Part shown: positions 1-64,000 of the stretch, in pieces
Position numbering within the stretch: position 1 is the first letter of the stretch
Layout of the letters: the number at the start of each line of letters is the position of its first letter
Assembly (NCBI GenBank): GCA_012103475.1
Contig: WLWS01000001.1
Span: forward strand, 186,001 to 250,000
From: Gammaproteobacteria bacterium
GTDB taxonomy: Bacteria > Pseudomonadota > Gammaproteobacteria > Eutrophobiales > Eutrophobiaceae
Direction: 5' to 3'
DNA length: 64,000 bases
The notes under the pieces: generated by a model
Databases searched by the model: none
Told to the model about the DNA's origin: nothing
Seen by the model: only the letters and a program-made list of their open reading frames with translations
Program-made: the position numbers and the translations under genes

Positions 1-828
1 AGAGTTCTTACTGGAATCGGTGCGGGTATGGTTCTGGCTGCCGGTAATGCCGTTGTCGCCGCAAGCATCAATCCTCAACGTCTGTTTGCTGTTGTCTTGA
101 CGGTCGGTCAACTGCAAGCCGCCTGCCTGTTGTTTGTCATGCCCGAATTCACCATTCGTTGGGGACATAGCGGTGCTTACGGATTTCTCGCTGGCTGGAC
201 CTGTCTCATGCTTTTTTTCCTGACCCTCTTGCCCGGGCGTCAATCTCATGCAGAAGAATCTCATTCCACAATAATCAGCATTGACTGGAAAATCCTGTTA
301 TTGCCCACCGTCCTGGCAATGATGCTGGTTGGCACCAGTGATTCATCACTATGGACTTTTCAGGAACGTATTGCCAGATCGCTCGGACTGGAAGAGGCGA
401 CCATTGGCCTGGTGCTCGGCGCTGCACTAATCAGTGGCGTACTAGGTGCCGCGACATCTGCGGTGATTGGTAACAGATTAGGTAAGGGTTTGCCTGTGGC
501 GATCAGCATGTCCTGGATGGCAATGTGCTATTTACTGATAACAGTAACGAAAAACCCTGCAATCTATATTGCGGCAGAACTGTCATATCTATTCGCTTAT
601 GGTTTTGCCATTCCCTACCTGTTCGGAATAAATGCTGAGCTCGACAAAAGTGGTGGCGCGATGGTCGCTGCGAACGCCTGTAACCTGACAGGGAATGCAA
701 TCGGGCCGGTCTGTGCGGGTTACCTTATTGTTAGCGGTGGGTATCCGGCAATTGGGATTGGCATAGCGATGTTGACTCTGACCGCTATGCTTATGTTTCT
801 GATGGTTCTTAAGAAAAATGCCCTTTAA
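1..828 (+). CDS. MFS transporter, C-terminal part (5' truncated by window edge)
   Basis: The reading frame is open from base 1, so the gene begins upstream and only about the last 275 residues are visible. These are dominated by hydrophobic helices separated by short polar loops, with roughly eight membrane segments and a central polar loop near bases 235-285, the layout of the C-terminal half of a 12-helix major facilitator. Glycine-rich helices such as GLVLGAALISG fit MFS packing. No substrate can be read from the visible part. It ends 16 bases before the convergent MFS gene. Confidence 0.75.
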   Translation, partial: RVLTGIGAGMVLAAGNAVVAASINPQRLFAVVLTVGQLQAACLLFVMPEFTIRWGHSGAYGFLAGWTCLMLFFLTLLPGRQSHAEESHSTIISIDWKILLLPTVLAMMLVGTSDSSLWTFQERIARSLGLEEATIGLVLGAALISGVLGAATSAVIGNRLGKGLPVAISMSWMAMCYLLITVTKNPAIYIAAELSYLFAYGFAIPYLFGINAELDKSGGAMVAANACNLTGNAIGPVCAGYLIVSGGYPAIGIGIAMLTLTAMLMFLMVLKKNAL

Positions 829-844
829 TGACCACGCCCAGGTA

Positions 845-2119
845 CTAGCTATCGATTTCTTTGCCAGTAGCTAAGTAGCGATCATAAGGGGCAAGAAAAG
901 CAAATAGTACAATTGCACTGATCATCAAACCGAAAGAAATAAAATGTATTTGTGTGTAGTCACCATTTGCGACAAAAGACCGACCAAAAAATGCCGGCCC
1001 GGCACCAGATCCCAGTATGTAAAAGCTGAAGATAGTACTGAATATTGAGGCAAAATTTTTCATACCGAAATAACGACTAACCATGTAGGCCATCAGATCA
1101 CCCTCTGTTCCCAGACCAAAGCCGATTAAAACGGCTGCGAGAAAATACAGCGGCAGAGAGTTCGTGAAAATAATCAGAAGAATACTTAAGGATGCGAAGC
1201 TGAAAATCACCATAGCCAGTCGCGGTGCGAATACATAATCCAGAAAATAACCAACTATTAGTCTCGATGCGCCCATACTCAGGCCAACTGATGAAGCAAC
1301 AATTGCCGCGGTAGAAGACTCAATACCGCGATCGATCAACAAAGGGACCATGTGAATAAGCGTTCCCTGTAGAGCGAATGCCAGAGCGGGAACAATATAA
1401 ATCATCAACCAGAATGCCGGCGTTTTTGCCGCCTGTTTTAAACTCAGGCTGGTACTTTGTTCTTCAACCGACTCCTTATCTACACCCCGTTTCTTGTCTC
1501 CATCAACTTCTAAACCAACATCCTGAGGCTTATCTATAACCAGAAATAATACTGATGGCAGGGCGACCAGAAACATAAACAGGGCTATGCAGTAGTATCC
1601 TGCTTTCCAGCCAGCCGCGTTTACCGCCATATCGGTTATCAATGGCGCCAGAAAAAAACCGAGGCCCATGCCACAGGCATTGATACCGATAAACAGGCCT
1701 CTCCGTCGATCGAACCAGCTTGCAATAACCCTTGCATAGCCGCTGGTGTTTGTCGGGCCACCTACGATTGATGCCAGAACCAGCATGGTATAGAACAGAG
1801 GCAAAGCGGTAATGTAAAGCGGCCCAGTCGCTACTACGAATATTGACAATAAAACAGAAACTATAAGTACACGACGGGCGCCAAACTTGTCTATCAGAAA
1901 ACCCGAAGTCAGCAGACCAAAAACAATGCCAAAAGATATCAGCGTCGCACCATAGGATATTTCGTCTCTGGCCCAGCCAAACTCCTCAGAGAGCGGTTTT
2001 ATCAACACACCAATACTGGTAAACAGCATAGAACCGGAGCTTCCCATCATGCCCAGAAAACAACCTAGCACCACAGTAGAGCCAAAAAACAGGGGGAAAC
2101 GCTTTTCAGGAGCGGACAT
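845..2119 (-). CDS. MFS transporter, monocarboxylate/oxalate-formate antiporter-like
   Basis: The protein has 424 residues and about 12 predicted membrane helices with a charged central loop (around residues 195-225), the normal layout for the family. The N-terminal segment GVLIKPLSEEFGWARDEISY resembles the first periplasmic loop of bacterial monocarboxylate (MCT/OFA-like) permeases, where a GW-R pattern is common. Inference: uptake or exchange of a small organic acid. It is convergent with the truncated MFS gene and divergent from the kinase gene across about 230 bases. The substrate is unknown. Confidence 0.8.
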   Translation of the reverse strand: MSAPEKRFPLFFGSTVVLGCFLGMMGSSGSMLFTSIGVLIKPLSEEFGWARDEISYGATLISFGIVFGLLTSGFLIDKFGARRVLIVSVLLSIFVVATGPLYITALPLFYTMLVLASIVGGPTNTSGYARVIASWFDRRRGLFIGINACGMGLGFFLAPLITDMAVNAAGWKAGYYCIALFMFLVALPSVLFLVIDKPQDVGLEVDGDKKRGVDKESVEEQSTSLSLKQAAKTPAFWLMIYIVPALAFALQGTLIHMVPLLIDRGIESSTAAIVASSVGLSMGASRLIVGYFLDYVFAPRLAMVIFSFASLSILLIIFTNSLPLYFLAAVLIGFGLGTEGDLMAYMVSRYFGMKNFASIFSTIFSFYILGSGAGPAFFGRSFVANGDYTQIHFISFGLMISAIVLFAFLAPYDRYLATGKEIDS

Positions 2120-2350
2120 TATATTCTCTATGTTTACACCGAATGACGGATTCTAACTGCTTTTGGTGCTCTCAGCACTGAATTACCCCCTCCCCCGTAT
2201 TCGATAGTTCTCAAAGTTATAACAATATCTCTTTTTTGTTTTGAACTGATCAATATTTAGCCAGTCAATGTACTTGAACTGAGGGTCTTCTGGTTCTTTC
2301 GGGGAGTTACATTTGGTAATAAATCAGCACAATGGTGGAGTGAATTTTCA

Positions 2351-4528
2351 GTGAGTAATAATAATTTTGCCCGTGATACGCTGGAGGAAGGGAGTCTTTT
2401 CCTTTGGTATAGAATCAAGCATGTTCTGGGGAAAGGCGGTTTTGGCATTACCTATCTTGCCACCGACATCAATCTGGACAGAGAAGTTGCTATAAAAGAG
2501 TATCTACCGTCCGACATGGCTACCCGGGAAGACAGTGATCGTGTCGTTGCAGAACCCAACTATATTAATGAGTATGAAGATGGACTCAAACGTTTCATTC
2601 GTGAAGCCAGAACCATCGCCAAGTTTGATCATCCTAATGTGGTTAAAGTTCTCAATGTGTTTGAAGAAAACGGAACCGCCTACATGGTTATGGCCTATGA
2701 ACGCGGTAAGGATTTAAAGGAATTTCTGAAAACAAACAAGACACTGGGCGAAGATCAGTTATTAGAAATTATCGTCCCTATTCTTGAAGGCCTGGAACTG
2801 GTACATGAGGCCGGGTTTATCCATCGTGATATCAAGCCCGGAAACATCATGATTCGTGAAGATGGAAACCCCGTACTAATTGATTTTGGTTCTGCTCACG
2901 ACACAAAAAAGACTACCAAGCAGGTCACCACACTGGTTTCACCGGGCTTTACCCCACATGAGCAATACACCGGGCAAGCTGAAGCTCAGGGGCCATGGAC
3001 AGATATCTACAGTCTCGGTGCTACTTTATACAAGTGTATTTGCGGTAGAAACCCTGTCGATGCGATTACCCGTGGTAGCGCTCTTATCAAACAGGAGAAA
3101 GATCCACTTGTTTCTGCAGCTGATATAGGAGCAGGCAGATATAGTGATTCATTGCTTGAAGCGATAGACCACGCCCTTGAATTCAACGAAAACAAAAGAC
3201 CAAAAAACATATCTGAATGGACCAGCGAGTTACTCGGCACGACACCTTCTCAAAGAATATCTTCAGATATCAAGCAACAGGCAAACGCCAGACGAAAAAT
3301 CACACATAGCATCGGCGACACTCAGGAGATGGCGACCACACACGATCCAATCACGATTCCGGAGAATACCAACAGAACAACTTCAGGCCTGGCCATCGCT
3401 GCTATTATCGTACTCACAGCTGTTTTGGGTTTTGTGTTTCTTAATATTGATATTTCAGAAGAAGCAGATATTTCTGAGAATGTTACAACAGTGGCTGACA
3501 ACAGTAATACAGAGACAAAAGATCAGATCAACAACACCGATGAGTCTTCACGTGATTCATTTCAGAGCAGTGTTCAAGCCATCGCTAAAGTTCACAAACC
3601 AGGTGCTGTATTTAGTGACCGTCTGAAAATTGGTATTAGCGGACCATCGATGATTGTACTGCCAACTGGTGAGTTTAATATCGGTAGTCAAATCAACGAA
3701 GATGGTCGTAGTAGCAATGAGGGTCCCCAAAAGAAAGTAAAAGTTAGTCAGCCTGTTGCCATCAGCAAAACCGAAGTGACTGTCGGCCAGTTCAGAATGT
3801 TTGTTGAAGCAACTGGCTATGTTACCGAGGCCGAAAGAAACCCTGAACGTGGTTGCCGCATATTTGACGATGGCTGGCGTTGGGAGTCAGGCAGAAACTG
3901 GAAAGAACATCGTTACGAGCAAAGTGACAAGCATCCGGTGGTCTGTGTTAGTTGGGATGACGCTCTGGCTTATATAGACTGGCTGTCTCTGCAAACCGGC
4001 CAGCTTTACAGCCTTCCTTCTGAAGTCGAATGGGAGTACGCAGCCCGCTCCGGAAGTCAGAAGGCTCGATTTTGGGAAGAAGAGCACACAAACGCATGTC
4101 GTTTCGCCAACGTATCGGATCTTACGAGGGCTCAGATGAGTAACCTGAGTCGCTCTCCTGAGAATATTTTTGTCTGCGAAGATGGCTATGCCTATTCAGC
4201 ACCGGTAGCAAGCTTCGACGAAAATGCTTTTGGTTTTAACGACATGCTTGGTAATGTATGGGAATGGACCGCTGATTGCTGGAACGATAATTATGACAAC
4301 CTGCCACAAAATGGTCAGCCCAGATTAAACGGCAACTGCGATAATCGTGTCTACCGTGGTGGTTCCTGGGGTAATTTCCCCGACCTGATCAGAGCCGCAA
4401 AACGCGGTACCGACCCCAAGGATTTTCGCTATTACAACGTTGGCTTTCGTGTCAGCCGCATAATTCAACAAACCAACTCGAGCGCACTAGTCTCACAGGA
4501 ACTTGCTGCATCGAGACAAAAAATCTAA
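2351..4528 (+). CDS. Membrane Ser/Thr protein kinase with external SUMF1/FGE-like domain
   Basis: 725 residues with a GTG start at 2351, preceded by the Shine-Dalgarno GGTGGAG at 2334-2340. The cytoplasmic Hanks-type kinase domain spans residues 20-295. It has a glycine loop GKGGFG (28-32), the ATP lysine in VAIK (K49), HRDIKPGN (158-165) and DFG (178-180), so it should be active. One membrane helix (about 346-366) is followed by a linker and a formylglycine-generating-enzyme-type domain (about 431-705, motif GNVWEWTADCW). After RVYRGGSW the sequence runs GNFPDL, where true FGEs carry their catalytic cysteine pair, so this domain probably senses or binds rather than oxidises sulfatase cysteine. 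It heads a short same-strand group with the FimV-like gene and msrA. Confidence 0.88.
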   Translation: MSNNNFARDTLEEGSLFLWYRIKHVLGKGGFGITYLATDINLDREVAIKEYLPSDMATREDSDRVVAEPNYINEYEDGLKRFIREARTIAKFDHPNVVKVLNVFEENGTAYMVMAYERGKDLKEFLKTNKTLGEDQLLEIIVPILEGLELVHEAGFIHRDIKPGNIMIREDGNPVLIDFGSAHDTKKTTKQVTTLVSPGFTPHEQYTGQAEAQGPWTDIYSLGATLYKCICGRNPVDAITRGSALIKQEKDPLVSAADIGAGRYSDSLLEAIDHALEFNENKRPKNISEWTSELLGTTPSQRISSDIKQQANARRKITHSIGDTQEMATTHDPITIPENTNRTTSGLAIAAIIVLTAVLGFVFLNIDISEEADISENVTTVADNSNTETKDQINNTDESSRDSFQSSVQAIAKVHKPGAVFSDRLKIGISGPSMIVLPTGEFNIGSQINEDGRSSNEGPQKKVKVSQPVAISKTEVTVGQFRMFVEATGYVTEAERNPERGCRIFDDGWRWESGRNWKEHRYEQSDKHPVVCVSWDDALAYIDWLSLQTGQLYSLPSEVEWEYAARSGSQKARFWEEEHTNACRFANVSDLTRAQMSNLSRSPENIFVCEDGYAYSAPVASFDENAFGFNDMLGNVWEWTADCWNDNYDNLPQNGQPRLNGNCDNRVYRGGSWGNFPDLIRAAKRGTDPKDFRYYNVGFRVSRIIQQTNSSALVSQELAASRQKI

Positions 4529-4555
4529 TTATTAATACATCAAATTGAGACTCTT

Positions 4556-5185
4556 ATGAGAACTACACTATTCCTATCGCTATTAACGATACAGTCTATT
4601 ACAGGCGTACACGCACTCTCCCTCGGTCAGATCAGAATTGATTCCTATTACAACGAACCATTAGAGGCAACGATCCCTCTTATTGAAGCATATAAAGAAA
4701 ATACGGATGGTCTGAGAATTGATATTGCTGACAGATTTGCTTTTGCCAGTGCCGGTCTGGAAAGAAGTGCATTACTGGAAGACATTGAAATCACTCTGCA
4801 TCAAAGTGCAGAAAACGGAAAATACCTGCGCTTAAGTAGTAAGGCAGCCGTTCGCGAACTCTATCTGGATTTCATTCTTGATGTGAATACGGATGCTCAA
4901 CGCATCTCAAGAAATATAACGGTATTGGTCGATCCGAGACAATATCAAGGAAAGCCTACAAAGAAACTGGCGACTACGAGAAAGAAGAACAGGTCTCACT
5001 CTATGGAATCACACAGTATGGAAGCGACTCTCGACAAGGGTAATGACTCGCACTCTATGGAATCACATAGCATGGAGGCGACTCTCGACAAGGGTAATGA
5101 CTCGCACTCTATGGAATCACATAGCATGGAGGCGACTCTCGACAAGGGTAATGACTCGCACTCCATGGAATCACACAGCAAATAG
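4556..5185 (+). CDS. Exported FimV-like N-terminal domain protein with His/Met repeat tail
   Basis: 209 residues. A signal peptide (cleavage near HALS, residues 20-22) is followed by a domain of about 110 residues. It begins LSLGQIRIDSYYNEPLEA and ends near ITVLVDPRQY, closely resembling the N-terminal domain of FimV, the gammaproteobacterial polar hub protein. The rest of FimV (LysM, helix, TPR) is absent. Instead a lysine-rich linker leads to three exact 18-residue repeats rich in Ser, His, Met and Glu, plus a partial fourth. The motifs HSM and MESH resemble the H-x-M and M-x-x-H silver/copper sites of SilE-type proteins. The gene starts 27 bases after the kinase and ends 29 bases before the secreted MsrA. 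Metal binding or a methionine oxidation sink is inference. Confidence 0.72.
   Translation: MRTTLFLSLLTIQSITGVHALSLGQIRIDSYYNEPLEATIPLIEAYKENTDGLRIDIADRFAFASAGLERSALLEDIEITLHQSAENGKYLRLSSKAAVRELYLDFILDVNTDAQRISRNITVLVDPRQYQGKPTKKLATTRKKNRSHSMESHSMEATLDKGNDSHSMESHSMEATLDKGNDSHSMESHSMEATLDKGNDSHSMESHSK
4994..5182 (+). repeat. 54-bp in-frame tandem repeat, 3.5 copies
   Basis: Full units lie at 4994-5047, 5048-5101 and 5102-5155, with a 27-bp partial unit at 5156-5182 ending just before the stop codon. The copies are nearly identical in DNA as well as protein, with only a few third-position changes (for example CACAGTATG against CATAGCATG), which points to recent duplication. Each unit encodes 18 residues containing two SHSME-type blocks followed by ATLDKGND. 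The long antisense frame across it is a by-product of the repeat. Confidence 0.95.
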
Positions 5186-5214
5186 AAGACAATCAATATA
5201 GGTGGAGATAGATC

Positions 5215-5826
5215 GTGAATTTTTTTAAATCAATAACAGCAATTCTGTTTCTTATGACAGCTGTCATCAATATAAACGCTGAATCTGATGATAAGAATAT
5301 TCAGCTCGCTACTTTCGCTGGCGGATGCTTCTGGTGCATGGAACCACCCTTTGACAAACTCGATGGCGTACTTTCAACTACCTCCGGTTACACAGGCGGG
5401 CACACAGAGAAACCTACTTATAAGCAGGTTTCTTCAGGTAAAACCGGTCATATAGAAGTCGTACAGATTGAATATGATGCGAATAAGATAAGCTTTTCAG
5501 ATCTGTTAAAAGTCTATTGGAAGAACATCGATCCGACCCGATCGGACGGACAATTCTGTGACAGGGGCGAACAGTACCGGCCTGCCATTTTCTATCATAA
5601 CCCTGAGCAAAAAAACCTTGCCCTGGAATCCAATAGAATGCTGATGGATAACAAACCTTTTCCCGATATGTTAAAGGTGGAAATTTTAAAAGCGGCAACT
5701 TTCTATCCTGCTGAAGAGTATCATCAGGACTATTATCTGAAAAACCCTATTCGCTACCGTTATTATCGCTATAGCTGTGGTCGAGACAAACGACTGGAAG
5801 AAGTCTGGGGTGTTCAGAAGTCCTGA
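5215..5826 (+). CDS. msrA: Peptide methionine-S-sulfoxide reductase, exported
   Basis: Reduces methionine-S-sulfoxide in proteins. 203 residues; the GTG start at 5215 is supported by GGTGGAG at 5201-5207. An N-terminal signal peptide (residues 1-22, ending INA) indicates periplasmic location, unlike the usual cytosolic MsrA. The catalytic motif GGCFWC gives the nucleophile Cys38 with Cys41 nearby, followed by the family signatures GYTGGH and GKTGHIE and the segment FYPAEEYHQDYY. It follows the His/Met repeat protein at 29 bases on the same strand, so that Met-rich protein is a plausible client. The stop codon directly abuts the stop of the opposing TauD-type gene. Confidence 0.95.
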   Translation: MNFFKSITAILFLMTAVININAESDDKNIQLATFAGGCFWCMEPPFDKLDGVLSTTSGYTGGHTEKPTYKQVSSGKTGHIEVVQIEYDANKISFSDLLKVYWKNIDPTRSDGQFCDRGEQYRPAIFYHNPEQKNLALESNRMLMDNKPFPDMLKVEILKAATFYPAEEYHQDYYLKNPIRYRYYRYSCGRDKRLEEVWGVQKS

Positions 5827-6636
5827 TTAGCTGAGCAGAGGTTTATCCCAACCGCGAACGGAAACCCTGTGCATAATACGCCTGTCTTCTTCCGATACAG
5901 CACGCTCGAGTACTTCCGCGGAGTGCAGTAACTGTGCGTTGTCCCAGATGACAATATCGTTCAACTGATATTGATGTCTATAGACGAATTGCTTTTGCGT
6001 TGCGTACTTACCTATTTTTATATACAGCGCCAGTGCTTCGTCTCTATTCATATCGACAATTCCGATGCCTGTGTCAGCCGCCCCATAAATTGCCTGTTTA
6101 CCACTAACCGGATGACTTCTGATTAATTTGTGAATGATTTCAGGATAACTACCGTCAGTACGTCCTTCGTAACAATGAATGATGCGCAGATCGCGAATCT
6201 CCTCCAGGAATTCATGGTCAAGATTATCAAAAGCCATGATCTGGTTAGCAAATAAAGTACCACCACCTGTTACAGGGACTGCGACCGCATGCAACATGGT
6301 GAAACTGGCTGGTTCCTCTGAGTGGACCAGATCCGTATGCCAGTGGGCACCTCCGTTTAGCTGACGTTCATCACGATTGTCCGCATTGGAGAGAGACATA
6401 ACCGTTTCAAGGCCGTCAAGACGCAGGTTCTCTTCATTGTGTTTTATCGCCTCGCCAAAAAGAGAACCGAATGCGGCGAGCTCATGTGATTCTATGTTCT
6501 GGTCCCTGATACAGATTACAGCGTGCTCATACAAAAGTGATTTCAATTCTGATATATCACTGGAAGCACTATTCTTGTCAATACAGAACCCGGCTACTTC
6601 TACGCCGAAAGGTCCTGATAGTCTGGAAACCCGCAT
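5827..6636 (-). CDS. TauD/TfdA-family Fe(II)/2-oxoglutarate dioxygenase
   Basis: 269 residues. The iron site is visible as H100-x-D102 in HWHTD and the distal His238 in NAQLLHSA, followed by the 2-oxoglutarate-binding arginine region RRIMHRVSVRG (252-262). The family hydroxylates taurine, alkyl sulfates, chlorophenoxyacetates and others, releasing sulfite, an aldehyde or a phenol. The substrate here is not determinable. A TauE/SafE exporter two genes upstream makes an organosulfur substrate reasonable. Its ATG overlaps the stop of the preceding GST gene by one base (TAATG), implying translational coupling. It is the last gene of the long minus-strand run. Confidence 0.88.
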   Translation of the reverse strand: MRVSRLSGPFGVEVAGFCIDKNSASSDISELKSLLYEHAVICIRDQNIESHELAAFGSLFGEAIKHNEENLRLDGLETVMSLSNADNRDERQLNGGAHWHTDLVHSEEPASFTMLHAVAVPVTGGGTLFANQIMAFDNLDHEFLEEIRDLRIIHCYEGRTDGSYPEIIHKLIRSHPVSGKQAIYGAADTGIGIVDMNRDEALALYIKIGKYATQKQFVYRHQYQLNDIVIWDNAQLLHSAEVLERAVSEEDRRIMHRVSVRGWDKPLLS

Positions 6637-7268
6637 TAATCAGGCACAACAATGTCAGCAGGATTGGGAATAACGAAACCTTTTTGTACTGCCGGACGGG
6701 CGGCAATATCTTTATACCAGCGTAAGACGTTTGGATAATCCTTAAAATTTACACCCTGCCATTCGAAACGTGAAATCCATGGCCATGTTGCGATATCGGC
6801 AATGGTGTAGGTGTCGCCGGTAAGGTATTTCTTGTCACTTAACTGTTTATCAAGAACAGAATAAAGTCGCGCCGCTTCCCTGCTATAACGTTGCTTTGCG
6901 TAATCAGACTTTTCCGGGTTGAAATGGACAAAATGATGTGCCTGACCAAGCATTGGACCTAAACCGCCCATCTGCCACATCAGCCATTCAATTGTTTTCC
7001 ATTTCTCAGCCTCGTCCTCTGGTAGAAAGCTGTCATGTTTGTTCGCCAGATAAAGAAGAATTGCACCGGACTCCATCAGGGTCTGTCCGTTCTCCGTATC
7101 AACAATTGCCGGAATTTTATTGTTCGGGCTGATTTTCAGAAACTCGGGAGCAAATTGTTCTTCCTTAAGAATGTTAATCGGATGCACTGTGTATTCAAGG
7201 CCCAACTCTTCAAGCATGATAGAGACTTTTCGCCCATTTGGCGTAGACCAGGTATATAGCTCATACAT
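6636..7268 (-). CDS. Glutathione S-transferase, YfcG/YghU-like
   Basis: 210 residues. The thioredoxin-fold N-terminal domain begins YELYTWSTPNGRKVSIMLEE, the TPNGxK(V/I) pattern of the Nu-class/YfcG disulfide reductase group, and carries the cis-proline region NKIPAI and the ES-type glutathione site (MESGAILLY). A helical C-terminal domain includes the N-capping segment TGDTYTIADIATWPW. Likely a glutathione-dependent disulfide reductase or transferase. It is one-base coupled to the downstream TauD-type dioxygenase and 31 bases downstream of the TauE/SafE gene. Confidence 0.88.
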   Translation of the reverse strand: MYELYTWSTPNGRKVSIMLEELGLEYTVHPINILKEEQFAPEFLKISPNNKIPAIVDTENGQTLMESGAILLYLANKHDSFLPEDEAEKWKTIEWLMWQMGGLGPMLGQAHHFVHFNPEKSDYAKQRYSREAARLYSVLDKQLSDKKYLTGDTYTIADIATWPWISRFEWQGVNFKDYPNVLRWYKDIAARPAVQKGFVIPNPADIVVPD

Positions 7269-7299
7269 ATTGGTTTCTCAGTTTTGTTTTAGCCGACAG

Positions 7300-8049
7300 T
7301 TATACAATCATAGCCAATGAAGCTATGGCAGTCATTACAATAACAAAAATCCGATAGTCTTTTTCCTCTATCGTTTTTGTAATTTTTATTCCTGTAAACG
7401 CGCCAATAGCGATCGCTGGAATCAATAGAATATCCAGGATAAAACTCTCGACTGTTATCGTCTTCCAGACCAGTACGTGAAAAGGTACTTTGAATAAATT
7501 TATGATAAGAAAAAACCACGCGGCAGTACCAATAAACTGGTTTTTTGGAAAACGCATGGCCAGTAAATAAATAGCCATAACAGAACCTGCGAGATTACCC
7601 ACCATCGTGGTAAAGCCTCCCGCTATTCCTATGACAGTAACGAACGCTGGCGATTCCGGAATATCGATCTCGCGCTGCTCTCGCCATATCATATTCAATA
7701 AAGTCAGGAACAGGATAAGAGCCATGATTTTCAGGAATACAGCGTCGTCAATATAGCTGCCGGTAAGGGTACCGAGAAGGACACCAATAAAGGCCGGGGG
7801 TAACAGTTTTTTCAGATGCAGCCACGCTGCGTGCCGATGATAATGTCTGACACCAAATACATCCGCGAAAATCAGAAGGGGAAGCATAATCCCGGTCGAC
7901 GCCATGCCTCCGAAAATAATCGCGAGCATAGGCACTGCAATCATCGTTGTTCCCTGAACGCCGGTCTTGGCCATACCAATTAGCAGTCCGACTGAAATCA
8001 GTATCATCAGATCAAGTGGCGAAAAACTGTAAGAGAACAACTCCACCAT
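7300..8049 (-). CDS. TauE/SafE family anion exporter
   Basis: 249 residues with about eight membrane helices and the family pattern of two repeated glycine-rich blocks (GMAKTGVQGTTMIAVPM near the N-terminus and GIAGGFTTMVGNLAGSVMA in the middle). Members of PF01925 export sulfite, sulfoacetate and related organosulfonates, or import some anions. With two sulfatase genes and a TauD-type dioxygenase in the window, export of sulfite or sulfate from organosulfur breakdown is the simplest reading, though inferred. It lies 73 bases downstream of the HCCA-isomerase-like gene. Confidence 0.88.
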   Translation of the reverse strand: MVELFSYSFSPLDLMILISVGLLIGMAKTGVQGTTMIAVPMLAIIFGGMASTGIMLPLLIFADVFGVRHYHRHAAWLHLKKLLPPAFIGVLLGTLTGSYIDDAVFLKIMALILFLTLLNMIWREQREIDIPESPAFVTVIGIAGGFTTMVGNLAGSVMAIYLLAMRFPKNQFIGTAAWFFLIINLFKVPFHVLVWKTITVESFILDILLIPAIAIGAFTGIKITKTIEEKDYRIFVIVMTAIASLAMIV

Positions 8050-8122
8050 TTGCTTATATAACTAATTCCGGAGAAAAGGTTTGCCGGCCATTAGGCCGAA
8101 GTGGTATTCAGACACTGATGTG

Positions 8123-8716
8123 CTAAATTCTCAGGAGTCTTTGCTCCATCAGGTATTCTTCAAGAAAATCTATTCTGTCATTGCCCCAGAATATTTGATC
8201 ATCTATGACAAAACTCGGCACACCAATCACACCCAGTTCCTGAGCTTCCTTCCAGTTATCATCCAGTTGTTTCTGACTGGCGCTGTCATTCAGTGTAAGT
8301 TCGAATTCAGTTTTGTCGAGGCCGATTTTTTCCGCAATAGGAATCAGTATATCCTGCTGACCAATATCATTGCTGCCGGCCCATTCGCTTCTCATGACTT
8401 CGCTTACATATTCTCTCAACAGTCCTTTTCGCTCCGCGAGTAGAGAACCCATTCCTGCTGGTGTCGGATCAGTTGTTGGTGGTGGTGGATTGCAGGGAAT
8501 ACCCATTCGCCTGGCCCAGCGCGCAACGTCCTGTCTGGCCAGCGGCATCTTGGTTTTTGCCCGCTCCGGAGGCGAACGACCATCCCATGCGCCTAAAGGT
8601 CGCCAAAGCAATTCCACATTAAAATCATCAATCAGGGAAAACATGGTTTTACTTGCCAGATAACAATACGGGCTCCTGAAGTTGAAGAATACTTTTAGTT
8701 CAGCTTTATCTGACAT
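8123..8716 (-). CDS. DsbA-family 2-hydroxychromene-2-carboxylate isomerase-like protein
   Basis: 197 residues of the kappa-GST/NahD fold. The N-terminal strand and helix KVFFNFRSPYCYLAS carries the FxxRSPY signature with the serine used in place of a CxxC pair. ELLWRPLGAW and the conserved GVPSFVIDDQIFWGNDRIDFLE also fit NahD-type isomerases. In naphthalene and related pathways this enzyme isomerises 2-hydroxychromene-2-carboxylate using glutathione. Here it follows a catechol meta-cleavage set with no upper naphthalene genes in view, so the true substrate is open. It sits 31 bases after dmpH. Confidence 0.85.
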   Translation of the reverse strand: MSDKAELKVFFNFRSPYCYLASKTMFSLIDDFNVELLWRPLGAWDGRSPPERAKTKMPLARQDVARWARRMGIPCNPPPPTTDPTPAGMGSLLAERKGLLREYVSEVMRSEWAGSNDIGQQDILIPIAEKIGLDKTEFELTLNDSASQKQLDDNWKEAQELGVIGVPSFVIDDQIFWGNDRIDFLEEYLMEQRLLRI

Positions 8717-8747
8717 CAGGTTTATTCTCTGTTTTATAGTAAATTAC

Positions 8748-9536
8748 TTATATAAAGCGCATCGACACGCTACCGAGGTGCTGGCAACGCATATTTATAT
8801 TGTCACCTTTCTCAACAGCGACAGCCGCGGTGATCCCCCCGGTCATAATAAAAGTTCCTGCCGGAATTTCCTCACCGCGGGCAGCCAGCATATTGGCGAG
8901 CATGGCGGCACTCGCCGCGGGATGTCCGAGTACAGCCGCGCCGGCACCAAGTTCCACAATCTCACCGTTTTTCTCGAGCACAACACCGAGGGTTGGTAAA
9001 TCCAGATCCTCGACCTTTTTCATATTGCTGCCAGTAACAAAGCCAGCAGCAGAAGTATTATCGGCAACCACGCTTTTTAAATCGAACTTAAAATTCTCGT
9101 AACGCGAATCTATAATTTCGACTGCAGGCATAACAAAATCGATGGCGGTCAATGCCTTCGTAATATCACAGTCAGGCCCCTTCAATGTCGTTTTCATCAT
9201 CACCGCTACTTCACCTTCTATACGCGGATGAATAAAGGCAGAAGTATCAATTTCAGCGCCATCGGCGTAAGTACCATAATCTGTCAGAAACCCGAAAACC
9301 GGTGTCTCAACCCCCATCTGCTTCATTTTTGCAAAGGATGTGAGGCCCATTTTCAGACCGGCCAGTTTCGTTCCCCTATCCAGTTTGCGTTGGCGGATGG
9401 CATATTGAATGGCGTAAGCGTCTTCCCAGTCCATATCAGGATGATCATCCGTAATCTTGGTAATCGGCTGTTTATTCAGCTCTGCGTTTTCCACATGCTC
9501 AGCGAGTCTGGCAATTTGCTCGTCCGTAAGTGTCAT
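8748..9536 (-). CDS. dmpH: 4-oxalocrotonate (2-oxo-3-hexenedioate) decarboxylase
   Basis: Converts 2-oxo-3-hexenedioate to 2-oxopent-4-enoate and CO2 in the oxalocrotonate branch of the meta pathway. 262 residues. It is distinguished from its paralogue DmpE by decarboxylase-type blocks: [52 protein letters not shown] and [16 protein letters not shown] all match DmpH/XylI rather than the hydratase. The start codon overlaps the stop of dmpG by four bases (ATGA), so the two genes are coupled. The tautomerase (DmpI) that normally supplies its substrate is not encoded nearby. Confidence 0.93.
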
Positions 9537-10567
9537 TGTGTTGCTGCCTCCATATCGCGTTTCATATTTAGTGCCACATCTTCAATCATATCTTCCTGTC
9601 CACCCACTGTTTTCATTCGCCCAAGTTCAATCAATATATTCTCTGATGGTACACCGTGCTTAGCGCCTGCCCGTTTTGCGTGTAAAAGAAATGATGAATA
9701 GACACCGGCGTAACCCATCACTAGTGAATCACGATCAACCCGAATTGGCTGATCCATCAAAGGCACGATCAGATCTTCTGCAACATCCATTAATTTAAAT
9801 ACATTGACACCGGTTTCAACGCCCATTCTATCCAGAACCGCGTTGAATGCTTCAAGTGGCGTGTTGCCCGCCCCTGCCCCCAGACCCGCAGCCGAACCAT
9901 CGATTCGATTAGCGCCGGCTTCAATCGCGGCCAATGAATTGGCGACACCCATAGCAAGATTATGATGCCCGTGAAAACCCAGCTCGGTATCGGCATTCAG
10001 GTTCTCACGCAGTGTCGAAATTCGTGCACTGACGTCGTCCGGTAGCATATAGCCAGCCGAATCCGTACAGTAAATGCAGTTGGCACCATAACTTTCCATC
10101 AACTTGGCCTGTTTGAGTAAAGCATCGGGTTCACTCATGTGTGCCATCATCAGGAAACCTACCGTATCCATGTCCAGTTTGCGTGCGGAAGAAATATGTT
10201 GCTCGGAGACGTCGGCCTCAGTGCAGTGGGTCGCAATGCGAATCGTATGTACGCCGATTTCATGAGCCATGTTCAGATAATCAACAATCGCAATACCGGG
10301 CAATAACAAAGCCGATATTTTCGCCTGCTTCATTTCCGGTATGACCGCCCCCAGATATTCTTCGTCTGTATTACAGGGAAAACCATAGTTAATAGATGCA
10401 CCGCCAAGGCCGTCACCATGAGTCACTTCTATCAACGGCACACCGGCTTCATCCAGACCTTTTGCCACACTGACCATTTCCTCAACACTAATTTGATGTC
10501 GTTTGGCATGCATACCATCACGCAGACACATGTCGTGCAAAGTAACTTTTTTTCCACGTAAATCCAT
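9533..10567 (-). CDS. dmpG: 4-hydroxy-2-oxovalerate aldolase
   Basis: Cleaves 4-hydroxy-2-oxovalerate to pyruvate and acetaldehyde, channelling the aldehyde to DmpF. 344 residues of the HMG-CoA-lyase-like TIM-barrel family. The N-terminal motif [15 protein letters not shown] supplies R16, D17 and H20, and [18 protein letters not shown] gives the metal-ligand histidines. The C-terminal helical domain ([23 protein letters not shown] onward, in part) is the part that docks DmpF. It lies 10 bases after dmpF and overlaps dmpH by four bases. Confidence 0.96.
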
Positions 10568-10577
10568 CTCTTTCTCC

Positions 10578-11486
10578 TCAGGCGTTCACTGCTTCCAGGG
10601 TGATATCACCATTGATAATTTCTTCGGCAAACATCTCTGCGGTGCGTAAGGCGGCAGCCGTCATAATGTCGAGGTTGCCAGCATACTTTGGCAGATAATC
10701 GCCCAGGCCTTCGACTTCCAGATATATGGAGACACGCTTACCATCAAAGACCGGACCATTTTTCAGTGTATAACCCGGAACATACTTTTGTACTTCTTTG
10801 ATCATTTCGTGGACTGATTGCGTGATTGCTTTTTGATCCGGCTCACTTTCAGTCAGACAGTGAACCGTGTCTCGCATCATGATCGGCGGTTCCGCCGGAT
10901 TTAAAATAATGATTGCCTTGCCTTCTTTTGCACCACCAACTTCAGCCACTGCACCGGCTGTGGTGCGGGTAAACTCATCAATATTTTTACGTGTGCCGGG
11001 ACCAGCAGATTTTGAGGAGACTGTGGCAACTATCTCGCCATAGTCTACAGCCTGTACTCTGCTGACGGCGGCAACCATTGGAATCGTGGCCTGACCACCA
11101 CAGGTGACCATATTGACATTCATCTCACGCTTACCGACATGGTCGGAAAGATTCACTGGCGGCACACAAAAGGGGCCAATCGCAGCCGGGGTTAAATCAA
11201 TCACCATTGCGCCTCCGGATTGCAATTTTGCAGAATTTTCCGCGTGTACATAAGCGGATGTGGCATCGAAAGCGATCTGAATATTGTCCTCGAGCATATG
11301 TGGCAACAAACCATCAACACCTTCGTGCGTAGTCTTCAGTCCATGCTCTCTGGCTTTTATCAGACCATCAGAGTCTGCATCAATACCAACCATCCAGACC
11401 GGATTAATCCACTCACTGCGTAAAGCCTTTGCCATCAAATCGGTACCAATATTGCCCGATCCGATTAACGCTGCATTTAACTTCAT
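10578..11486 (-). CDS. dmpF: Acetaldehyde dehydrogenase (acylating)
   Basis: Oxidises acetaldehyde with NAD+ and CoA to acetyl-CoA. 302 residues, normal length for the family. A Rossmann start ([15 protein letters not shown]) is followed by the catalytic cysteine Cys129 in [12 protein letters not shown]. The region [19 protein letters not shown] matches DmpF/BphJ. It lies directly upstream of its physical partner DmpG, as expected for the channelling aldolase-dehydrogenase complex. Confidence 0.96.
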
Positions 11487-11507
11487 ACGTTTTTCCTCTC
11501 TGCCGAT

Positions 11508-12293
11508 TTAACTAAAGCGAACACCTGCTTTGCCAATGCCACCCACAGACAAATTCATAACATCACCGGGTACTACCGTATGCAATGGTACAAGCGATCC
11601 AGATAAAATGACTTCTCCCGCTTCGAGTTTGATTCCAAACTGGCCCAGTGTATTGGCCAGCCAGGCAACACAGTTTACCGGTGAACCCAGTGCCGCCGCA
11701 CCAGCTCCAGTCGCTATCACTTCGCCATTCTTTTCATGCACCATACCGCAAGTAACCAGATCCACCTTGTCAGGACTGACTTTACTGTCACCGAGAACAA
11801 ACATGCCACAGGAGGCATTGTCCGCAATGGTATCCTGAATCTTTATCTTCCAGTCGGTAATCCGTGAGTCGACTATTTCAAAACAGGGCATAACACATTC
11901 CGTCGCTCTGAGTACGTCAGCGTTAGTGGCCCCCGGTCCTTTCAGATCATGTTTAAGAATAAAGGCAATTTCTCCTTCCGCTTTCGCCTGTATCATCGTT
12001 GAGCTAATCGCTATCTCACCATCGTTTTCACAAACCATACTATCGGTCAAAAACCCGAAATCCGGTTGATGCACGCTAAGCATATTCTGCACAGCCTTGC
12101 TGGTAACACCTATCTTCTTACCGATTATCTTTTCACCGTCATCAAGTCGTCGCTGTAATAAACGCAGGGAAATATGGTAAGCGTCTTCAATGCTGATATC
12201 CGCTTCCTGTTTAGTTATCGGATCAATAGTCGTCCGGTTTCGTAGACAGTCATACAGACTATCGCCATAGCTAAATATTTTTTCTTTATCCAT
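11508..12293 (-). CDS. dmpE: 2-hydroxypenta-2,4-dienoate (2-oxopent-4-enoate) hydratase
   Basis: Hydrates 2-oxopent-4-enoate to 4-hydroxy-2-oxovalerate. 261 residues, a paralogue of DmpH in the same operon but carrying hydratase-type blocks: IGKKIGVTSKAVQNML, HQPDFGFLTD, KIQDTIADNASCG and LGSPVNCVAWLANTLG. Metal-binding acidic residues are in AEGEIAF and CFEIVDSR. It lies 21 bases upstream of dmpF in the canonical E-F-G-H order. Confidence 0.95.
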   Translation of the reverse strand: MDKEKIFSYGDSLYDCLRNRTTIDPITKQEADISIEDAYHISLRLLQRRLDDGEKIIGKKIGVTSKAVQNMLSVHQPDFGFLTDSMVCENDGEIAISSTMIQAKAEGEIAFILKHDLKGPGATNADVLRATECVMPCFEIVDSRITDWKIKIQDTIADNASCGMFVLGDSKVSPDKVDLVTCGMVHEKNGEVIATGAGAAALGSPVNCVAWLANTLGQFGIKLEAGEVILSGSLVPLHTVVPGDVMNLSVGGIGKAGVRFS

Positions 12294-12312
12294 TATCTGT
12301 AATTCACCAGTT

Positions 12313-13794
12313 TTAGAGTTTCACGCAGACGTTGCGCATTTCTGTGTAAAATTCGAGTGAATGGACACCACCTTCGCGACCAATACCGGATTGTTTTGAA
12401 CCGCCAAAGGGGGTCCTCAGATCGCGTAAAAACCAGCAGTTTACCCAGGCAATACCAACTTCAATCTTCGCAGCTACACGGTGGGCGCGTGTGGTGTTTT
12501 CTGTCCAGATGGCAGTAGCAAGACCGTAATCCGTATCATTTGCCATTCGAATGGCTTCTTCTTCACTATCAAAAGGCTGTATGTGACAACAGGGACCGAA
12601 GATCTCCTCTTGTATCACCGCTGACGATTCTGGCAGATCGGTCCAGATGGTCGGTTCAATCCAGAACCCCTTACTAAATTCCTCCGGCATTTCCGGAATC
12701 CCACCACCGGTGACTATTGTCGCACCTTCCTGCTGCGCCTTTTCATAATAGGAAATAACCTTGTCACGTTGTTGGATACTGACCATGGGTCCAAAATTTG
12801 TGTCCTTGTTCTCGGGCAATCCAGGCTTCAACTTCTCAGCTTCCGTTTTCAGGCGGCTGACAAATTCATCAAAAATACTTCGTTCAACATAGACACGCTC
12901 GGTACCAAGGCAAACCTGTCCGCAATTGGCAAAGGCTGAGCGCATGGTGCCTTCGATGGCCTTGTCCATATCACAGTCGGCAAACACCAGACCTGCGTTT
13001 TTACCACCCAGCTCAAAAGACACATCCCGCATTCCAACTGCGGCCTCGCGCATAATTGCAGTGCCGGTTGCCGTCTCGCCAGTAAAGGTAATCGCGTCAA
13101 TATCTTTATGCTGAGTTAAAAACTCACCGGCTGAGTCGGGACCGAAGCCATGTATTACATTAAACACGCCGGGCAGGATACCGACTTCATTCATTACTTC
13201 ACCGAGTAAAGTCGTTGTAGCAGGTGTCTCTTCAGAAGGTTTTACCACAACAGTGTTTCCACATGCCAGCGCGGGACCGACTTTCCAGGTCATTAAAAGC
13301 AGAGGTAAATTCCAGGGGCTGATAACCGCGACCACACCTTTAGGCACACGCAAAGCGTAATTCAATGCGCCTGCGCCATCCGGCGTTTCCAGCATGAATG
13401 ATTCTGTCGCGACATTTTTAATCACATCGGCGAATACTTTGAAATTGGCAGCGCCGCGCGGAATATCTATATGACTGGCAAGTGAATAGGGTTTTCCCGT
13501 ATCAAGACATTCTGCCTGCAGGAAATCATCGAAGCGCGCATTAATTCCATCTGCTAGTTTATAAAGTAGAGCAAGGCGTTTTTCCAGAGGCATCTCACCC
13601 CAGACACCCTTCAGCGCATCACTGGCTGCCCTTACCGCGGCATCGACTTCCTCGCGGCCAGCTTCGTGTACCTGCGCATAAACCTCGCCGGTAACCGGGT
13701 TATAGGTATCAAACATTTTTCCACTTGCTGAACCCACAAATTCACCATTGATAAAATGACAAATCGCTTCTTGCTTGTTTACTTTTGTTTGCAT
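12313..13794 (-). CDS. dmpC: 2-hydroxymuconic semialdehyde dehydrogenase
   Basis: NAD-dependent oxidation of the catechol ring-cleavage product to 2-hydroxymuconate. 493 residues of the aldehyde dehydrogenase superfamily, with the general base Glu261 in FELGGKN and catalytic Cys295 in CGQVCLGTER. The cofactor region is SPWNLPLLLMTWKVGPALA. The substrate is assigned from operon position between the catechol dioxygenase and dmpE, and from resemblance to DmpC/XylG. 18 bases separate it from the GlcG-like gene and 19 from dmpE. Confidence 0.93.
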   Translation of the reverse strand: MQTKVNKQEAICHFINGEFVGSASGKMFDTYNPVTGEVYAQVHEAGREEVDAAVRAASDALKGVWGEMPLEKRLALLYKLADGINARFDDFLQAECLDTGKPYSLASHIDIPRGAANFKVFADVIKNVATESFMLETPDGAGALNYALRVPKGVVAVISPWNLPLLLMTWKVGPALACGNTVVVKPSEETPATTTLLGEVMNEVGILPGVFNVIHGFGPDSAGEFLTQHKDIDAITFTGETATGTAIMREAAVGMRDVSFELGGKNAGLVFADCDMDKAIEGTMRSAFANCGQVCLGTERVYVERSIFDEFVSRLKTEAEKLKPGLPENKDTNFGPMVSIQQRDKVISYYEKAQQEGATIVTGGGIPEMPEEFSKGFWIEPTIWTDLPESSAVIQEEIFGPCCHIQPFDSEEEAIRMANDTDYGLATAIWTENTTRAHRVAAKIEVGIAWVNCWFLRDLRTPFGGSKQSGIGREGGVHSLEFYTEMRNVCVKL

Positions 13795-13812
13795 TAGTAC
13801 CGTCTACTCTTG

Positions 13813-14241
13813 TTAATTTTTGTTCAATGTATCCAGTGCCAGTTGCGCCAGCTGTTCGTCTTCCTGCTCACTGGCACCGGAAACGCCGATACCACCGATA
13901 CGCTGCCCATCATCTTCGATCGCTAAACCACCTCCGCAGGGCACTAAACGTTCAGTCTTAAATAATCCGTTCTGACTAAGCGCTGACATAGAGTCTGCTA
14001 CTGGTTGCCAGCCCGAAGTTGGCAAACCAAAACTGGCTGCGGTGTAAGCTTTGTTAATGGCAATATCGACAGAATGAAAAGCAGAACCCGGCATACGCAG
14101 AAATGCAGCCAGATGACCGCCGCTATCGACAACCGCAACGTTCACTTTTACATCCATTTCAATGGCAGCCTCTACTACTGATTCGACCAGAGCATGAGCG
14201 GCCTGCCAGCTAATATTTTTTTCTTCGATGCTTTTTTCCAT
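13813..14241 (-). CDS. GlcG/HbpS (DUF336) family protein
   Basis: 142 residues. The family pattern is clear: NVAVVDSGGHLAAFLRMPG, then a long helix with INKAYTAASFG, then PCGGGLAIEDDGQRIGGIGVSG. Members bind heme or small carboxylates, and several sit inside glycolate and aromatic catabolic operons with no firm function. Here it lies between the GST and dmpC, ending 18 bases before dmpC and starting one base after the GST stop. A role in handling a pathway intermediate or protecting the ring-cleavage enzyme is only a guess. Confidence 0.88.
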   Translation of the reverse strand: MEKSIEEKNISWQAAHALVESVVEAAIEMDVKVNVAVVDSGGHLAAFLRMPGSAFHSVDIAINKAYTAASFGLPTSGWQPVADSMSALSQNGLFKTERLVPCGGGLAIEDDGQRIGGIGVSGASEQEDEQLAQLALDTLNKN

Positions 14242-14242
14242 C

Positions 14243-15034
14243 TCAGCCCGCCTTCAGATAAGACTGGATTTTCAACCAGGCTTCTTTGCCTTTTGCATTC
14301 AAATCCGCCAACTTAGCTTCATCGAAGTCCACACTTACGGCATTTTTATAGGAATCCCGGCTGACAACGCGCTCATACCAGTCGTTTACCCGACTGCGGG
14401 ATTTGTACCAGTCCGCCCAGCCGAATTGATAAAGCGTTTGAAAGTATGGCGCCATCGCCGCATCAGCAAGACTGAATTCCTCACCCGCCAGCCATGGCTG
14501 CTTGCTCAATTCTTTTTCCATATCAACAATAGTCTTCTCATAGGTCGCTACAGCATCTTTCACATCCGGCGCGTCATAGCCCATCTTCAGAAGACGTCGT
14601 TGTCGCTCACGACGGGGCTTCTCAATGACTTTATCGATAATCGCATCCTGCTCCGCTTGCGGTAATTGTTTTAACTTATGCGCCATAACCAGAGGCCACT
14701 GTAAGGCGCCGCAACTCGGATGCACTTTGATATCAATATGCTTCATCCAGAAGCGCATACGGGAGATGAGAAAAGCATCAGCTGGTCGCAAGCCCGGTTG
14801 TGGGAACTTGTCATCCAGATATTCACAAATAATGGAAGATTCAATGATCGCTTTACCATCATCAACCAGCGTCGGCACCACGCCCAGTGGGTTAAGTTTC
14901 AGATACTCTGCCGTCAGGTTTTCCTTTTCAGGAAGATTGACATCGTATTTGTCCCAGTCGAGATTTTTTTCGGACAGAACAATGCGTACCTTTTGCGCGC
15001 AAGGCGACATCGGATGGGTGTATAGAGTTAACAC
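14243..15034 (-). CDS. Glutathione S-transferase-like protein in meta-cleavage operon
   Basis: 263 residues, longer than typical bacterial GSTs (about 210) because of an extended helical region (residues 95-165, charged RRERQRRLL). The N-terminal domain begins MLTLYTHPMSPCAQKVRIVL with the SPxxxKVR signature, cis-proline NPLGVVPTL and the ESSIICEYL glutathione site, resembling beta-etherase or maleylacetoacetate-isomerase-like GSTs. It lies 12 bases after the catechol dioxygenase. GSTs in aromatic operons can serve in dehalogenation, ether cleavage, epoxide opening or isomerisation; none can be chosen here. Confidence 0.87.
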   Translation of the reverse strand: MLTLYTHPMSPCAQKVRIVLSEKNLDWDKYDVNLPEKENLTAEYLKLNPLGVVPTLVDDGKAIIESSIICEYLDDKFPQPGLRPADAFLISRMRFWMKHIDIKVHPSCGALQWPLVMAHKLKQLPQAEQDAIIDKVIEKPRRERQRRLLKMGYDAPDVKDAVATYEKTIVDMEKELSKQPWLAGEEFSLADAAMAPYFQTLYQFGWADWYKSRSRVNDWYERVVSRDSYKNAVSVDFDEAKLADLNAKGKEAWLKIQSYLKAG

Positions 15035-15046
15035 CTGCCTATCCTG

Positions 15047-15970
15047 TCAGGTAACCACCCCGAGGAAGTTTTCATTCAATTTTCTGTCGTGATAGAAAAT
15101 AGCTTTACCCAGTTCTTCCGGTTGCCAGGTGATCGGTTCACGATCCGGGTACCAGGTGTAATCGCCACAGAATACTTCGTTACGATTTCCTGAAGGATCA
15201 AAAAAGTAAATGGTTTGTCCTCTGGTGATGCCATGACGCGTCGGACCAATGTCAATTGCGATATCATGCATACTCATAATGTCCGCAGCACGCAGAACTT
15301 CTTCCCAGGTCATCAACATAAAAGAAACATGATGTAGTTTGCCCGGTTCAGGATGTTCCAGTATGGCAATGTCATGGGCCTTATTTGAGCAACTGAGGAA
15401 TGCCGCTGCTATTTCACCTTCAGGGTTAAGAACCTGTTCAGTCAAATCAAAACCAAGAACGTCCCGAAACAGATTGACGGTACCAATAGCATTACTGCCG
15501 TACAGCAGGCAATGATCGAAACGGTGTACCTGCATGCCCTTCAGACCTTCCGGCCAGGGGTTGGGATTAAGTCGTCCCAGCCCGTCACCCAGATACTCCT
15601 TTTCTGCATAAAGCTCAAAGGTATGACCTGAGGGTGAATCAAAACGCACCCGCTCTCCACACTTAATTAGTTCACCTGCTGGCATGCGCTCAACGTTCTG
15701 ACCGTATTCCTTTAATTTTGCCTCAAAATCATCCAGATCGGATTCTTTGCAGACCTTAAAGCCCATGAAGTCTATACCGGGAGAATCCGCTTCACGCAGC
15801 ACCAGAGAAAAACAATCAAGCTCATCCCAGCCTTTCAGATAAACCCTACCCTGCTTGTCCTCATCGGTTTTAATCAAGCCAACCCGTTCAACGTAATATT
15901 CAACGGCCTCAGCCATATCAAGAACTCGAATAGCCGCGTGTCCCGGTCTCATCACACCTGTAAATGACAT
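15047..15970 (-). CDS. dmpB: Catechol 2,3-dioxygenase (extradiol)
   Basis: Fe(II) extradiol ring cleavage of catechol to 2-hydroxymuconic semialdehyde. 307 residues, the same length as XylE/DmpB. The 2-His-1-Glu iron ligands fall at exactly the XylE positions: His153 (VHRFDH), His214 (KLHHVSF) and Glu265 (GNRNEVF). The two vicinal-oxygen-chelate modules are visible. The xylT/dmpQ-type ferredoxin gene just upstream (24 bases) is the usual companion that reactivates the oxidised iron. Confidence 0.97.
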
Positions 15971-15994
15971 TAATTTTCTCCTTTTACTTATATG

Positions 15995-16330
15995 TTAAGT
16001 ACCAAGCTTCTGGTTTTCGCTAACTCTATTGTCAGAAAAGTGCTTTTGCCACTTTCCCAACACCTTCAAGCGTAAGTTGCTCTCCGGTATTAACTTGCAG
16101 GCAAGACAGATACCTTTCTTCTCATCATCGGCAGGGACCTGTTCCCGACTCATCTTACCCGTATGATACTGTCCCTTGCCAAGGACCTGAACCCGGCAAA
16201 CTCCACAACCACCTCCACGGCAACCTATCGGGATGCCACTGCGGCCGAGTTTTTCCATCGCCTTGAGTACATTCCTGTCGGCCGCACAATCAAACACCTC
16301 GTCCGAATCTTCAATGCTTATCTGATACAT
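15995..16330 (-). CDS. dmpQ: Chloroplast-type [2Fe-2S] ferredoxin, DmpQ/XylT-like
   Basis: 111 residues. The plant-type cluster motif is present as Cys37-x4-Cys42-x2-Cys45 (GCRGGGCGVC) with the last ligand at Cys78 (CLACK). In phenol and toluene operons this ferredoxin re-reduces inactivated catechol 2,3-dioxygenase, and its position directly upstream of dmpB supports the same job here. It follows the alpha/beta hydrolase by one base. Residues 95-111 form a polar tail. Confidence 0.92.
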   Translation of the reverse strand: MYQISIEDSDEVFDCAADRNVLKAMEKLGRSGIPIGCRGGGCGVCRVQVLGKGQYHTGKMSREQVPADDEKKGICLACKLIPESNLRLKVLGKWQKHFSDNRVSENQKLGT

Positions 16331-16331
16331 C

Positions 16332-17063
16332 TTACTGAGCCAGAGAAATAAAAGCCTCGACCAGATCCTGCGGACACGAATAAAAAGGCGAATGATCGGT
16401 ATTTAGTGTCAGTGAACTATCCAGTCTGGCGTTAGCACAGAGAATATCCTGCATCTGCGGTGTTATCGCCCGGTCCTGGCTGCATTTGATATAGCAGCGA
16501 CGCACTGTGCCATAATTTTCTTCGCTCAGTCTGAGCGGTGTGGCAATAGGTGCAAGTGCCTGCGGTCGCAAGCGCTGCATCGCCTTATCAACGTCTTCCT
16601 GAGAGCATAAATCATAAAAACATTTTTGAATTTTATCATCAGGAACGATGAAATATCCTTCATCTTCAAATACCTGTTTATACTTCGCCACATCTGACTC
16701 ATCTTGCAAAGCATATTGCAGAAGTGTTTCACCATGTTTGGGCGAAAATGCGGTGAGATAGATTAGCGTGTCAATTCTGTCCGGAATTTTTTCTGCTACC
16801 TGAGTAATCACCATGCCGCCCATACTGTGACCAACCAAAACTACTGGTTTAGCAAGACTGATAATCAAGTCACTCACCTTCGTAACATAGCTATCAAGGC
16901 TGACTTCAGATATGGGTGTCTTATCCTCGCCCAGTCCAGGCAAATCAAGCGTGTGGACCTGATGTCCTGAAGCACTCAGTAGAGGAACGATCTTCTCCCA
17001 GCACCAGGCGCCGTGCCAGGCGCCGTGAACCAGAACAAAAGTATGTTTTTTATCAGTACTCAT
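16332..17063 (-). CDS. Alpha/beta hydrolase, EstC/methylesterase-like
   Basis: 243 residues. The start FVLVHGAWHGAWCWE is the oxyanion-loop signature of the EstC/plant methylesterase/hydroxynitrile-lyase group. The nucleophile is Ser80 in GHSMGG, the catalytic histidine is probably in NTDHSPFYS near the C-terminus, and the acid lies around SQDRAITP. It is not of the DmpD type (2-hydroxymuconic semialdehyde hydrolase), although it stands where a hydrolase would be useful. Likely an aryl or alkyl ester hydrolase feeding the pathway. It lies 18 bases after the sulfatase. Confidence 0.85.
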   Translation of the reverse strand: MSTDKKHTFVLVHGAWHGAWCWEKIVPLLSASGHQVHTLDLPGLGEDKTPISEVSLDSYVTKVSDLIISLAKPVVLVGHSMGGMVITQVAEKIPDRIDTLIYLTAFSPKHGETLLQYALQDESDVAKYKQVFEDEGYFIVPDDKIQKCFYDLCSQEDVDKAMQRLRPQALAPIATPLRLSEENYGTVRRCYIKCSQDRAITPQMQDILCANARLDSSLTLNTDHSPFYSCPQDLVEAFISLAQ

Positions 17064-17081
17064 TGCATGATTCTATATAAA

Positions 17082-18827
17082 TTAATAGCCTTCCCAGGAA
17101 TCAGGAATCACCAGACCGGAATCAGCCACATACTGATCCCAGTAAGCAATCATTTCTGCGAGTTTCTCAGAATGAGTTTCTGACAAATCGTTAAGCTCAA
17201 TGGGATCCTGTGCAAGATTATAAAGCTGCCATTTATCAGTCTGAATTCCTGCGACTCTGGGTTCAAGCACTTTATGAAAAGGCTCATAGACAATTTTCCA
17301 GTCGCCTTTACGTACCGCACGTTTGGAAAACAACTCCCAGCCAATCACGTATTCCTCATTATGCACTCTCTCACTTTTACCGGTGAGCATCGACAGCATA
17401 GACTCACCTTTCATCTCAGCGACATCACGTCCCCGATAATTTGTCCCGGGATGTTCAATTCCAGCCAGCTCAAGTAAGGTCGGCATTACATCCATCACAT
17501 GTAGAATTTCATTATTACGCAGCCCCTGCGGTAGCGACTTGGGATAGTGCGCGAAGGCAGGCACCTGTACGCCACCCTGAGTTGTGAAGCCTTTATACAT
17601 TCTTCTGGGAGTGTTCCCGGCCTGACCCCAGTTTTGTCCGTACCAGACATAGGAGTTTGCACTACCGATATTTTCGTAACTGTTATCACAACAGGAGGCC
17701 ACATACTCGGACATACCTTCCCAGGCTTCTTCAAGATTGTGTGCCTCGGGTCCGTTATCAGCGAGGAAGAAGATAAAGGTATTGTCGTACTCGCCTATCG
17801 CTTTCAAATGTTCTATGAGTTTACCGATATAGACATCGACATCGTTAACCATAGCAGCGTAGATTTCCATTAACCTGGCCTGATATTTCTTTTCTTCCTC
17901 GCTAAGCGTGTCCCAGCCGGCTTCGTCAGAGAAACGCGGAAAGGCTACGGCATCCTCCTCAATCAGACCCAAATCTTTCAGACTTTGAAAGCGACGCTGC
18001 TTGAGTGCTTCATAACCGTCATCATATACACCAGAGTATTTTTCAATTGATTCACGCAGCGCCTGTAAGGGCCAGTGCGGCGAGGTATAAGCCAGATAGG
18101 AAAAAAACGGTTTATCATCTGCTTTGTTTTCATCGATGTATTCGATCATGCGATCGGTATAAAACTGTGTGCTGTAAAAGTCCTCCGGTAGGGACTCCAG
18201 CTTTTTACCATTTTCACGATAAATCGCCTTGTTCGGCCCGAAAAGTTGCAACATGTTGGAAAAAGCACCTGCACCGCCTTGAGCAAGGATAAAGGACTTT
18301 TCAAAACCTCTGGCCGTCGGGCTGGTTTCCTCAGTTAATCCCAGATGCCATTTACCTGTCATGTAGGTGTGATAACCGGCATCCTGAAACAGCTCGGGCA
18401 GAGCAGCAATGTTGAAATTTAAATGCCCTTCATAACCGGGGCGACCTAACTGATTCGGTGCCAGAGACTCAGCCATATTGCCCAGCCCCGCAATATGATT
18501 ATCTGTCCCGGAGAGCAGCATTGCCCGAGTGGGTGAACAATTCGGCGCCACATGAAAATCACTGAAGAACACACCTTCCTTTATTAACTGATCGATATTG
18601 GGTGTTTGAATTTCGCTGCCATGCAAACTGATATCATTAAAGCCAAGATCATCAGCGACAATCAGCAGAACATTGGGGCGTTTATCCTTTGTATCAGATT
18701 CGGTTTCGCTACTTGTTACTGTTTCTTTCGCTAATACTGAACTGACTTTTTCTGCTTCTTCTTTTGAACAGCCCGTCATTACTAAAACGAAAAGTAACAA
18801 GACCAGTCTGGCAAGGATTATTTTCAT
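17082..18827 (-). CDS. Arylsulfatase-like sulfatase, predicted lipoprotein
   Basis: 581 residues. The signal peptide ends in a lipobox (VMTGC, Cys20), so it is probably membrane anchored. The sulfatase signature is C-S-P-T-R at 97-101, where Cys97 must be converted to formylglycine. Metal and substrate residues appear in VADDLGFND (D59, D60), TGKWHLG and LADNGPE. It hydrolyses sulfate monoesters; a sulfated aromatic would fit the ring-cleavage genes that follow, but this is inferred. No formylglycine-generating enzyme with the cysteine pair is seen in the window. It lies 30 bases after the amidohydrolase. Confidence 0.92.
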   Translation of the reverse strand: MKIILARLVLLLFVLVMTGCSKEEAEKVSSVLAKETVTSSETESDTKDKRPNVLLIVADDLGFNDISLHGSEIQTPNIDQLIKEGVFFSDFHVAPNCSPTRAMLLSGTDNHIAGLGNMAESLAPNQLGRPGYEGHLNFNIAALPELFQDAGYHTYMTGKWHLGLTEETSPTARGFEKSFILAQGGAGAFSNMLQLFGPNKAIYRENGKKLESLPEDFYSTQFYTDRMIEYIDENKADDKPFFSYLAYTSPHWPLQALRESIEKYSGVYDDGYEALKQRRFQSLKDLGLIEEDAVAFPRFSDEAGWDTLSEEEKKYQARLMEIYAAMVNDVDVYIGKLIEHLKAIGEYDNTFIFFLADNGPEAHNLEEAWEGMSEYVASCCDNSYENIGSANSYVWYGQNWGQAGNTPRRMYKGFTTQGGVQVPAFAHYPKSLPQGLRNNEILHVMDVMPTLLELAGIEHPGTNYRGRDVAEMKGESMLSMLTGKSERVHNEEYVIGWELFSKRAVRKGDWKIVYEPFHKVLEPRVAGIQTDKWQLYNLAQDPIELNDLSETHSEKLAEMIAYWDQYVADSGLVIPDSWEGY

Positions 18828-18857
18828 TGGAGTTTTCCTGAGTTCCTATATCTGTAC

Positions 18858-20642
18858 TTACTGTGAATGCACAGGCTGACCACGAAGTACCGTCATTAGC
18901 ACCTGTGTATCACTGACGTCCTCTATCGGCACCTGAAAGATATTTCGATCAAGCACGATAAAGTCTGCAGACTTACCTGCTTCCAGAGAACCGGTTTGCT
19001 TTTCCACTTTTCCGGCAACCGCGCCGTTGATGGTGAAGATTCGTAGCGTCGTTTCCAGATCAATCGCCTGCTCCAGCCATAGTGCGCCGGGTCGAACACC
19101 GTAGGGATCGCGGCGGGTTACCATCGCTTCAATTCCCGGCCAGGGATTGGGATCGGGAACCACAGAGGGCCAGTCAGAACCGTAAATCAGATGCGCACCT
19201 GCTTCGTGAAGGTTTTTAATTGGCCAGAAACGGTTTTCGACGTTGTTGCCTACCACCTGTGTCATCACTTCAACCAGCGGGGTCGGGTACCACAAAATCG
19301 GGCACATCTCAGCGGCAACGTTCAGTTCCTTAAAGCGCGGAATATCATCAGGATGGATCAATTCGGCATGTGAGATTTCATGCATCATGCTGGAATCCGG
19401 GTTGGCTTTACGCGCGGCTTCTATCGCATCCAGAGAAACACGTACTGCTCGATCACCAGTAGCATGGATCTTTACCGTCAGATTTTGCGCATCCAGCGCA
19501 ATCATGTCTTCTGTTAAGACTTCAGGTGTATGAATCAGCTTACCGAGAAACTTGTCCCCATGTTTTTCGTCCGCCACATAGGGGTCAAGCATACCGGCTG
19601 TTCGTGTGGGTGGAATTCCGTCGAGCATGATCTTGATAAACTCCGTGTCGAAATTTTTTGTCGCGAATTCTTTACGGTCCTCAATGTTCTTCTTTTCCCC
19701 TTCGTGCGTATCAGTCCACATCATTTTCCAATTGAGACTCGCACTGATACGCATACTCAGTTTATTGGCTTCATCAAGCGCGCGATAAGCTTTCATCGCA
19801 TGGCGATCAACCGAGGCATCCTTAACTGCGATGATCCCGACTTTGTTCATTTCTTTGGTTGCCCAGTCCAGCGCAGTCTGATAATCCTCATCGCTGCGTA
19901 CCGGCAGTTTCTTTAAGACATCGTAAGCGGCATTGTCGATAAGAACGCCGGTAGGTTCATTTGAATCTTTTTCTCTGATAATGACGCCACCATTGGGCGC
20001 CTCAGTCTCGACAGAGATTCCCAGTACCTCAAGACCCTTTGAGTTGAGCCAGGCACCATGCACCGTGGAGTCACCCAGATAAATCGGATGCTCAGTGGTG
20101 ATCGCATCCAGTATTTTTTTATGCGGAACAGTGTCTGATTCCATGTAGCCCATTTCCCACTGCCCACCGATAATCCATTCTCCCTTTGGTGTATTGGCAG
20201 CACATTCAGTCAGCTTGACAACGATTTCATCGATCGTGTGTGTAAAAGGAAATGCACACTGAAAATTATATTTCTCCCCTGCCTGCATCGGATGCGCATG
20301 CATATCATGTATGCCGGGCATCACCATTTTATTTTGCAGGTTATAAACTTTGGTGCTCTCTCCAACATGTTTTGCTATGTCAGCATTGCTGCCGACAGCA
20401 ATAATTTTTCCGTTGGAAACTGCAATTGCTCTGGCCCAGGAATTATCCTGATCAACGGTATAAACCCGGCCATTCATATAGGCTGTTTCTGCGATCTCGG
20501 CCGCAACTTTCTTAGCCGGACCTGTCGCAGAACCGCTTTTGTCTGCAGGTTCATCTTTACTGCAGGCATTTAAAACAGCGACTGTAAGGAGCACTACGAA
20601 TACGAAAGGCAAACTGGAAGTGTTCTTAGTAGTAAAATTCAT
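18858..20642 (-). CDS. Amidohydrolase family 3 (YtcJ-like), predicted lipoprotein
   Basis: I choose the ATG at 20642 (594 residues) because AGGA stands six bases upstream and the protein then begins with a lipoprotein signal peptide with lipobox VLNAC; a longer frame from 20690 lacks these. The metal-site motif HDMHAHP, a KIHATGDRA segment and GSDWPSVVPDPNPWPG are typical of YtcJ/AepA-like exo-amidohydrolases. The C-terminal TGSLEAGKSADFIVLD closes the composite beta domain. Substrate unknown. It heads the long minus-strand run and faces the RidA gene across a palindrome. Confidence 0.9.
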   Translation of the reverse strand: MNFTTKNTSSLPFVFVVLLTVAVLNACSKDEPADKSGSATGPAKKVAAEIAETAYMNGRVYTVDQDNSWARAIAVSNGKIIAVGSNADIAKHVGESTKVYNLQNKMVMPGIHDMHAHPMQAGEKYNFQCAFPFTHTIDEIVVKLTECAANTPKGEWIIGGQWEMGYMESDTVPHKKILDAITTEHPIYLGDSTVHGAWLNSKGLEVLGISVETEAPNGGVIIREKDSNEPTGVLIDNAAYDVLKKLPVRSDEDYQTALDWATKEMNKVGIIAVKDASVDRHAMKAYRALDEANKLSMRISASLNWKMMWTDTHEGEKKNIEDRKEFATKNFDTEFIKIMLDGIPPTRTAGMLDPYVADEKHGDKFLGKLIHTPEVLTEDMIALDAQNLTVKIHATGDRAVRVSLDAIEAARKANPDSSMMHEISHAELIHPDDIPRFKELNVAAEMCPILWYPTPLVEVMTQVVGNNVENRFWPIKNLHEAGAHLIYGSDWPSVVPDPNPWPGIEAMVTRRDPYGVRPGALWLEQAIDLETTLRIFTINGAVAGKVEKQTGSLEAGKSADFIVLDRNIFQVPIEDVSDTQVLMTVLRGQPVHSQ

Positions 20643-20758
20643 TTCTTGTCCTGTCCCCGGAATGTTCGATTCAACGGCGCATAATATCATTTCCAGGCGC
20701 TATTAAGGCCATCAAAAATGGCGGTTTTAGCCGCAAAAATGCTCTCCTCTGAAAATTG

Positions 20759-20787
20759 TTTTAATCTTAAACATTTTAAGGTTAAAA
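20759..20787. promoter_or_regulatory. 29-bp operator-like palindrome
   Basis: Two 13-base arms, TTTTAATCTTAAA (20759-20771) and TTTAAGGTTAAAA (20775-20787), are separated by CAT and match with a single mismatch. The core CTTAAA-CAT-TTTAAG is perfect. It lies 40 bases before the RidA start and 116 bases before the amidohydrolase start, in the only gap between the two divergent units. This is typical of a TetR- or IclR-type dimer site. The cognate regulator is not obvious in the window. Confidence 0.6.
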
Positions 20788-20827
20788 TAGTTTTACCTCA
20801 TTTTATCAAAGACTGGACTAAAACAGA

Positions 20828-21226
20828 ATGAAGATATTAAACCCTGAGAATTGGGCTGCTCCGAAGGGCTACTCCAATGGTGTGATGGCGCAGGGCCAGG
20901 TGATTTATGTGGCCGGTCAGATAGGCTGGGATGAAAACTGTCAGTTCCAGAGTGACGACTTCGTTGCACAAGTACGCCAGACCTTACTTAACACCTGCGC
21001 GGTACTTGCCGAAGCCGGGGCTGGCCCGCAGCATCTGACCAGAATGACCTGGTATATCACTGACAAACAGGAGTATCTGAGCGCCTTAAGGGAAGTTGGT
21101 GCCGCCTACCGGGAAGTAATCGGCAAGAATTTCCCGGCTATGGCCATGGTTCAGGTCGTAGCGCTGATGGAAGACCGCGCCAAAGTCGAAATTGAATCCA
21201 CTGCCGTGATTCCTGCAGACGACTAA
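20828..21226 (+). CDS. RidA/YjgF-family protein
   Basis: 132 residues, normal for Rid proteins. The N-terminal segment GVMAQGQVIYVAGQIGWDEN and the conserved arginine in the C-terminal RAKVEIESTAV match the imine/enamine deaminase fold. Rid relatives in aromatic operons include 2-aminomuconate deaminase. It is 11 bases upstream of the OYE-type reductase, likely in one transcript, and lies just downstream of the palindrome. Specific substrate unknown. Confidence 0.88.
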   Translation: MKILNPENWAAPKGYSNGVMAQGQVIYVAGQIGWDENCQFQSDDFVAQVRQTLLNTCAVLAEAGAGPQHLTRMTWYITDKQEYLSALREVGAAYREVIGKNFPAMAMVQVVALMEDRAKVEIESTAVIPADD

Positions 21227-21237
21227 GCAGCAAGCTC

Positions 21238-22704
21238 ATGTGGAAACCATCGCAACGAATCAAACATAAAATAGAGCGCGGCGTCTCACCTGATGTTGAG
21301 AAGGCCAAAAACTCGCGCTGGTTCAGCCCAATCAATATCGGCAGCATTGAATTACAACAGCGTACCTGGGTTCCTGCCATGGTGCCATGGCGTGCCAGCG
21401 AAGACGGCTTTGTGACGAAAGATGTAATTGACTGGTATCGTCGTTTCGCATTGGGTAAACCCGGAGTCATCGTCGTAGAAGCCACTGGTATTCGTGACAT
21501 GCCCAGCGGACCCTTGCTGCGCATCGGTGATGATCGTTTTATACCGGGCTTGAAAAAACTGACAGCTGCCGTTAATGAAGCCAGTGAAGGTCAAACCCGA
21601 TTACTGATCCAACTAATTGATTTTCTCAGTATTCGCCGTCGCCCGCCGGCGGAAAAATTCTTCAGCCGACACCTTACTATCACTGCTGCACACCGCGAGA
21701 CCCTGGCAGCTCAGGACTGGAGTGAAGAACGCATTCGCGAGCATCTGTCGAATATCGCCGATGATGACCTTGACGACATACTCAGCGAACGCGAACTTGA
21801 ATCCCTGCGCATGGGTGCACGTGAACGCGTCACCGATATGCAATTTGAACATATTCAAAAACTACCTGAGGTATTGCCCGATCTCTTTGCCGATGCCGCC
21901 TTGAGAGCGAAACAGTCTGGCTTTGATGGTGTTGAGCTGCACTATGCTCATGCCTACACCATGGCCTCGTTTCTGTCTGCCAGAAATGATCGTAATGATG
22001 GCTACGGCGGCACACGCGAAAACCGTGTACGTCTGCCTCTCGAGGTGTTTCAACGAGTCAGAGAAAGAGTCGGCGATGACTACACTGTGGGTTGTCGCTA
22101 TCTGAGCGAGGAGTGCATAGACGGCGGCAGTGAGCTCGAAGATGCTCTCTATTTTGGTACTGAGTTTGCCCGTGTTGGTATGGATTTCCTCTCCCTGTCA
22201 CGAGGTGGCAAATTCGACGATGCCAAGCAACCACAGGTTGGCGCAGCAGCCTATCCATACACCGGACCCAGTGGCTATGAATGCATGCCGGCTGTGATCT
22301 CGGATGAACTCGGGCCTTTCGGTCGCAACATCGAACCCTGCGCACAAATAAGAACAAGCATTCGTGCAGCTGGTTTTCAAACACCAATAGTTGCCATCGG
22401 TGGTGTTCATGAATTTCATCAGGCCGAAGCAATACTGGAAAAAGGTCAGGCTGATATAGTCGGCTCAGCTCGACAGAGTCTGGCTGACCCTGACTGGTTT
22501 AACAAAATAAAATCAGGTCTGGGCGATGAAGTTAATTTATGTAAATTTACCAATTACTGCGAAGGTCTGGATCAAAAACACAAGCAGGTCACCTGCCAGT
22601 TGTGGGATAGAAAAGATATTACTGATGAGACGCCCTTAACTATCGATGGCAAACGGAGATTGATTGCACCGCTATGGAACCACCATGCTGGTATTGAAAG
22701 CTAG
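21238..22704 (+). CDS. Old yellow enzyme-family NADH:flavin oxidoreductase, enlarged
   Basis: 488 residues, longer than plain OYEs (about 365). The FMN barrel is clear: WFSPINIGSIEL at the start, GVELHYAHAYTMASFLS with the histidine-tyrosine active-site strand, NDGYGGTRENRVRLPLEV, and the late phosphate-binding IVGSARQSLADPDW. An insertion (about residues 115-190) is rich in charged residues. The tail has three cysteines (NLCKFTNYCE, then VTC), reminiscent of the iron-sulfur segment of dienoyl-CoA reductase relatives but one cysteine short and without their FAD domain. It probably reduces an activated C=C bond. A terminator follows at once. Confidence 0.88.
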   Translation: MWKPSQRIKHKIERGVSPDVEKAKNSRWFSPINIGSIELQQRTWVPAMVPWRASEDGFVTKDVIDWYRRFALGKPGVIVVEATGIRDMPSGPLLRIGDDRFIPGLKKLTAAVNEASEGQTRLLIQLIDFLSIRRRPPAEKFFSRHLTITAAHRETLAAQDWSEERIREHLSNIADDDLDDILSERELESLRMGARERVTDMQFEHIQKLPEVLPDLFADAALRAKQSGFDGVELHYAHAYTMASFLSARNDRNDGYGGTRENRVRLPLEVFQRVRERVGDDYTVGCRYLSEECIDGGSELEDALYFGTEFARVGMDFLSLSRGGKFDDAKQPQVGAAAYPYTGPSGYECMPAVISDELGPFGRNIEPCAQIRTSIRAAGFQTPIVAIGGVHEFHQAEAILEKGQADIVGSARQSLADPDWFNKIKSGLGDEVNLCKFTNYCEGLDQKHKQVTCQLWDRKDITDETPLTIDGKRRLIAPLWNHHAGIES

Positions 22705-22707
22705 AAG

Positions 22708-22731
22708 AAAACCCCGCGTTAACGGGGTTTT
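22708..22731. terminator. Bidirectional rho-independent terminator
   Basis: A perfect 9-bp stem AAAACCCCG / CGGGGTTTT encloses the loop CGTTAA. T-rich or A-rich flanks on both sides let it serve both the OYE gene (stop at 22704) and the convergent TonB receptor (stop at 22750). Confidence 0.9.
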
Positions 22732-22749
22732 AATTATATGAGCTGAGAC

Positions 22750-25080
22750 TTAGTTAAAGTTATACGACGCCGTTACGCCAAAAGTCGGCTCCGATAATCC
22801 CGGAACACAAATTATAGCTTCCGTGAGTCCAGCCAGATCGGTTTTCGAATTACAGAATTCCTCACCAGTCAGGTTTTTACCCCAGACACTGACCTCGTAT
22901 TCTTCACTGGAACCAAAAGCATAAGAGCCTCTGGCGTTGAGTAACCAGTATCCGGATTGACTGAGGACACGTTCATTACCAACGGAAAAAGTGACGAAAT
23001 CCTGGTAACGCCAATCGGTTTGTATCGCCGCCGTGCCATTTGCCAGCTGAAATTCTTTTCGCACAGCACCGGTAAAGGAAACATCAGGCGTATTAGGTAA
23101 AGAGTTACCCTTGGCGACACCAACAATCAACCCGGGATCATCAATTTCTCCATCGAGCAAACCCAGTCCAGCAGTAAGCAACCAGCCTTCAGCGGGTATC
23201 CACTGTATATCAAATTCAGCGCCGAGCATGCTTGCCTCAGGCACATTGAGTAGCTGCGGTACAGCAAACCCTGAGACAGGGTTAAACAGGGGCTGAAAAG
23301 TTTGCATATTTTCCCAGTTGTAATAGAACACAGCGCCGTTCAATTGCAGCGAGTTATCCATCCAGTTTGACTTGATACCCAGCTCATAGGCCCAGAGGAC
23401 TTCAGGTTCCACACCCTGTGCGGCATTACCGGTCAGTGCCTGTAAGGCAGCGAGACTGAAACCACCACCTTTAAAACCACGCGAGATACTGGCATAGACG
23501 AGCATGTCCTCTGTAGCTTGCCAGTCCAGAGCAAATCGAGATCCCCACTCACTAAAATTTCCGTCCAGAACTTCAACCGGAGGAAAAGCAACTCCAGGTA
23601 AATCTACTGCATTAAAACCAATATGGGCATTGTCACCGACATTTGGGCAAAAAGGTGGTGAAGCAGGCGGACCGGGCAGCTGACCCGTACAGCGCACGGA
23701 TGGGTTGTTATAGCCTTGCTTGGTCTCCTTGGTATGACGAAGACCTACGGTAGCTGTCAAGTTGTCCTGTAAATCATGCTCGATCTGAAAATAACCGGAA
23801 AACACCTCGTTGTCCTGATCAACAATCGTATTCGGTACAATCTTGAAAAAATTAGCCGCAGACGGTGCTGGCGGCGCAGGAGTACGTCTGACCGCTGAGG
23901 AAAAACGACCTTCCTCAAAGAAATAGTAAAAACCAGCAATCCAGCGCCAGCTTTGATCGTCTGCTGACTGCACCCGAACCTCCTGAGCCCACTGGTCATA
24001 TTCACCTTCCTGCATAAACTGGAAAGCCACATTCGGTCCGCCATCACTGTCTTCCAGATACAAAACTTCAACAGAGTCGTAGGCACTTATCGAGGTTACT
24101 GTCAGCGAGCCCACATTCCAGACTGCCTTTAGACCGGTACCCCACATGTCGGCATTCTCACGATGACGCGTTCCACCATAGACATCTTCCCAGTCATTCG
24201 CCTGAAAATTGAAACCAGTTGAATCTACGCAATTAGGATTGTTTTGCGGTTGCAGCTGATCAAGGGGAACCGCACAGGGGACCAGTGGGTTGGCCGGATC
24301 CTGTTTTCCTACCATTTTAAATGGGTAAGGATCGCCACGATTAACACCACCATGCACATTCGCCAGAAAAGACCAGTCCTCATTTGGTTCCCAAAGAAGC
24401 TGGAATCGACCAGCCTGTTTGTCAGTCTCACCAACATCTTCACCGGTGGTCAGATTATCAAATACACCGTCACGCTTGTTACTGACCAGAGAAACACGCA
24501 TGGCGGCCGTGTCACCAAGAGCCATACCAAAGGCACCTTCGACATCAATCTGGTCAAAACTTCCATAGCCAGCTTTTATATAGCCATTCATGCCATCGTC
24601 AATGACGGGTTTGCGGCTAACATAATTAACGGCACCACCCGTCGTGTTGCGCCCAAACAGTGTATTCTGTGGACCCTTAAGAACTTCCACTCGCTCAGTA
24701 TCAAAGGTTGAAAAGGCTAATTGAAAGGGCGAGTTAAGTGCGACGTCGTCAAGATAAACACCTACTGCACCCACTACGTTTAGATGAAAATCATTGGTAC
24801 CAACTCCACGCAGGAAAAAATTGTATTTAGAACCACCCTGAGCGATGATTCCGGCATTCGGTATCAAAGCCATTATCTCTTCGGCACTGTTGACGCCGAA
24901 CTTATTCAGACTCTCGCCGGAAAAAGCAGAAATTGCGATTGGAACTTCCTGAAGAGATTCCGCTCGTTTTTGTGCAGTGACTACAACCTCTTCAATTTGC
25001 GCCTGAACTGACAGGCTAGTAGTAAAAAAGCCACATACCCCGAACAGCAGGGTAAGGGACCGAAGTGAATATATACGCAT
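22750..25080 (-). CDS. TonB-dependent outer-membrane receptor
   Basis: 776 residues. A signal peptide ends at VQAQ and is followed at once by the TonB box IEEVVVTAQKR and a plug domain (LRGVGTNDF, VEVLKGPQNTLFGRNTTGG). A 22-stranded barrel is implied by the alternating aromatic strands, ending in a terminal aromatic strand (TASYNFN). The plug type is the IroN/FyuA-like group common in sphingomonads and marine gammaproteobacteria that take up organic nutrients. No iron-specific neighbours are present; with sulfatase and ring-cleavage genes nearby, import of a sulfated or aromatic compound is plausible. The AraC gene lies upstream on the same strand. Confidence 0.93.
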   Translation of the reverse strand: MRIYSLRSLTLLFGVCGFFTTSLSVQAQIEEVVVTAQKRAESLQEVPIAISAFSGESLNKFGVNSAEEIMALIPNAGIIAQGGSKYNFFLRGVGTNDFHLNVVGAVGVYLDDVALNSPFQLAFSTFDTERVEVLKGPQNTLFGRNTTGGAVNYVSRKPVIDDGMNGYIKAGYGSFDQIDVEGAFGMALGDTAAMRVSLVSNKRDGVFDNLTTGEDVGETDKQAGRFQLLWEPNEDWSFLANVHGGVNRGDPYPFKMVGKQDPANPLVPCAVPLDQLQPQNNPNCVDSTGFNFQANDWEDVYGGTRHRENADMWGTGLKAVWNVGSLTVTSISAYDSVEVLYLEDSDGGPNVAFQFMQEGEYDQWAQEVRVQSADDQSWRWIAGFYYFFEEGRFSSAVRRTPAPPAPSAANFFKIVPNTIVDQDNEVFSGYFQIEHDLQDNLTATVGLRHTKETKQGYNNPSVRCTGQLPGPPASPPFCPNVGDNAHIGFNAVDLPGVAFPPVEVLDGNFSEWGSRFALDWQATEDMLVYASISRGFKGGGFSLAALQALTGNAAQGVEPEVLWAYELGIKSNWMDNSLQLNGAVFYYNWENMQTFQPLFNPVSGFAVPQLLNVPEASMLGAEFDIQWIPAEGWLLTAGLGLLDGEIDDPGLIVGVAKGNSLPNTPDVSFTGAVRKEFQLANGTAAIQTDWRYQDFVTFSVGNERVLSQSGYWLLNARGSYAFGSSEEYEVSVWGKNLTGEEFCNSKTDLAGLTEAIICVPGLSEPTFGVTASYNFN

Positions 25081-25176
25081 TATTTCTCCCCCAGAAAGTA
25101 GTAATACTTTGATTAGTTATCGATAATAGGTCAAATGAGCAAAAAAATCTTGTACGTAGACATAATAATAATGTTG

Positions 25177-26232
25177 TTATTTAACGACATTATTTAAATT
25201 GTCTTGCACACAAATTCTTGTGTTACTTACGCCCTTCGCCAGTGTTGCTGAGGGCAACTCATCAAATTGGTTCTTGTATATCCGTGTAAAGTGGCTGGCA
25301 TGCTCAAAACCCCATTGTCTGGCGAGCTCGGAAATTTTTGTAGCTGAGCCATCACTTCTGAGCAGCTCTCTGTATATGCCGTTCAGTTTTTTCTGCCGCA
25401 CAAAAGCCATCGGGCCCAGCTCATGAGTTTTCCTGAAACCGTTCTGCAGTGTCCTGACGGATACGCCAGATTGTTGTACCAGCTCGTCAATCCCAAATGG
25501 CTTGCGAATATTCTTTAGAATGTAATCCGTGGTTCGTTTTACATAACCGTAAACCGGTACAGCGCGTTTTCGATGAGATACTTTTTCACTGGTCAACGGA
25601 TCCGAAGTCAGGAGTGTTGTCACCAGTAACTCTTCCCACAAACCGGTGAGGCGTTGTTTTTGAGCCTGCTCCCCTCCTCTGTTGCTTAAGGCGATCAGGT
25701 TTCTGACGATATTCATAACACTCAGACCATGACCATTGGTCAGATCAATATCGGCCTGCAGCTGAAAATCCATGGGAATTTCATTATCCGTCAATGTTTC
25801 GTAGATTGCCTTGATATAGGCAGAAGGAATTCTGACAACCAGCGCAGAGGTATGTTCCTGCCACTGCACTTCAACCGGTGCGTCAGGCATGTGAAAAATG
25901 GCGGCCCTTCCACTGTCAGCGATAATCTCGCCACCTTGAGTTCTGTCTATGACACTCCCCTGCATAGGAATTAAAATCTGCGCGACACGCAGGGGTACTG
26001 AACGGGCAATGACATTGGCACCCAGATGTACACCAAACATTTCCAGATGAGTGAAGCGCGCCTGAGATAAATGAGCGTTCACGGTCTGAGCTTTATCTAA
26101 CAAGGTAAGCCTTCTTTTCTCAAGTAAATCGCCCTTATCGAGAAAGCCCTCCAGCTCATCTACATCAACGCTGGCGAACGCAAGATTGTTTGCAAATGGT
26201 AAAGCGGAAGGAAAGGTGGCGAAGGCAGTCAT
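25177..26232 (-). CDS. AraC-family transcriptional regulator
   Basis: 351 residues. The N-terminal ligand domain resembles AraC_binding_2 (blocks LGANVIARSV and FHMPDAPVEVQWQEHTSALV). The C-terminal double helix-turn-helix covers about residues 235-340, with FGIDELVQQSGVSVRTLQNGF and ISELARQWGFEHASHFTRIY. This domain pair is frequent in activators of aromatic dioxygenase operons (AndR/CbdS-like). It lies upstream of the TonB receptor and is divergent from the second sulfatase over 310 bases, so either or both may be targets. Confidence 0.92.
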   Translation of the reverse strand: MTAFATFPSALPFANNLAFASVDVDELEGFLDKGDLLEKRRLTLLDKAQTVNAHLSQARFTHLEMFGVHLGANVIARSVPLRVAQILIPMQGSVIDRTQGGEIIADSGRAAIFHMPDAPVEVQWQEHTSALVVRIPSAYIKAIYETLTDNEIPMDFQLQADIDLTNGHGLSVMNIVRNLIALSNRGGEQAQKQRLTGLWEELLVTTLLTSDPLTSEKVSHRKRAVPVYGYVKRTTDYILKNIRKPFGIDELVQQSGVSVRTLQNGFRKTHELGPMAFVRQKKLNGIYRELLRSDGSATKISELARQWGFEHASHFTRIYKNQFDELPSATLAKGVSNTRICVQDNLNNVVK

Positions 26233-26542
26233 CTTAAAATGATTCGTTCATAACGTTTCTAAAGAATGTGCTTTGATTATGCGGTGAAATTCATTAAAAC
26301 AACATAGCAGGGAATAGCAACAGGCTATTTCCAGAAAAGTAATATTTTTATTTTTAATTCATGCAGTTAGAGATAATTCCTGATTCCTCTACAGCACAAT
26401 CCAGTAAAAATAGCTCGAGTTTTTGCGTTTTTACGCTATCACAGGAGCTTTCATTTCAAGTCGTACAGTGGAAAATCCAGTATATTCGTATCAGCCTGTG
26501 TCTCACAGGAAAAAACTTTCGCTCAACTTGTGGAGATAACTT
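26233..26542. other. 310-base intergenic region with two inverted repeats, no gene
   Basis: This AT-rich gap separates the AraC regulator from the divergent sulfatase. It contains AATAGC-AACAG-GCTATT at 26313-26329 and CCTGTG-TCT-CACAGG at 26495-26509, the latter perfect and 33 bases before the sulfatase ATG. GGAG at 26532-26535 is the sulfatase ribosome binding site. A short open frame across it has no recognisable protein and no ribosome binding site, so I do not call it. Confidence 0.5.
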
Positions 26543-28114
26543 ATGAGTACTATTCGATCTGTTCGCCCTGCTGCTTTTGTTTTGAGCCTGTTTGTCGCGG
26601 GTGCTAGTTTCGCATATCAGCCTGATGCGGCACATGAGAAAGCGGCGAAAGAAAATGCGAAAGTCTGGAAACAAGAAGACAGGGCGATAGATAAGAAACT
26701 GGCAGAGCTTGAAAAACGCTTTGGTAAAAAGCCCAATATTATTTATATCCTCGCCGACGATATCGGCTGGGGTGAACTCGGTTCCTATCTCGGTGGCAAA
26801 TTACGCGGTACGCCAACGCCGAACCTCGACAAGATGGCCCGAAAAGGTATGCAGTTTTTATCGCATTACTCAGAACCTTCCTGTACGCCAACGCGGCTTG
26901 CACTGTTAACGGGTCGACATCCTGTTCGAACCGGTGTCGATATTGTGCTCTGGCCCGGACAAACACAGGGGCTTGCAGCGGAAGAAGTCACCGTCGCTGA
27001 AATGCTGTCAAAAGCCGGTTACGACACCGCTATGTTTGGTAAATGGCACGTCGGCGATCTGGAACAGCATGCGCCGGAAAATCAGGGTTTTGATTATGCC
27101 TACTATGGCCTGTACAACGGCGCCATCTATTCCTGGGTAAACCAGAAGAATTTCTACGAACAGCAAACCATCGATGGTGTCGGTCACTTTTACGATTTCC
27201 CCGGCACCTTTGAAGATTACAAAAACAAATATGGCATCGAGATACTCGGTGCGCTCGAAGGAAAGAAGGGAAAAGGCCGCAAAGAAATCAAATCGATGGG
27301 TCCGGAGTCGATGGTGGAAATGGAAGAAGATTCCATTAATAAGATTAAAAGTTACATTAAGGACAAGGCTGATTCAGATAAACCTTTTTTCGTTTACTGG
27401 GCATCTTACGCGCAGCAGATGGCTTCATCACCGCGCGAGTATCGTTTCAATGAAGGTCAGGATTACGTTAATAATCAAAGCGCACAGTTAGCACAGCACG
27501 ACGACTATATTCAGCAATTACTGGATACCGTGAAAGACGCTGGTATCGAAGAAAACACGCTGATTGTCTGGGTAAGTGATAACGGGCCGATGTATGCCTT
27601 CTGGCCAGACGCCGGTTATTCTTGGTTACGTGGTGCAAAAGGTGAAGTTTATGAAGGCGGCATGCGCACACCGGGTTTTGCTGTCTGGCCGGGAATGATA
27701 GAAGCCGGTCAGCAACCTATGGACATGATTTCCGTCACCGACCTCTTTGTGACGGCTACACGTATAGCGGGTGTCGAAAACAAAATACCTTCCGACAGAG
27801 TCGTCGATGGCATCGATCAACTTCCGCTCTTACTGAATGGCGAAGGTAATGGCCGCAGAAAACACATGTTCTATTATAGCGGCAATGATTTGAAAGCGAT
27901 TCGCATGGAAGATCATAAACTGGTTATCGTCCCGGGTTCAAAAGGGGGGTTACCTAACTATGAACTATATAACCTGATTCGCGATCCGGGAGAAAAATAT
28001 GGTGCCATGTATAACCATCTCTGGGCCATCGTGCCTTTTCAACGCATGGTCGGTGCACACATGAAACTGATCAAAGAGAAACCTCACCGAAAAATAAAAT
28101 CAGGACTGTTTTAA
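26543..28114 (+). CDS. Arylsulfatase-like sulfatase, exported
   Basis: 523 residues. A signal peptide (residues 1-24, ending ASFA) directs it to the periplasm or beyond. The catalytic signature is C-T-P-T-R at 114-118; Cys114 requires formylglycine conversion. Metal residues are in ADDIGWGE (D72, D73), the FGKWHVGD lysine/histidine and VSDNGPM. An N-terminal helical extension (residues 28-62, charged) precedes the core. It is only distantly similar to the lipoprotein sulfatase of the ring-cleavage run. GGAG seven bases before the ATG supports the start. The alcohol dehydrogenase follows 55 bases later. Confidence 0.92.
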   Translation: MSTIRSVRPAAFVLSLFVAGASFAYQPDAAHEKAAKENAKVWKQEDRAIDKKLAELEKRFGKKPNIIYILADDIGWGELGSYLGGKLRGTPTPNLDKMARKGMQFLSHYSEPSCTPTRLALLTGRHPVRTGVDIVLWPGQTQGLAAEEVTVAEMLSKAGYDTAMFGKWHVGDLEQHAPENQGFDYAYYGLYNGAIYSWVNQKNFYEQQTIDGVGHFYDFPGTFEDYKNKYGIEILGALEGKKGKGRKEIKSMGPESMVEMEEDSINKIKSYIKDKADSDKPFFVYWASYAQQMASSPREYRFNEGQDYVNNQSAQLAQHDDYIQQLLDTVKDAGIEENTLIVWVSDNGPMYAFWPDAGYSWLRGAKGEVYEGGMRTPGFAVWPGMIEAGQQPMDMISVTDLFVTATRIAGVENKIPSDRVVDGIDQLPLLLNGEGNGRRKHMFYYSGNDLKAIRMEDHKLVIVPGSKGGLPNYELYNLIRDPGEKYGAMYNHLWAIVPFQRMVGAHMKLIKEKPHRKIKSGLF

Positions 28115-28169
28115 TTGCACCGCTATCGTTCATAATACTTCAGGTTAGTTTATTGATAGAGGAGGTATC

Positions 28170-29264
28170 ATGAAGACCCGTGCAGCCGTAGTTAAAAAGT
28201 CTGAAGGTGAGTTTTGTGTCGAGGAACTCGAGTTAGGCCCACTTCAGAAAGATGAAGTGCTGGTAAAAATCAGCGGTGCGGGGATTTGTCATACCGATTT
28301 GATTGCCCGCGATCAGGTCTACCCGGTTCCCTTACCTTGTGTGTTCGGTCATGAAGGTTCCGGTGTGGTGGAAAGAGTTGGTGATAATGTCAGTAAACTC
28401 AGCGTTGGCGATCACGTCGTACTCAGCTTTGGTGCCTGTGGTGAATGCCGTAACTGCCTGCAGGGTGTCCCTTCGCGTTGCCTGAAAATTTTCGAATGTA
28501 ACTTCACTGGCTGTCGTCATGATGGCTCACTCACCTACAGCAGCACTGACAACAACATTCACGCGAGCTTCTTTACTCAATCTTCTTTCGCCGAATACGC
28601 CATTGCCAATGAGCAGAACACGGTAAAAGTTGATAAGGCAGTACCACTTGAAATGCTCGGTCCGCTGGGTTGTGGTATCCAGACCGGTGCCGGAGCCGTA
28701 CTCAACACTCTGCAACCCGCTGCGGGTTCCAGTATTGCTATTTTTGGTTGTGGTTCTGTCGGCATGGCCGCCTTAATGGCTGCAAAGGCCATTGCCTGTT
28801 CGCATATAGTCGCCATCGATTTAATTGATGAGCGTCTTCAACTGGCACAACAGTTGGGCGCGACTCTGACTATCAATCCGACTGAAGAAAACGTGATTGA
28901 GAAAATTCATCAACTAACTGGTGATGGAGTCGACTACACGGTGGAATGCACCGCTTTACCTGCGGTCTTTCGCCAGGCCGTTGATAGTCTGAACAATACC
29001 GGCACCTGTGCTCTGGTGGGTGCCGCTGCACCAGGTGAAGAAGTCACTCTGGACATGAACAGCATTATGTTCGGCCGCACCGTAACTGGCGTGATCGAGG
29101 GTGATGCAGTACCGGATATATTTATTCCGCAATTAATCAATCTTTACCAACAGGGTCAGTTTCCATTTGATAAATTGATCGAATTCTACCCACTTGATGA
29201 TGTTCAACGTGCCGTTGAAGATATGGAAGCCGGTAAAGTAATTAAACCAGTATTGCGTCCCTGA
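28170..29264 (+). CDS. Zinc-dependent alcohol dehydrogenase, aryl-alcohol type
   Basis: 364 residues of the medium-chain family. Catalytic zinc ligands are Cys40 and His61 (ICHTD, GHEG), with the structural zinc cysteines Cys90, 93, 96 and 104 in GACGECRNCLQGVPSRC. The Rossmann motif GCGSVGMAALMAAK is followed by an acidic cofactor residue in AIDLIDE, indicating NAD. The sequence most resembles benzyl-alcohol dehydrogenases (XylB/AreB group), so oxidation of an aromatic or allylic alcohol is likely. A good AGGAGG-like site (GAGGAGGT) precedes the start. It follows the sulfatase and may act on the released alcohol. Confidence 0.92.
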   Translation: MKTRAAVVKKSEGEFCVEELELGPLQKDEVLVKISGAGICHTDLIARDQVYPVPLPCVFGHEGSGVVERVGDNVSKLSVGDHVVLSFGACGECRNCLQGVPSRCLKIFECNFTGCRHDGSLTYSSTDNNIHASFFTQSSFAEYAIANEQNTVKVDKAVPLEMLGPLGCGIQTGAGAVLNTLQPAAGSSIAIFGCGSVGMAALMAAKAIACSHIVAIDLIDERLQLAQQLGATLTINPTEENVIEKIHQLTGDGVDYTVECTALPAVFRQAVDSLNNTGTCALVGAAAPGEEVTLDMNSIMFGRTVTGVIEGDAVPDIFIPQLINLYQQGQFPFDKLIEFYPLDDVQRAVEDMEAGKVIKPVLRP

Positions 29265-29350
29265 TTAGCAAATTACTCCGTTGTTTTCGTTTTCGGGATA
29301 GTGCTTCAAGCTGAACTCTGCTTGAATGAACTGTACCTAAATTAACCTGG

Positions 29351-30844
29351 ATGACTATGAGCTCAATAAACTATAAACGCCGTAAAGTTCTGAAACAATT
29401 TGCTTCAATGACCGCGCTCGGCGCCGTAAACATGCTGCGCAGCCCGGGGGCGTTTGCAGCACGCAATCAAGCCATTCCCGGTTTTCAGGGCAGTATCATC
29501 GCCAAGCAGGACGCCAACTATGAAGAGCGTCGTCTGTCCATGCATTGGCATCATTCTGTACCCAAACGCTACCCTGATGTGATGGTGCATGCCGAGACTG
29601 AAGCTGATGTGATTGCTGCTGTGAAACATGCCGCAAACAATGGTCAGAAGATTTCTGTACACAACACCGGACATAACGCGATGGGTTCGTCATTGCGTAA
29701 CGGCGGTATGTTGCTGGATGTTGGCTCCATGGCGAATATCGAAATAGACGAAACGAACAAATTAGCGATTTGCCAACCCGGCGTCAGGAGCATTCAGTTG
29801 ATGGCGGCCGCGCGCAGCAAAGGGCTGAGTTTTCCGACTCCACATTGTCCTACGGTCGGCATCAGTGGCTTTACCATGGGTGGTGGTCAGGGCTGGAACT
29901 GGGGCAACAATGAAGGCATGGCCTGTTTTTCCATTGCCGCTGCAGACATTATCACAGCCGACGGCCAGCTGCGTCATGCCAGTCCTGATGAAAACCCCGA
30001 TCTCTACTGGGCGGTGCGTGGTGGAGGCCCGGGTTTTTTTGGTGTGGTGACGAAACTGTGGCTGAATCTTTATCCACTGCCAAAAGCCATTCACGCCAGT
30101 AACTACATTATTCCTCTGGACCGACTTGATGAAACTACGGCAATCAGTGACAAACTCGTCAATCAAAGTCTGGATAAACGGGTAGAGTTCATTAACCTGC
30201 TCGCCCACAACCCGGTAATACCCGCAGACACACCTGCGGAACAGGCAAAAATCTGTTTCGTTACTGCCTTTGCCTTTGGCGACAGTGAAAAAGAATCTCT
30301 TGAGTTACTTGAACCAATTACGGCATCCGGGCTTGGAGAGATGAGTGTGCACAAGGAAGAAAACCTGCCGTTTTCCTATGAAGGTCTCTACAACAAGTAT
30401 TTCAGCTTACAGGTACCGGCCGGCATGATGGCCCGCTATAAGGTGGACAATGTGATGACTAATGAACCGGCAAAAGTACTGCACGATCTGGCTGATCATT
30501 TCCGCAAAGCTCCCTCACATCATGCTCATGTACTCGCGGCAATGGGTCTGAACATCAAACACCACGACGATGCCTGCTTTTCTTCACTGGCTACGACTTA
30601 TGTTGGTTGTTACGCCATCTGGGATCATGAAAAAGACGATGACGCCAACTTCGAATGGTTAAGTAAATGCGCGCCAATCATGGATCCCTACATGAAAGGG
30701 CGATATGCCAATGAAGTTGAACCCCGATTTGACCCAAGTCGACTGCGCCAGTGTTTTTCAGAAGAGGCCTGGGCAAGACTGGAACAATTAAGAACGAAAT
30801 ATGACCCCAAAGGCCTGTTTCATCACTATCTGAACGAAGCCTGA
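29351..30844 (+). CDS. Berberine-bridge-enzyme-like FAD oxidoreductase, exported
   Basis: 497 residues. An N-terminal twin-arginine-like start (KRRKVLKQF) and hydrophobic stretch ending AFAA suggest Tat export with the cofactor bound. The PCMH FAD domain contains the histidine in HNTGHNAMG and the cysteine in PHCPTVGISG at the positions used for bicovalent FAD attachment in BBE-type oxidases, then MGGGQGWNWG. The C-terminus has the BBE tail (YDPKGLFHH). It probably oxidises an alcohol, sugar or allylic carbon with oxygen or a redox partner. The start could be either of two ATGs (29351 or 29357). Confidence 0.87.
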   Translation: MTMSSINYKRRKVLKQFASMTALGAVNMLRSPGAFAARNQAIPGFQGSIIAKQDANYEERRLSMHWHHSVPKRYPDVMVHAETEADVIAAVKHAANNGQKISVHNTGHNAMGSSLRNGGMLLDVGSMANIEIDETNKLAICQPGVRSIQLMAAARSKGLSFPTPHCPTVGISGFTMGGGQGWNWGNNEGMACFSIAAADIITADGQLRHASPDENPDLYWAVRGGGPGFFGVVTKLWLNLYPLPKAIHASNYIIPLDRLDETTAISDKLVNQSLDKRVEFINLLAHNPVIPADTPAEQAKICFVTAFAFGDSEKESLELLEPITASGLGEMSVHKEENLPFSYEGLYNKYFSLQVPAGMMARYKVDNVMTNEPAKVLHDLADHFRKAPSHHAHVLAAMGLNIKHHDDACFSSLATTYVGCYAIWDHEKDDDANFEWLSKCAPIMDPYMKGRYANEVEPRFDPSRLRQCFSEEAWARLEQLRTKYDPKGLFHHYLNEA

Positions 30845-30951
30845 TTGCCTTTATTTCAACTAATTTTACCACGACCGCTAAATTACTGCCGAAGAGTCAG
30901 ATTTCTTAACGAATAAGTTATAATGTCAGCTCGATTGACGAGGACATCATT

Positions 30952-31509
30952 ATGACTTTATCCAGACGAGAATTTGTTAAACAAAGTGGTCTTGCTCTCA
31001 GTTTCGCTGTGGCTGGCACCACTAAATTACTCAGTCCTGCTGACGCTTATGCAGAAGGTATTGCTTTTTCAGTGCTGTCAGATGAGGAAGTTAACAATAT
31101 TAACGCCATTTGCTCGATTCTGGTACCGGGCGCAAAAGAAGCCGGTGTCGCGCACTTTATTGATCATCAATTGAATGCCGACCCGAATGACAGTTTACTG
31201 GTACTTAAATACTTCGGTTTTCCACCTCCCTATCTCGATTTTTACCGTCCGGTAGTCAGCGCAATCGCGAAGTTAAGCCAGAGTATGTTTGATAAAAATC
31301 TGAGCGACCTTGATGAAAAAGAAGGACGTAAACTGGTTGAGTCTTTTCGAGATGCCAATCCGGAAGGCTGGCAGGCACCACCTGCACCTCTCGCCTATCA
31401 TGCTTTACGCAACGATGCCGTTGATGTGGTTTATGGCACACCGGAAGGTTTCGAAAAACTGGGTGTACCCTATATGGAGCACATCCTGCCACCGGAGGGC
31501 TGGTCATGA
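30952..31509 (+). CDS. Gluconate 2-dehydrogenase subunit 3-like (small/gamma) protein
   Basis: 185 residues. The Tat signal SRREFVKQSGLALSFAVAG is plain. The mature part begins with LSDEEVNNINAICSILVPGA, the typical start of the small subunit that escorts GMC-type membrane dehydrogenases through the Tat pathway. The downstream GMC gene overlaps it by four bases (ATGA) and has no signal of its own, so the two are almost certainly exported as a complex. Confidence 0.88.
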   Translation: MTLSRREFVKQSGLALSFAVAGTTKLLSPADAYAEGIAFSVLSDEEVNNINAICSILVPGAKEAGVAHFIDHQLNADPNDSLLVLKYFGFPPPYLDFYRPVVSAIAKLSQSMFDKNLSDLDEKEGRKLVESFRDANPEGWQAPPAPLAYHALRNDAVDVVYGTPEGFEKLGVPYMEHILPPEGWS

Positions 31510-33071
31510 AAACAAATGAAAAAGTCGATGTCGTCATTGTCGGTACCGGTGCTGCCAGTTCTGTTTACGCAGCTCTACTCGCGGAAGCCGGTAAAAGTGT
31601 GGTGATGCTGGAAAAAGGCACGGCCAGAAAACTCACCGACCTCTACAGCTCACAGACCTGGGCCAGACGATTGAAATGGGCAACACCGCACGTCATGGAA
31701 GAAAGCAAGGACAGCATCTGGTACAACTTTAATGCCGGTCATGGTTATGGCGGCGCTGCGATTCACCATTACGCTGTCTGGCCGCGCTACCATCCGGAAG
31801 ACATGAAAGAGTATTCTCTTTACGGGCAGGCCCTGGACTGGCCCTATGAGTACGATGAACTTCGTCCCTGGTACGACAAAGTGATGATGGATGTAGGCAT
31901 GTCAGGCGATGCCGAAAAAGAAATCTGGCGACCAGCCGGCGATCCCTATCCGCTGCCACCGGTTCTGGTCAGTAATCATGGCAAAGTGTTAGCGCGCGGC
32001 TTTGAAGCTTTAGGCATGCACACCTCACCCATCCCCATGGCGATACTCTCTCAGCCTTATAAGGGTCGGCAGGCCTGTATCTGGGACGGCTGGTGCGATG
32101 CCGGTTGCCCGACCGGTGCTCTGGCCAATCCCTTGGTTCACTATATTCCGAGAGCTGTGAAAGCCGGCGCAAGCCTGCGACCTGACAGTCATGTCACTCG
32201 TGTGCTGATGGACAACAAGGGCGTACGCGCCAATGGTGTTGAATATTATGACAGCGAAGGAGTGAAGCATGTGCAACATGCTGACCTTGTGGTACTCGGT
32301 GCGTTTACCATTGAGAATCCTCGCATCTTGTTGAATTCAGCAACCTCCAAACACAAAAACGGGCTGGGTAATTCAAGCGGCATGGTTGGTAAATACATTA
32401 TGTCGCATCCGGCAGTAACCGCCTTTGGCATGTTTGAAGAAGAAACACAGAATCACATCGGCGCTACCGGTGGCCAGCTACTTAATCAGGATCGTTTTCC
32501 AAAAGAGAAAGGCTCCTTTGGTTCACAGCAGTGGGAAGTAGCTCTGGCGCTCAAACCCAATGACCTGCTCGGTATCGCCATGAGTCGTGCCGATCTGTTT
32601 GGAAGTGATCTGCACAGTTTTATGAAAAAAGCGTCTCGCAGTATGACCTCAATGGTCGCCGTGGTTGAAGATCAGCCTATGATTGAAAACCGTATCGAGC
32701 TCTCCAGCAAAAAGGACAAATTCGGTATGCCGCTGGCTCTTGCGAAGCACACCTGGCACGAGGAAACACGCAAGTTATTTCACGACACCGCAAAAGAAGG
32801 CCTGAAAATTGTCAAAGCCGCTGGTGCGACACAGGCCTGGCACAGCCCACCCGGCGGACAACATATTATGGGCGGCACAATCATGGGTTCAGATCCAGAG
32901 AAATCCGTGACCAATGAAAATGCCCAATGCCACGATATTCCTAACCTGGTACTCGGTGGTGGCGGAATTTTCCCGACCAGTTCCTGTGTGAATTCGACTT
33001 ACACCATTCACGCGACTGCGATGAAGTCTTCTCGTTATATTGCGGATCACTGGGGTTCCATTGTGAGCTAG
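31506..33071 (+). CDS. GMC-family flavoprotein dehydrogenase, catalytic subunit
   Basis: 521 residues. The FAD dinucleotide fold starts DVVIVGTGAASSVYAALLAEAG. The middle holds CIWDGWCDAGCPTGA, a cysteine group like the [3Fe-4S] site of FAD glucose and fructose dehydrogenases. The C-terminal GGGGIFPTSSCVNSTYTIHA carries the GMC active-site histidine. It belongs to the gluconate/sorbitol/glucose dehydrogenase group that normally passes electrons to a multi-heme cytochrome c subunit, which is not encoded next to it. Export probably depends on the coupled small subunit. The substrate is probably an alcohol or sugar and is not determinable. Confidence 0.9.
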   Translation: MKTNEKVDVVIVGTGAASSVYAALLAEAGKSVVMLEKGTARKLTDLYSSQTWARRLKWATPHVMEESKDSIWYNFNAGHGYGGAAIHHYAVWPRYHPEDMKEYSLYGQALDWPYEYDELRPWYDKVMMDVGMSGDAEKEIWRPAGDPYPLPPVLVSNHGKVLARGFEALGMHTSPIPMAILSQPYKGRQACIWDGWCDAGCPTGALANPLVHYIPRAVKAGASLRPDSHVTRVLMDNKGVRANGVEYYDSEGVKHVQHADLVVLGAFTIENPRILLNSATSKHKNGLGNSSGMVGKYIMSHPAVTAFGMFEEETQNHIGATGGQLLNQDRFPKEKGSFGSQQWEVALALKPNDLLGIAMSRADLFGSDLHSFMKKASRSMTSMVAVVEDQPMIENRIELSSKKDKFGMPLALAKHTWHEETRKLFHDTAKEGLKIVKAAGATQAWHSPPGGQHIMGGTIMGSDPEKSVTNENAQCHDIPNLVLGGGGIFPTSSCVNSTYTIHATAMKSSRYIADHWGSIVS

Positions 33072-33092
33072 TGTTCAAATAAGGATAGAAAA

Positions 33093-34331
33093 GTGGAAGA
33101 CTTTGAACTATTTCTTGCTTTCATTGCATTAGCGCTATGCTTCTGGATTGGCTTTTGGTTAAGGGAGAAAAAGCGTAGCAAGTCTTTTGCGCAACTGGCC
33201 AAAGAACTTTACTTTGACTTCACTGAAAGCGATACACCAGATTCCATTCCTGATCACGATCAGTTCCCTTTGTTGAACCAGGGTCGTTCCAGACGAGTCA
33301 TTAATAAAATGCATTCGTCTCTCAGTAAAAATGAACCAGTAATATTCGGCTATAAATATACGACCGGTTCCGGTCGGAATTCCAGCACATATAGTCAGAC
33401 CGTTGCATGGCTGGCTCATACGAAGTCATTGCCGGATTTTCAACTGAGGCCAGAAAATATTCTTCACAAAATCGGCGACATGTTCGGTGTGAAAGATATT
33501 GATTTTCCTGAACGGCCTATTTTCTCTAAAAAGTACCTGCTAAAAGGAGAAGATGGCGGCGGACTGATATCGAATTTGTTCTCAGAGCCTGTACTAAGTT
33601 ATTTTGAAGAACACTCTGGGATTTCAGTTGAATCCTGTCATTCCAGTATCTTGATATATTTTGCCAACAAACGATTAAAACCTGATGAAATTCCGATTTT
33701 CATTAAACAGGCAAAAAATATTCACTCGCTTTTCAACACAGGTCTTATTGGTAATGACGCTGATACGAGCATACACCTGCACAAAACAGTTTCAACTTTC
33801 ACTCGTATTTTTTTTCTGCTACTACTTATCGCCATTAGTTTTATTACCATTGAACTCTATTCAAAAAAGATTACCTCAAACAATCATTTGGGGGATGCTG
33901 ATTTTTCTTTGGGCTCTGGTTACGCGGCATATGAGGGCGGAGACTATGACCAAGCCATAGATTTGTATTCAAACTATATTGAGACAAACCCGAATAACAA
34001 GGAAGGTTATTACTACCGCGCTTTGGCTCATCTTAAACTTGAAGAAAGTCAGTCCGCTTTGAATGATTTCATACACGCCACAAAAATCGATGTTAGCTAT
34101 TTTGATGCGTTTTTGCATATTGACCACATACTTGCAAAAGAACTTCGGTTTGAGGAAATCACACGTCACTGGGATCGATATATTGGAAGCAACAATAATA
34201 ATGCGCGTGCCTACCTTGAACGAGGGGGCGCTTTTTTTCACGCGGGTAACCGCGAAAAAGCCAGAGATGATGCGCTAATGGCTTGTAAGCTCGGTGAACA
34301 ATATGGCTGTGAATTAAGTGAAAAATTCTAG
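33093..34331 (+). CDS. Membrane protein with DUF3137-like domain and TPR repeats
   Basis: 412 residues with a GTG start at 33093 after AAGGA at 33081-33085. An N-terminal membrane helix (residues 6-22) leads to a cytoplasmic domain of about 200 residues with blocks such as FGYKYTTGSG and FSKKYLLKGEDGG, resembling the domain of unknown function DUF3137. A second helix follows (about 234-252), then about three TPR-like helical pairs (GDYDQAIDLYSNYIETNP, YYYRALAHLKLEESQSALND, and near the C-terminus). Function unknown. It overlaps the next gene by 14 bases. Confidence 0.75.
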   Translation: MEDFELFLAFIALALCFWIGFWLREKKRSKSFAQLAKELYFDFTESDTPDSIPDHDQFPLLNQGRSRRVINKMHSSLSKNEPVIFGYKYTTGSGRNSSTYSQTVAWLAHTKSLPDFQLRPENILHKIGDMFGVKDIDFPERPIFSKKYLLKGEDGGGLISNLFSEPVLSYFEEHSGISVESCHSSILIYFANKRLKPDEIPIFIKQAKNIHSLFNTGLIGNDADTSIHLHKTVSTFTRIFFLLLLIAISFITIELYSKKITSNNHLGDADFSLGSGYAAYEGGDYDQAIDLYSNYIETNPNNKEGYYYRALAHLKLEESQSALNDFIHATKIDVSYFDAFLHIDHILAKELRFEEITRHWDRYIGSNNNNARAYLERGGAFFHAGNREKARDDALMACKLGEQYGCELSEKF

Positions 34332-36456
34332 TGTAGAAGCAATCGCCACTCAATGTTTCGCATTTATTCTGCTTTTTATTAGTTCTTGTTTGCTGGCAGC
34401 GCACGAAAAAGATAATTCGCGTGGTGTTACTGAGATTCACTGGCCTTTGAATAACATTTCGCGGGTAGTGACTGCCGGCTACCCGGATTCTCTGGGCCTG
34501 TTTGCTTTTACCAACAGGAAATCTGCGACACCATCAAGGGTTGCCGGTCTTCATTGTATTAACAGCAGTTTTCTCGCCTTCGACGTAAGTGATGAATTTG
34601 CCTTCGATATAGACGAGAGCGTAGAACTTGAATTGCTCTTTGATAGCCAGGACAAGGCTGTCGTTAATTATGCTTATGATAAAAACGGGATTGCAGAGGA
34701 TGTCGCCACTTTAACTGCGGGAAGAATTGGTAAAAATGGTCTGAAAAAAGTTGTTGTGCAACTGGAGCGGGCCCGCTTTGCCAACAGAGGTATGGCTGGC
34801 ACGGACATCGCTCTGGTGGCGAGAGGGAGTTATTTTCCAGGGGAGAAAGATGAAGACTCCAGCTTCACACTATGCGGCCTCAAAATAAAGAGAACGTATT
34901 CCACCCAAACGAGCGATAAAAAGGGTCGGCTGGACCTTCGTTTTCTGGATGAATTGAATCACTCTCCTACATCAGTCCGACTGGGCATATACGATCAGAG
35001 TATGCGCAGTATATTGCCCTCTGATAACGCACTCAGTATTGAGTTCTACGACGATGAAGTAAAAAACCTGAAACTCAATTCGGGATTGGAATGGGAACAA
35101 TATTGGCCCAGCCCGAATCGCTATGTTTTTTATGTTGACGGACAATACCGGGATGAATTACCTGTCGGTAACTACCTGCTGATTGCCTCGAAAGGACCCG
35201 AGTATGAAATAAAAAAAATGAAATTCAGCATAGAGTCTGAAAACACTACTGAGTTGACCATCGAAATGACCCGTTGGATAAATATGCCAGCTGGCAACTG
35301 GTATTCGGGCGATGTCCATATCCATATCGGTCGAGATAAAACTGAAAACATATCAATCAGCCGGTTTATGCAGGCCGAAGATGTGCACTTCGGAAATATT
35401 CTGGAGATGAATAATACTGAAAACATTCATTTCCGGCAGTACGCGTGGGGTGATTCAGGTCGATACAAAGAGTCCGATTATTTTTTGATCCCGGGTGTTG
35501 AGTCTCCACGAACAGCATTAAGAGGGCATGTTCTTAACCTGAATATTCAAAATCCCCTCCCCATTCAAAATAATTATTTCCTGTATCACCGTTTTCTGGA
35601 GAAATACGCTGTGCAGGGAGCGATCAGTGGTTATGCACACGTCGGCTCTGAAGAGTTTTTTGCATCCAGAGGACTGGCGCTGGATGTACCCTTTGGATTA
35701 GTCGACTTTGTGGAAATTCTTCAAAGCGGCTCACTACGAACAGAAATCTGGTACGATTTTCTTAATCTCGGTTATCAAGTTTCTCCTGTCGCCGGTTCCG
35801 ACTTTCCCTACTTTGACCAGCCCGGCGCCGTACGTAGTTATGCCAGAATTGAAAATGGAGCAAGTGCAAATGCCTGGTTCGACGCGCTTGCTGCCGGCAA
35901 TACCTTTGTTACAACCGGACCTTTTCTTGAGTTCACGATAGACGGTATGGAAATGGGCTCAAAACTAGAGCGCAATGTCGGCAATACTGTTTTCATGGAA
36001 GCAGCAGCCAAAATGAATCCAGGTTATGAAGACATTAAAACTCTTGAGTTAGTTAGTTGTGGCAAGGTCATAAAATCTATTGATGCCCGGAATCATCAAA
36101 AAACCCTTTCTCTAAAAGAAGAATTGCCGATAAACGAAAGTACGTGGCTGGCAATACGTGCAAACAGCGCAAAGCACGGAATAGCACATTCTGCTCCAAA
36201 TTTTGTTGACGCTGGTGATGGACGCAGTTGGTGTAGAGACAAAGTAGCCGCTACGATAGCGAAAATGCGGAACAGCCTTAATGAACTAGGCAAGGCAAGC
36301 CCTGAACTTCAACACGAACTGGAATATTGGGAGATCAAAGAACTGATGACGATTCACAGCAATCAGCTTCCCGTTCTTCGTCAACGAATCAACGCGGCTT
36401 TAAAAAAATACGATGAACTAGCCCTGAAACTCAAATTACTCGAGAACAACAACTGA
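34318..36456 (+). CDS. Exported PHP/CehA-McbA-type metallohydrolase
   Basis: 712 residues from a GTG at 34318, inside the end of the preceding gene; no in-frame ATG is better placed, and the ribosome binding site is weak. A hydrophobic export segment contains FISSC, a possible lipobox. Residues 35-325 look like beta-sandwich domains. The hydrolase domain then begins GDVHIHIG (metal-binding H-x-H) and continues with YAHVGSEEFF and AGSDFPYF, as in CehA/McbA proteins of the PHP superfamily, known from carbaryl hydrolysis and elsewhere. Substrate unknown. A helical tail (after 625) ends the protein. Confidence 0.75.
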   Translation: MKNSSVEAIATQCFAFILLFISSCLLAAHEKDNSRGVTEIHWPLNNISRVVTAGYPDSLGLFAFTNRKSATPSRVAGLHCINSSFLAFDVSDEFAFDIDESVELELLFDSQDKAVVNYAYDKNGIAEDVATLTAGRIGKNGLKKVVVQLERARFANRGMAGTDIALVARGSYFPGEKDEDSSFTLCGLKIKRTYSTQTSDKKGRLDLRFLDELNHSPTSVRLGIYDQSMRSILPSDNALSIEFYDDEVKNLKLNSGLEWEQYWPSPNRYVFYVDGQYRDELPVGNYLLIASKGPEYEIKKMKFSIESENTTELTIEMTRWINMPAGNWYSGDVHIHIGRDKTENISISRFMQAEDVHFGNILEMNNTENIHFRQYAWGDSGRYKESDYFLIPGVESPRTALRGHVLNLNIQNPLPIQNNYFLYHRFLEKYAVQGAISGYAHVGSEEFFASRGLALDVPFGLVDFVEILQSGSLRTEIWYDFLNLGYQVSPVAGSDFPYFDQPGAVRSYARIENGASANAWFDALAAGNTFVTTGPFLEFTIDGMEMGSKLERNVGNTVFMEAAAKMNPGYEDIKTLELVSCGKVIKSIDARNHQKTLSLKEELPINESTWLAIRANSAKHGIAHSAPNFVDAGDGRSWCRDKVAATIAKMRNSLNELGKASPELQHELEYWEIKELMTIHSNQLPVLRQRINAALKKYDELALKLKLLENNN

Positions 36457-36472
36457 ATATCCTCGGCCTTGT

Positions 36473-37063
36473 TTACTGCCAGCCTTCTACTCCCGCCATG
36501 TTGGGCAATTCATGAGCAATTCCTTTGTGACAATCAATGCAGGTTTTCTCGCCAGTTGCCAGACCAGCTGAATGGGCTTGCTCAGCACGCTTACCTTGTC
36601 TGGTGAAATCCATATACTGAAAATTGTGACAATTTCGACATTCAAGCGAATCATTAGCCTTGAGTCTGTCCCATTCATGAGAAGCCAGTTCTTTCCGTTT
36701 AGCCAGAAACTTCTCGCGTGTGTCAATTGTACGAAATATGGTGCCCCAGACTTCTTTTGAAGCTTGCATTTTCCTTGCAATCTTGTCGGTCCAGTCATGA
36801 GGTACATGACAGTCTGGACAGGTAGCACGTACACCCGAGCGATTCGTATAGTGAATCGTTGATTTCAACTCCTGATACACATTGTTATTCATTTCATGAC
36901 AGCTGATACAAAATGTTTCGGTGTTGGTCGCTTCCAGAGCGGTATTGAAACCACCCCAGAAAATAATTCCGGCAATAAACCCCGCTACTGTCAAAACACC
37001 TAAACTGAAATATCGACTGGGCTGACGAATCGTGCCCCAGAGTTCTTTGAGCTTGTTAATCAT
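36473..37063 (-). CDS. napC: NapC/NirT-type tetraheme cytochrome c
   Basis: 196 residues, membrane anchored by one N-terminal helix (about 20-40). Four heme motifs are visible: CISCH, CPDCH, CRNCH and CIDCH. It transfers electrons from menaquinol or ubiquinol to NapB/NapA. It is the last gene of napEFDABC, three bases after napB. Confidence 0.97.
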
Positions 37064-37066
37064 GCG

Positions 37067-37510
37067 CTATTTTTTTACGGCCTTGTTATCCAGAATTGCA
37101 TCAATATCCTGGAAATCATTTTCGACCAGAGGTTTGACACTTTGTTGTGACACGTGGCACTGATTGCAGAAATAGCGCCGTGGTGAAACTTCGGCCAGAA
37201 AGTTTCCATCTCTATCCATGTAATGAGTAACACTCACCATGGGTGCCTGTGAGTCAACCACCTGTCTTCTGCTATGACAGGAGAGACATTTATTGCTGTT
37301 TAAATCGACACGATAATTTTGTGTCTTGTGCGGGATCGTCGGTGGCTGCATCGGATAGTTGCGCTTTCTTTTAAGGTCTTTATTTTCTTCGTTACCCAAA
37401 CGCGGAGCCTCCTGTTCCGACGCTATATCTGATGAACGTAAGTTGGCTATATAAGGTTCGGCGACCGTGATAAGAGGAATAAAAAATATGAGTAATAGTA
37501 ACTTTTTCAT
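37067..37510 (-). CDS. napB: Periplasmic nitrate reductase, diheme cytochrome c subunit
   Basis: 147 residues with a cleavable signal peptide (ending VAEP). Two heme-binding motifs, CLSCH and CNQCH, and the conserved PPTIPHKTQNYRVDLNSNKC region identify NapB. It feeds electrons from NapC to NapA in the periplasm. It lies 10 bases downstream of napA. Confidence 0.97.
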   Translation of the reverse strand: MKKLLLLIFFIPLITVAEPYIANLRSSDIASEQEAPRLGNEENKDLKRKRNYPMQPPTIPHKTQNYRVDLNSNKCLSCHSRRQVVDSQAPMVSVTHYMDRDGNFLAEVSPRRYFCNQCHVSQQSVKPLVENDFQDIDAILDNKAVKK

Positions 37511-37520
37511 GACGATATCC

Positions 37521-40016
37521 TCATGCGGCTCTTATTCTTACTGCACATTTTTTGAAATCAGTTTGTTTGGAAAGTGGATCAGTGGCATCCAGTGTTACTT
37601 TGTTGATCAATTGGCTGGCATCAAACCAGGGCACAAAAATCAATCCCCGGGGAGGCTTGTTTCGACCACGCGTTTCTACTCGTGTCCGGATATTACCTCT
37701 TCTTGACTCCACTATTATCTCGCTACCACGACGAACACCCAGTTTGTTTGCGTCATCCGGGTGCATGAAAGCGACAGCATCGGGAAAAGCCTTGTAAAGC
37801 TCAGGCACGCGTTGCGTCATAGAGCCTGAATGCCAATGTTCTAGTACACGCCCGGTCGATAACCAGAATGGATACTCATCATCCGGAGCTTCAGCTGGCG
37901 GTTCGTATGGCAAGGCGAAAATAACGGCCTTGTTGTCTTTGTGCCCATAGAATTGATAACCGGTTCCCGCTGTAACATAAGGATCACTGCCTTCCTTAAA
38001 ACGCCATCGCGTTTCCTTGCCATTTACCACGGGCCAGCGCAATCCATGTTCGCGATGATAGGTATCGAAGTCAGCGAGATCATGAGCATGACCTCGACCG
38101 AAACGCGCATACTCCTCAAACAGGCCTTTTTGCAGATAGAAACCAAAGTCACTCGATTCATGGTTCGAGTAGCCTTCATCTATATCCGACAGAGGATATT
38201 TATCAACTTCACCGTTTTTGTATAGAACCTCATAAAGCGTTTTGCCTTTGTACTCTGGGTTCTGCTCCAGGATATCTTTTGGCCATACCTCGTCTGTCTT
38301 AAAACGCTTGGAAAATTCAACCACCTGCCAGACATCCGATTTGGATTCACCGGGTGCATCGATCATTTGATGCCAGAATTGTGTACGTCTTTCTGCATTA
38401 CCGTAAGCCCCCTCTTTTTCTACCCACATTGCTGTCGGTAACACCAGATCGGCCGCTTCCACAGTAACCGTCGGATAGGCATCGGAAACAACAATGAAGT
38501 TGTCCGGGTTACGATAACCGGGCAAGCCTTCCTCGTTTATATTGGGCCCGGCCTGCATATTATTATTTACCTGCACCCAGTAAGCATTGAGCACACTGTC
38601 CTTCAACATACGGTTTTGTAATACAGCATGGAAACCCGGTTTGGCAGGAATAACTCCCTCCGGAATATTCCAGATTTTCTCGGCAATATCCCGGTGTTCT
38701 TTTTTTGTTACCACCATATCAGCCGGCAAACGATGAGAAAACGTGCCTACTTCCCTCGCTGTGCCACAGGCCGAAGGTTGTCCGGTTAGTGAAAACGGGC
38801 TGTTTCCGGGAGTAGAGATTTTCCCGGTTAGCAGATGAATATTGTAAATGAGGTTATTACACCACACGCCTCGGGTGTGTTGATTGAAACCCATGGTCCA
38901 GAACGAGGTAACTTTAGTCTTCGGATCTGCATAAAGCTCTGCTATTTTTCGCAGAGTCTCACCTTTAACGCCGGACAGTTTCTCTACGTACTTTTCATCA
39001 TACGTCGACACATACTTCGCATATTCATCAAAATCAATTAATTTCGCGCCACCGGCCTTGTCCGCATTTTTCGCGGCCTTTTGCAGAGGATGCTCTGGTC
39101 TCAAACCGTAACCGATATCATCGTTACCTAACTTGAATTTAACGTGTTTATCAATAAAGGACTTGTTTACTTGTCCGCTTTTGATGATGTAATTCGCAAT
39201 ATAATTAAGGATTGCGAGGTCCGTTTGTGGAGTAAATACGGCCGGAATATCGGCCAGATCGAAGCATCGGTGTTCGAAAGTTGATAGTACGGCGACCTTG
39301 ACATGTGGCGCACTTAAACGACGGTCCGTCAGCCTTGTCCACAAAATGGGGTGCATCTCCGCCATATTTGAGCCCCATAAAACAAATGCATCCGCCTGTT
39401 CCAGATCGTCGTAGCAGCCCATTGGTTCATCGATGCCAAAAGTACGTATGAAGCCACCCACAGCGGACGCCATACAATGACGTGCATTTGGATCAATATT
39501 ATTTGAGCGGAAACCTGCTTTGTACAGCTTGGAAGCTGCATACCCTTCCCAGACCGTCCATTGCCCGGATCCAAACATACCAACGGCAGATGGTCCTTTC
39601 TCCTTCAATGCCTTTTTAAATTTTTCTTCCATGATATCGAAAGCCTGCTCCCAACTCACCGGAGTGAAATCACCTTCCTTATGAAACTTGCCATTCTTCA
39701 TTCTCAGCAAAGGCTGCGTCAGACGATCCTTTCCATACATGATTTTTGACAGGAAATAGCCTTTAACACAATTCAGACCACGATTAACCTCAGATTTAAT
39801 ATCGCCATGGGTCGCCACGACTTTGCCATCTTTCACAGCAACGTTAACACTACATCCCGTTCCACAGAATCGACAGGGTGCTTTGGCCCACTTTAGTCGT
39901 GTATATTCCGAATCAGTAATCAGGTTAGTTGCCGAGACCGGAACGGCTACTCCTGCTGCCGCTGCTGCGGAACTGGCTGCACTGGCTCTGATAAAATCAC
40001 GCCGGGTTATTTGCAT
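37521..40016 (-). CDS. napA: Periplasmic nitrate reductase, molybdenum catalytic subunit
   Basis: 831 residues from the ATG at 40016, which has AGAGGAA correctly placed upstream and opens the protein with the Tat motif TRRDFIRAS; a longer frame to 40052 is not used. The [4Fe-4S] site is CRFCGTGC with the last ligand in LNCVKGYF. The molybdenum ligand cysteine is in [13 protein letters not shown]. The rest follows the bis-MGD molybdopterin fold. Nitrate is reduced to nitrite in the periplasm for respiration or redox balance. The start lies inside the end of napD (20-base overlap). Confidence 0.97.
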
Positions 40017-40284
40017 AGTGTATTTCCTCTTGCAGTGAATCAATTGATTCACAATGGTGATAACAAAGTTGTGTCGATAGAACCCCTTGCCATTTGTTTA
40101 TTACATCAATTATCGAAACCAGTTCAGATTCCGAGTCGAGTTCCAGAACCAGAACAACTTTGCAAACTCCCTCATCCGTATAGTATTCGGATCTTGGTAA
40201 AGCGCTGACCTTATCTATTACGTCATTCTTGTATATCGGTTTAACCTGAATAATCAGGCTGACAATGTGTATGTCATTTTCCAT
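39997..40284 (-). CDS. napD: NapA Tat-signal chaperone
   Basis: 95 residues. The ferredoxin-like fold of NapD is apparent in [11 protein letters not shown] and the central [13 protein letters not shown], with family-typical short length. It binds the NapA Tat signal until the cofactor is inserted. The gene overlaps napA and begins two bases after napF ends. The C-terminus is slightly extended. Confidence 0.9.
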
Positions 40285-40286
40285 AG

Positions 40287-40562
40287 CTAAACTTTTGTTA
40301 GCTCACTTATCGTGATTGAACCAACTGGGCAACAGTCAATGCAGTCCCGGCATAAGGTGCAGTGGTCTAGACTGATGGTTGGTACTGAGATTCCGTTTTG
40401 TACGTGACTGAATTTGATTGCACTTTCTTCACAAACATCTTTGCAAGATGTGCAATAAACACCCTTGTAATTCAGGCAACTACTGTCAATACCAGTCTTA
40501 CTGGCAAGCTGCCCCCTGAGAAATGCCCGCCGACTCTCATTTATTGTGTGTTTCCCGTTCAT
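40287..40562 (-). CDS. napF: NapF-like ferredoxin, shortened form with two clusters
   Basis: 91 residues. It begins with the NapF-type RRAFLRGQ element. Two cysteine sets follow: Cys29-x7-Cys37-x2-Cys40-x3-Cys44 and Cys68-x2-Cys71-x2-Cys74-x3-Cys78-Pro. Typical NapF is about 160 residues with additional clusters before these; here the N-terminal cluster region is missing. NapF assists maturation of cytoplasmic NapA. It lies three bases after napE. Confidence 0.85.
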   Translation of the reverse strand: MNGKHTINESRRAFLRGQLASKTGIDSSCLNYKGVYCTSCKDVCEESAIKFSHVQNGISVPTISLDHCTLCRDCIDCCPVGSITISELTKV

Positions 40563-40565
40563 TTT

Positions 40566-40721
40566 CTAAGCTATTGGTGGACCGGAAATCAATTGATATA
40601 GCCAGATCAGTAAACCATATCCGCCAACGATAGCGACAGCCATCAAGGGTGCGACAATCACCGTAAGGAACAAAAAAGCATGCATTTCCTTCTTTTTCTG
40701 TTGAGAATCGTCACTACTCAT
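40566..40721 (-). CDS. napE: NapE-type small membrane protein
   Basis: 51 residues from the ATG at 40721; the longer frame starts with a TTG lacking a ribosome binding site. The pattern of charged residues then HAFLFLTVIVAPLMAVAIV, followed by GGYGLLIWLYQ, is characteristic of NapE. One membrane helix. Role in the nap system not established. First gene of the operon, about 70 bases downstream of the inferred transcription start. Confidence 0.85.
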   Translation of the reverse strand: MSSDDSQQKKKEMHAFLFLTVIVAPLMAVAIVGGYGLLIWLYQLISGPPIA

Positions 40722-40793
40722 CGCAAACACCCAAATTATCAATTTATTAAACGGCAAACTTATCGAAGGTAAGATGCCAATTACCTGATTCCT

Positions 40794-40801
40794 AGAATAT
40801 A
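40794..40801 (-). promoter_or_regulatory. Probable -10 region of the nap promoter
   Basis: On the minus strand the bases read TATATTCT. Using TATTCT as the -10 hexamer places the start of transcription near 40786-40787 and the FNR box centre at about -41, the class II spacing expected for FNR-dependent promoters. Confidence 0.55.
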
Positions 40802-40820
40802 GTGAACTGGACAGAACTCC

Positions 40821-40834
40821 TTGATGTAAATCAA
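40821..40834. promoter_or_regulatory. FNR/Anr box upstream of napE
   Basis: TTGAT-GTAA-ATCAA is a perfect match to the symmetric FNR/Anr consensus. Its centre is 106 bases before the napE ATG and about 128 bases before the divergent unknown gene at 40955. Oxygen-limited activation of nap is the straightforward prediction. Confidence 0.85.
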
Positions 40835-40954
40835 AACCTGTTGAAAGTATTGTGTAAACAGGACATCACCTGCAGAAACTGACAATGGGTGACATTCTCG
40901 AAATGATGAATATAATATCCAATTCAGTGTTAGACAGTTAAGCGTGGTCGCCTT

Positions 40955-41530
40955 ATGTATCGCCTGTTCTTTTTTCTATTCAGCCTGTTATCTCTATCCT
41001 ACTTACTGACCATTTACAGTAAGGAAAACAATATCGTGGAACTGGATAAGACTGATACAGTAAGATCAAGCAAAACGCCTGAAGTAGAACAGAAAGATAC
41101 GATTCCTTCTGAGAAGAATAATTCTCAACACACTGTAAGCACTATATCGCGTTTCAGCAGTTTTGATCCCGAAAGCAGTACAAACATAGTTTATCTTAGC
41201 AACACTGAATCAAGCTCCGATAATACCGGTAAGCTATATATATGGAAAACAACCGGCTCGGTAACCATCATTAGTATGGAACCGCCACCTGAAGGAATAG
41301 AGGCAAGGATAATGCTGTATTCAGACAATAAAAAAGAAGTGAAAAAAGCCGCCAATGAAATAACATCTGTCGGTAACAATAAGTCTGATAATAATTTTTC
41401 ATTAGCTGATCAGCCACTTAAGGTTTACACACCAGATGGCTTACGTGAAATGATCAGATATAGTGAAGAAATAGGGGAAATAATAGAATTACGAGGAGAG
41501 GAGCTCAACGAACTAGTTAAATTATTATAG
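40955..41530 (+). CDS. Unknown exported or membrane-anchored protein
   Basis: 191 residues. A hydrophobic N-terminus (residues 2-21) looks like an uncleaved anchor or signal. Next comes a polar, low-complexity linker (about 25-60, rich in Ser, Thr, Lys). A compact region (about 70-185) begins with TNIVYLSNTES and has a strand KLYIWKTTGSVTIISM; the tail is acidic and helical. I do not recognise a family. It is divergent from nap with the FNR box between them, and convergent with the pseudokinase gene, which stops 30 bases away. Function unknown. Confidence 0.6.
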   Translation: MYRLFFFLFSLLSLSYLLTIYSKENNIVELDKTDTVRSSKTPEVEQKDTIPSEKNNSQHTVSTISRFSSFDPESSTNIVYLSNTESSSDNTGKLYIWKTTGSVTIISMEPPPEGIEARIMLYSDNKKEVKKAANEITSVGNNKSDNNFSLADQPLKVYTPDGLREMIRYSEEIGEIIELRGEELNELVKLL

Positions 41531-41560
41531 TAGAACGTCCACCAAAACCAGCCTAAGCGG

Positions 41561-43438
41561 CTATTTTAAATATCTTTTGCACTCATCGGGAAGATGTTCC
41601 AGTCCAAGACTAATAGAACCACATATCCAGTTAATATAACCTGTCTCTGATTCTTCACTTCCATATAGTGCGAATGATTGCCCTGCCAACTGTGGCAGAA
41701 TTTCTTCCTCATTTCTAAAAGTGACAACAATAAGCTGTTTTATAACAGAAATATTTTTGACATATTTATAATTTTTTCTGCTGCTCTGACTTACAAGCTC
41801 ACTAATATCATTAGGCCAGTTACCGTTTTTTGTTTTGTATTTATGTACTAATCGGCTCACTTCCTTCACCGCAAAAAGAGCCTCCTCCATCTGAACACCT
41901 GCGATTTTTTCTCTTTCGAGCAGGCTGATATAAGACCCATAACAGAGAACACCCAGCAAAATTGAAGCTACAATGGCTGATTTCTGTGAAACAAATCCGA
42001 CCTTCGATAAATATTTTCTCTGCTCACGAACTGAAGGATGCTTACGACAGGCTTTTCCGATCATTCTCATGATATTGAGATAATAAATATAGTTTCCAAA
42101 CAGTGCCAAAAACAAAGATATAGCCAGTAAACTGGCAATCGCCGTGAAATCTATTGTTGGACTGATTAGCAGGAATTCCTTATTTTTCAGGTTATTTGCA
42201 CTGAAGTGATGAAAGAAAAAAACAAAACCGGCTACTATCACAGGCATGACAGTAAACGCCATTAGATACATTTTTCTATAAACCATCCAGATAATACTGA
42301 ATAGCAGGGCACCATAATTCAGGCGAATTCGTGGTATATAAGCTCTTTCATCTTGATGCATGAAAGCTGACATATAGTAAGCCTGTCTTTTTCCACCAAT
42401 ATAGGATCTGGCTAGTTTGTACTTCGTTTCATTGTTTTCTAGAGTATCGCTTTCATTCAATGAAGACTCGCTTTCGCTGGAAGCAATCTTAATGCCTAGT
42501 GTTTTATCGAGATCTACACCAGCACTTTCGTTATCTCTGTTTTCGTCTGACGATAACTCCAGTATTTCTCCTAGCCAGCCACCTATCGACTTCGGTCTGT
42601 CATTTGGTTTTAGTTTCAGAGCGTGGTCAATAGCGCAGAGTAATTGCCTGGAGTACTTGTCATTTGAAGGTTTTACCAATGTCTCTACTAAATCGATCCC
42701 GTACTGTTTCTGCGATTTATAACGCTCCAGTGCAGTCGGTGGTTTTTCTCCACATATACATTCATATAGAACAGCAGCAATGGAATAAGCATCAGACCAG
42801 GGCCCGATAAACTCTGGATCATCTGAATAGAATTCAATCGGTGTGTAGTTATCTCTGGCTAATGCCTTAACACCCTCTCCTGTTTTATGGTTTGCGTAGA
42901 GAGAACCGATATTACAAAGTATTGGAGAGCCATCTTTACGAATCTTTATACTTTGTTTGTTGACGTTCAGGTGCAAACAATCATTTTTGTGAAGAACTCG
43001 AAAGGCATCAAGCAGTGGAAAAATAATATTCTTGATATCTTCATATTCAAGTACTGATGAGTGTGACAGAACTTCAGCTAGCTCGAATGCCTCCTCGAAT
43101 TCTTCAACCAGATAAGCGGTATTATTTGCAAAAACAAGGTCTGTTATACGAGGTATATTGGGATTATTGATTCCAGCTAATATATTGGCAGTAGACTCAA
43201 AACGCTTTATACCTTGTTTGAAACTATCGGAGTTCTGACTATCAGTAAGCACGAGCATACCCAATTCATCTCGTTCAACTATAGAATGAGGGCAATACTC
43301 AGTTAAAAGGAAATCTTTTGAATGCTGATCACATGCCAGGTAACTATTTGAAAGAGTGCTCGTACCCGTTCGGGATTTAATAGTAAAGCGATCTACCTGA
43401 CGACCCTGATTTAACTCCTTCAATTTATCTAACTCCAT
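41561..43438 (-). CDS. Pseudokinase-DUF2628-pilin-like membrane protein
   Basis: 625 residues. Residues 15-290 align by eye with the kinase encoded at 2351 (shared GPWxDxYS, LYxCICGxxP, AIDHAL and RPKxIxxW), but every catalytic element is lost. The ATP lysine is Thr46 (LLTEY), HRD is HLN (156-158) and DFG is NIG (176-178). After a linker, about 370-480 contain a DUF2628-like segment (LNYGALLFSIIWMVYRKMY) and several membrane helices. A further helix (about 500-517) leads to a C-terminal type IV pilin-like domain: the N-terminal helix, KNGNWPNDISELV, and finally GYINWICGSISLG with LPDEC. It may be a signalling scaffold linked to a surface or envelope structure. Function is inferred only. Confidence 0.75.
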   Translation of the reverse strand: MELDKLKELNQGRQVDRFTIKSRTGTSTLSNSYLACDQHSKDFLLTEYCPHSIVERDELGMLVLTDSQNSDSFKQGIKRFESTANILAGINNPNIPRITDLVFANNTAYLVEEFEEAFELAEVLSHSSVLEYEDIKNIIFPLLDAFRVLHKNDCLHLNVNKQSIKIRKDGSPILCNIGSLYANHKTGEGVKALARDNYTPIEFYSDDPEFIGPWSDAYSIAAVLYECICGEKPPTALERYKSQKQYGIDLVETLVKPSNDKYSRQLLCAIDHALKLKPNDRPKSIGGWLGEILELSSDENRDNESAGVDLDKTLGIKIASSESESSLNESDTLENNETKYKLARSYIGGKRQAYYMSAFMHQDERAYIPRIRLNYGALLFSIIWMVYRKMYLMAFTVMPVIVAGFVFFFHHFSANNLKNKEFLLISPTIDFTAIASLLAISLFLALFGNYIYYLNIMRMIGKACRKHPSVREQRKYLSKVGFVSQKSAIVASILLGVLCYGSYISLLEREKIAGVQMEEALFAVKEVSRLVHKYKTKNGNWPNDISELVSQSSRKNYKYVKNISVIKQLIVVTFRNEEEILPQLAGQSFALYGSEESETGYINWICGSISLGLEHLPDECKRYLK

Positions 43439-43480
43439 GACAAATACTCCCTCTTTTATATCAGGTACTAGATCTCCAGT

Positions 43481-44893
43481 TTATAGCAAAGTTTTTTGAG
43501 GATCGAGCGCGTCTTTCAACAGTCCTCCCAGTCTGGCCATTCCCTCAGGTAATTCCGAATTTACAAGAACATCATGATAATTGGATCTGGCATGAGTAAT
43601 ACCGTAACCTTTTTCCCTTACCTTTCCAATGATCTCATTGATACACCGCTCGACCTGTAGTTTTTCTTCTGCGTCAAACAGTATGTAATTTCGTTTAATC
43701 ATTGATCGCCAGCCTACAACAAATTCACTCAAATCATCGAAGCCATGTGTCTCCAATACTCCGGTAATTATCCTGGTCAGCTGCAGTGCTTCCTTCCCAT
43801 CTGGTGGGCAGGCTATACCGAGATCAAATCGATAGCGACCTCGCCAGTGGTTCAAGTTATCGAAGCCATCTGCAGGTCTGCCACGCATAAGTCCTTCCCT
43901 GCTCATCCAGATCTGATCACCTTTTCGGTCATCATCTGTAAATAATCTGGCGCCCTCAATACTGCTCAGTGCTTCACTTACCATAGGCCACAATAATTCC
44001 ACATTGTCAGGCGTGTTATAGAGAGCAGCATAAAGATTCCATTCACCTAAACTCAAATCCGCTTTCAATTTATTCATATCCGGAGCCTGGGAGCCCGAAT
44101 AATCTTCACGCTTAATATAGGGAATGGCATCCAGCAATGGGTTACTGATCACAACGGAATTAGGCACAATAACGTTTATTTTCAGATCTCTGAGGATCTC
44201 GACCGCGGCAATAATATCACTCTGATTCGGCATACTCAGCATAAAGGGCTTATACGCTGGTGGCGCCGGCATCAACCATAATCCGATTTTAGTGATGATG
44301 CCGAGTGTCGACTGGGTGAATATCGGATCCACCCAGGGGCCGTAGCCCCATTTAAATAATTGCCAGATATTATTCCCCGGCAAGGCACCCATAGTAGTTC
44401 TTACCAGTTCACCATCTGCCAACATAACTTCCATACCACATTGCATCATCATATGATCGCCATATGGGGTATAGCCGAATTCGTGATTAGCTATGCTATC
44501 GGACACTGAATTCAACTGATTCCTGTCGCAATCGATCCACAGGCCGGTGTTATTACTTTCAAGATACTCATACAGCTGCTTGTATGTAACACCAGGTTCT
44601 ATAAGAGCATAAGCAGATCGAGTGTTCACTTCGAGAACCTGATTCAGATTCTTTAAATCGACAATAACAACGTTATCATATTGTTGATTTCCAGTTGGGT
44701 TCTGACCATGCACATGCAATGAGAAATTGCCTTTAGCTGCTTCTTTAAGAAGTTCTCTTAACTGATCAAGACTTTCCGGCGCGGTGACACCCAGAATATT
44801 TTCACCGTATTGGTTGCGATAATATCGCGACTCACCTGTTTCTCTGCTTATCACAGCCAATCTGGGCAAATTTTCGTCAGCTTTTTCGCTCAT
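43481..44893 (-). CDS. VAO/4-cresol dehydrogenase-like flavoprotein, second paralogue
   Basis: 470 residues, clearly paralogous to the 521-residue flavoprotein in the same operon. Shared blocks include YALIEPGVTYKQLYEYL, GYTPYGDHMMMQCGMEVMLADG, FTQSTLGIITKIGLWLMPAPP and a DALDPQKTLL end. The early FAD-binding loop is reduced (HVHGQNPTGNQ in place of the normal TGKNFAYGGPAP), so flavin binding may differ. Members oxidise para-alkylphenols and 4-hydroxybenzyl alcohols and pass electrons to a cytochrome c. It may be a second substrate-specific subunit or a non-catalytic partner. The start overlaps the VdcD-like gene by four bases. Confidence 0.85.
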   Translation of the reverse strand: MSEKADENLPRLAVISRETGESRYYRNQYGENILGVTAPESLDQLRELLKEAAKGNFSLHVHGQNPTGNQQYDNVVIVDLKNLNQVLEVNTRSAYALIEPGVTYKQLYEYLESNNTGLWIDCDRNQLNSVSDSIANHEFGYTPYGDHMMMQCGMEVMLADGELVRTTMGALPGNNIWQLFKWGYGPWVDPIFTQSTLGIITKIGLWLMPAPPAYKPFMLSMPNQSDIIAAVEILRDLKINVIVPNSVVISNPLLDAIPYIKREDYSGSQAPDMNKLKADLSLGEWNLYAALYNTPDNVELLWPMVSEALSSIEGARLFTDDDRKGDQIWMSREGLMRGRPADGFDNLNHWRGRYRFDLGIACPPDGKEALQLTRIITGVLETHGFDDLSEFVVGWRSMIKRNYILFDAEEKLQVERCINEIIGKVREKGYGITHARSNYHDVLVNSELPEGMARLGGLLKDALDPQKTLL

Positions 44894-45132
44894 TTGTTTT
44901 TATGCAGTTTCGCTGGTGGAATATTATGCGGATATTGATCCGGCTGATCCGGGTCTACTTGAAACCACTCGTCTCTTTTTTCATAGTCAATCGATTCAGT
45001 TGGTTCACTGTCACGCCAGGTAAAAGCGCAGCGCTGGCAATAAAACACCTTCCAGATAATTTCGCCTGCTTCCCTGCCTTCGTGCTCGAGCCGACAATGT
45101 TTTTCTTCAGCCTGACAACGTGGGCAGCTCAT
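44890..45132 (-). CDS. VdcD-like small subunit of hydroxyarylic acid decarboxylase
   Basis: 80 residues. A zinc-ribbon pattern (CPRC at 3-6 and CQRC at 32-35) followed by AFTWRDSEPTES matches the D subunit of vanillate/4-hydroxybenzoate decarboxylases (VdcD/ShdD), found only beside the UbiD-type C subunit. It overlaps the UbiD gene and the second VAO gene by four bases each, so the three are translationally coupled. Confidence 0.85.
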   Translation of the reverse strand: MSCPRCQAEEKHCRLEHEGREAGEIIWKVFYCQRCAFTWRDSEPTESIDYEKRDEWFQVDPDQPDQYPHNIPPAKLHKNK

Positions 45133-46613
45133 GATTTTTCCGCCCGTCTTTGCAATTCCTGAACCATTCGTGCCAGCTCATCGATTTCAGCTCCGGAAGG
45201 CGGCATGACTAATTTTGAGTCAGCGCCAACTGGATCCGGTGCCATAAAACTGGTTGCATCTATAATGAGACGATGCCCTTTGCCCGGGACTTCAGCAGCG
45301 GGATCAATTAGCACCAGAGGCATATTCGGTATCACGTGAATATCGCTTGCTCGAGTGCGCGTTGACAGGGCCCACATCACTTCGTTGAGATCAAAAGGAT
45401 CAACAAACTCATCAACCATGATAAGGTTTTTCAAATACATTAAACCGTGAGGAGTACTCAGCGCCCGTAAAGCTACCGACTTCGCAAAACCGGCAAAGCG
45501 ATTTTTCACGGAAATAATACCCGTCAATCCATGTTGATAAAGTGCGTTCACCGCTACCACTTCGGGAAAGCTCTCTTTCAACTGCGAATAGACAGGCGCG
45601 CAGGTATTCAGACCAATAAGCGTATCGTGTTCGGTCCATCCGCGACCAATATAAATGTTTTCAAAAATCGGATTATCACGGTGAGATATAGCCGTGATTT
45701 TGAAAAGCGGCACATGACGGACACCACTGTAACTACCCGGAAACTCGCCAAAAGGTCCTTCCAGTGTCCGCTTGTTATTGATCAATTCGGCTTCGATGAC
45801 TATTTCGGCACCGGCCTGAATATCAAGACCATTACCGGATGTGGTTAATTGAATCGGGCTGCCCATCATTTGCGAGGCATAGCCGTATTCGGATTCGTCG
45901 TAATTTATCGGAGTAGCAGCAAACATTGCCATAGCCGGATGGTTTCCGATCATCACCGCAATTTTTAATGGCAGATCTTCGGCTTCCGCCGCACGTATCA
46001 TGTGTGCCATATCATGCGAAGGAACGGACAGAAGACTGAACTGATCCGGTCCATGCACCTGGATTCTGTAGATACCAACGTTTTGTTTATCAAAATTCTC
46101 AGGATCGAGCGGATCGCGACTGACGATATTGGCTTTGCCAATATAGAAACCACCGTCCGATTCATTCACCCGGTAAAGTGGAATTACATCGTAAAGATTG
46201 ATATCAGATTCGATTCGGTTCTGGTTAACCGGAGCATCTTCAGCCTTAATCCTGTCGATAAGCGGTTTATCTGATCCCCAGCGACCAATCAGTTCGTAAA
46301 ATAATTCTTTAATACTGGTACCTTTGGGGTAGCCAAGTAATAGTGCAATATTGCTAAAACTGCCATGTACGCCAAACACCATTCTTCTGCCGGGGTAACC
46401 GCGAATGTTATCAAACATGATTGCCGGCGCGCCCATAGAATCCCGGCCAGAGGCCACCGCAATTTTACGAATGTCTGGTTCTGGCATAACCGCTTCCGGC
46501 CACTTGATAAACTGCCCATGCTCGGACAACAGGTCAAGGTAATCACGCAGACAGTGAATACGCTCTGCTACCGCTTTGGCTTGTGACGAGATGCTTTTAT
46601 TTTTTCCTGCCAT
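45129..46613 (-). CDS. UbiD-family non-oxidative aromatic acid decarboxylase (VdcC-like)
   Basis: 494 residues. UbiD blocks are visible: the prenyl-FMN/metal region IYRIQVHGPDQFS (R183) and KRTLEGPFGEFPGSYSG with Glu285 and Glu290. With the VdcD-like gene adjoining, the likely reaction is reversible decarboxylation of a hydroxybenzoate or vanillate to the phenol. It requires prenylated FMN from a UbiX-type enzyme, which is not encoded in the window. It starts six bases after the cytochrome c gene ends. Confidence 0.92.
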   Translation of the reverse strand: MAGKNKSISSQAKAVAERIHCLRDYLDLLSEHGQFIKWPEAVMPEPDIRKIAVASGRDSMGAPAIMFDNIRGYPGRRMVFGVHGSFSNIALLLGYPKGTSIKELFYELIGRWGSDKPLIDRIKAEDAPVNQNRIESDINLYDVIPLYRVNESDGGFYIGKANIVSRDPLDPENFDKQNVGIYRIQVHGPDQFSLLSVPSHDMAHMIRAAEAEDLPLKIAVMIGNHPAMAMFAATPINYDESEYGYASQMMGSPIQLTTSGNGLDIQAGAEIVIEAELINNKRTLEGPFGEFPGSYSGVRHVPLFKITAISHRDNPIFENIYIGRGWTEHDTLIGLNTCAPVYSQLKESFPEVVAVNALYQHGLTGIISVKNRFAGFAKSVALRALSTPHGLMYLKNLIMVDEFVDPFDLNEVMWALSTRTRASDIHVIPNMPLVLIDPAAEVPGKGHRLIIDATSFMAPDPVGADSKLVMPPSGAEIDELARMVQELQRRAEKS

Positions 46614-46619
46614 TTCCTA

Positions 46620-46997
46620 TCAGGTCTTTGTAATTGTACTGAGATATTCGGCCAGCGCTTCCAGCTCCGCGTCACTAATCTCTGAGGGTCGAAATGGTGG
46701 CATCAACAGTATTCCCTGGCGAACTATTGTTTTCACATACACGGCCTGTAAATCAGTGCGTTTGGTAAGTACGGCCTTATCTTCACCAAGACGTATTCCG
46801 AGTCTCATGGTTCCGGGATGTCCGGGACCTTCGGCATGGCAGGCTATGCAGTACTGCTTATACAGCTCTGCACCGTCAATTGGCACTTCCGCTTTTGCCA
46901 CAGCGACTGTGTCTACGCTCTGTTTCTCTGAACAAGACAAGAGTAAACAAGTTATAAAAGTAACCAGCAATGCTCGAAAAACACCTGCCTTCATCAT
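46620..46997 (-). CDS. Monoheme cytochrome c, electron acceptor of the VAO-type dehydrogenase
   Basis: 125 residues from the ATG at 46997, overlapping the TGA of the flavoprotein gene (ATGA). An upstream-extended frame inside the flavoprotein gene is not needed, because this start opens directly with a lipoprotein signal (lipobox LLLSC). The heme site is CIACH, and the axial methionine is probably in ILLMPPFRP. Position and size match PchC/eugenol-hydroxylase small subunits, which dock onto the flavoprotein. Confidence 0.9.
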   Translation of the reverse strand: MMKAGVFRALLVTFITCLLLSCSEKQSVDTVAVAKAEVPIDGAELYKQYCIACHAEGPGHPGTMRLGIRLGEDKAVLTKRTDLQAVYVKTIVRQGILLMPPFRPSEISDAELEALAEYLSTITKT

Positions 46998-48559
46998 TTC
47001 CGCAAGCTCTCTGGCCATATCCCCATTTTTCCCGGAGACAGAACCCCCTGCGGATCGAGTGCATCCTTGATTCGATGATGCATCTTCCACAATGCACCAT
47101 CGTTCCAGCTATAGGTGGCCGCAATCTGATCCATGAAATCCAGATGTGCGCGATACTCGCCATAGCCCAGCTTCGCATGATCTTCAATTAACTTACCAAA
47201 ACACTCATGTGCCCGTTGTCGCTCTTCATCGTCTGTGCGATCGAAAACCAGCATGAAAACATCCAGTAGCTCACGCCAGCCGACAAGAAATTCACCTATG
47301 TAATCGAAGCCGTATTCATGCGCACGATCGCGAATAGTGGTGAATTGTTTCATAGCATCTTCACCGGTTGCGGGTGAACGCGGGGCGAAATCAATATGTG
47401 CGCCGCTACCAACCCAGTTCATGATGCTGAATTCGGCCATATTCGGGATACCCTGCATCAGTTGAGCACGGTATTTCCATGCAGGATCGTCAGGCCGATC
47501 ACCTTCAAAATAAAACTTTGCACCGGGAATACTGCGAAAAGCTTCTTCCAGAATTTTCCAGTTATTGTCCATAAGTGGTGGCGGGCCATAGAGGGCGCCA
47601 TAGAAATTCCACATGCCAATATTCAAGTCCTCGGCAATTTTCTTCAAGGCGCTGGGTGGTGCCGGCCCTTTGCCCAGATAGTACTGTTTTTTGGTGACAC
47701 GTTGGCAGGCATCCCAGATTAAACCAACTGTGGTTGCCGCATTCGGGATGAGCATATTCAGTCTTAACGGAGCCACCACTTCGGTAATCTGATAAAGATC
47801 CTCTTCTTTAGGAAAGGTCACCATGTAAGGTCGATAACCCGGCGGTTCAGGCATTAACCAGATTCCGATTTTTGTGACAATGCCAAAATTCGATTGTGTA
47901 AACAGGCCTTCGACTGCCGGTCCGTGTCCGTATTTGTGTAAGTGTGCTGTGTTACTCGTCGAGGCCGAGCCCATACCGGTCTCCACCACGCTGCCATCTG
48001 CCAGCACAACCTGCATACCACAGTTCATAAGAAAGTGATCGCCATAGGGCGTATAACCTGCGCCATGTTCAGTCAGATTGCCGAGCACACTCCCCCATCC
48101 CGGTGCCGCCGGATCGATCCATAATTTACTCTTCTTCGCTTGCAGGTAGTTATACAGATCAAAATAACTGACACCCGGCTCAACAACTGCATAGCCATAC
48201 TTTTCATTGACCTCGATAATACGGTTCATGCGTTTTAAATCGAGCACCACGTACCCGGCTTTACGCGGGGCCGGGCCACCGTAAGCAAAATTCTTTCCGG
48301 TAGAGATAGTCCATAAAGGCACAACATATTTGCGAGCGACGGCAAGAATCTTTTGTATTTCTTCCACTGATTCCGGTGCAATTGCAGCGGAAGGCATGTG
48401 CAGCTCGTCCTTTGTCGTTGCATAGACATCGCGATAAGCACGCAACTCGTTGATATCGTCAGTGTAGACTCGATCCTGTCCCAGTATTTCCCGTAACTCC
48501 GCGACTGCGGATTCAAACTGTTCGAGAGTCAGTGACTCTGGTAACGCTTTATCACTCAT
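46994..48559 (-). CDS. 4-cresol dehydrogenase/VAO-type flavoprotein subunit
   Basis: 521 residues, matching PchF/eugenol hydroxylase in size. The PCMH FAD domain has WTISTGKNFAYGGPAPRKAG and GAGYTPYGDHFLMNCG; the cap domain has FTQSNFGIVTKIGIWLMP, and it closes with DPQGVLSPGKMGIW. Members hydroxylate the para-alkyl carbon of phenols through a quinone methide, then oxidise the alcohol to the aldehyde. With the UbiD/VdcD genes downstream, a 4-alkylphenol-type substrate is likely. No cleavable signal is seen, as in several relatives. It overlaps both neighbours by four bases. Confidence 0.9.
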   Translation of the reverse strand: MSDKALPESLTLEQFESAVAELREILGQDRVYTDDINELRAYRDVYATTKDELHMPSAAIAPESVEEIQKILAVARKYVVPLWTISTGKNFAYGGPAPRKAGYVVLDLKRMNRIIEVNEKYGYAVVEPGVSYFDLYNYLQAKKSKLWIDPAAPGWGSVLGNLTEHGAGYTPYGDHFLMNCGMQVVLADGSVVETGMGSASTSNTAHLHKYGHGPAVEGLFTQSNFGIVTKIGIWLMPEPPGYRPYMVTFPKEEDLYQITEVVAPLRLNMLIPNAATTVGLIWDACQRVTKKQYYLGKGPAPPSALKKIAEDLNIGMWNFYGALYGPPPLMDNNWKILEEAFRSIPGAKFYFEGDRPDDPAWKYRAQLMQGIPNMAEFSIMNWVGSGAHIDFAPRSPATGEDAMKQFTTIRDRAHEYGFDYIGEFLVGWRELLDVFMLVFDRTDDEERQRAHECFGKLIEDHAKLGYGEYRAHLDFMDQIAATYSWNDGALWKMHHRIKDALDPQGVLSPGKMGIWPESLRK

Positions 48560-49119
48560 GCCTGTCTGACTTTAAACAGCCAGGAAACTAGATGACCGGA
48601 ACTGTTAGCAGGAGCACTTCTTATTGATTCAATTTTCCCGCTTAGCATACTTTCGTCTGCATAATCGGATAAGGTGGGAATTTGACCGAGCACGCTTGTC
48701 CACGACTCATTTCCTGATAGTTGTGAGGATAAAGATTCCAGAATTTCTTTGTTTCCCCGCACACTGTGTGTGAGCGTATTTCTCTGATATTGATGGCTTC
48801 CGTGATAATGCAAGCGGTAAGCATTCTGTTGAGCATACTGCTCGATTAATACAAAGTTTGAATCTCGGCTCAGGCCAAAAACGAATTCATATTCTTTTTC
48901 TCGCAGGCTCTTATCAAGTTCCTGCAGGAGTAATGAGGGATCCGCTTCGATTGGTTTAACAGGAAGGCAGGATGCAAAAGCACTACTATCGCTACAGCCA
49001 TTCTCGCTTAGCACCAGCACTTTTTTTGAGCTATAGCCTGTACTTGATGCCACTGATGTGAGTAGCGGCAATCCGGAGACAGCGAACGCAGATAGCAGGA
49101 ATACTCTTCTACTCAGCAT
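48556..49119 (-). CDS. Unknown exported protein with Tat-like start
   Basis: 187 residues. The start LSRRVFLLSAFAVSGLPLL has twin arginines and a hydrophobic stretch, so Tat export is likely. The mature part has an early VLVLSENGCSDSSAFASCL with two cysteines nine residues apart, followed by an alpha/beta-like region. I know no family for it. It begins the VAO-UbiD operon and overlaps the flavoprotein gene by four bases, so it probably serves maturation, export or electron transfer of the dehydrogenase; this is inference. Confidence 0.65.
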   Translation of the reverse strand: MLSRRVFLLSAFAVSGLPLLTSVASSTGYSSKKVLVLSENGCSDSSAFASCLPVKPIEADPSLLLQELDKSLREKEYEFVFGLSRDSNFVLIEQYAQQNAYRLHYHGSHQYQRNTLTHSVRGNKEILESLSSQLSGNESWTSVLGQIPTLSDYADESMLSGKIESIRSAPANSSGHLVSWLFKVRQA

Positions 49120-49176
49120 TTCTCATCAATAAATAAAGTTCGGAGTTAGCAGTGACAAGCTAACAGATTCTTTTGT

Positions 49177-49920
49177 TCAATCAAGTCCTAGTTTTAAATG
49201 AGATCCATCACAATAGGGTTTGGTTTTCGAATACTTACAGCCGCATAGCGCAACATGTTGAAACTCCTTTAATTCAATCTCTATCGGTGTGCGCTTGGTA
49301 TCCTTATGTGAGCCATCGCAGAAGGGCTGGTTTTCTGATTTACCGCATGAACACCAGTAATATTTACCTGCATCCAGGTTGAGCAGGAAAGGTGTTTTCC
49401 GGTTGCCGCCAAGAAATTTGGACTTAACCCAACCGTCTCCATAGGGACTGACCATATTCAGTTTCAACTCCATGGTTTTGAAAAACCATTCCCCGTCAAT
49501 TTTCACGACTTCAACGTCATAGGTGCCGCCGATCCAGTGAGGTTCAGCTTCATCCGTATCAGGGTTCGGCACGGTTGCCGATTCCCATAAATACCAGAAG
49601 ACCTTGGCATATTCACCAGTCTCATCAAAATCGATTTGTGGTGAAATCATATAGTGCAATGACCACCAGATTTTCTCACCGGCTATTCCATGTAAACCAC
49701 GGGCCACTTTATCGCGACTGATGTATTTACCAAAACCTTTACACTCCCAGGTTCCATCTTCAGTAAACAATGGACCGATTTTTTCCGGATTATTACCTTC
49801 ATCACATCCACGTGCATAACTGACTATCAATCGCTCAATGGCTTCTACATCTTCCAGATGCGTCAGTTTTTGATTGATCCCCGTTAACAGTTGTTTTATT
49901 TCTTCGAACTCTTTACTCAT
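49177..49920 (-). CDS. SnoaL-like domain fused to two CDGSH iron-sulfur domains
   Basis: 247 residues. Residues 1-20 form a short helix. Residues 22-165 are a SnoaL_4/NTF2-like cone (AIERLIVSYARGCDEG, GTWECKGFG, WHIGGTYDVEVV-type strands). The C-terminus (residues 187-247) carries two complete CDGSH sites. The first has Cys190, Cys192, Cys201 and His205; the second has Cys226, Cys228, Cys237 and His241. Each should hold a redox-active [2Fe-2S] cluster. It lies 32 bases after the Rieske alpha gene, so a role in that oxygenase system as beta-like subunit plus electron carrier is attractive but unproven. Confidence 0.85.
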   Translation of the reverse strand: MSKEFEEIKQLLTGINQKLTHLEDVEAIERLIVSYARGCDEGNNPEKIGPLFTEDGTWECKGFGKYISRDKVARGLHGIAGEKIWWSLHYMISPQIDFDETGEYAKVFWYLWESATVPNPDTDEAEPHWIGGTYDVEVVKIDGEWFFKTMELKLNMVSPYGDGWVKSKFLGGNRKTPFLLNLDAGKYYWCSCGKSENQPFCDGSHKDTKRTPIEIELKEFQHVALCGCKYSKTKPYCDGSHLKLGLD

Positions 49921-49952
49921 AGCAGCACCCCGGTTAGTTAATACTTTGTCCT

Positions 49953-51149
49953 CTAAACTTTGTTCACGTATTCATCGACAAAATGATTGAAGTTTCTCAA
50001 CACCAGCTCCTCATCCTGGAAATGTAAGACTTCCTTCGCCCCGGATGCGATGACCGATTGCACTTTTTCATGAGTAAAGGAATCCTCTCTCAGAGCATCG
50101 CGCAGGCCAGCCTTGCCATATTCCAGTGCAAACAGTTCACCAGCGTTTTTTGCTTTCGGATAATAGAATCTGACCTCCCAAATACTCTCATCAACGCTTA
50201 GAGGCCAAATGTGATAGGTGAAAAAACTGCCCCTGAGCAAACCTATAAACATGTTCGGAAATACATGATAGAGATCAAAGGCACCATGCCAGACAAAGTC
50301 ATTTGCCGATTCATCCTTCTCATCTTCTATCGCAAAAGCATCAAAAGTACCTGTGCCAAACTTCATACTGACAGCTGCGCTTGGAGAAGGTTTATAATCG
50401 CGCGGTGCATGCGAGGAAACCAGACCATGCTTACCGTAGCACTTGACTGCCGCATGTCGGAATAATTCGCCGCTGTTGGTCGCCGATTTTGCCAATGTGT
50501 TTTTGTGAAGGTAAGGCAGGTGCCAGCCCTCCTGCTGTGCTTCCTGCAACAATTTCCAGTTTACCTTCTCTTTTATCTTGTAAAAATAGGTATAGGAAAG
50601 CTTGTCGAAAGGATAACCTTTCATGGCTTCATCAGCCGGTGAAAGGAACTCCGCCAGACTTTGCTCAGGCTCAGCCTGAAGGTTAATGAAGATAAATCCG
50701 GACCAGCTATCCAGAGATATCGGCGTCAATCCGTTTTCTTCTTTCTTCACATCAAAGAAACGATCTTTGTCGGTAATACTGACGAGTTTTCCCTCGGTAT
50801 CGTAACTCCAGGCATGGAAGCGGCAAACAAAAACGCCCGGACAGTGTCCACGCTCATCCCAGGCTACCGGATTCGCCCGGTGCGAACACATGTTATGAAA
50901 TGCACGTATCTGGCCGTCTTTGCCGCGCACAACTAAAACCGAAGTCTTGCATATTTCCAGTTCGCGAACGATGTAATCGCCGGGCTCAGGAATTTCCTCC
51001 TCTCTACCTATATTCAGCCAGCAATGTTTGAATATTTTTTCTCTTTCCTGTTCAAAAAATGTTTCGCTGTAATAGCGTTTCGTATCCAGAGGTTCCACTC
51101 CCAACTGCGGATGCTCGTGGGTGTAGCGAAACTCGTCTGACTGACTCAT
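49953..51149 (-). CDS. Rieske non-heme iron oxygenase, alpha subunit (first)
   Basis: 398 residues. The Rieske cluster ligands are Cys88-x-His90 and Cys109-x2-His112 (MCSHRANP, FVCRFHAWSYD). The mononuclear iron site appears in QEGWHLPYLHKN (His210, His215), with an acidic third ligand expected near the C-terminus. It hydroxylates or demethylates aromatic or related compounds and needs an external reductase, none of which is encoded here. It starts two bases after the EthD-type gene. Confidence 0.9.
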   Translation of the reverse strand: MSQSDEFRYTHEHPQLGVEPLDTKRYYSETFFEQEREKIFKHCWLNIGREEEIPEPGDYIVRELEICKTSVLVVRGKDGQIRAFHNMCSHRANPVAWDERGHCPGVFVCRFHAWSYDTEGKLVSITDKDRFFDVKKEENGLTPISLDSWSGFIFINLQAEPEQSLAEFLSPADEAMKGYPFDKLSYTYFYKIKEKVNWKLLQEAQQEGWHLPYLHKNTLAKSATNSGELFRHAAVKCYGKHGLVSSHAPRDYKPSPSAAVSMKFGTGTFDAFAIEDEKDESANDFVWHGAFDLYHVFPNMFIGLLRGSFFTYHIWPLSVDESIWEVRFYYPKAKNAGELFALEYGKAGLRDALREDSFTHEKVQSVIASGAKEVLHFQDEELVLRNFNHFVDEYVNKV

Positions 51150-51151
51150 CT

Positions 51152-51490
51152 TTAGTTGTGCTCTAGAGTTTGACTGAATTGAAACTCAACACGGCTATTA
51201 GTGTAATTCGGGATGTCGTCTGCGACAGGCTGACCATCTTCAGGAGTAGCAAATAATCGACGAAACCCGTCTATGCCGTCAGAGTTATTGAAAAATACCG
51301 AACAGATACAATGGTAAGGCATGTCCTCCTCGCCAACCATGCCACCTACACCTTTATCAACCTCGACTTTAACGACCTCGGCATAAGGTTTGATTGAACT
51401 CAGAGCCAGTGGCAGATGTACTTTAAAATAGTGATCAAAATCAAAGAAAGACTCTTCACTTTTCGGGTAAATAATCTTTGCGCAATACAT
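51152..51490 (-). CDS. EthD-domain protein
   Basis: 112 residues with an EthD/ABM dimeric ferredoxin-like fold: AKIIYPKSEESFFDFDHYFKVHLPL supplies, in part, the conserved Tyr/His-rich first helix. The end includes VEFQFSQ. Relatives occur in ethyl-tert-butyl-ether and aromatic catabolic operons with poorly known function. It lies between the unknown small gene and the first Rieske gene with short spacers. Confidence 0.8.
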   Translation of the reverse strand: MYCAKIIYPKSEESFFDFDHYFKVHLPLALSSIKPYAEVVKVEVDKGVGGMVGEEDMPYHCICSVFFNNSDGIDGFRRLFATPEDGQPVADDIPNYTNSRVEFQFSQTLEHN

Positions 51491-51511
51491 TTCTATTTCC
51501 TTGGACAGAGT

Positions 51512-51835
51512 TCAGGGAACAAGGTGATGCAGAGGCTCGAAGCGTTCAACTGACACACCGAAAGGAATTTCAGGCTGTTCAAACATTTCAACAGACATAG
51601 CTGCCTCGACATAACTCAGAACTAATGAGAGTAGGTTCTGCTCCGCAGCGGGCATGTTATCCAGTTGGTAGCCATTCAGGTGCTCAAGTATATTCTCCAG
51701 CGAAGCTAACATGGCATCGTAGAAAGTACGTATGTCATCCATACTTGAGTTATCACACTTATTCCTGCGCGCCTGTTCGTTCTCGAGAATCCACTCAGAG
51801 TAGATTTTCAATTTATTAAATTTGGCAGGTAACAT
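51512..51835 (-). CDS. Unknown small protein between Rieske oxygenase genes
   Basis: 107 residues from the ATG at 51835, which has AAGGGGAG just upstream; the longer frame starts with TTG inside the preceding gene. The protein looks all-helical (FNKLKIYSEWILENEQ, then LENILEHLNG and LSYVEAAMSVEMF), ending with aromatic and proline residues. I recognise no family. Tight placement between the second Rieske gene and the EthD gene suggests an accessory role. Confidence 0.65.
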   Translation of the reverse strand: MLPAKFNKLKIYSEWILENEQARRNKCDNSSMDDIRTFYDAMLASLENILEHLNGYQLDNMPAAEQNLLSLVLSYVEAAMSVEMFEQPEIPFGVSVERFEPLHHLVP

Positions 51836-51848
51836 CAGCTCCCCTTCA

Positions 51849-53096
51849 TCAGGCAACAGTACGTTTCTTCTCTGAATTTTTGCTCAGGCTATCAGCATAG
51901 GTTTTATAACGTTTGATTAACCATTGATTAAACTGTGGCAGTGTTTTTTCTTTCGGTGCGTAGCGCCCGCGATTAGCGAAGCGAGACTTCAGCCCCCGGT
52001 GCACCAGTTTATTGGCAACAACATCCTGATCATTATAAATAGATAAACCGTCGACAACTTTCGGCAGAGTCTCATAAAAATCCGGCAAAGCCATAGTCGA
52101 TTTGGGATAAAGAAAACCAACTCGTAGAGTGATGTTGTTAGCACCCTGAGGAAGAATTATGTAATGCAACAAACCATCAGGAACGGCCCCGAAGAAAAGA
52201 TTCGGCAGAACGCAGGCAAACATAACGCGTTTGCGTTCGTTTTCGCTCAGGGTTTCGATGGTCGGATACAGACTCTTGTAGGATTCAGTAAAATTGCCAT
52301 CAAGCTCGAGAAAACCCGTCGGATGAAACACTGCTCCATCGTCGGCCTCATCCCACTCTGCAAAAGTTGCCAGTTTTGAGGGTGCGAAATCATGCACACC
52401 TTTATGTAGATAACGCGTATGGTAAGGCTCAATCGCATTTTCATGCATATACTTCCAGTTCCAGGGATTATCGGCCCAGTCAATCGTCGGTACTGCTCCC
52501 ATTTCACCAAGGTGATGATTGGCTACTTCGGCACTCAGTCTTTTTAGACGTGGTGCCAGCGCTTTCGCCTCACCATCAAGATTAATGAAAATAAAGCCAT
52601 TCCAGATTTCGGTTCGAATAACAGGCAGACAATGATCTTTACGTAGTTCGTCAAGCGAGGCATGAGCTTCCATTTCCGGTGCGCTGCAAAGTTTGCCCTG
52701 GAGATCAAAGGTCCAGGCATGCATAGGACAGGCAAAAGTATTTTTAGTGTTGCCACGCTCCTCTCCTATCACCGTTCCGCGATGCGGGCAAGCCGCTGAC
52801 ATCACACGAATCTGATCTTCCTTATCGCGTAAAACAAGCAGTGGATCGTCGTTAATGGTAATCGACACATAATCCCCTTTTTCTGGAATAAGACCGGTGT
52901 GACCGACACATATCCAGTCGCGATCCCAGATAGCGCGCTTCTCAAATTCAAACCAGTCTTCTGAGGTATACACTTCAGGTGGCATGGTAATGGCGTCTTT
53001 AACATCCCCGGTGGATGCATCAAGTTGCGAAAGTATATTTAAAATAGAATCCGATAAGGGCATCGGTTCCAAAGGTGCTTTGACGAACTCAGACAT
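51849..53096 (-). CDS. Rieske non-heme iron oxygenase, alpha subunit (second)
   Basis: 415 residues from the ATG at 53096 (MSEFVKAP), preceded by GGGAGG nine bases upstream; a longer frame begins in the promoter region. Rieske ligands are Cys103-x-His105 and Cys123-x2-His126 (ACPHRG, FACPMHAWTF). The mononuclear iron histidines lie in AIEPYHTRYLHKG. It differs greatly from the first alpha subunit, so the two probably act on different substrates or form a heteromer. It is divergent from the MarR-like regulator. Confidence 0.9.
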   Translation of the reverse strand: MSEFVKAPLEPMPLSDSILNILSQLDASTGDVKDAITMPPEVYTSEDWFEFEKRAIWDRDWICVGHTGLIPEKGDYVSITINDDPLLVLRDKEDQIRVMSAACPHRGTVIGEERGNTKNTFACPMHAWTFDLQGKLCSAPEMEAHASLDELRKDHCLPVIRTEIWNGFIFINLDGEAKALAPRLKRLSAEVANHHLGEMGAVPTIDWADNPWNWKYMHENAIEPYHTRYLHKGVHDFAPSKLATFAEWDEADDGAVFHPTGFLELDGNFTESYKSLYPTIETLSENERKRVMFACVLPNLFFGAVPDGLLHYIILPQGANNITLRVGFLYPKSTMALPDFYETLPKVVDGLSIYNDQDVVANKLVHRGLKSRFANRGRYAPKEKTLPQFNQWLIKRYKTYADSLSKNSEKKRTVA

Positions 53097-53188
53097 GTTA
53101 ACCATCCTCCCGCTTCGCTCTGCTAATGTATATGTGTATATTATCCAATACTTTATACCATACAATACAGAATCTATAGACCAAAGAT

Positions 53189-53209
53189 GATCAGGAAAAT
53201 ATCCTGATC
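53189..53209. promoter_or_regulatory. Perfect inverted repeat in divergent promoter
   Basis: GATCAGGA (53189-53196) and TCCTGATC (53202-53209) are exact inverse repeats around AAATA. It lies 92 bases before the Rieske start and 87 before the MarR-like start. An operator for the adjacent regulator is likely; it lacks the T-run of a terminator. Confidence 0.55.
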
Positions 53210-53257
53210 TTCGCTTGCTAAAAATCGAAACAGGGCGTCCTAAATAACTGTATTAAT

Positions 53258-53271
53258 AAGATAAATATCTT
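53258..53271. promoter_or_regulatory. Short palindrome just before the MarR-like gene
   Basis: AAGATA-AA-TATCTT is perfect and ends 24 bases before the MarR-like ATG. Its place fits an autoregulatory site. Confidence 0.4.
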
Positions 53272-53295
53272 TTAACAAACATAAGAATCGCGATT

Positions 53296-53850
53296 ATGAC
53301 TGCTGAGAAAACCAATAATGTTAAAGATTCATTCCTTTCCACGACCGAGGAAGAACTGCTGGTCACAGATTTTGAGTTCAGTTTTCTGTGTCTTTCCGAA
53401 GCCTTCCGCCGCTGGATTGTGTCCTGTTCACAGCAGGTTGGCGGAAATGAAATGGGTATGCTTGATGCTCTGGTTTTACATGTGGTTCGTTTTAGAGATA
53501 CCGCGAAAAGCATATCCGAAATAAGCCACTTCCTCAGTCGTGAAGACCCCTCTACAGTTCAATATTCGCTGCGTAAACTCGAATCAGCGGGATGTGTTGA
53601 AAAAGTGGCCGGACTGGCAAAGCGCGAAACTCGTTATCAGGTTACAGAGAAAGGTCAGGAGCAAACCGAACGCTATGCGGAAATTCGACGGGACATTCTC
53701 ATTCGTATTCTCAATAGTTTTACCCGGGAGCCGGGTTACATGGAGGAATTGATGGATAAAATTACTGTAATGGCTGGCGTGTATGATCAGGCAGCATTAC
53801 GTGCGAATCATGGAGCGAGAAAGAAAAATCAGAACGCAGAAGAAAAATAG
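53296..53850 (+). CDS. MarR-like winged-helix transcriptional regulator
   Basis: 184 residues. After a helical N-terminus, SISEISHFLSREDPSTVQYSLRKLESAGCVEKV is in part the helix-turn-helix and recognition helix, followed by a wing (AKRETRYQVTEKG). A C-terminal helix pair probably dimerises. It is divergently transcribed from the Rieske cluster with two palindromes between, so local control of that operon is the best guess. The ribosome binding site is weak. Confidence 0.88.
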   Translation: MTAEKTNNVKDSFLSTTEEELLVTDFEFSFLCLSEAFRRWIVSCSQQVGGNEMGMLDALVLHVVRFRDTAKSISEISHFLSREDPSTVQYSLRKLESAGCVEKVAGLAKRETRYQVTEKGQEQTERYAEIRRDILIRILNSFTREPGYMEELMDKITVMAGVYDQAALRANHGARKKNQNAEEK

Positions 53851-53868
53851 ATAGTACGTAATCAGTAT

Positions 53869-54333
53869 CTATAAAATGACAAAGATTTCTGCCTGGATTA
53901 GCCAGCCATCTGCTGACTTTGTCCATTTGGCATAATAACTTCCTTGCAGCTCAAGCATTTTTCCGGCTTCCGTCCAGGTACCTTTCCAGGTACCTGTTTC
54001 AGCGGCACTTGAAGCCGACAGATTAATCTCAATAGTTAGCGGTGTACGAACATAGACAGCATCGGGATACTTACTCGCGATTCTGGCCATCATTTCACGC
54101 TGGTCATCATGTCCGCTCAATTGCAGGTTGGTAGAGGTGACCACATGATAGTCAGGCCTTAAAGTGGTAACTAATAATTCTGCGTCCTTGTTCAACAAAG
54201 CCTGATTTGATACATCCCTGGCACGACGAATCTCGGATTCATCTATCGAAATCGTTTCCGCCGGGACCATCGAAGAGAAAATAGTGAGGACACAAAAAAA
54301 AGCGAGTGCTCCCAATTTAAGAAACCTGCTCAT
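53869..54333 (-). CDS. Exported NTF2/DUF4440-like protein
   Basis: 154 residues with a cleavable signal peptide (ending VPAET). The mature chain has the DUF4440 pattern: a first helix with ALLNKDAELLVTTLRPDYHVV, a strand TGTWKGTWTEAGK, and the final GSYYAKWTKSADGWLIQAE. Probably a periplasmic small-molecule-binding cone protein of unknown role. It directly abuts the GFA-family gene upstream on the same strand. Confidence 0.8.
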   Translation of the reverse strand: MSRFLKLGALAFFCVLTIFSSMVPAETISIDESEIRRARDVSNQALLNKDAELLVTTLRPDYHVVTSTNLQLSGHDDQREMMARIASKYPDAVYVRTPLTIEINLSASSAAETGTWKGTWTEAGKMLELQGSYYAKWTKSADGWLIQAEIFVIL

Positions 54334-54765
54334 TCAATCACTCGATGGATCATATTGTGGCCTTGTATCGGGGCTGCGTAATTCATGCTGAGGAAGATTA
54401 TCCGTTATTTCGAACCATGGCGCTTTGTCGCTGACGTAGATATGAGACTCAGGACGCTTACCTATATCACCATCAGTAGAACCCAGAGTGATACAGCGAA
54501 TATCCTCGCCATCAAAAGCGGCCAGAGGTGATCCGCAACGACTACAGAAACTACGATATGTTTCGGGTGAAGATTCGTATTTCGTAACCAGATCTTCCCC
54601 CATCAGCCAGCGGAATTTCGCCTGTTTAACCGCAAGATAGGTGCCATAAGCCACGCCGGAGACTTTTCTGCAATTTGGACAATGACAATTGGTTACCGGA
54701 TAAAACTCAGCATCAGATAATTCATACTTTACCGACTGACAAAGACAGCTTCCCTTGATAGTCAT
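54334..54765 (-). CDS. GFA (glutathione-dependent formaldehyde-activating)-family protein
   Basis: 143 residues. Zinc-binding cysteines follow the family layout: GSCLCQSVKY, then NCHCPNCRK, then SFCSRCGSPL. Members of DUF636/GFA range from S-hydroxymethylglutathione synthase to CENP-V-like proteins; the specific reaction is unknown. It lies 12 bases after the racemase-like gene. Confidence 0.88.
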   Translation of the reverse strand: MTIKGSCLCQSVKYELSDAEFYPVTNCHCPNCRKVSGVAYGTYLAVKQAKFRWLMGEDLVTKYESSPETYRSFCSRCGSPLAAFDGEDIRCITLGSTDGDIGKRPESHIYVSDKAPWFEITDNLPQHELRSPDTRPQYDPSSD

Positions 54766-54777
54766 GTTTCACCCTCC

Positions 54778-55551
54778 TCAGGATAGTTTCGGGTTAGTCA
54801 AAAATTCATCAAGTACATCTCGGGGTGGATGGAAAAAGTCTGAGGTCCGGCTGACTTCAAGACCGAACTTCTGTTTCATTTCGATCGCCATCTCACACAT
54901 TCTCAGACTGATTGGCAAACCATTTACTATCGGTGCATCACCTACGCGTTGATTTTCCATGCGCGAGAGCAAGAGCATTGGAATGCCACCTGCCGGGATC
55001 AACACATCAACACCGGCTTCCACTAATGGCAGTGCCTGCGCTTCAAATTGTCGTATCACCTCATTAAACCTTTCTTCATCATCAAATGCAGCAAGTATTT
55101 CGCCGGGGTTGAACTGCATCGCGTACACATCCTGTACCCGATCCTGTAAAGCGTACTTTTGAATTTGATGTTTATGAAAAGGAATAAAACGCGGATTCAT
55201 AGTGATGATCCCGATTCTCTGGCCATACTGACATGCATACAACATTGAGGCTTCACCGAGCGAAATTACCGGTATAGAGGCCGAAGCCCGGGCTTCGTAA
55301 AGACCTGAATCCTGAAAATGTCCTATTAAAAAGCCGTCGTAATTTTCATCAGACGCTTTTATGGCGTTGGCGATCGCCTCGCGGCCACAACGCCATTCAC
55401 TGATTGCATGTGCATAGGAATCAGGAGGAGTCACTTCCTTGAAAACTATTTCCGTTCCTTCACTCGCATTTGCATTAATAAATTTATCCAGCTCGCGTAA
55501 ATAGCTGGGTGCAGATTCCCTGTCGGCGAAACTCTGATACCAGATGCGCAT
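54778..55551 (-). CDS. Asp/Glu/hydantoin racemase-superfamily protein lacking both catalytic cysteines
   Basis: 257 residues. The fold signatures remain (YDGFLIGHFQDSGLYEAR and VEAGVDVLIPAGGIPM). However, the first catalytic Cys of hydantoin racemases (GCF-D-P) is replaced by His78 and the second (GC-G) by Ala187. Proton-shuttling racemisation or maleate-isomerase chemistry through Cys is therefore not possible. It may be a lyase, a decarboxylase of another type, or a binding protein. It lies 24 bases after the DJ-1/PfpI gene. Confidence 0.8.
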   Translation of the reverse strand: MRIWYQSFADRESAPSYLRELDKFINANASEGTEIVFKEVTPPDSYAHAISEWRCGREAIANAIKASDENYDGFLIGHFQDSGLYEARASASIPVISLGEASMLYACQYGQRIGIITMNPRFIPFHKHQIQKYALQDRVQDVYAMQFNPGEILAAFDDEERFNEVIRQFEAQALPLVEAGVDVLIPAGGIPMLLLSRMENQRVGDAPIVNGLPISLRMCEMAIEMKQKFGLEVSRTSDFFHPPRDVLDEFLTNPKLS

Positions 55552-55575
55552 AATTGATTTTAATCCCTGTAATGA

Positions 55576-56211
55576 TCAGGCCGATAGATGTGCGTACTTT
55601 TGCTGCAATGAGTCAATGATATGTTGTGGTGCCTTTGCCGGTGAACCCGAATCAAAAGGTGGTTGCGGATCGTACTCTATTATCAACTGAATCTCCTGAG
55701 CAATATCATCACCGTATTCTGCAGCGGCAAGCGTCAATGCCATATCGATTCCCGATGACACGCCGGCTGCAGTTATCACTTTGCCTTCACGTACCACTCT
55801 TTGTAAAGTTGGTGTTGCACCGAAGTCTTTTAAGGCCTCATGGAACATCCAGTGAGTTGTTGCGGTCAGACCATCTAGGACTCCTGCCGCACCTAGTATC
55901 AAGGCACCGGTACACACCGAGGTAGACCATCTTGATGTCTCATGGGCATTCTTCACCCAGGCCTGAATTTCCTTGTCCCCGGCAGCAGCTGATACATCAG
56001 GTCCACCAGGCATCAAAAAAATATCAGGCGATGGCATATCTGCGAGCGCTGTATCCGCGTGCAGCCCGGGCACACCGCTATGCGTGGTAATTACACCCGG
56101 CGTCTTCGCTACAAAATTTACTTTCGCATCTGGCATTGATGCCAGCACTTCGTAGGGACCAATTGCATCAAGTGCCGTCACGCCATCGTATAATAAGATT
56201 GCTATGTTCAT
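55576..56211 (-). CDS. DJ-1/PfpI-family protein, isonitrile hydratase-like
   Basis: 211 residues. The nucleophile Cys100 sits in the elbow STSVCTGALIL, as in cyclohexyl-isocyanide hydratase (Cys101). The N-terminal DGVTALDAIGPYEVL has the conserved acidic residue, and MPGGPDVSAA precedes it. The family includes isonitrile hydratases and glyoxalase-like enzymes. No signal peptide. The partner genes give no clear substrate. Confidence 0.87.
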   Translation of the reverse strand: MNIAILLYDGVTALDAIGPYEVLASMPDAKVNFVAKTPGVITTHSGVPGLHADTALADMPSPDIFLMPGGPDVSAAAGDKEIQAWVKNAHETSRWSTSVCTGALILGAAGVLDGLTATTHWMFHEALKDFGATPTLQRVVREGKVITAAGVSSGIDMALTLAAAEYGDDIAQEIQLIIEYDPQPPFDSGSPAKAPQHIIDSLQQKYAHLSA

Positions 56212-56404
56212 GTTGGATTATCCTTTCTTTAAAATAATTGTGCTAACAAAAATTCAAATTGAATCAAAATGATTGGCCACATTGTCCAGCGCCATACGAA
56301 TTTTTTGTATTAAAAATTCGATTTCATTATTTTCGATAATTAGCCGCGGTGTCATCATGATAATAACGTGTATAAAGCAATTATCGCGAAATATTTCTCC
56401 GAGT

Positions 56405-56761
56405 TTACAAAGACATTTCCAGAATACGTGCATATTCTTCACTGGGGTTTGCATTAGTTCCCCCTTCCGGATTGATACTGACATTTACTGAATCGAAATA
56501 ATCATACCAGCCAGACGCCTGAATATTTTTGTCCAGCTCATGAATCTGCTCGGCATTAGTCATCGCAAATATTCCAACATAACCTTCTGCTGGTGCTTTT
56601 GGTAGACTACGATCAATCTTACTCCAGCCCAGAGTCATGACCCCATGACGACGAGCTTCATTGACTGCTTCATCCAGAGAATGAAGATACTGTTTGCGCT
56701 CGTCTTCCGAAAGTGCAACCCACTTATCGCTCGGTTCCCACAAAATGATCAAAGTTTGCAT
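56405..56761 (-). CDS. Conserved hypothetical protein, YCII/DUF6616-like
   Basis: 118 residues. LIILWEPSDKWVALSEDERKQYL, in part, with GVMTLGWSKIDRSLPKAP and YVGIFAMTNAEQIHELDK suggests a small ferredoxin-like alpha/beta fold of the dimeric YCII kind. No catalytic residue can be named. It stands alone, with about 190 bases before the DJ-1 gene in which I see no gene. Confidence 0.6.
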   Translation of the reverse strand: MQTLIILWEPSDKWVALSEDERKQYLHSLDEAVNEARRHGVMTLGWSKIDRSLPKAPAEGYVGIFAMTNAEQIHELDKNIQASGWYDYFDSVNVSINPEGGTNANPSEEYARILEMSL

Positions 56762-56894
56762 TGTAACGCTCCTGATACGTGAATTCGGGTAATTCGTAAG
56801 TCAATGAATACTAATCGATTCCTGCCCTAATCGCCATTGCGTGGCCGACTCAGGCTCTTGATGTTATTATCTGGCAAAGACGCAAAGGAGTTGA

Positions 56895-57185
56895 ATGATG
56901 ACGATTAAAAAACTACTGGCGATTTACTTATGCGCGCTTGCTCTGGGAATGACAAGCAACATAAGCTACGCGGCAGCCAGCGACGGCGATTTGGGTGAAG
57001 CCGAGAATCAGTACAATAAAAACAAGTCCAACGACAAATATAAAGTAGTGTGCAGAAAAGAGGCGCCAATCGGCTCCAGAATCAAAAGAAAAGTCTGCCG
57101 GACAGTACAAATGTCGATTAATTCTCAAAGGCAAATCAAACAGACTATGAACAAGTTGAGAACCTCTGTGGGTAATCAACCCTGA
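56895..57185 (+). CDS. Small exported conserved protein
   Basis: 96 residues with a signal peptide ending ISYAAAS. The mature part has an invariant-looking KVVCRKEAPIGSRIKRKVCRT with two cysteines 17 residues apart, a motif I recall from short secreted proteins of gammaproteobacteria and sphingomonads without known function. A disulfide between the two is likely. A good AGGAG-like site (GGAG) precedes the ATG pair at 56895/56898. Confidence 0.7.
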   Translation: MMTIKKLLAIYLCALALGMTSNISYAAASDGDLGEAENQYNKNKSNDKYKVVCRKEAPIGSRIKRKVCRTVQMSINSQRQIKQTMNKLRTSVGNQP

Positions 57186-57246
57186 CAAAATTTATACGAA
57201 TACAGGCGTTTTGATATTACCTGAGTCAGAAATATGATTCTGAATA

Positions 57247-57867
57247 TTAGTATAATTTCCCGTAACAGTTAAAATATGTCCTCTGTAAAACAGGAGCGCG
57301 GCGACCGTCTGATGCCGCGAGTTTTTGCGAGCTATTCCCGATAGCGACGAAAGCAACCAGCTCCAGATCCTTTTCAAGCTGTAGTATTTCAGCGACCTGA
57401 GGAATACGAGCCAACCTTGCTATCCAGGTGCTGTCCAGTCCTGATGCTGTTGCTGCTAACAGCATGTTTTGAATCATGGCTCCCATGCTGAGTAAATACA
57501 ATTCATCCTGACTACGATCCGCGAGTTCTTTCGTATTGACATAACGTTCACGACTGGCTGGTCTACCACATACCGCTATCAATACTGGTTTTAAAAGTAG
57601 CGTCGCCTGTTGTTCGCTTACTTTACGATATCTTTGATCTTCATGTTCCCGGGCTTCATTCAGGAAAGCCTGTTGAATCCTGATTTTAATCTCTGGATCA
57701 GAGATGACAATAAACTCCCAGGGTTGAGTATTTGCCGCAGAGGGTGCCCAACGGGCGGCTTCCAGAATGCTGATAATAGCCTCCCTTGAAACAGGTTTAT
57801 CCAGATAGCCCCTGGAAGTCCTTCTTTCTTTAACCAGAGCAAGAAATTGTTCAATTCCGGAGTTCAT
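57247..57867 (-). CDS. Nitroreductase-family flavoprotein
   Basis: 206 residues. FMN-binding motifs ERRTSRGYLDKPVSRE (RRTSR) and AARWAPSAANTQPWEF fit the family, as does the MGAMIQNMLLAATASGLDSTW helix. NAD(P)H-dependent reduction of nitroaromatics, quinones or enones is the usual activity. It lies 14 bases upstream on the minus strand from the MFS gene's end, following that gene in the transcript. Confidence 0.9.
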   Translation of the reverse strand: MNSGIEQFLALVKERRTSRGYLDKPVSREAIISILEAARWAPSAANTQPWEFIVISDPEIKIRIQQAFLNEAREHEDQRYRKVSEQQATLLLKPVLIAVCGRPASRERYVNTKELADRSQDELYLLSMGAMIQNMLLAATASGLDSTWIARLARIPQVAEILQLEKDLELVAFVAIGNSSQKLAASDGRRAPVLQRTYFNCYGKLY

Positions 57868-57881
57868 TTAGCCTCACATGT

Positions 57882-59171
57882 TTAGCCGGGAAACAGGCTG
57901 GATTGACGACCATTCGAAATATCTTCTGCTAATCTTCTATCAAACAGAAAATAAAGCACCAGTACAGCCAGTATCGGAATGATACCGGCTGCCATTAATA
58001 CCGGACTATAGCCGAAGTTGTCCAGAGTCCAGCCGGTAAGCAGTGTAAACGCCATTCCACCAAAGCCGGCCCCCATGCCGCTAAGGCCTGTCACCGAACC
58101 AACAACATGACGCGGAAAGGCTTCTCCACAAAGAGTCATCATGTTCGGTGCCCACAAGCCAAATCCGAATGTCGCCGTGCTGATAGCGAAAAACACAATG
58201 ACTATATTGAATTCAAATGCCGCCAGTAACCCGCAACACATACACAACATACCAACAAACATAACGGTAAAGCGCGCAGAGATAATTTTCATTCCTCGAC
58301 GATAGAGCCAGTCTGACAGTAAACCGCCAAGAAGGATCCCGATTCCCTGAGTCAGGAAAGGTATCCAGGCATATTTACCGATATCTGCGACGCTAAAGCC
58401 AGCCGTAGTTTTTAAGAATTCAGGAATCCAGAAATGATAAAACCATGAACACGGATCGGCCAGCACTCTTGCCAGAATGACCGCCCATACATTGCGGGAT
58501 TTCAACAAGCTGAAAAAAGGAATTTTTAGCTGCTTATTTTCCGGGTCAAGGCCCTGTCCGTCTTGTATATGTTTTAGCTCCCTGGCACTGATAGCAAGGT
58601 GTTCTTCAGGCAATCGATAAAATCTCATCCATATGAATAGCCAGACAAAACCAGATAAACCTGTTGCAACGAAGGAGTACTGCCAACCCAACACCAGAGC
58701 AAGCCAGGCGACAATCGGTACCGATATAACAAGACCCGCACTGGTGCCCACGCCCCATAATGCGTTGGCTATTCCGCGCTCCTTTTTGGGAAACCATTCA
58801 GACACTGCTTTTACACAGGCGGCCCAGCTTCCGGCTTCACCGGCACCAAGTAAAAAACGATATATTGAAAAGGAGACAACACTATCACCAAAGGCATGCA
58901 ACATAGCGGCGACTGACCACCAGAGCATGATAAGAGCGAAGCCATTACGTGTGCCGAGTTTATCAATTAACCAGCCGGTAAAGGCCTGCATCACTGTATA
59001 GGCCAGCAGAAAGGACGTTAGAATCTGTGCATAACCACTATTTGATATGCCCAGTTCATCGCGAAGCATAGGCGCGATTACTGCCAGGTTCTGCCTGTCA
59101 ATATAACTAATCGCGGTCGCGGTAAATAACAGGGCAACTACATACCAACGGCAATTTGCGATTGTCTTCAT
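57882..59171 (-). CDS. MFS transporter, anion:cation symporter-like
   Basis: 429 residues with 12 predicted helices. The loop-2 signature WLIDKLGTRNGF and the early SYIDRQNLAVIAPMLRDELG are typical of the ACS family (glucarate, phthalate and hydroxyphenylacetate permeases). Probably imports an organic acid. It lies 31 bases after the broken hydrolase gene, within a same-strand set also holding isochorismatase and amidohydrolase genes. Confidence 0.9.
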   Translation of the reverse strand: MKTIANCRWYVVALLFTATAISYIDRQNLAVIAPMLRDELGISNSGYAQILTSFLLAYTVMQAFTGWLIDKLGTRNGFALIMLWWSVAAMLHAFGDSVVSFSIYRFLLGAGEAGSWAACVKAVSEWFPKKERGIANALWGVGTSAGLVISVPIVAWLALVLGWQYSFVATGLSGFVWLFIWMRFYRLPEEHLAISARELKHIQDGQGLDPENKQLKIPFFSLLKSRNVWAVILARVLADPCSWFYHFWIPEFLKTTAGFSVADIGKYAWIPFLTQGIGILLGGLLSDWLYRRGMKIISARFTVMFVGMLCMCCGLLAAFEFNIVIVFFAISTATFGFGLWAPNMMTLCGEAFPRHVVGSVTGLSGMGAGFGGMAFTLLTGWTLDNFGYSPVLMAAGIIPILAVLVLYFLFDRRLAEDISNGRQSSLFPG

Positions 59172-59202
59172 ACTGGCTTAAATATGAAATCGCAAGGGTT
59201 TA

Positions 59203-60125
59203 CTAAAAAGAGCCTTCGATCATTTTAATTGCACGTTTGAATAGTGCACTATCTTCATTTGCCAGAGAGAAGGCCGTATCATCGTGATCTTCACCCTCCA
59301 TTAATAAATAAGACGCGTCTACACCCGCTGCTTTTAGTCCTTCTGTAAAAGCAATGGATGATTCCTGATATTTTTCTACAGAGCCCACCACCACCAAAGC
59401 AGTTGGGACCGGATCTTTTATATGCAATATCGGACTGGCTTGAGCTTGTAGTTCCGCTGTCGGCGCGTAAGCAGACTGCTCTCCGGGCCGGCCCTTTTTA
59501 CGCATATCGTAAGGACCACTAATCGGTATAATTCCCTTCAATGCCTGTTTCGGAATATTCATCTCAGTCATCCATGCGCGATCAACACCCACATCAGCGG
59601 ATAAAATTGCTCCAGCTGAATGACCACCGACATAAATGGCGTCCGTCTTGCCTCCGTAAGAGGCTATATTCTTGTGTATCCAGTTGATGGCACTTTTCAC
59701 ATCATCCGATTGCGCGGGATAATGAAATCCGTCTGTGGTCAGACGATAGCTGGCAACAGCAGTAATGATCCCTTTTTTAAGAAAAGGCTCAGCAATAGAA
59801 CCATAATGTGTTCTGTCACCTTCGCGAAATCCACCACCGTGTAAAAACAAAAAAACGGGGCATTAGATACCTCTCCCAGAGGCAGATAAAGATCAAGGGC
59901 CTGCTTGGGATCGGAGCCGAATGCGAGATCAAGATGATGCGGATAGCTATTCCGTACCCTGAGTGTCGCTTTGCTATTAGCCTTGTAAAACCCGGTCCAG
60001 TCAATAGTAAATTCCTCAGGGTGCATTACGGTATAGTACTTTGACATGTCCTGCGCACTAACAGGAGCACTCAATAACGCAATTGCAAAGAGTAATAGCA
60101 AAGATCGTAGTTGAAGCTGAAGCAT
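59203..60125 (-). pseudogene. Exported alpha/beta hydrolase (carboxylesterase-like) with frameshift
   Basis: The 5' part (60125 to about 59860) encodes a signal peptide (ending VSAQ) and the chain up to LDLYLPLGEVSNAPFF. The 3' part continues as FLFLHGGGF in the -1 frame, with the oxyanion HGGG, nucleophile GHSAGA and final EDHDDTAF. The switch lies at a minus-strand run of four C, one G and seven T (59849-59860). One extra T or C would restore a single protein of about 305 residues. The cause may be a true mutation, an assembly error or slippage on the T run. An AGAGGAA site supports the start. Confidence 0.82.
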
Positions 60126-60162
60126 AATTTAGTTCCTCTTCGTAGTGTTGATCAAAAAGCCG

Positions 60163-60801
60163 CTAATCAGATTCCAGATACTGCAATGCTTCCTGCATAG
60201 AAATCACATCACCATAACGTTGTTCAATATCTATCAGGTTGGCTTCATGGGCCAGTACGGAGCGATCACCAACAGTCTCCCTCACTATGATTGGGCGAAA
60301 ACCGTTCTGAACAGCATCAACAGCAGAGGCTCTAACGCAGGCACTGGTTACACAACCTGAGATTAACAGGGTATCAATTTTCAAGACCTGCAACTGTGCG
60401 GCGAGACTTGTGCCAAAAAAAGCTGAGCCGTATTTCTTACTGATAATGATGTTCCGCTCAAGCCTGGGTAATCGATGGTCGGCTTCTGTCCAGCTGGAGC
60501 CCTGCAGCAAGGTTTCGATTCTGGGTGTTTTTAAATACAGCAGGTTTGATTTTAAATCGCTGCTACTAAACTCAACTGTTGTGAATATTACCGGCAAATT
60601 CTTATATCGGGCTGCCTCTAATAAATTTGCCGTATTATTAACTTCGTCATCCCAACTGCCTGCTAGTGGAGACGAGCTGTTTGTAAATCCCTCAACGAAA
60701 TCCACGACCAATAAGGCAGGACTCTTACCTGCTCCCATCCGTGGTGCCTTGATTGAGGCGTAATTCTGTTTTAATTCAGTGACAAGTTTTTCCAGGTCCA
60801 T
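60163..60801 (-). CDS. Isochorismatase-family cysteine hydrolase
   Basis: 212 residues. The catalytic triad is visible as Asp34 (LLVVDF), Lys123 (KKYGSAFFGT) and Cys155 in SGCVTSACVRAS. The sequence is close to N-carbamoylsarcosine amidase-like hydrolases, which cleave amide or carbamoyl bonds. The start has GAGGTGA eight bases upstream. It lies between the broken esterase and the amidohydrolase, so the set may break down an amide- or ester-containing compound. Confidence 0.9.
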   Translation of the reverse strand: MDLEKLVTELKQNYASIKAPRMGAGKSPALLVVDFVEGFTNSSSPLAGSWDDEVNNTANLLEAARYKNLPVIFTTVEFSSSDLKSNLLYLKTPRIETLLQGSSWTEADHRLPRLERNIIISKKYGSAFFGTSLAAQLQVLKIDTLLISGCVTSACVRASAVDAVQNGFRPIIVRETVGDRSVLAHEANLIDIEQRYGDVISMQEALQYLESD

Positions 60802-60839
60802 ACTACTATCACCTCAATAATCTAAAGACAGAATAATGC

Positions 60840-62234
60840 TCAGAATCTAACACTGTTATCAGGCGTATAAATTTCTCCATTTTTTATAACCAGTACGACT
60901 TTGTGTTGCAGTAAGCTAATGTCCTGTAATGGGTCACCGTCTACTATAATAATATCAGCGTATTTGCCAGTACTGACGGTACCAAGATCCTGTTCGACAC
61001 CCTGCATCTGTGCAGGTCGAAGAGTCGCACTTTGGATAGCCTCCATCGGAGACAATCCTGCTTCCAGCAAATTAGCCACTTCCTTCGTTAACGGACTGTG
61101 CAGGTTAAACGGCGCACCGGCATCTGTGCCCGCCACAAGTTGTTCCCGACCACCTGCCTGAATAAAGTGTTTTAATTTTCGCTTGGCCACCTTTATACGT
61201 TCCGGCGCACCCAGACCCCAGGGAACTGATTCCGGATAAGTCCAGTGTTCGCGCAGACTTTCATAGACTTCTTTCGGATATTGCTGCTTGATTCTCGGGT
61301 GATCGAGGATTTCTCGAAACTTAAATGCACGTACATAGGCGTTGCGCATTTCGATAGTGGGTAAGATGTACGGACCTCGTAGAATATTGGCCATAGGTCC
61401 ACTTGCGCCCGGCTTTAGGCCACGCACCAGTAGACGAATATCATCATCGCTGTAATCAGACAGGGCATCTGCTGTAAAAACATGGTGCAGACGATCCACT
61501 CCAGCTTCAATTGCAGTTCGGAATGCCGTGATATGTCGAACATCAGCATCAACACCTATTCCGGCTTCATGGGCCGTATCAGTTATCGCTTGCAGGATCT
61601 CAAGATCCCAGAACCCATAGACCTTGATTTGATCAACGCCCATCGCCAGTACTTTTTCTGTCAGGCGTTTCGCTTCTTTTGGCGAAGCGGCGGTATATTT
61701 ACTTTTCCTGACGGCTGCTTCCGGGCTTCGTTGTCTGAGAATCGGGCCGGCAAGAAACAATCTTGGACCGGAACGCTCGCCAGCTTCTATCTCAGCCTTT
61801 AGTACGAGTTGCTTTTCAATAGGCCCGCCTGTGTCACGAAAAGAAGTGATACCTGAGAAAAGTGAAATCTTTGCCACCGACGCCATAATTGAATCTGCCT
61901 GCTCGGCAAATCTCCTGGGGAAATCTGCTGGATCGCCTTCACCGGCATGGAACAGGTGGCCATGAGATTCCCACAGGCCGGGCATGATGGTCATGCCATT
62001 TACATCGAGCGTTTTTATTCCTGGCGGGATACTGAGTTCACTAAGCCGGCCAACTTTAATAATACGATCACCAGCAACCAGGACGGCGGCATTTCGCATG
62101 GGTCGTCCACCATAACCATCGATTAGCTGCCCGCCAATAATCGCCAGGTTCGGCGTAGCTGGAGATCCTGTCTGTTCGGCTCTGGAGAAAAAACTGAGGC
62201 TAAGCAAGAATATTACCAATAAGCATTGTTTCAT
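60840..62234 (-). CDS. Exported amidohydrolase
   Basis: 464 residues from the ATG at 62234 (or 62237), chosen because GGGGAG lies immediately upstream and the protein then opens with a signal peptide ending FSRAEQ. Metal-binding ESHGHLFH and AGTDAGAPFNLH, and the closing DLGTVSTGKYADIIIVDGDPL-type beta sandwich (in part), place it with imidazolonepropionase/prolidase-like amidohydrolases. A longer frame from 62309 is rejected. Substrate unknown. Confidence 0.88.
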   Translation of the reverse strand: MKQCLLVIFLLSLSFFSRAEQTGSPATPNLAIIGGQLIDGYGGRPMRNAAVLVAGDRIIKVGRLSELSIPPGIKTLDVNGMTIMPGLWESHGHLFHAGEGDPADFPRRFAEQADSIMASVAKISLFSGITSFRDTGGPIEKQLVLKAEIEAGERSGPRLFLAGPILRQRSPEAAVRKSKYTAASPKEAKRLTEKVLAMGVDQIKVYGFWDLEILQAITDTAHEAGIGVDADVRHITAFRTAIEAGVDRLHHVFTADALSDYSDDDIRLLVRGLKPGASGPMANILRGPYILPTIEMRNAYVRAFKFREILDHPRIKQQYPKEVYESLREHWTYPESVPWGLGAPERIKVAKRKLKHFIQAGGREQLVAGTDAGAPFNLHSPLTKEVANLLEAGLSPMEAIQSATLRPAQMQGVEQDLGTVSTGKYADIIIVDGDPLQDISLLQHKVVLVIKNGEIYTPDNSVRF

Positions 62235-62617
62235 CATCGCTCCCCTAGAGTTGATACTGTGTCGATAAAAATCAGTCATCTGCTCCAACCTTAAAAGATG
62301 TGTGGTCACAGCTTGTTAATATAAGGCTTTCCAGCTAAGGATACCTGTGAACTACAGAGGTTCAACAGCAATTAAAACAGATTTCGTTGTCTTTTACGCA
62401 ATTAACTAGGCACTGCATCGCATGTAAGTGTTATGGGTAATTATGTAATATGTGGTATCAACTGGTGCAAAAAATATTTAGCATAAATTTTACACGCTGT
62501 TAGTAAAGTAAAATCATCAGGTTGACACAATTTACAAAGTTTCGTCGTATCGAGAAAATAGTAAAGATGCTCACTACTCCAGACAGTAAAAATTTTTTAA
62601 ATGATTAGGTGAAGGAT
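62235..62617. other. Intergenic region of about 380 bases, no gene seen
   Basis: AT-rich gap between the amidohydrolase (minus) and DinB (plus) genes. TTGACA at 62522-62527 is a good -35 box, but the matching -10 at the right distance is poor. No long palindrome or coding frame is convincing. Confidence 0.5.
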
Positions 62618-63118
62618 ATGCAATTATACGATTTATACCCATACTGGAAACGCGAGCGCGACATGCTGTTTGACGGTCTTGAAAAAATAGTTGGGGAATT
62701 AAGACAAAAACGAAGTCCGGAACAGGTCGAACATGTTTTTAAATGGATTCCTGGCGGCGGAGTCCGGAGTATAAGCGACACCTTGCGGCATATGGCGTAT
62801 GTGGAATACTACATTATTGAAAAAGTAATTCTTGATGGAACACCCAAGGATTACTTGCCTGGCACACTCTTCCCTGAAAAAGATTATCCGACTCACGACG
62901 ATGTTATAAAATTGATGCATGAAGTGCACGAGGGAACAAAAGCTGCATATGAAACATTAACGATCGAAGATTTAAAAAAGGAAATACCCGCCTTCCGTAA
63001 AATGATGACAATAGAAAGGTTGCTCTGGAGTATCATACAGGAAGAGGCTCATCACCGTGGTCAGATTTATATGATGCTACGCATGCAGGGAATCGCACCG
63101 CCTGAACGCAAAGACTGA
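62618..63118 (+). CDS. DinB-family protein
   Basis: 166 residues from the ATG at 62618, with AGGTG six bases before; a GTG at 62609 is a less likely start. The four-helix DinB/YfiT fold is suggested by SISDTLRHMAYVEYYIIE (first metal histidine) and the pair in IIQEEAHHRGQIYMMLR. Members bind metal and often act as thiol-dependent transferases with bacillithiol or mycothiol. This is notable because a BshB1-like gene lies 49 bases away, convergent. Confidence 0.87.
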   Translation: MQLYDLYPYWKRERDMLFDGLEKIVGELRQKRSPEQVEHVFKWIPGGGVRSISDTLRHMAYVEYYIIEKVILDGTPKDYLPGTLFPEKDYPTHDDVIKLMHEVHEGTKAAYETLTIEDLKKEIPAFRKMMTIERLLWSIIQEEAHHRGQIYMMLRMQGIAPPERKD

Positions 63119-63166
63119 CGCTCAGACATATATCATTATCCAGTACTCTCTATTTATTGTTTGAGC

Positions 63167-63877
63167 TCAGATTGAATTAAGTCGCAGTTCTTTGATTGGA
63201 TCATCAATTCTCTGGGCTTCCTTTATCCAGTAGGGTTCAGCATATTCGACTCCACACTGTAGTCCGTAACTACGAGCCCCGTTCAAAATGTAGGACTCCA
63301 TATCTTGTTTCGTGACCGGGTTTGTCGATCCAGCTTCGCCGAATTGCGATCGGTATGCAGCTACGGCTTCCAGTTTGCGATCGATCTGCGCAGTGATATC
63401 AACATAAAAAGATGGGGTCTGTTGTTGGAACGATGTGGAATAAAGTATTCTGTCCGGTCGGTGTATATCTCCGGGCACAGGAAATTTTTTTAATCCCGCT
63501 GCGAAGATTCCTGCGTAAGCAATTTCGGCAGTAGCATTGTGATCCGGGTGTCGCTGTCCACCCGTTGGCAGTATCACAAGTGCTGGCCGCAGCTTGCGTA
63601 TGTATGAAGCAATTACCTCACGGCTGTTCTCAGTAAGAGTGAGTCGGGCATCCGGAAGCTCTGCGTTTTCCCGTGCTGAAAGACCCATTATCTTACTTGC
63701 GAGTAATGCTTCTTCAGTTCGGAGCTCCGCCGTACCCCGGCTACCCATTTCTCCCCGGGTTAGATCGAGAATACCGATTTTGTATCCTTGATCAGCCATG
63801 CGCATCAATAAACCACTACAGCTGACTTCAACATCATCAGGGTGCGCGGCTATCGCCAGCACATCAACAGTATTCAT
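63167..63877 (-). CDS. PIG-L deacetylase, BshB1-like
   Basis: 236 residues from the ATG at 63877, supported by GGAGG eight bases upstream. The zinc-site motif AAHPDDVE is followed by DLTRGEMGSRGTAELRTEEA, in part, and the RHPDHNATAEI histidine motif. The C-terminal AYRSQFGEA and the YG-GVEYAEPY stretch are distinctive for BshB1, which removes acetyl from GlcNAc-malate in bacillithiol synthesis. It overlaps the upstream glycosyltransferase stop by four bases. Confidence 0.85.
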   Translation of the reverse strand: MNTVDVLAIAAHPDDVEVSCSGLLMRMADQGYKIGILDLTRGEMGSRGTAELRTEEALLASKIMGLSARENAELPDARLTLTENSREVIASYIRKLRPALVILPTGGQRHPDHNATAEIAYAGIFAAGLKKFPVPGDIHRPDRILYSTSFQQQTPSFYVDITAQIDRKLEAVAAYRSQFGEAGSTNPVTKQDMESYILNGARSYGLQCGVEYAEPYWIKEAQRIDDPIKELRLNSI

Positions 63878-64000
63878 ATCATGGTCCTCCAATAAAGCGC
63901 TTCATACATTGGAATGATACGGTCCGCATCAAATCGTAAGGCACTTTCCCGCGCTTGTTTACGATGGCGGCTACGAAATTCAGAATCCAGGACTAATTCG
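63874..64000 (-). CDS. Glycosyltransferase C-terminal end, BshA-like (truncated by window edge)
   Basis: Only the last 41 residues are in view, reading through the edge. They end LRFDADRIIPMYEALYWRTM, which resembles the final helix of GT4 glycosyltransferases such as BshA (F-x-x-x-I-x-x-YEALY). The stop overlaps the BshB1-like start (ATGA). The assignment rests on this short segment and on the neighbour. Confidence 0.6.
   Translation of the reverse strand, partial: ELVLDSEFRSRHRKQARESALRFDADRIIPMYEALYWRTMI

Follow-up and report, generated by a model that had tools for sequence, protein, structure and literature searches.

The window, meaning the whole stretch of 64,000 nucleotides analysed here, carries a gene for a protein of 625 residues in which a kinase-like domain, a membrane module with a DUF2628 block, and a type IV pilin-like domain follow one another in a single chain (Table 1). 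A sequence-only reading of this DNA had given the coordinates of the gene correctly and had left out its strand, which is minus; the residues on which it relied, T46, HLN (156-158), NIG (176-178), and the GYINWIC...LPDEC tail, are each found in the translated frame. The gene is present as a single copy in its genome (G000, 4.19 Mb, 17 contigs), which also encodes several more distant kinase paralogues with about 30-32% identity to the fusion protein. One kinase paralogue (G000:C5:52150-53059, L005/L006) is broken near its HRD motif into two frames that overlap, by a frameshift or an assembly error, and a similar gene in G002, a genome of the same genus, is one intact frame (L077:1946-3880). 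About 37 kb from the fusion gene, the window also encodes, at 2351-4528 (plus strand), an intact kinase of the PpkA type, which keeps every catalytic motif and carries an FGE-sulfatase (SUMF1-like) domain at its C-terminus.

Table 1. Positions in the window of the fusion gene, its parts, and the convergent partner gene (residue numbers are those of the fusion protein).
Feature	Position	Strand	Evidence
Pseudokinase-DUF2628-pilin-like fusion gene	41561..43438	-	ORF, ATG start, 625 aa; full-length colinear orthologue L009:1498-3414 (minus strand), 45% identity
PpkA-type kinase-fold domain, residues 9-294	42557..43414	-	phmmer 5hnv; Foldseek 5hnv; pLDDT
Thr46 in place of the beta3 (VAIK) Lys	43301..43303	-	alignment to 30 intact homologues; G002 orthologue has Lys
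HLN (156-158) in place of HRD; Ser163 in place of the catalytic Asn	42965..42973	-	same positions in G002: HLS, Asp
NIG (176-178) in place of DFG	42905..42913	-	same position in G002: GFG
Low-confidence linker, residues 295-345	42404..42556	-	pLDDT <50 for 295-311 and 314-334
DUF2628 block, residues 363-458	42065..42352	-	PF10947 E 3.6e-7, above cut-off; orthologue 6.9e-7
Predicted TM helix 1, residues 391-409	42212..42268	-	hydropathy 2.24; model helix 391-416
Predicted TM helix 2, residues 429-447	42098..42154	-	hydropathy 2.23; model helix 431-466
Predicted TM helix 3, residues 489-507	41918..41974	-	hydropathy 2.07; model helix 485-538, running into the long pilin alpha-1 helix
Type IV pilin-like domain, residues 513-621, conserved Cys606/Cys620	41576..41902	-	hhalign; Foldseek 5vxx; orthologue Pfam Pilin
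Convergent partner gene, 191 aa	40955..41530	+	N-terminal membrane anchor and DUF4124-like, probably extracytoplasmic region

The fusion gene and the partner gene lie tail to tail, with a gap of 30 bases in the window and 14 bases in G002, where the partner orthologue (L009:905-1483, plus strand) holds the equivalent convergent position (37% identity by BLASTP, E 3e-37). The partner protein contains a single hydrophobic helix at its N-terminus, along with a DUF4124-like segment (LYIWKTTGSVTIISMEPPP). No DUF4124 (PF13511) match was obtained for 40955-41530, and a related protein of genome G035 scores 21.6 bits against a cut-off of 22, hence the term "DUF4124-like" only. Further out, the two genomes have different genes: nap and FAD-oxidase/UbiD genes flank the pair in the window, and in G002 the neighbours, identified only by their sequence, resemble an EamA transporter, cysE, and valS. 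Among 116 relatives, the partner was found only in the two pseudokinase genomes and in one distant DUF4124-like relative; it is missing from G001, a third genome of the genus, where the pseudokinase was not found either. Because the partner is retained while the other neighbours differ, and is missing where the pseudokinase is missing, this two-genome sample suggests that the two genes form a functional pair; a convergent arrangement need not imply a functional link.

Adjoining the partner gene, periplasmic nitrate reductase-like genes occur in the order napF-D-A-B-C (36473-40562, minus strand). At 43481-48559 (minus strand), a UbiD-like decarboxylase gene lies between two genes for FAD-linked oxidases, accompanied by a small gene for cytochrome c and by a short Cys-rich ORF; this looks like an aromatic-compound degradation cluster.

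Domains, membrane topology, and the pilin fold

Matches obtained with Pfam, phmmer, Foldseek, and hhalign support the kinase fold, DUF2628 membrane module, and pilin fold that had been proposed from the sequence, and these matches lie well beyond chance. In the window protein, Pkinase (E 7.3e-14) and DUF2628 (31.0 bits, and 30.1 bits in the orthologue, versus a cut-off of 23) are above the Pfam cut-off, and Pilin (PF00114) stays below it when this copy is taken alone (E 0.016; 16.6 bits versus 22). In the G002 orthologue, all three domains exceed the cut-off (Pkinase 1.1e-19, Pilin 1.8e-6, DUF2628 as in Table 1).

Structure prediction with fold comparison recovered both the kinase fold and the pilin fold. 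The protein kinase-like fold (PF00069, PpkA type) extends over the whole N-terminal domain: among solved structures, PpkA 5hnv is the closest by sequence (phmmer E 1.6e-27, residues 9-294), and PpkA structures are also the top Foldseek matches of the full-length model (5hnv E 6.4e-20, TMt 0.84). In this model, pLDDT is about 90 or above for most of residues 11-290 and low in the linker 295-334.

Three helices stand out clearly in the hydropathy profile of the window copy, and the loop 448-488 ahead of the third holds nine Lys/Arg residues. The orthologue has a fourth hydrophobic stretch (368-386), and pLDDT is low across much of 365-450, which leaves the helix count in this region somewhat doubtful. 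The topology is probably N-in, C-out, with a cytoplasmic kinase domain which, followed by three helices, would place the pilin domain on the periplasmic side. This orientation is favoured by the Lys/Arg-rich loop before the third helix and by the paired conserved cysteines 606 and 620, which presumably form a disulfide. It is favoured as well by DUF2628 relatives, which bear cytoplasmic-type domains N-terminally (DnaJ, zinc ribbon, GYF-like) and a periplasmic SPOR domain C-terminally.

The C-terminal model (residues 479-625) has a mean pLDDT of 83, and Neisseria type IV pilins come first in Foldseek (5vxx E 3.7e-7, probability 1.00, TM 0.73). Because the alignment behind this model included real pilins, a separate hhalign comparison was made, in which a profile of the two orthologues (505-625) matched a profile of four true pilins with a probability of 97% (E 3.4e-11). 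Genuine pilins are also matched when the C-terminal profile of the two sequences is used as the query, for example L066, which has a GFTLVELMIVV leader (E 6.4e-7). By fold and by sequence similarity, the domain thus belongs to the type IV pilins (PF00114). It lacks the short leader and the G|FxxxE prepilin site of a functional fibre subunit and starts after residue 480; neither orthologue has a prepilin leader or Glu5 (GFVSQ/GFVSK). A prepilin-like cleavage between G481 and F482 was considered and rejected, as the site aligns with the GGTS motif of DUF2628 and Glu5 is missing; the GGTS motif aligned with GF 481-482 is also present in DUF2628 proteins that have no pilin domain.

Pilin domains of this kind are not confined to the fusion protein. 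The DUF2628-TM-pilin module occurs without a kinase in several proteobacteria: L048 and L062 combine a zinc ribbon (below the cut-off in L062) with DUF2628 and pilin, L061 has DUF2628 (slightly below the cut-off) and pilin, and L085 shows profile similarity to the module and no Pfam match. A leaderless pilin domain (PF00114) is C-terminal in an M48 peptidase (L115:697-2004) and in an 806-residue protein (L116:1895-4315). Judged by these matches, the pilin fold recurs as a tail domain of non-pilin inner-membrane proteins. No viral relative of the C-terminal module was confirmed.

These results bear on whether the protein is an accessory of type IV pili or type II secretion, that is, a non-assembling mimic of a minor pilin that docks on the inner-membrane platform while the pseudokinase scaffolds cytoplasmic factors. 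The pilin-like domain is of the PilA (PF00114) family, and the genome encodes a PilA-like major pilin, PilS/PilR-like genes, a PilC-like protein, and a PilD-type peptidase. A pilus role is conceivable because of these pilin and Pil-type genes, to which nothing ties the fusion gene. It is nevertheless rather unlikely, given that pilus genes flank neither copy, in the window or in G002, that the prepilin cleavage site and Glu5 are missing, and that an equivalent pilin domain is carried by unrelated membrane proteins, such as the M48 peptidase. The coupling to a pilus structure put forward in the sequence-only reading finds no direct support: a leader, Glu5, and an adjoining pilus gene are all missing, and the conserved neighbour is a DUF4124-like, probably periplasmic protein.

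Loss of the catalytic motifs and conservation in a second species

The kinase domains of the window protein and its G002 orthologue were aligned with those of 30 other homologues, and all 30 retain the glycine-rich loop, VAIK Lys, alphaC Glu, HRD Asp, catalytic-loop Asn, and DFG Asp. In the two orthologues, the glycine loop is replaced by GTSTLSNSY (window) or CKSNASIIY (G002) and the alphaC Glu (position 83) by Thr or Ile, respectively, and HRD Asp, catalytic Asn, and DFG Asp are lost from both. The VAIK Lys is replaced in the window copy and kept in G002. At the VAIK Lys, HRD Asp, and DFG Asp of an active Ser/Thr kinase, the window copy thus has T46, N158, and N176, and the orthologue K, S, and G. 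The inactivating changes listed by the sequence-only reading are all correct; the list was incomplete, as the glycine loop, alphaC Glu83, and the catalytic Asn163 are gone too, and the three-motif loss applies to the window copy, being shared by the orthologue for HRD Asp and DFG Asp and not for Lys. Descent from an active PpkA-type Ser/Thr kinase is proposed. Since the losses are common to both species, the dead state is probably older than their split, and on this comparison the loss of Lys seems confined to the window's lineage.

The domain might be a pseudokinase by motif only and retain nucleotide binding or a different chemistry, as SelO and SidJ do. ATP use can survive motif loss in SidJ, SelO, and the DYD kinases (PMC12599244), and the orthologue, with Lys46 kept, might still bind nucleotide. 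We regard this reading as improbable for the fusion protein, because glycine loop, alphaC Glu, HRD Asp, Asn, and DFG Asp are jointly absent from both members and the window copy is also without the Lys.

A full-length match was found in one of 193 related genomes, namely, G002, from residue 7 to 625 and with identical domain order. A scan of genome contigs with the full protein returned only a generic kinase and stand-alone or zinc-ribbon DUF2628 proteins, and the C-terminal module was not found in G001 (84% complete). The two orthologues differ by 0.41, 0.32, and 0.65 at the first, second, and third codon positions and by 0.68, near saturation, at 4-fold sites of conserved residues. The C-lobe, DUF2628 block, TM3 region, and pilin segment each show differences ordered as in the whole gene; in the N-lobe (1-150), the values are 0.38, 0.41, and 0.64, with 38% amino acid identity. 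The codon-position pattern, together with near-saturated synonymous sites, indicates purifying selection and not decay, so that catalytic loss is maintained under selection in the two members compared. Close homologues with intact Lys, HRD Asp, and DFG Asp, which in the sequence-only reading would have marked this copy as simply decayed, were not found: the sole full-length homologue lacks HRD Asp and DFG Asp.

The faster evolution of the gene (45% identity, versus 84% for the orthologue pair of an active kinase-Sel1 paralogue in the same two genomes), its narrow distribution, and its not being found in the third genome of the genus would suit a paralogue of an active receptor kinase that is decaying and on its way to being lost. 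Such decay is more improbable still than retained nucleotide binding or a different chemistry, because the frame is intact in both species (625 codons in the window copy) despite near-saturated synonymous divergence, because the codon-position bias is typical of selection, and because the losses common to both species place the dead state before their split. A decaying gene was rejected on the codon-position constraint and the intact orthologue, and by this one comparison of two members the protein would count as a conserved pseudokinase. Since a second species retains the entire design, the gene is probably not defunct and encodes a functional signalling adaptor.

A decoy or regulator of an anti-phage kinase pathway is highly improbable: the weak PADLOC matches that point to it (mad6 3.5e-19, PD-T4-6) are generic for kinases, the NCBIfam MADS6 score is 51.5 versus a cut-off of 460, and no defence genes were recognised near the fusion gene. 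Identity with an anti-phage kinase was likewise rejected.

Comparison with known systems

The kinase domain aligns from end to end, at about 30-35% identity, with Serratia PpkA (5hnv) and with proteobacterial kinases that have Sel1, FGE-sulfatase, or TPR tails, and conserved blocks are shared around the active site. Unlike these kinases, the fusion protein has lost the active-site landmarks, has another C-terminal architecture, and shows no T6SS link.

EssB/YukC is the transmembrane pseudokinase scaffold of type VII secretion (PMC12599244). Like it, the fusion protein is transmembrane, with a cytoplasmic pseudokinase degraded in three motifs and in the glycine loop (PMC12599244). The fusion protein differs in its kinase subfamily, its three TM helices with DUF2628, its pilin-fold extracytoplasmic domain, and the lack of a type VII system; searches of Pfam and NCBIfam up to an E of 1 found no EssB match, and the neighbouring genes are unrelated. 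A Pkinase-DUF2628-YARHG protein of Firmicutes (B0MGE2) was described in 2012 and read as cross-membrane signalling (PMC3355149). It shares the N-terminal kinase domain, DUF2628, and extracytoplasmic C-terminal domain (PMC3355149); the fusion protein has a pilin fold instead of YARHG and a pseudokinase instead of the described kinase, and the hosts are very distant. In our judgement, EssB/YukC is the closest functional analogue and Pkinase-DUF2628-YARHG the closest architecture, and the fusion protein is assigned to neither.

L048, L061, L062, and L085 are homologous to the fusion protein from DUF2628 via TM3 to the pilin tail, and N-terminally they have either a zinc ribbon or no recognised domain, and in no case a kinase. 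The fold and the C-terminal disulfide-loop motif are shared with type IV major pilins (PF00114; Neisseria PilE); unlike them, the fusion protein has no prepilin leader, N-terminal methylation site, or Glu5, and its pilin domain lies behind membrane helices.

Other pseudokinase families were considered and rejected. The GLW family has GLW for HRD and a bulky hydrophobic residue for Lys (PMC12599244), where the fusion pair has HLN/HLS and T/K. CP1 is linked to COG3899 and has no TM helix, and DLHK retains the HRD Asp and has no TM helix either (PMC12599244); the fusion protein has no such Pfam domain, has lost the HRD Asp, and has three TM helices.

The sequence-only reading knew of no described protein with this combination. 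Within what could be searched, this holds for the three-part fusion and not for its two-part combinations: the claim is qualified because kinase-free DUF2628-TM-pilin proteins exist and a Pkinase-DUF2628-YARHG protein has been on record since 2012 (PMC3355149). A literature search for DUF2628 together with pilin returned no paper. The three-part fusion appears to be new among transmembrane bacterial pseudokinases and was found in only two species of the genomes searched.

A candidate signalling adaptor in the envelope

On balance, the fusion protein is probably a conserved non-catalytic transmembrane adaptor made of a cytoplasmic pseudokinase, a DUF2628 connector, and a periplasmic pilin-fold domain. 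The connector, with three helices oriented N-in and C-out, would join the two outer domains. The pilin fold would not build fibres here but would act, anchored to the membrane, in sensing or binding, probably together with the DUF4124-like envelope protein encoded tail to tail. A periplasmic binding or assembly event would alter the pseudokinase in its conformation or oligomeric state, so that it would recruit or allosterically regulate a cytoplasmic partner. As to the identity of this target, our guess is that it would most plausibly be one of the intact PpkA-type kinases of the same genome, or their substrates.

A more specific version is offered tentatively and is itself doubtful: a two-protein envelope unit, in which the periplasmic pilin-fold receptor and the DUF4124-like partner control a pseudokinase that tunes PpkA-type kinases independently of phosphorylation. 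If true, an inactivated receptor kinase and a pilin put to a new use would together form a phosphorylation-independent receptor.

Few studies have dealt with bacterial pseudokinases, and no compared family of a 2025 review has such an active-site pattern or architecture (PMC12599244). Here, one chain unites pseudokinase, membrane connector, and pilin fold beside a conserved neighbour, and it offers a concrete, testable case both of non-catalytic transmembrane kinase signalling and of a pilin fold outside fibres.

DUF2628 itself occurs in 14 of 193 relatives and in 72 of 399 genomes of the phylum, the two samples overlapping in some genomes. Among the long-frame DUF2628 hits examined in these 193 and 399 genomes, a fusion to a kinase was found only in G000 and G002; the remaining hits are SPOR, GYF-like, Sel1, DnaJ, zinc-ribbon, or ABC-permease fusions or have no recognised partner. 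Fusions to SPOR, DnaJ, and apparent ProW-type ABC permeases are found at L109, L110, L111, L112, L067, L046, L050, L122, and L124. Many DUF2628 fusions in these genomes have an N-terminal cytoplasmic-type domain, DUF2628, and a C-terminal extracytoplasmic domain, a layout that hints at the role of DUF2628 and suggests a general membrane connector.

Follow-up and report, generated by a model that had tools for sequence, protein, structure and literature searches.

We found that a racemase-fold protein encoded in a 64,000-nucleotide stretch of gammaproteobacterial DNA (the window, meaning the whole stretch analysed) lacks both catalytic cysteines (Cys) of its fold and belongs to a clade, the His clade, in which the first of them is fixed as His, neighbouring residues are invariant and occurrence is associated with iad genes for indole-3-acetate breakdown. 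We estimate a probability of about 0.5 that the protein is a functional member of this clade in which the two-Cys centre has been rebuilt around His78, and which would act as a cofactor-free one-base enzyme and, in most of the carriers tested, as an accessory to the iad pathway. No account of the His clade, or of His-for-Cys members of this fold, was found in the literature searched, whose reach left out most subscription journals.

Fold and catalytic positions

The reading frame starts with an ATG at 55551 and ends with a stop at 54778-54780 on the minus strand, encoding 257 aa (Table 1). It scored 72.2 bits with PF01177 (Asp_Glu_race), for which the cut-off is 31, and matched no other Pfam family, and searches of NCBIfam and PHROGs returned zero models and zero matches, respectively. 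Among solved structures, the best sequence matches by phmmer were Klebsiella allantoin racemase 3qvk (E 2e-12) and 3qvj (E 6e-12), followed by Pseudomonas AllR 5lfd. An AlphaFold2 model generated from 17 related sequences had a mean pLDDT of 87.6 and a pTM of 0.87, with a poorly determined loop at residues 48-51. Foldseek ranked allantoin racemases at the top for this model, and VIA-align identified 3qvk as the closest solved fold (Z 24.7, 239 aligned residues, rmsd 2.9), the model having the pseudo-symmetric two-domain architecture of the PF01177 superfamily. The whole fold is common to allantoin and hydantoin racemases (KpAllR 3qvj/3qvk, PfAllR 5lfd, PH 2eq5; Z 21.6-24.7, 18-20% identity over the structural alignment) and is also found in OpaE (9qbx, Z 20.9), which like NozR is an atypical Asp/Glu racemase-family enzyme of a natural-product pathway, in arylmalonate decarboxylase (AMDase; 3dg9, 3ixl and 3dtv, Z 15.8-16.7, with 3ixl at 16.6) and in maleate isomerase (4fq7, Z 16.5; 2xed, Z 15.8). 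The structure matches include a maleate isomerase C194S entry with succinylcysteine.

Table 1 Coordinates of the racemase-fold gene, its two catalytic-site codons and neighbouring genes in the window.
Feature	Position	Strand	Details
DUF6616 protein, first gene of conserved cassette	56405..56761	-	PF20321 94.2 bits; in L020, 72% identical
DJ-1/PfpI family protein, isonitrile-hydratase-like, upstream in same tight gene run	55576..56211	-	PF01965 90.3 bits; in L020, 83% identical
Racemase-fold ORF, His-for-Cys clade	54778..55551	-	257 aa; PF01177, AlphaFold2 model, allantoin racemase fold
Codon of His78, first catalytic Cys position	55318..55320	-	Coordinate computed from ORF start 55551
Codon of Ala187, at or adjoining second catalytic Cys position	54991..54993	-	Aligners differ by one residue
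GFA-family protein, next downstream, 12 bases between	54334..54765	-	PF04828 82.3 bits; in L020, 72% identical
DUF4440/SnoaL-like protein, directly downstream of GFA	53869..54333	-	PF14534 38.7 bits
Winged-helix MarR-like regulator, divergent	53296..53850	+	PF13463 51.3 bits

The first catalytic position aligned consistently. His78 lies opposite the first Cys in the phmmer alignment to 3qvj (GHFQDSGL against ACFGDPGL), and a profile-profile alignment against five relatives with both Cys (hhalign) agreed. At the second site, phmmer placed Ala187 opposite the Cys (IPAGGI against LGCGGM of 3qvj), and the AMDase motif ILLSCGGL, as printed in the available text of PMC4996985, fits VLIPAGGI without a gap. 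By hhalign and MAFFT, in contrast, Ala187 is shifted by one residue to face the Gly preceding the second Cys, and in hhalign the Cys itself faces a gap. The initial annotation had proposed a racemase fold with both Cys replaced, by His78 and Ala187. Our results confirm the fold and the loss of both Cys, while the exact match between residue 187 and the second Cys appears soft, as it depends on the aligner; the second Cys is most safely described as absent, by substitution with Ala or Gly or by a one-residue deletion, whichever alignment is used. In the AlphaFold2 model, two predicted strands terminate at residues 76 and 186, placing His78 and Ala187 just past them, which fits the two catalytic positions.

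Maleate isomerase uses two catalytic Cys, whereas the window protein is Cys-free at both sites. Compared with the allantoin and hydantoin racemases, it keeps the motif VIACFGDPGL as LIGHFQDSGL but has His78 in place of Cys at site 1 and Ala or Gly at 187 followed by Gly188, or a one-residue deletion, at site 2. Racemases of the Asp/Glu fold shuttle a proton between two Cys, and OpaE retains the catalytic Cys dyad, according to the available text of PMC12661438; the window protein does not. AMDase, which acts on aryl acids without a cofactor, also has a one-sided active centre. As described in the available text of PMC4996985, it performs stereospecific protonation with a single Cys, Cys188, and has Gly74 followed by the dioxyanion-hole residues Thr75-Ser76 (LMGTSLSF). 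In the window protein the sole proton donor of AMDase is missing, and by motif alignment His78-Phe79-Gln80 stands where AMDase has Gly74-Thr75-Ser76.

Conservation and phylogeny of the His clade

A scan of 84,980 species genomes yielded 17 related loci at 29-77% identity, and a plasmid scan yielded 55 records with any match to the racemase-fold protein. Among 397 other genomes sampled from the phylum, eight had a match at E 1e-40, six with the His and two (G465, G669) without it. The 17-row alignment omits the partial L035 and loci beyond the 17 of the genome scan; the tree contains 57 rows from 67 proteins, leaving out identical rows, L001, L002, L062 and L035 (match <150 residues). The 33 His-bearing rows of this tree all fall into a single group (support 100/98); some rows sit on long branches, and such joins may be false.

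Within the His clade, residue 78 was His in 33 of 33 rows, and position 187 was Ala in 23, Gly in 10 and Cys in none. Gln6, Ser7, Glu52, Arg54, Phe79, Gln80, Glu100, Gln129, Arg138, Gly188 and Arg235 were likewise invariant, and position 81 was Asp (30 rows) or Glu (3 rows). Since the records span Alpha-, Beta- and Gammaproteobacteria and Actinomycetota, an isolated mutation, which close homologues with Cys at the same positions would have indicated, or a sequencing artefact is effectively ruled out. The gene differs from its congeneric copy (L020) by a dN of 0.176 with saturated dS, and looks to be under purifying selection in this comparison.

The sister group of the His clade comprises six rows with Cys, Ser or Thr at site 1 and Ala or Gly at site 2 (support 89/76 alone and 100/100 joined with the His clade). 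L019 and L048 are the closest relatives to have Cys at site 1; they fall outside the His clade, and the second Cys is missing from them too. Most simply, the second Cys would have been lost first, with His appearing at site 1 afterwards. The window copy and its congener pair beside an alphaproteobacterial sequence (support 100/100), a placement that fits acquisition from Alphaproteobacteria. In a comparison with 58 relatives, a close copy was present only in the window's genome and this congener (77%), and one other genome in the class sample, G244, has a His-clade member (41%).

Other Cys-poor groups were also detected. A second Cys-free group, of nine rows from the taxonomic family of the window (L003-L008, L010, and L009 and L013 of the window's own genome, G000, which thus has two copies), has Thr (NTVSDSGL) at the first site and Ser close to the second (LGSTTM), and plasmid-borne L046 and L050 (Klebsiella, Cupriavidus) have Ala at both catalytic positions. 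Loss of Cys is therefore not unique to the His clade; what is particular to it is the fixed His.

Gene neighbourhoods and iad-like loci

In the window, the gene forms a tight run with the DJ-1, GFA and DUF4440 genes, with the DUF6616 gene upstream. The congener locus L020 keeps DUF6616, DJ-1, racemase and GFA in the same order, and the DUF4440/SnoaL-like gene was not found in this cassette among the matches listed. The DJ-1 protein (55576-56211) is closest to isonitrile hydratase InhA (6ni5, 190.5 bits), and the divergent MarR-like protein is a possible regulator of the run. Two Rieske alpha subunits, FAD oxidases, UbiD, a nitroreductase and further catabolic genes occupy the wider window, where positions 43481-53165 make up a catabolic island with two FAD-binding oxidases, a UbiD decarboxylase, a SnoaL-CDGSH fusion and the two Rieske alphas. 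No ordinary hydantoin-utilization operon was present in the annotated window neighbourhood. The sole relative that adjoins an N-carbamoyl-D-amino-acid hydrolase gene (L045) keeps both Cys.

The His clade is linked to iad-like loci, a link that is new here and was not found in the literature searched. The gene order and roles of iadC-J, which convert indole-3-acetate to anthranilate in Variovorax, are given in the available text of PMC12633357, and relatives of the enzymes IadC-IadJ neighbour many His-clade orthologues. In Sulfitobacter sp. THAF37, the orthologue (53% identity) comes immediately after a run of genes for a reductase, Rieske alpha and beta subunits, an AMP-ligase, a thiolase, an SDR, a cyclase and a further SDR, which agrees with iadCDEFGHIJ in order and roles as published there (PMC12633357). 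Identities in this run were checked for three genes: the Rieske alpha (556.8 bits to Variovorax paradoxus IadD 9O71), the reductase (242.6 bits to 7ylr, labelled Ferredoxin) and the cyclase (366.8 bits to isatin hydrolase A). Similar settings occur in Sagittula, Pukyongiella, Agrobacterium, L035 and five phylum-sample genomes, and the clade gene lies in or beside iad-type genes in L035, L037, L038, L040, L042, G497, G584, G600, G648 and G774. Orthologues in such settings were seen in roseobacters, rhizobia and other Alphaproteobacteria. Across 27 loci compared, five of which (L028-L032) are near-identical, nearby genes included an iadF-type or related acyl-CoA ligase in 16, a TRAP permease in 8, a thiolase in 7, and an iadI cyclase and Ohr/OsmC in 6 each. 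In this comparison, iadC-iadJ names denote similarity to the Sulfitobacter locus; neighbouring ORFs were taken from six frames without gene calling and, as GC-rich loci contain false ORFs, only those supported by similarity were used. The company of His-clade genes is often iad-like, rather than that of purine or hydantoin use seen with allantoin and hydantoin racemases.

Where the clade gene stands alone, iad genes are usually found elsewhere in the same genome. We searched for IadD in ten clade genomes, corresponding to 10 of the 17 scan loci (L020, L025, L029-L032 and L036 were left out, the window's genome is not among the ten, and L035 has adjacent iad genes), and for IadI and IadH in six of these ten plus G000, G001, G002 and G524. 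Eight of the ten held IadD at ≥52% or IadI at ≥56% (seven with IadD at 52-67% and one more with IadI at 62%), G784 and G785 being the two without either at those levels. Runs of iad genes were recovered in four of the ten (L102, L104, L105, L106), complete from C to J in three; the L106 run has no listed iadC. Within the phylum sample, five of the six carriers among 397 genomes, three carriers being of one genus, held IadI at 64-65% adjoining the racemase gene, while IadI occurred at E 1e-70 in 24 of 398 genomes. Using all 24, co-occurrence of the His clade and IadI was supported by genome (hypergeometric P = 3e-6) and by genus (P = 1e-3); a 60% IadI cut-off gave 9e-9 and 9e-5, but was set after seeing the data, making the former figures fairer. 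IadD alone gave only 0.07 by genus. Besides the window's genome, three carriers have no close IadI (G524 and G785 unmatched, G784 at 39%), and the iad-type genomes G701, G706 and G761 gave no His-clade match at E 1e-40.

The nine-gene iad minimum of Variovorax includes no racemase-fold gene, nor is a racemase-fold enzyme named for the pathway, in the available text of PMC12633357. Given this, and the lack of a His-clade match in G701, G706 and G761, the racemase-fold gene would be an accessory at most. The link would give the His clade a concrete place in the degradation of auxin by bacteria of soils and the sea.

The window copy itself does not lie in an iad locus, the two Rieske alphas of the window being only 27-32% identical, and not along their full length. 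In the window's genome, IadI was found only at 32% and the IadH match covered only 127 residues, so by similarity the genome appears to carry only part of an iad-like pathway. The IadD query had 19 matches across this genome. One contig (C3:276000-295900, L057) encodes a Rieske oxygenase resembling IadD (475 bits to 9O71 of V. paradoxus), along with genes of the E, F, thiolase, OB-fold and J-like types and with H and I not nearby; this cluster may represent a variant route for aryl- or indole-acetate. Pairing of the window copy with it was not supported, as G006, G016, G027 and G033 have 74-76%-identical oxygenases and no close His-clade copy. These partial matches, and the relatives' oxygenases unaccompanied by a His-clade copy, leave the window copy assignable to no named pathway, and we infer that the window's genus recruited the gene into another aromatic-catabolism island.

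Candidate activity and alternatives

The initial annotation considered the protein unlikely to be a racemase and possibly to have a separate activity. Our results support this, in that the fixed His, the invariant motif residues and gene company pointing to catabolism of aryl- or indole-acetate rather than to racemization of hydantoins or amino acids make a two-Cys racemase unlikely; a separate activity is what these patterns would suggest. With His on only one face and Ala or Gly opposite, the active site would have no acid or base at site 2 and, by analogy with two-Cys racemases and the one-Cys AMDase, would suit a one-base reaction. As the predicted base, His78 would take a proton from, or donate one to, the enolate or enol form of a carboxylic acid of the aryl or oxindole type, resulting in isomerization, tautomerization or stereospecific decarboxylation/protonation and not in free two-way racemization. 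The invariant Glu52 and Arg54, beside the flexible 48-51 loop, could bind the carboxylate. Because the nine-gene minimum lacks such an enzyme, it would perform an accessory step, rescue a wrong isomer or act on a related compound. Tentatively, and short of even odds, the clade may constitute a new enzyme family in bacterial auxin/oxindole catabolism, with His as the single acid/base of a racemase fold catalysing a step outside the iad scheme, such as enol/keto isomerization or stereospecific decarboxylation of an oxindole- or aryl-oxo-acid. The His clade would provide a one-base, His-for-Cys form, occurring in nature, of a fold used in engineering for chiral acids.

The closest solved fold is that of allantoin racemase, which inverts a carbon adjoining a lactam, and His78 could accordingly be one base of an epimerase, partnered by water or another residue such as Glu52 or Gln129, that inverts an oxindole or dioxindole stereocentre. 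Some neighbourhoods agree with this, namely L021 (10853-15587), where hydantoinase A/B genes and an ICL/PEP-mutase-type gene are close to the His-clade gene, and L022, with an ICL-type gene and related ORFs. We nonetheless consider epimerization unlikely, as site 2 is Ala or Gly in 33 of 33 rows with no replacement acid or base there, and the mechanism of OpaE and KpAllR is a two-base 1,1-proton transfer in the available text of PMC12661438. More unlikely is a hydrolase or lyase in which His78, together with Asp81, Glu52 or Glu100, opens a lactam, lactone or beta-keto acid by way of activated water or a bound metal. Although His78, Glu52 and Glu100 are invariant, position 81 is acidic throughout the clade, and hydrolases and thiolases are often among the neighbours, PF01177 is the only Pfam match and no precedent within the fold was found in the literature searched. 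Still more doubtful is a binding or regulatory protein that retained the fold after losing its Cys: the absence of both classic catalytic residues would be explained, but an inactive enzyme should accumulate changes at its active site, whereas the new residue at site 1 is His in every row, many polar motif residues are invariant and the genes lie in catabolic loci. An active one-base enzyme built around His78 thus remains our preferred reading.

Annotated records with His-clade members are mostly named aspartate/glutamate racemase, a name that the active site does not support. In roseobacter and Shinella regions (L037, L038, L041), a second, different gene of the Asp/Glu racemase family lies beside FAH-family and cupin genes.
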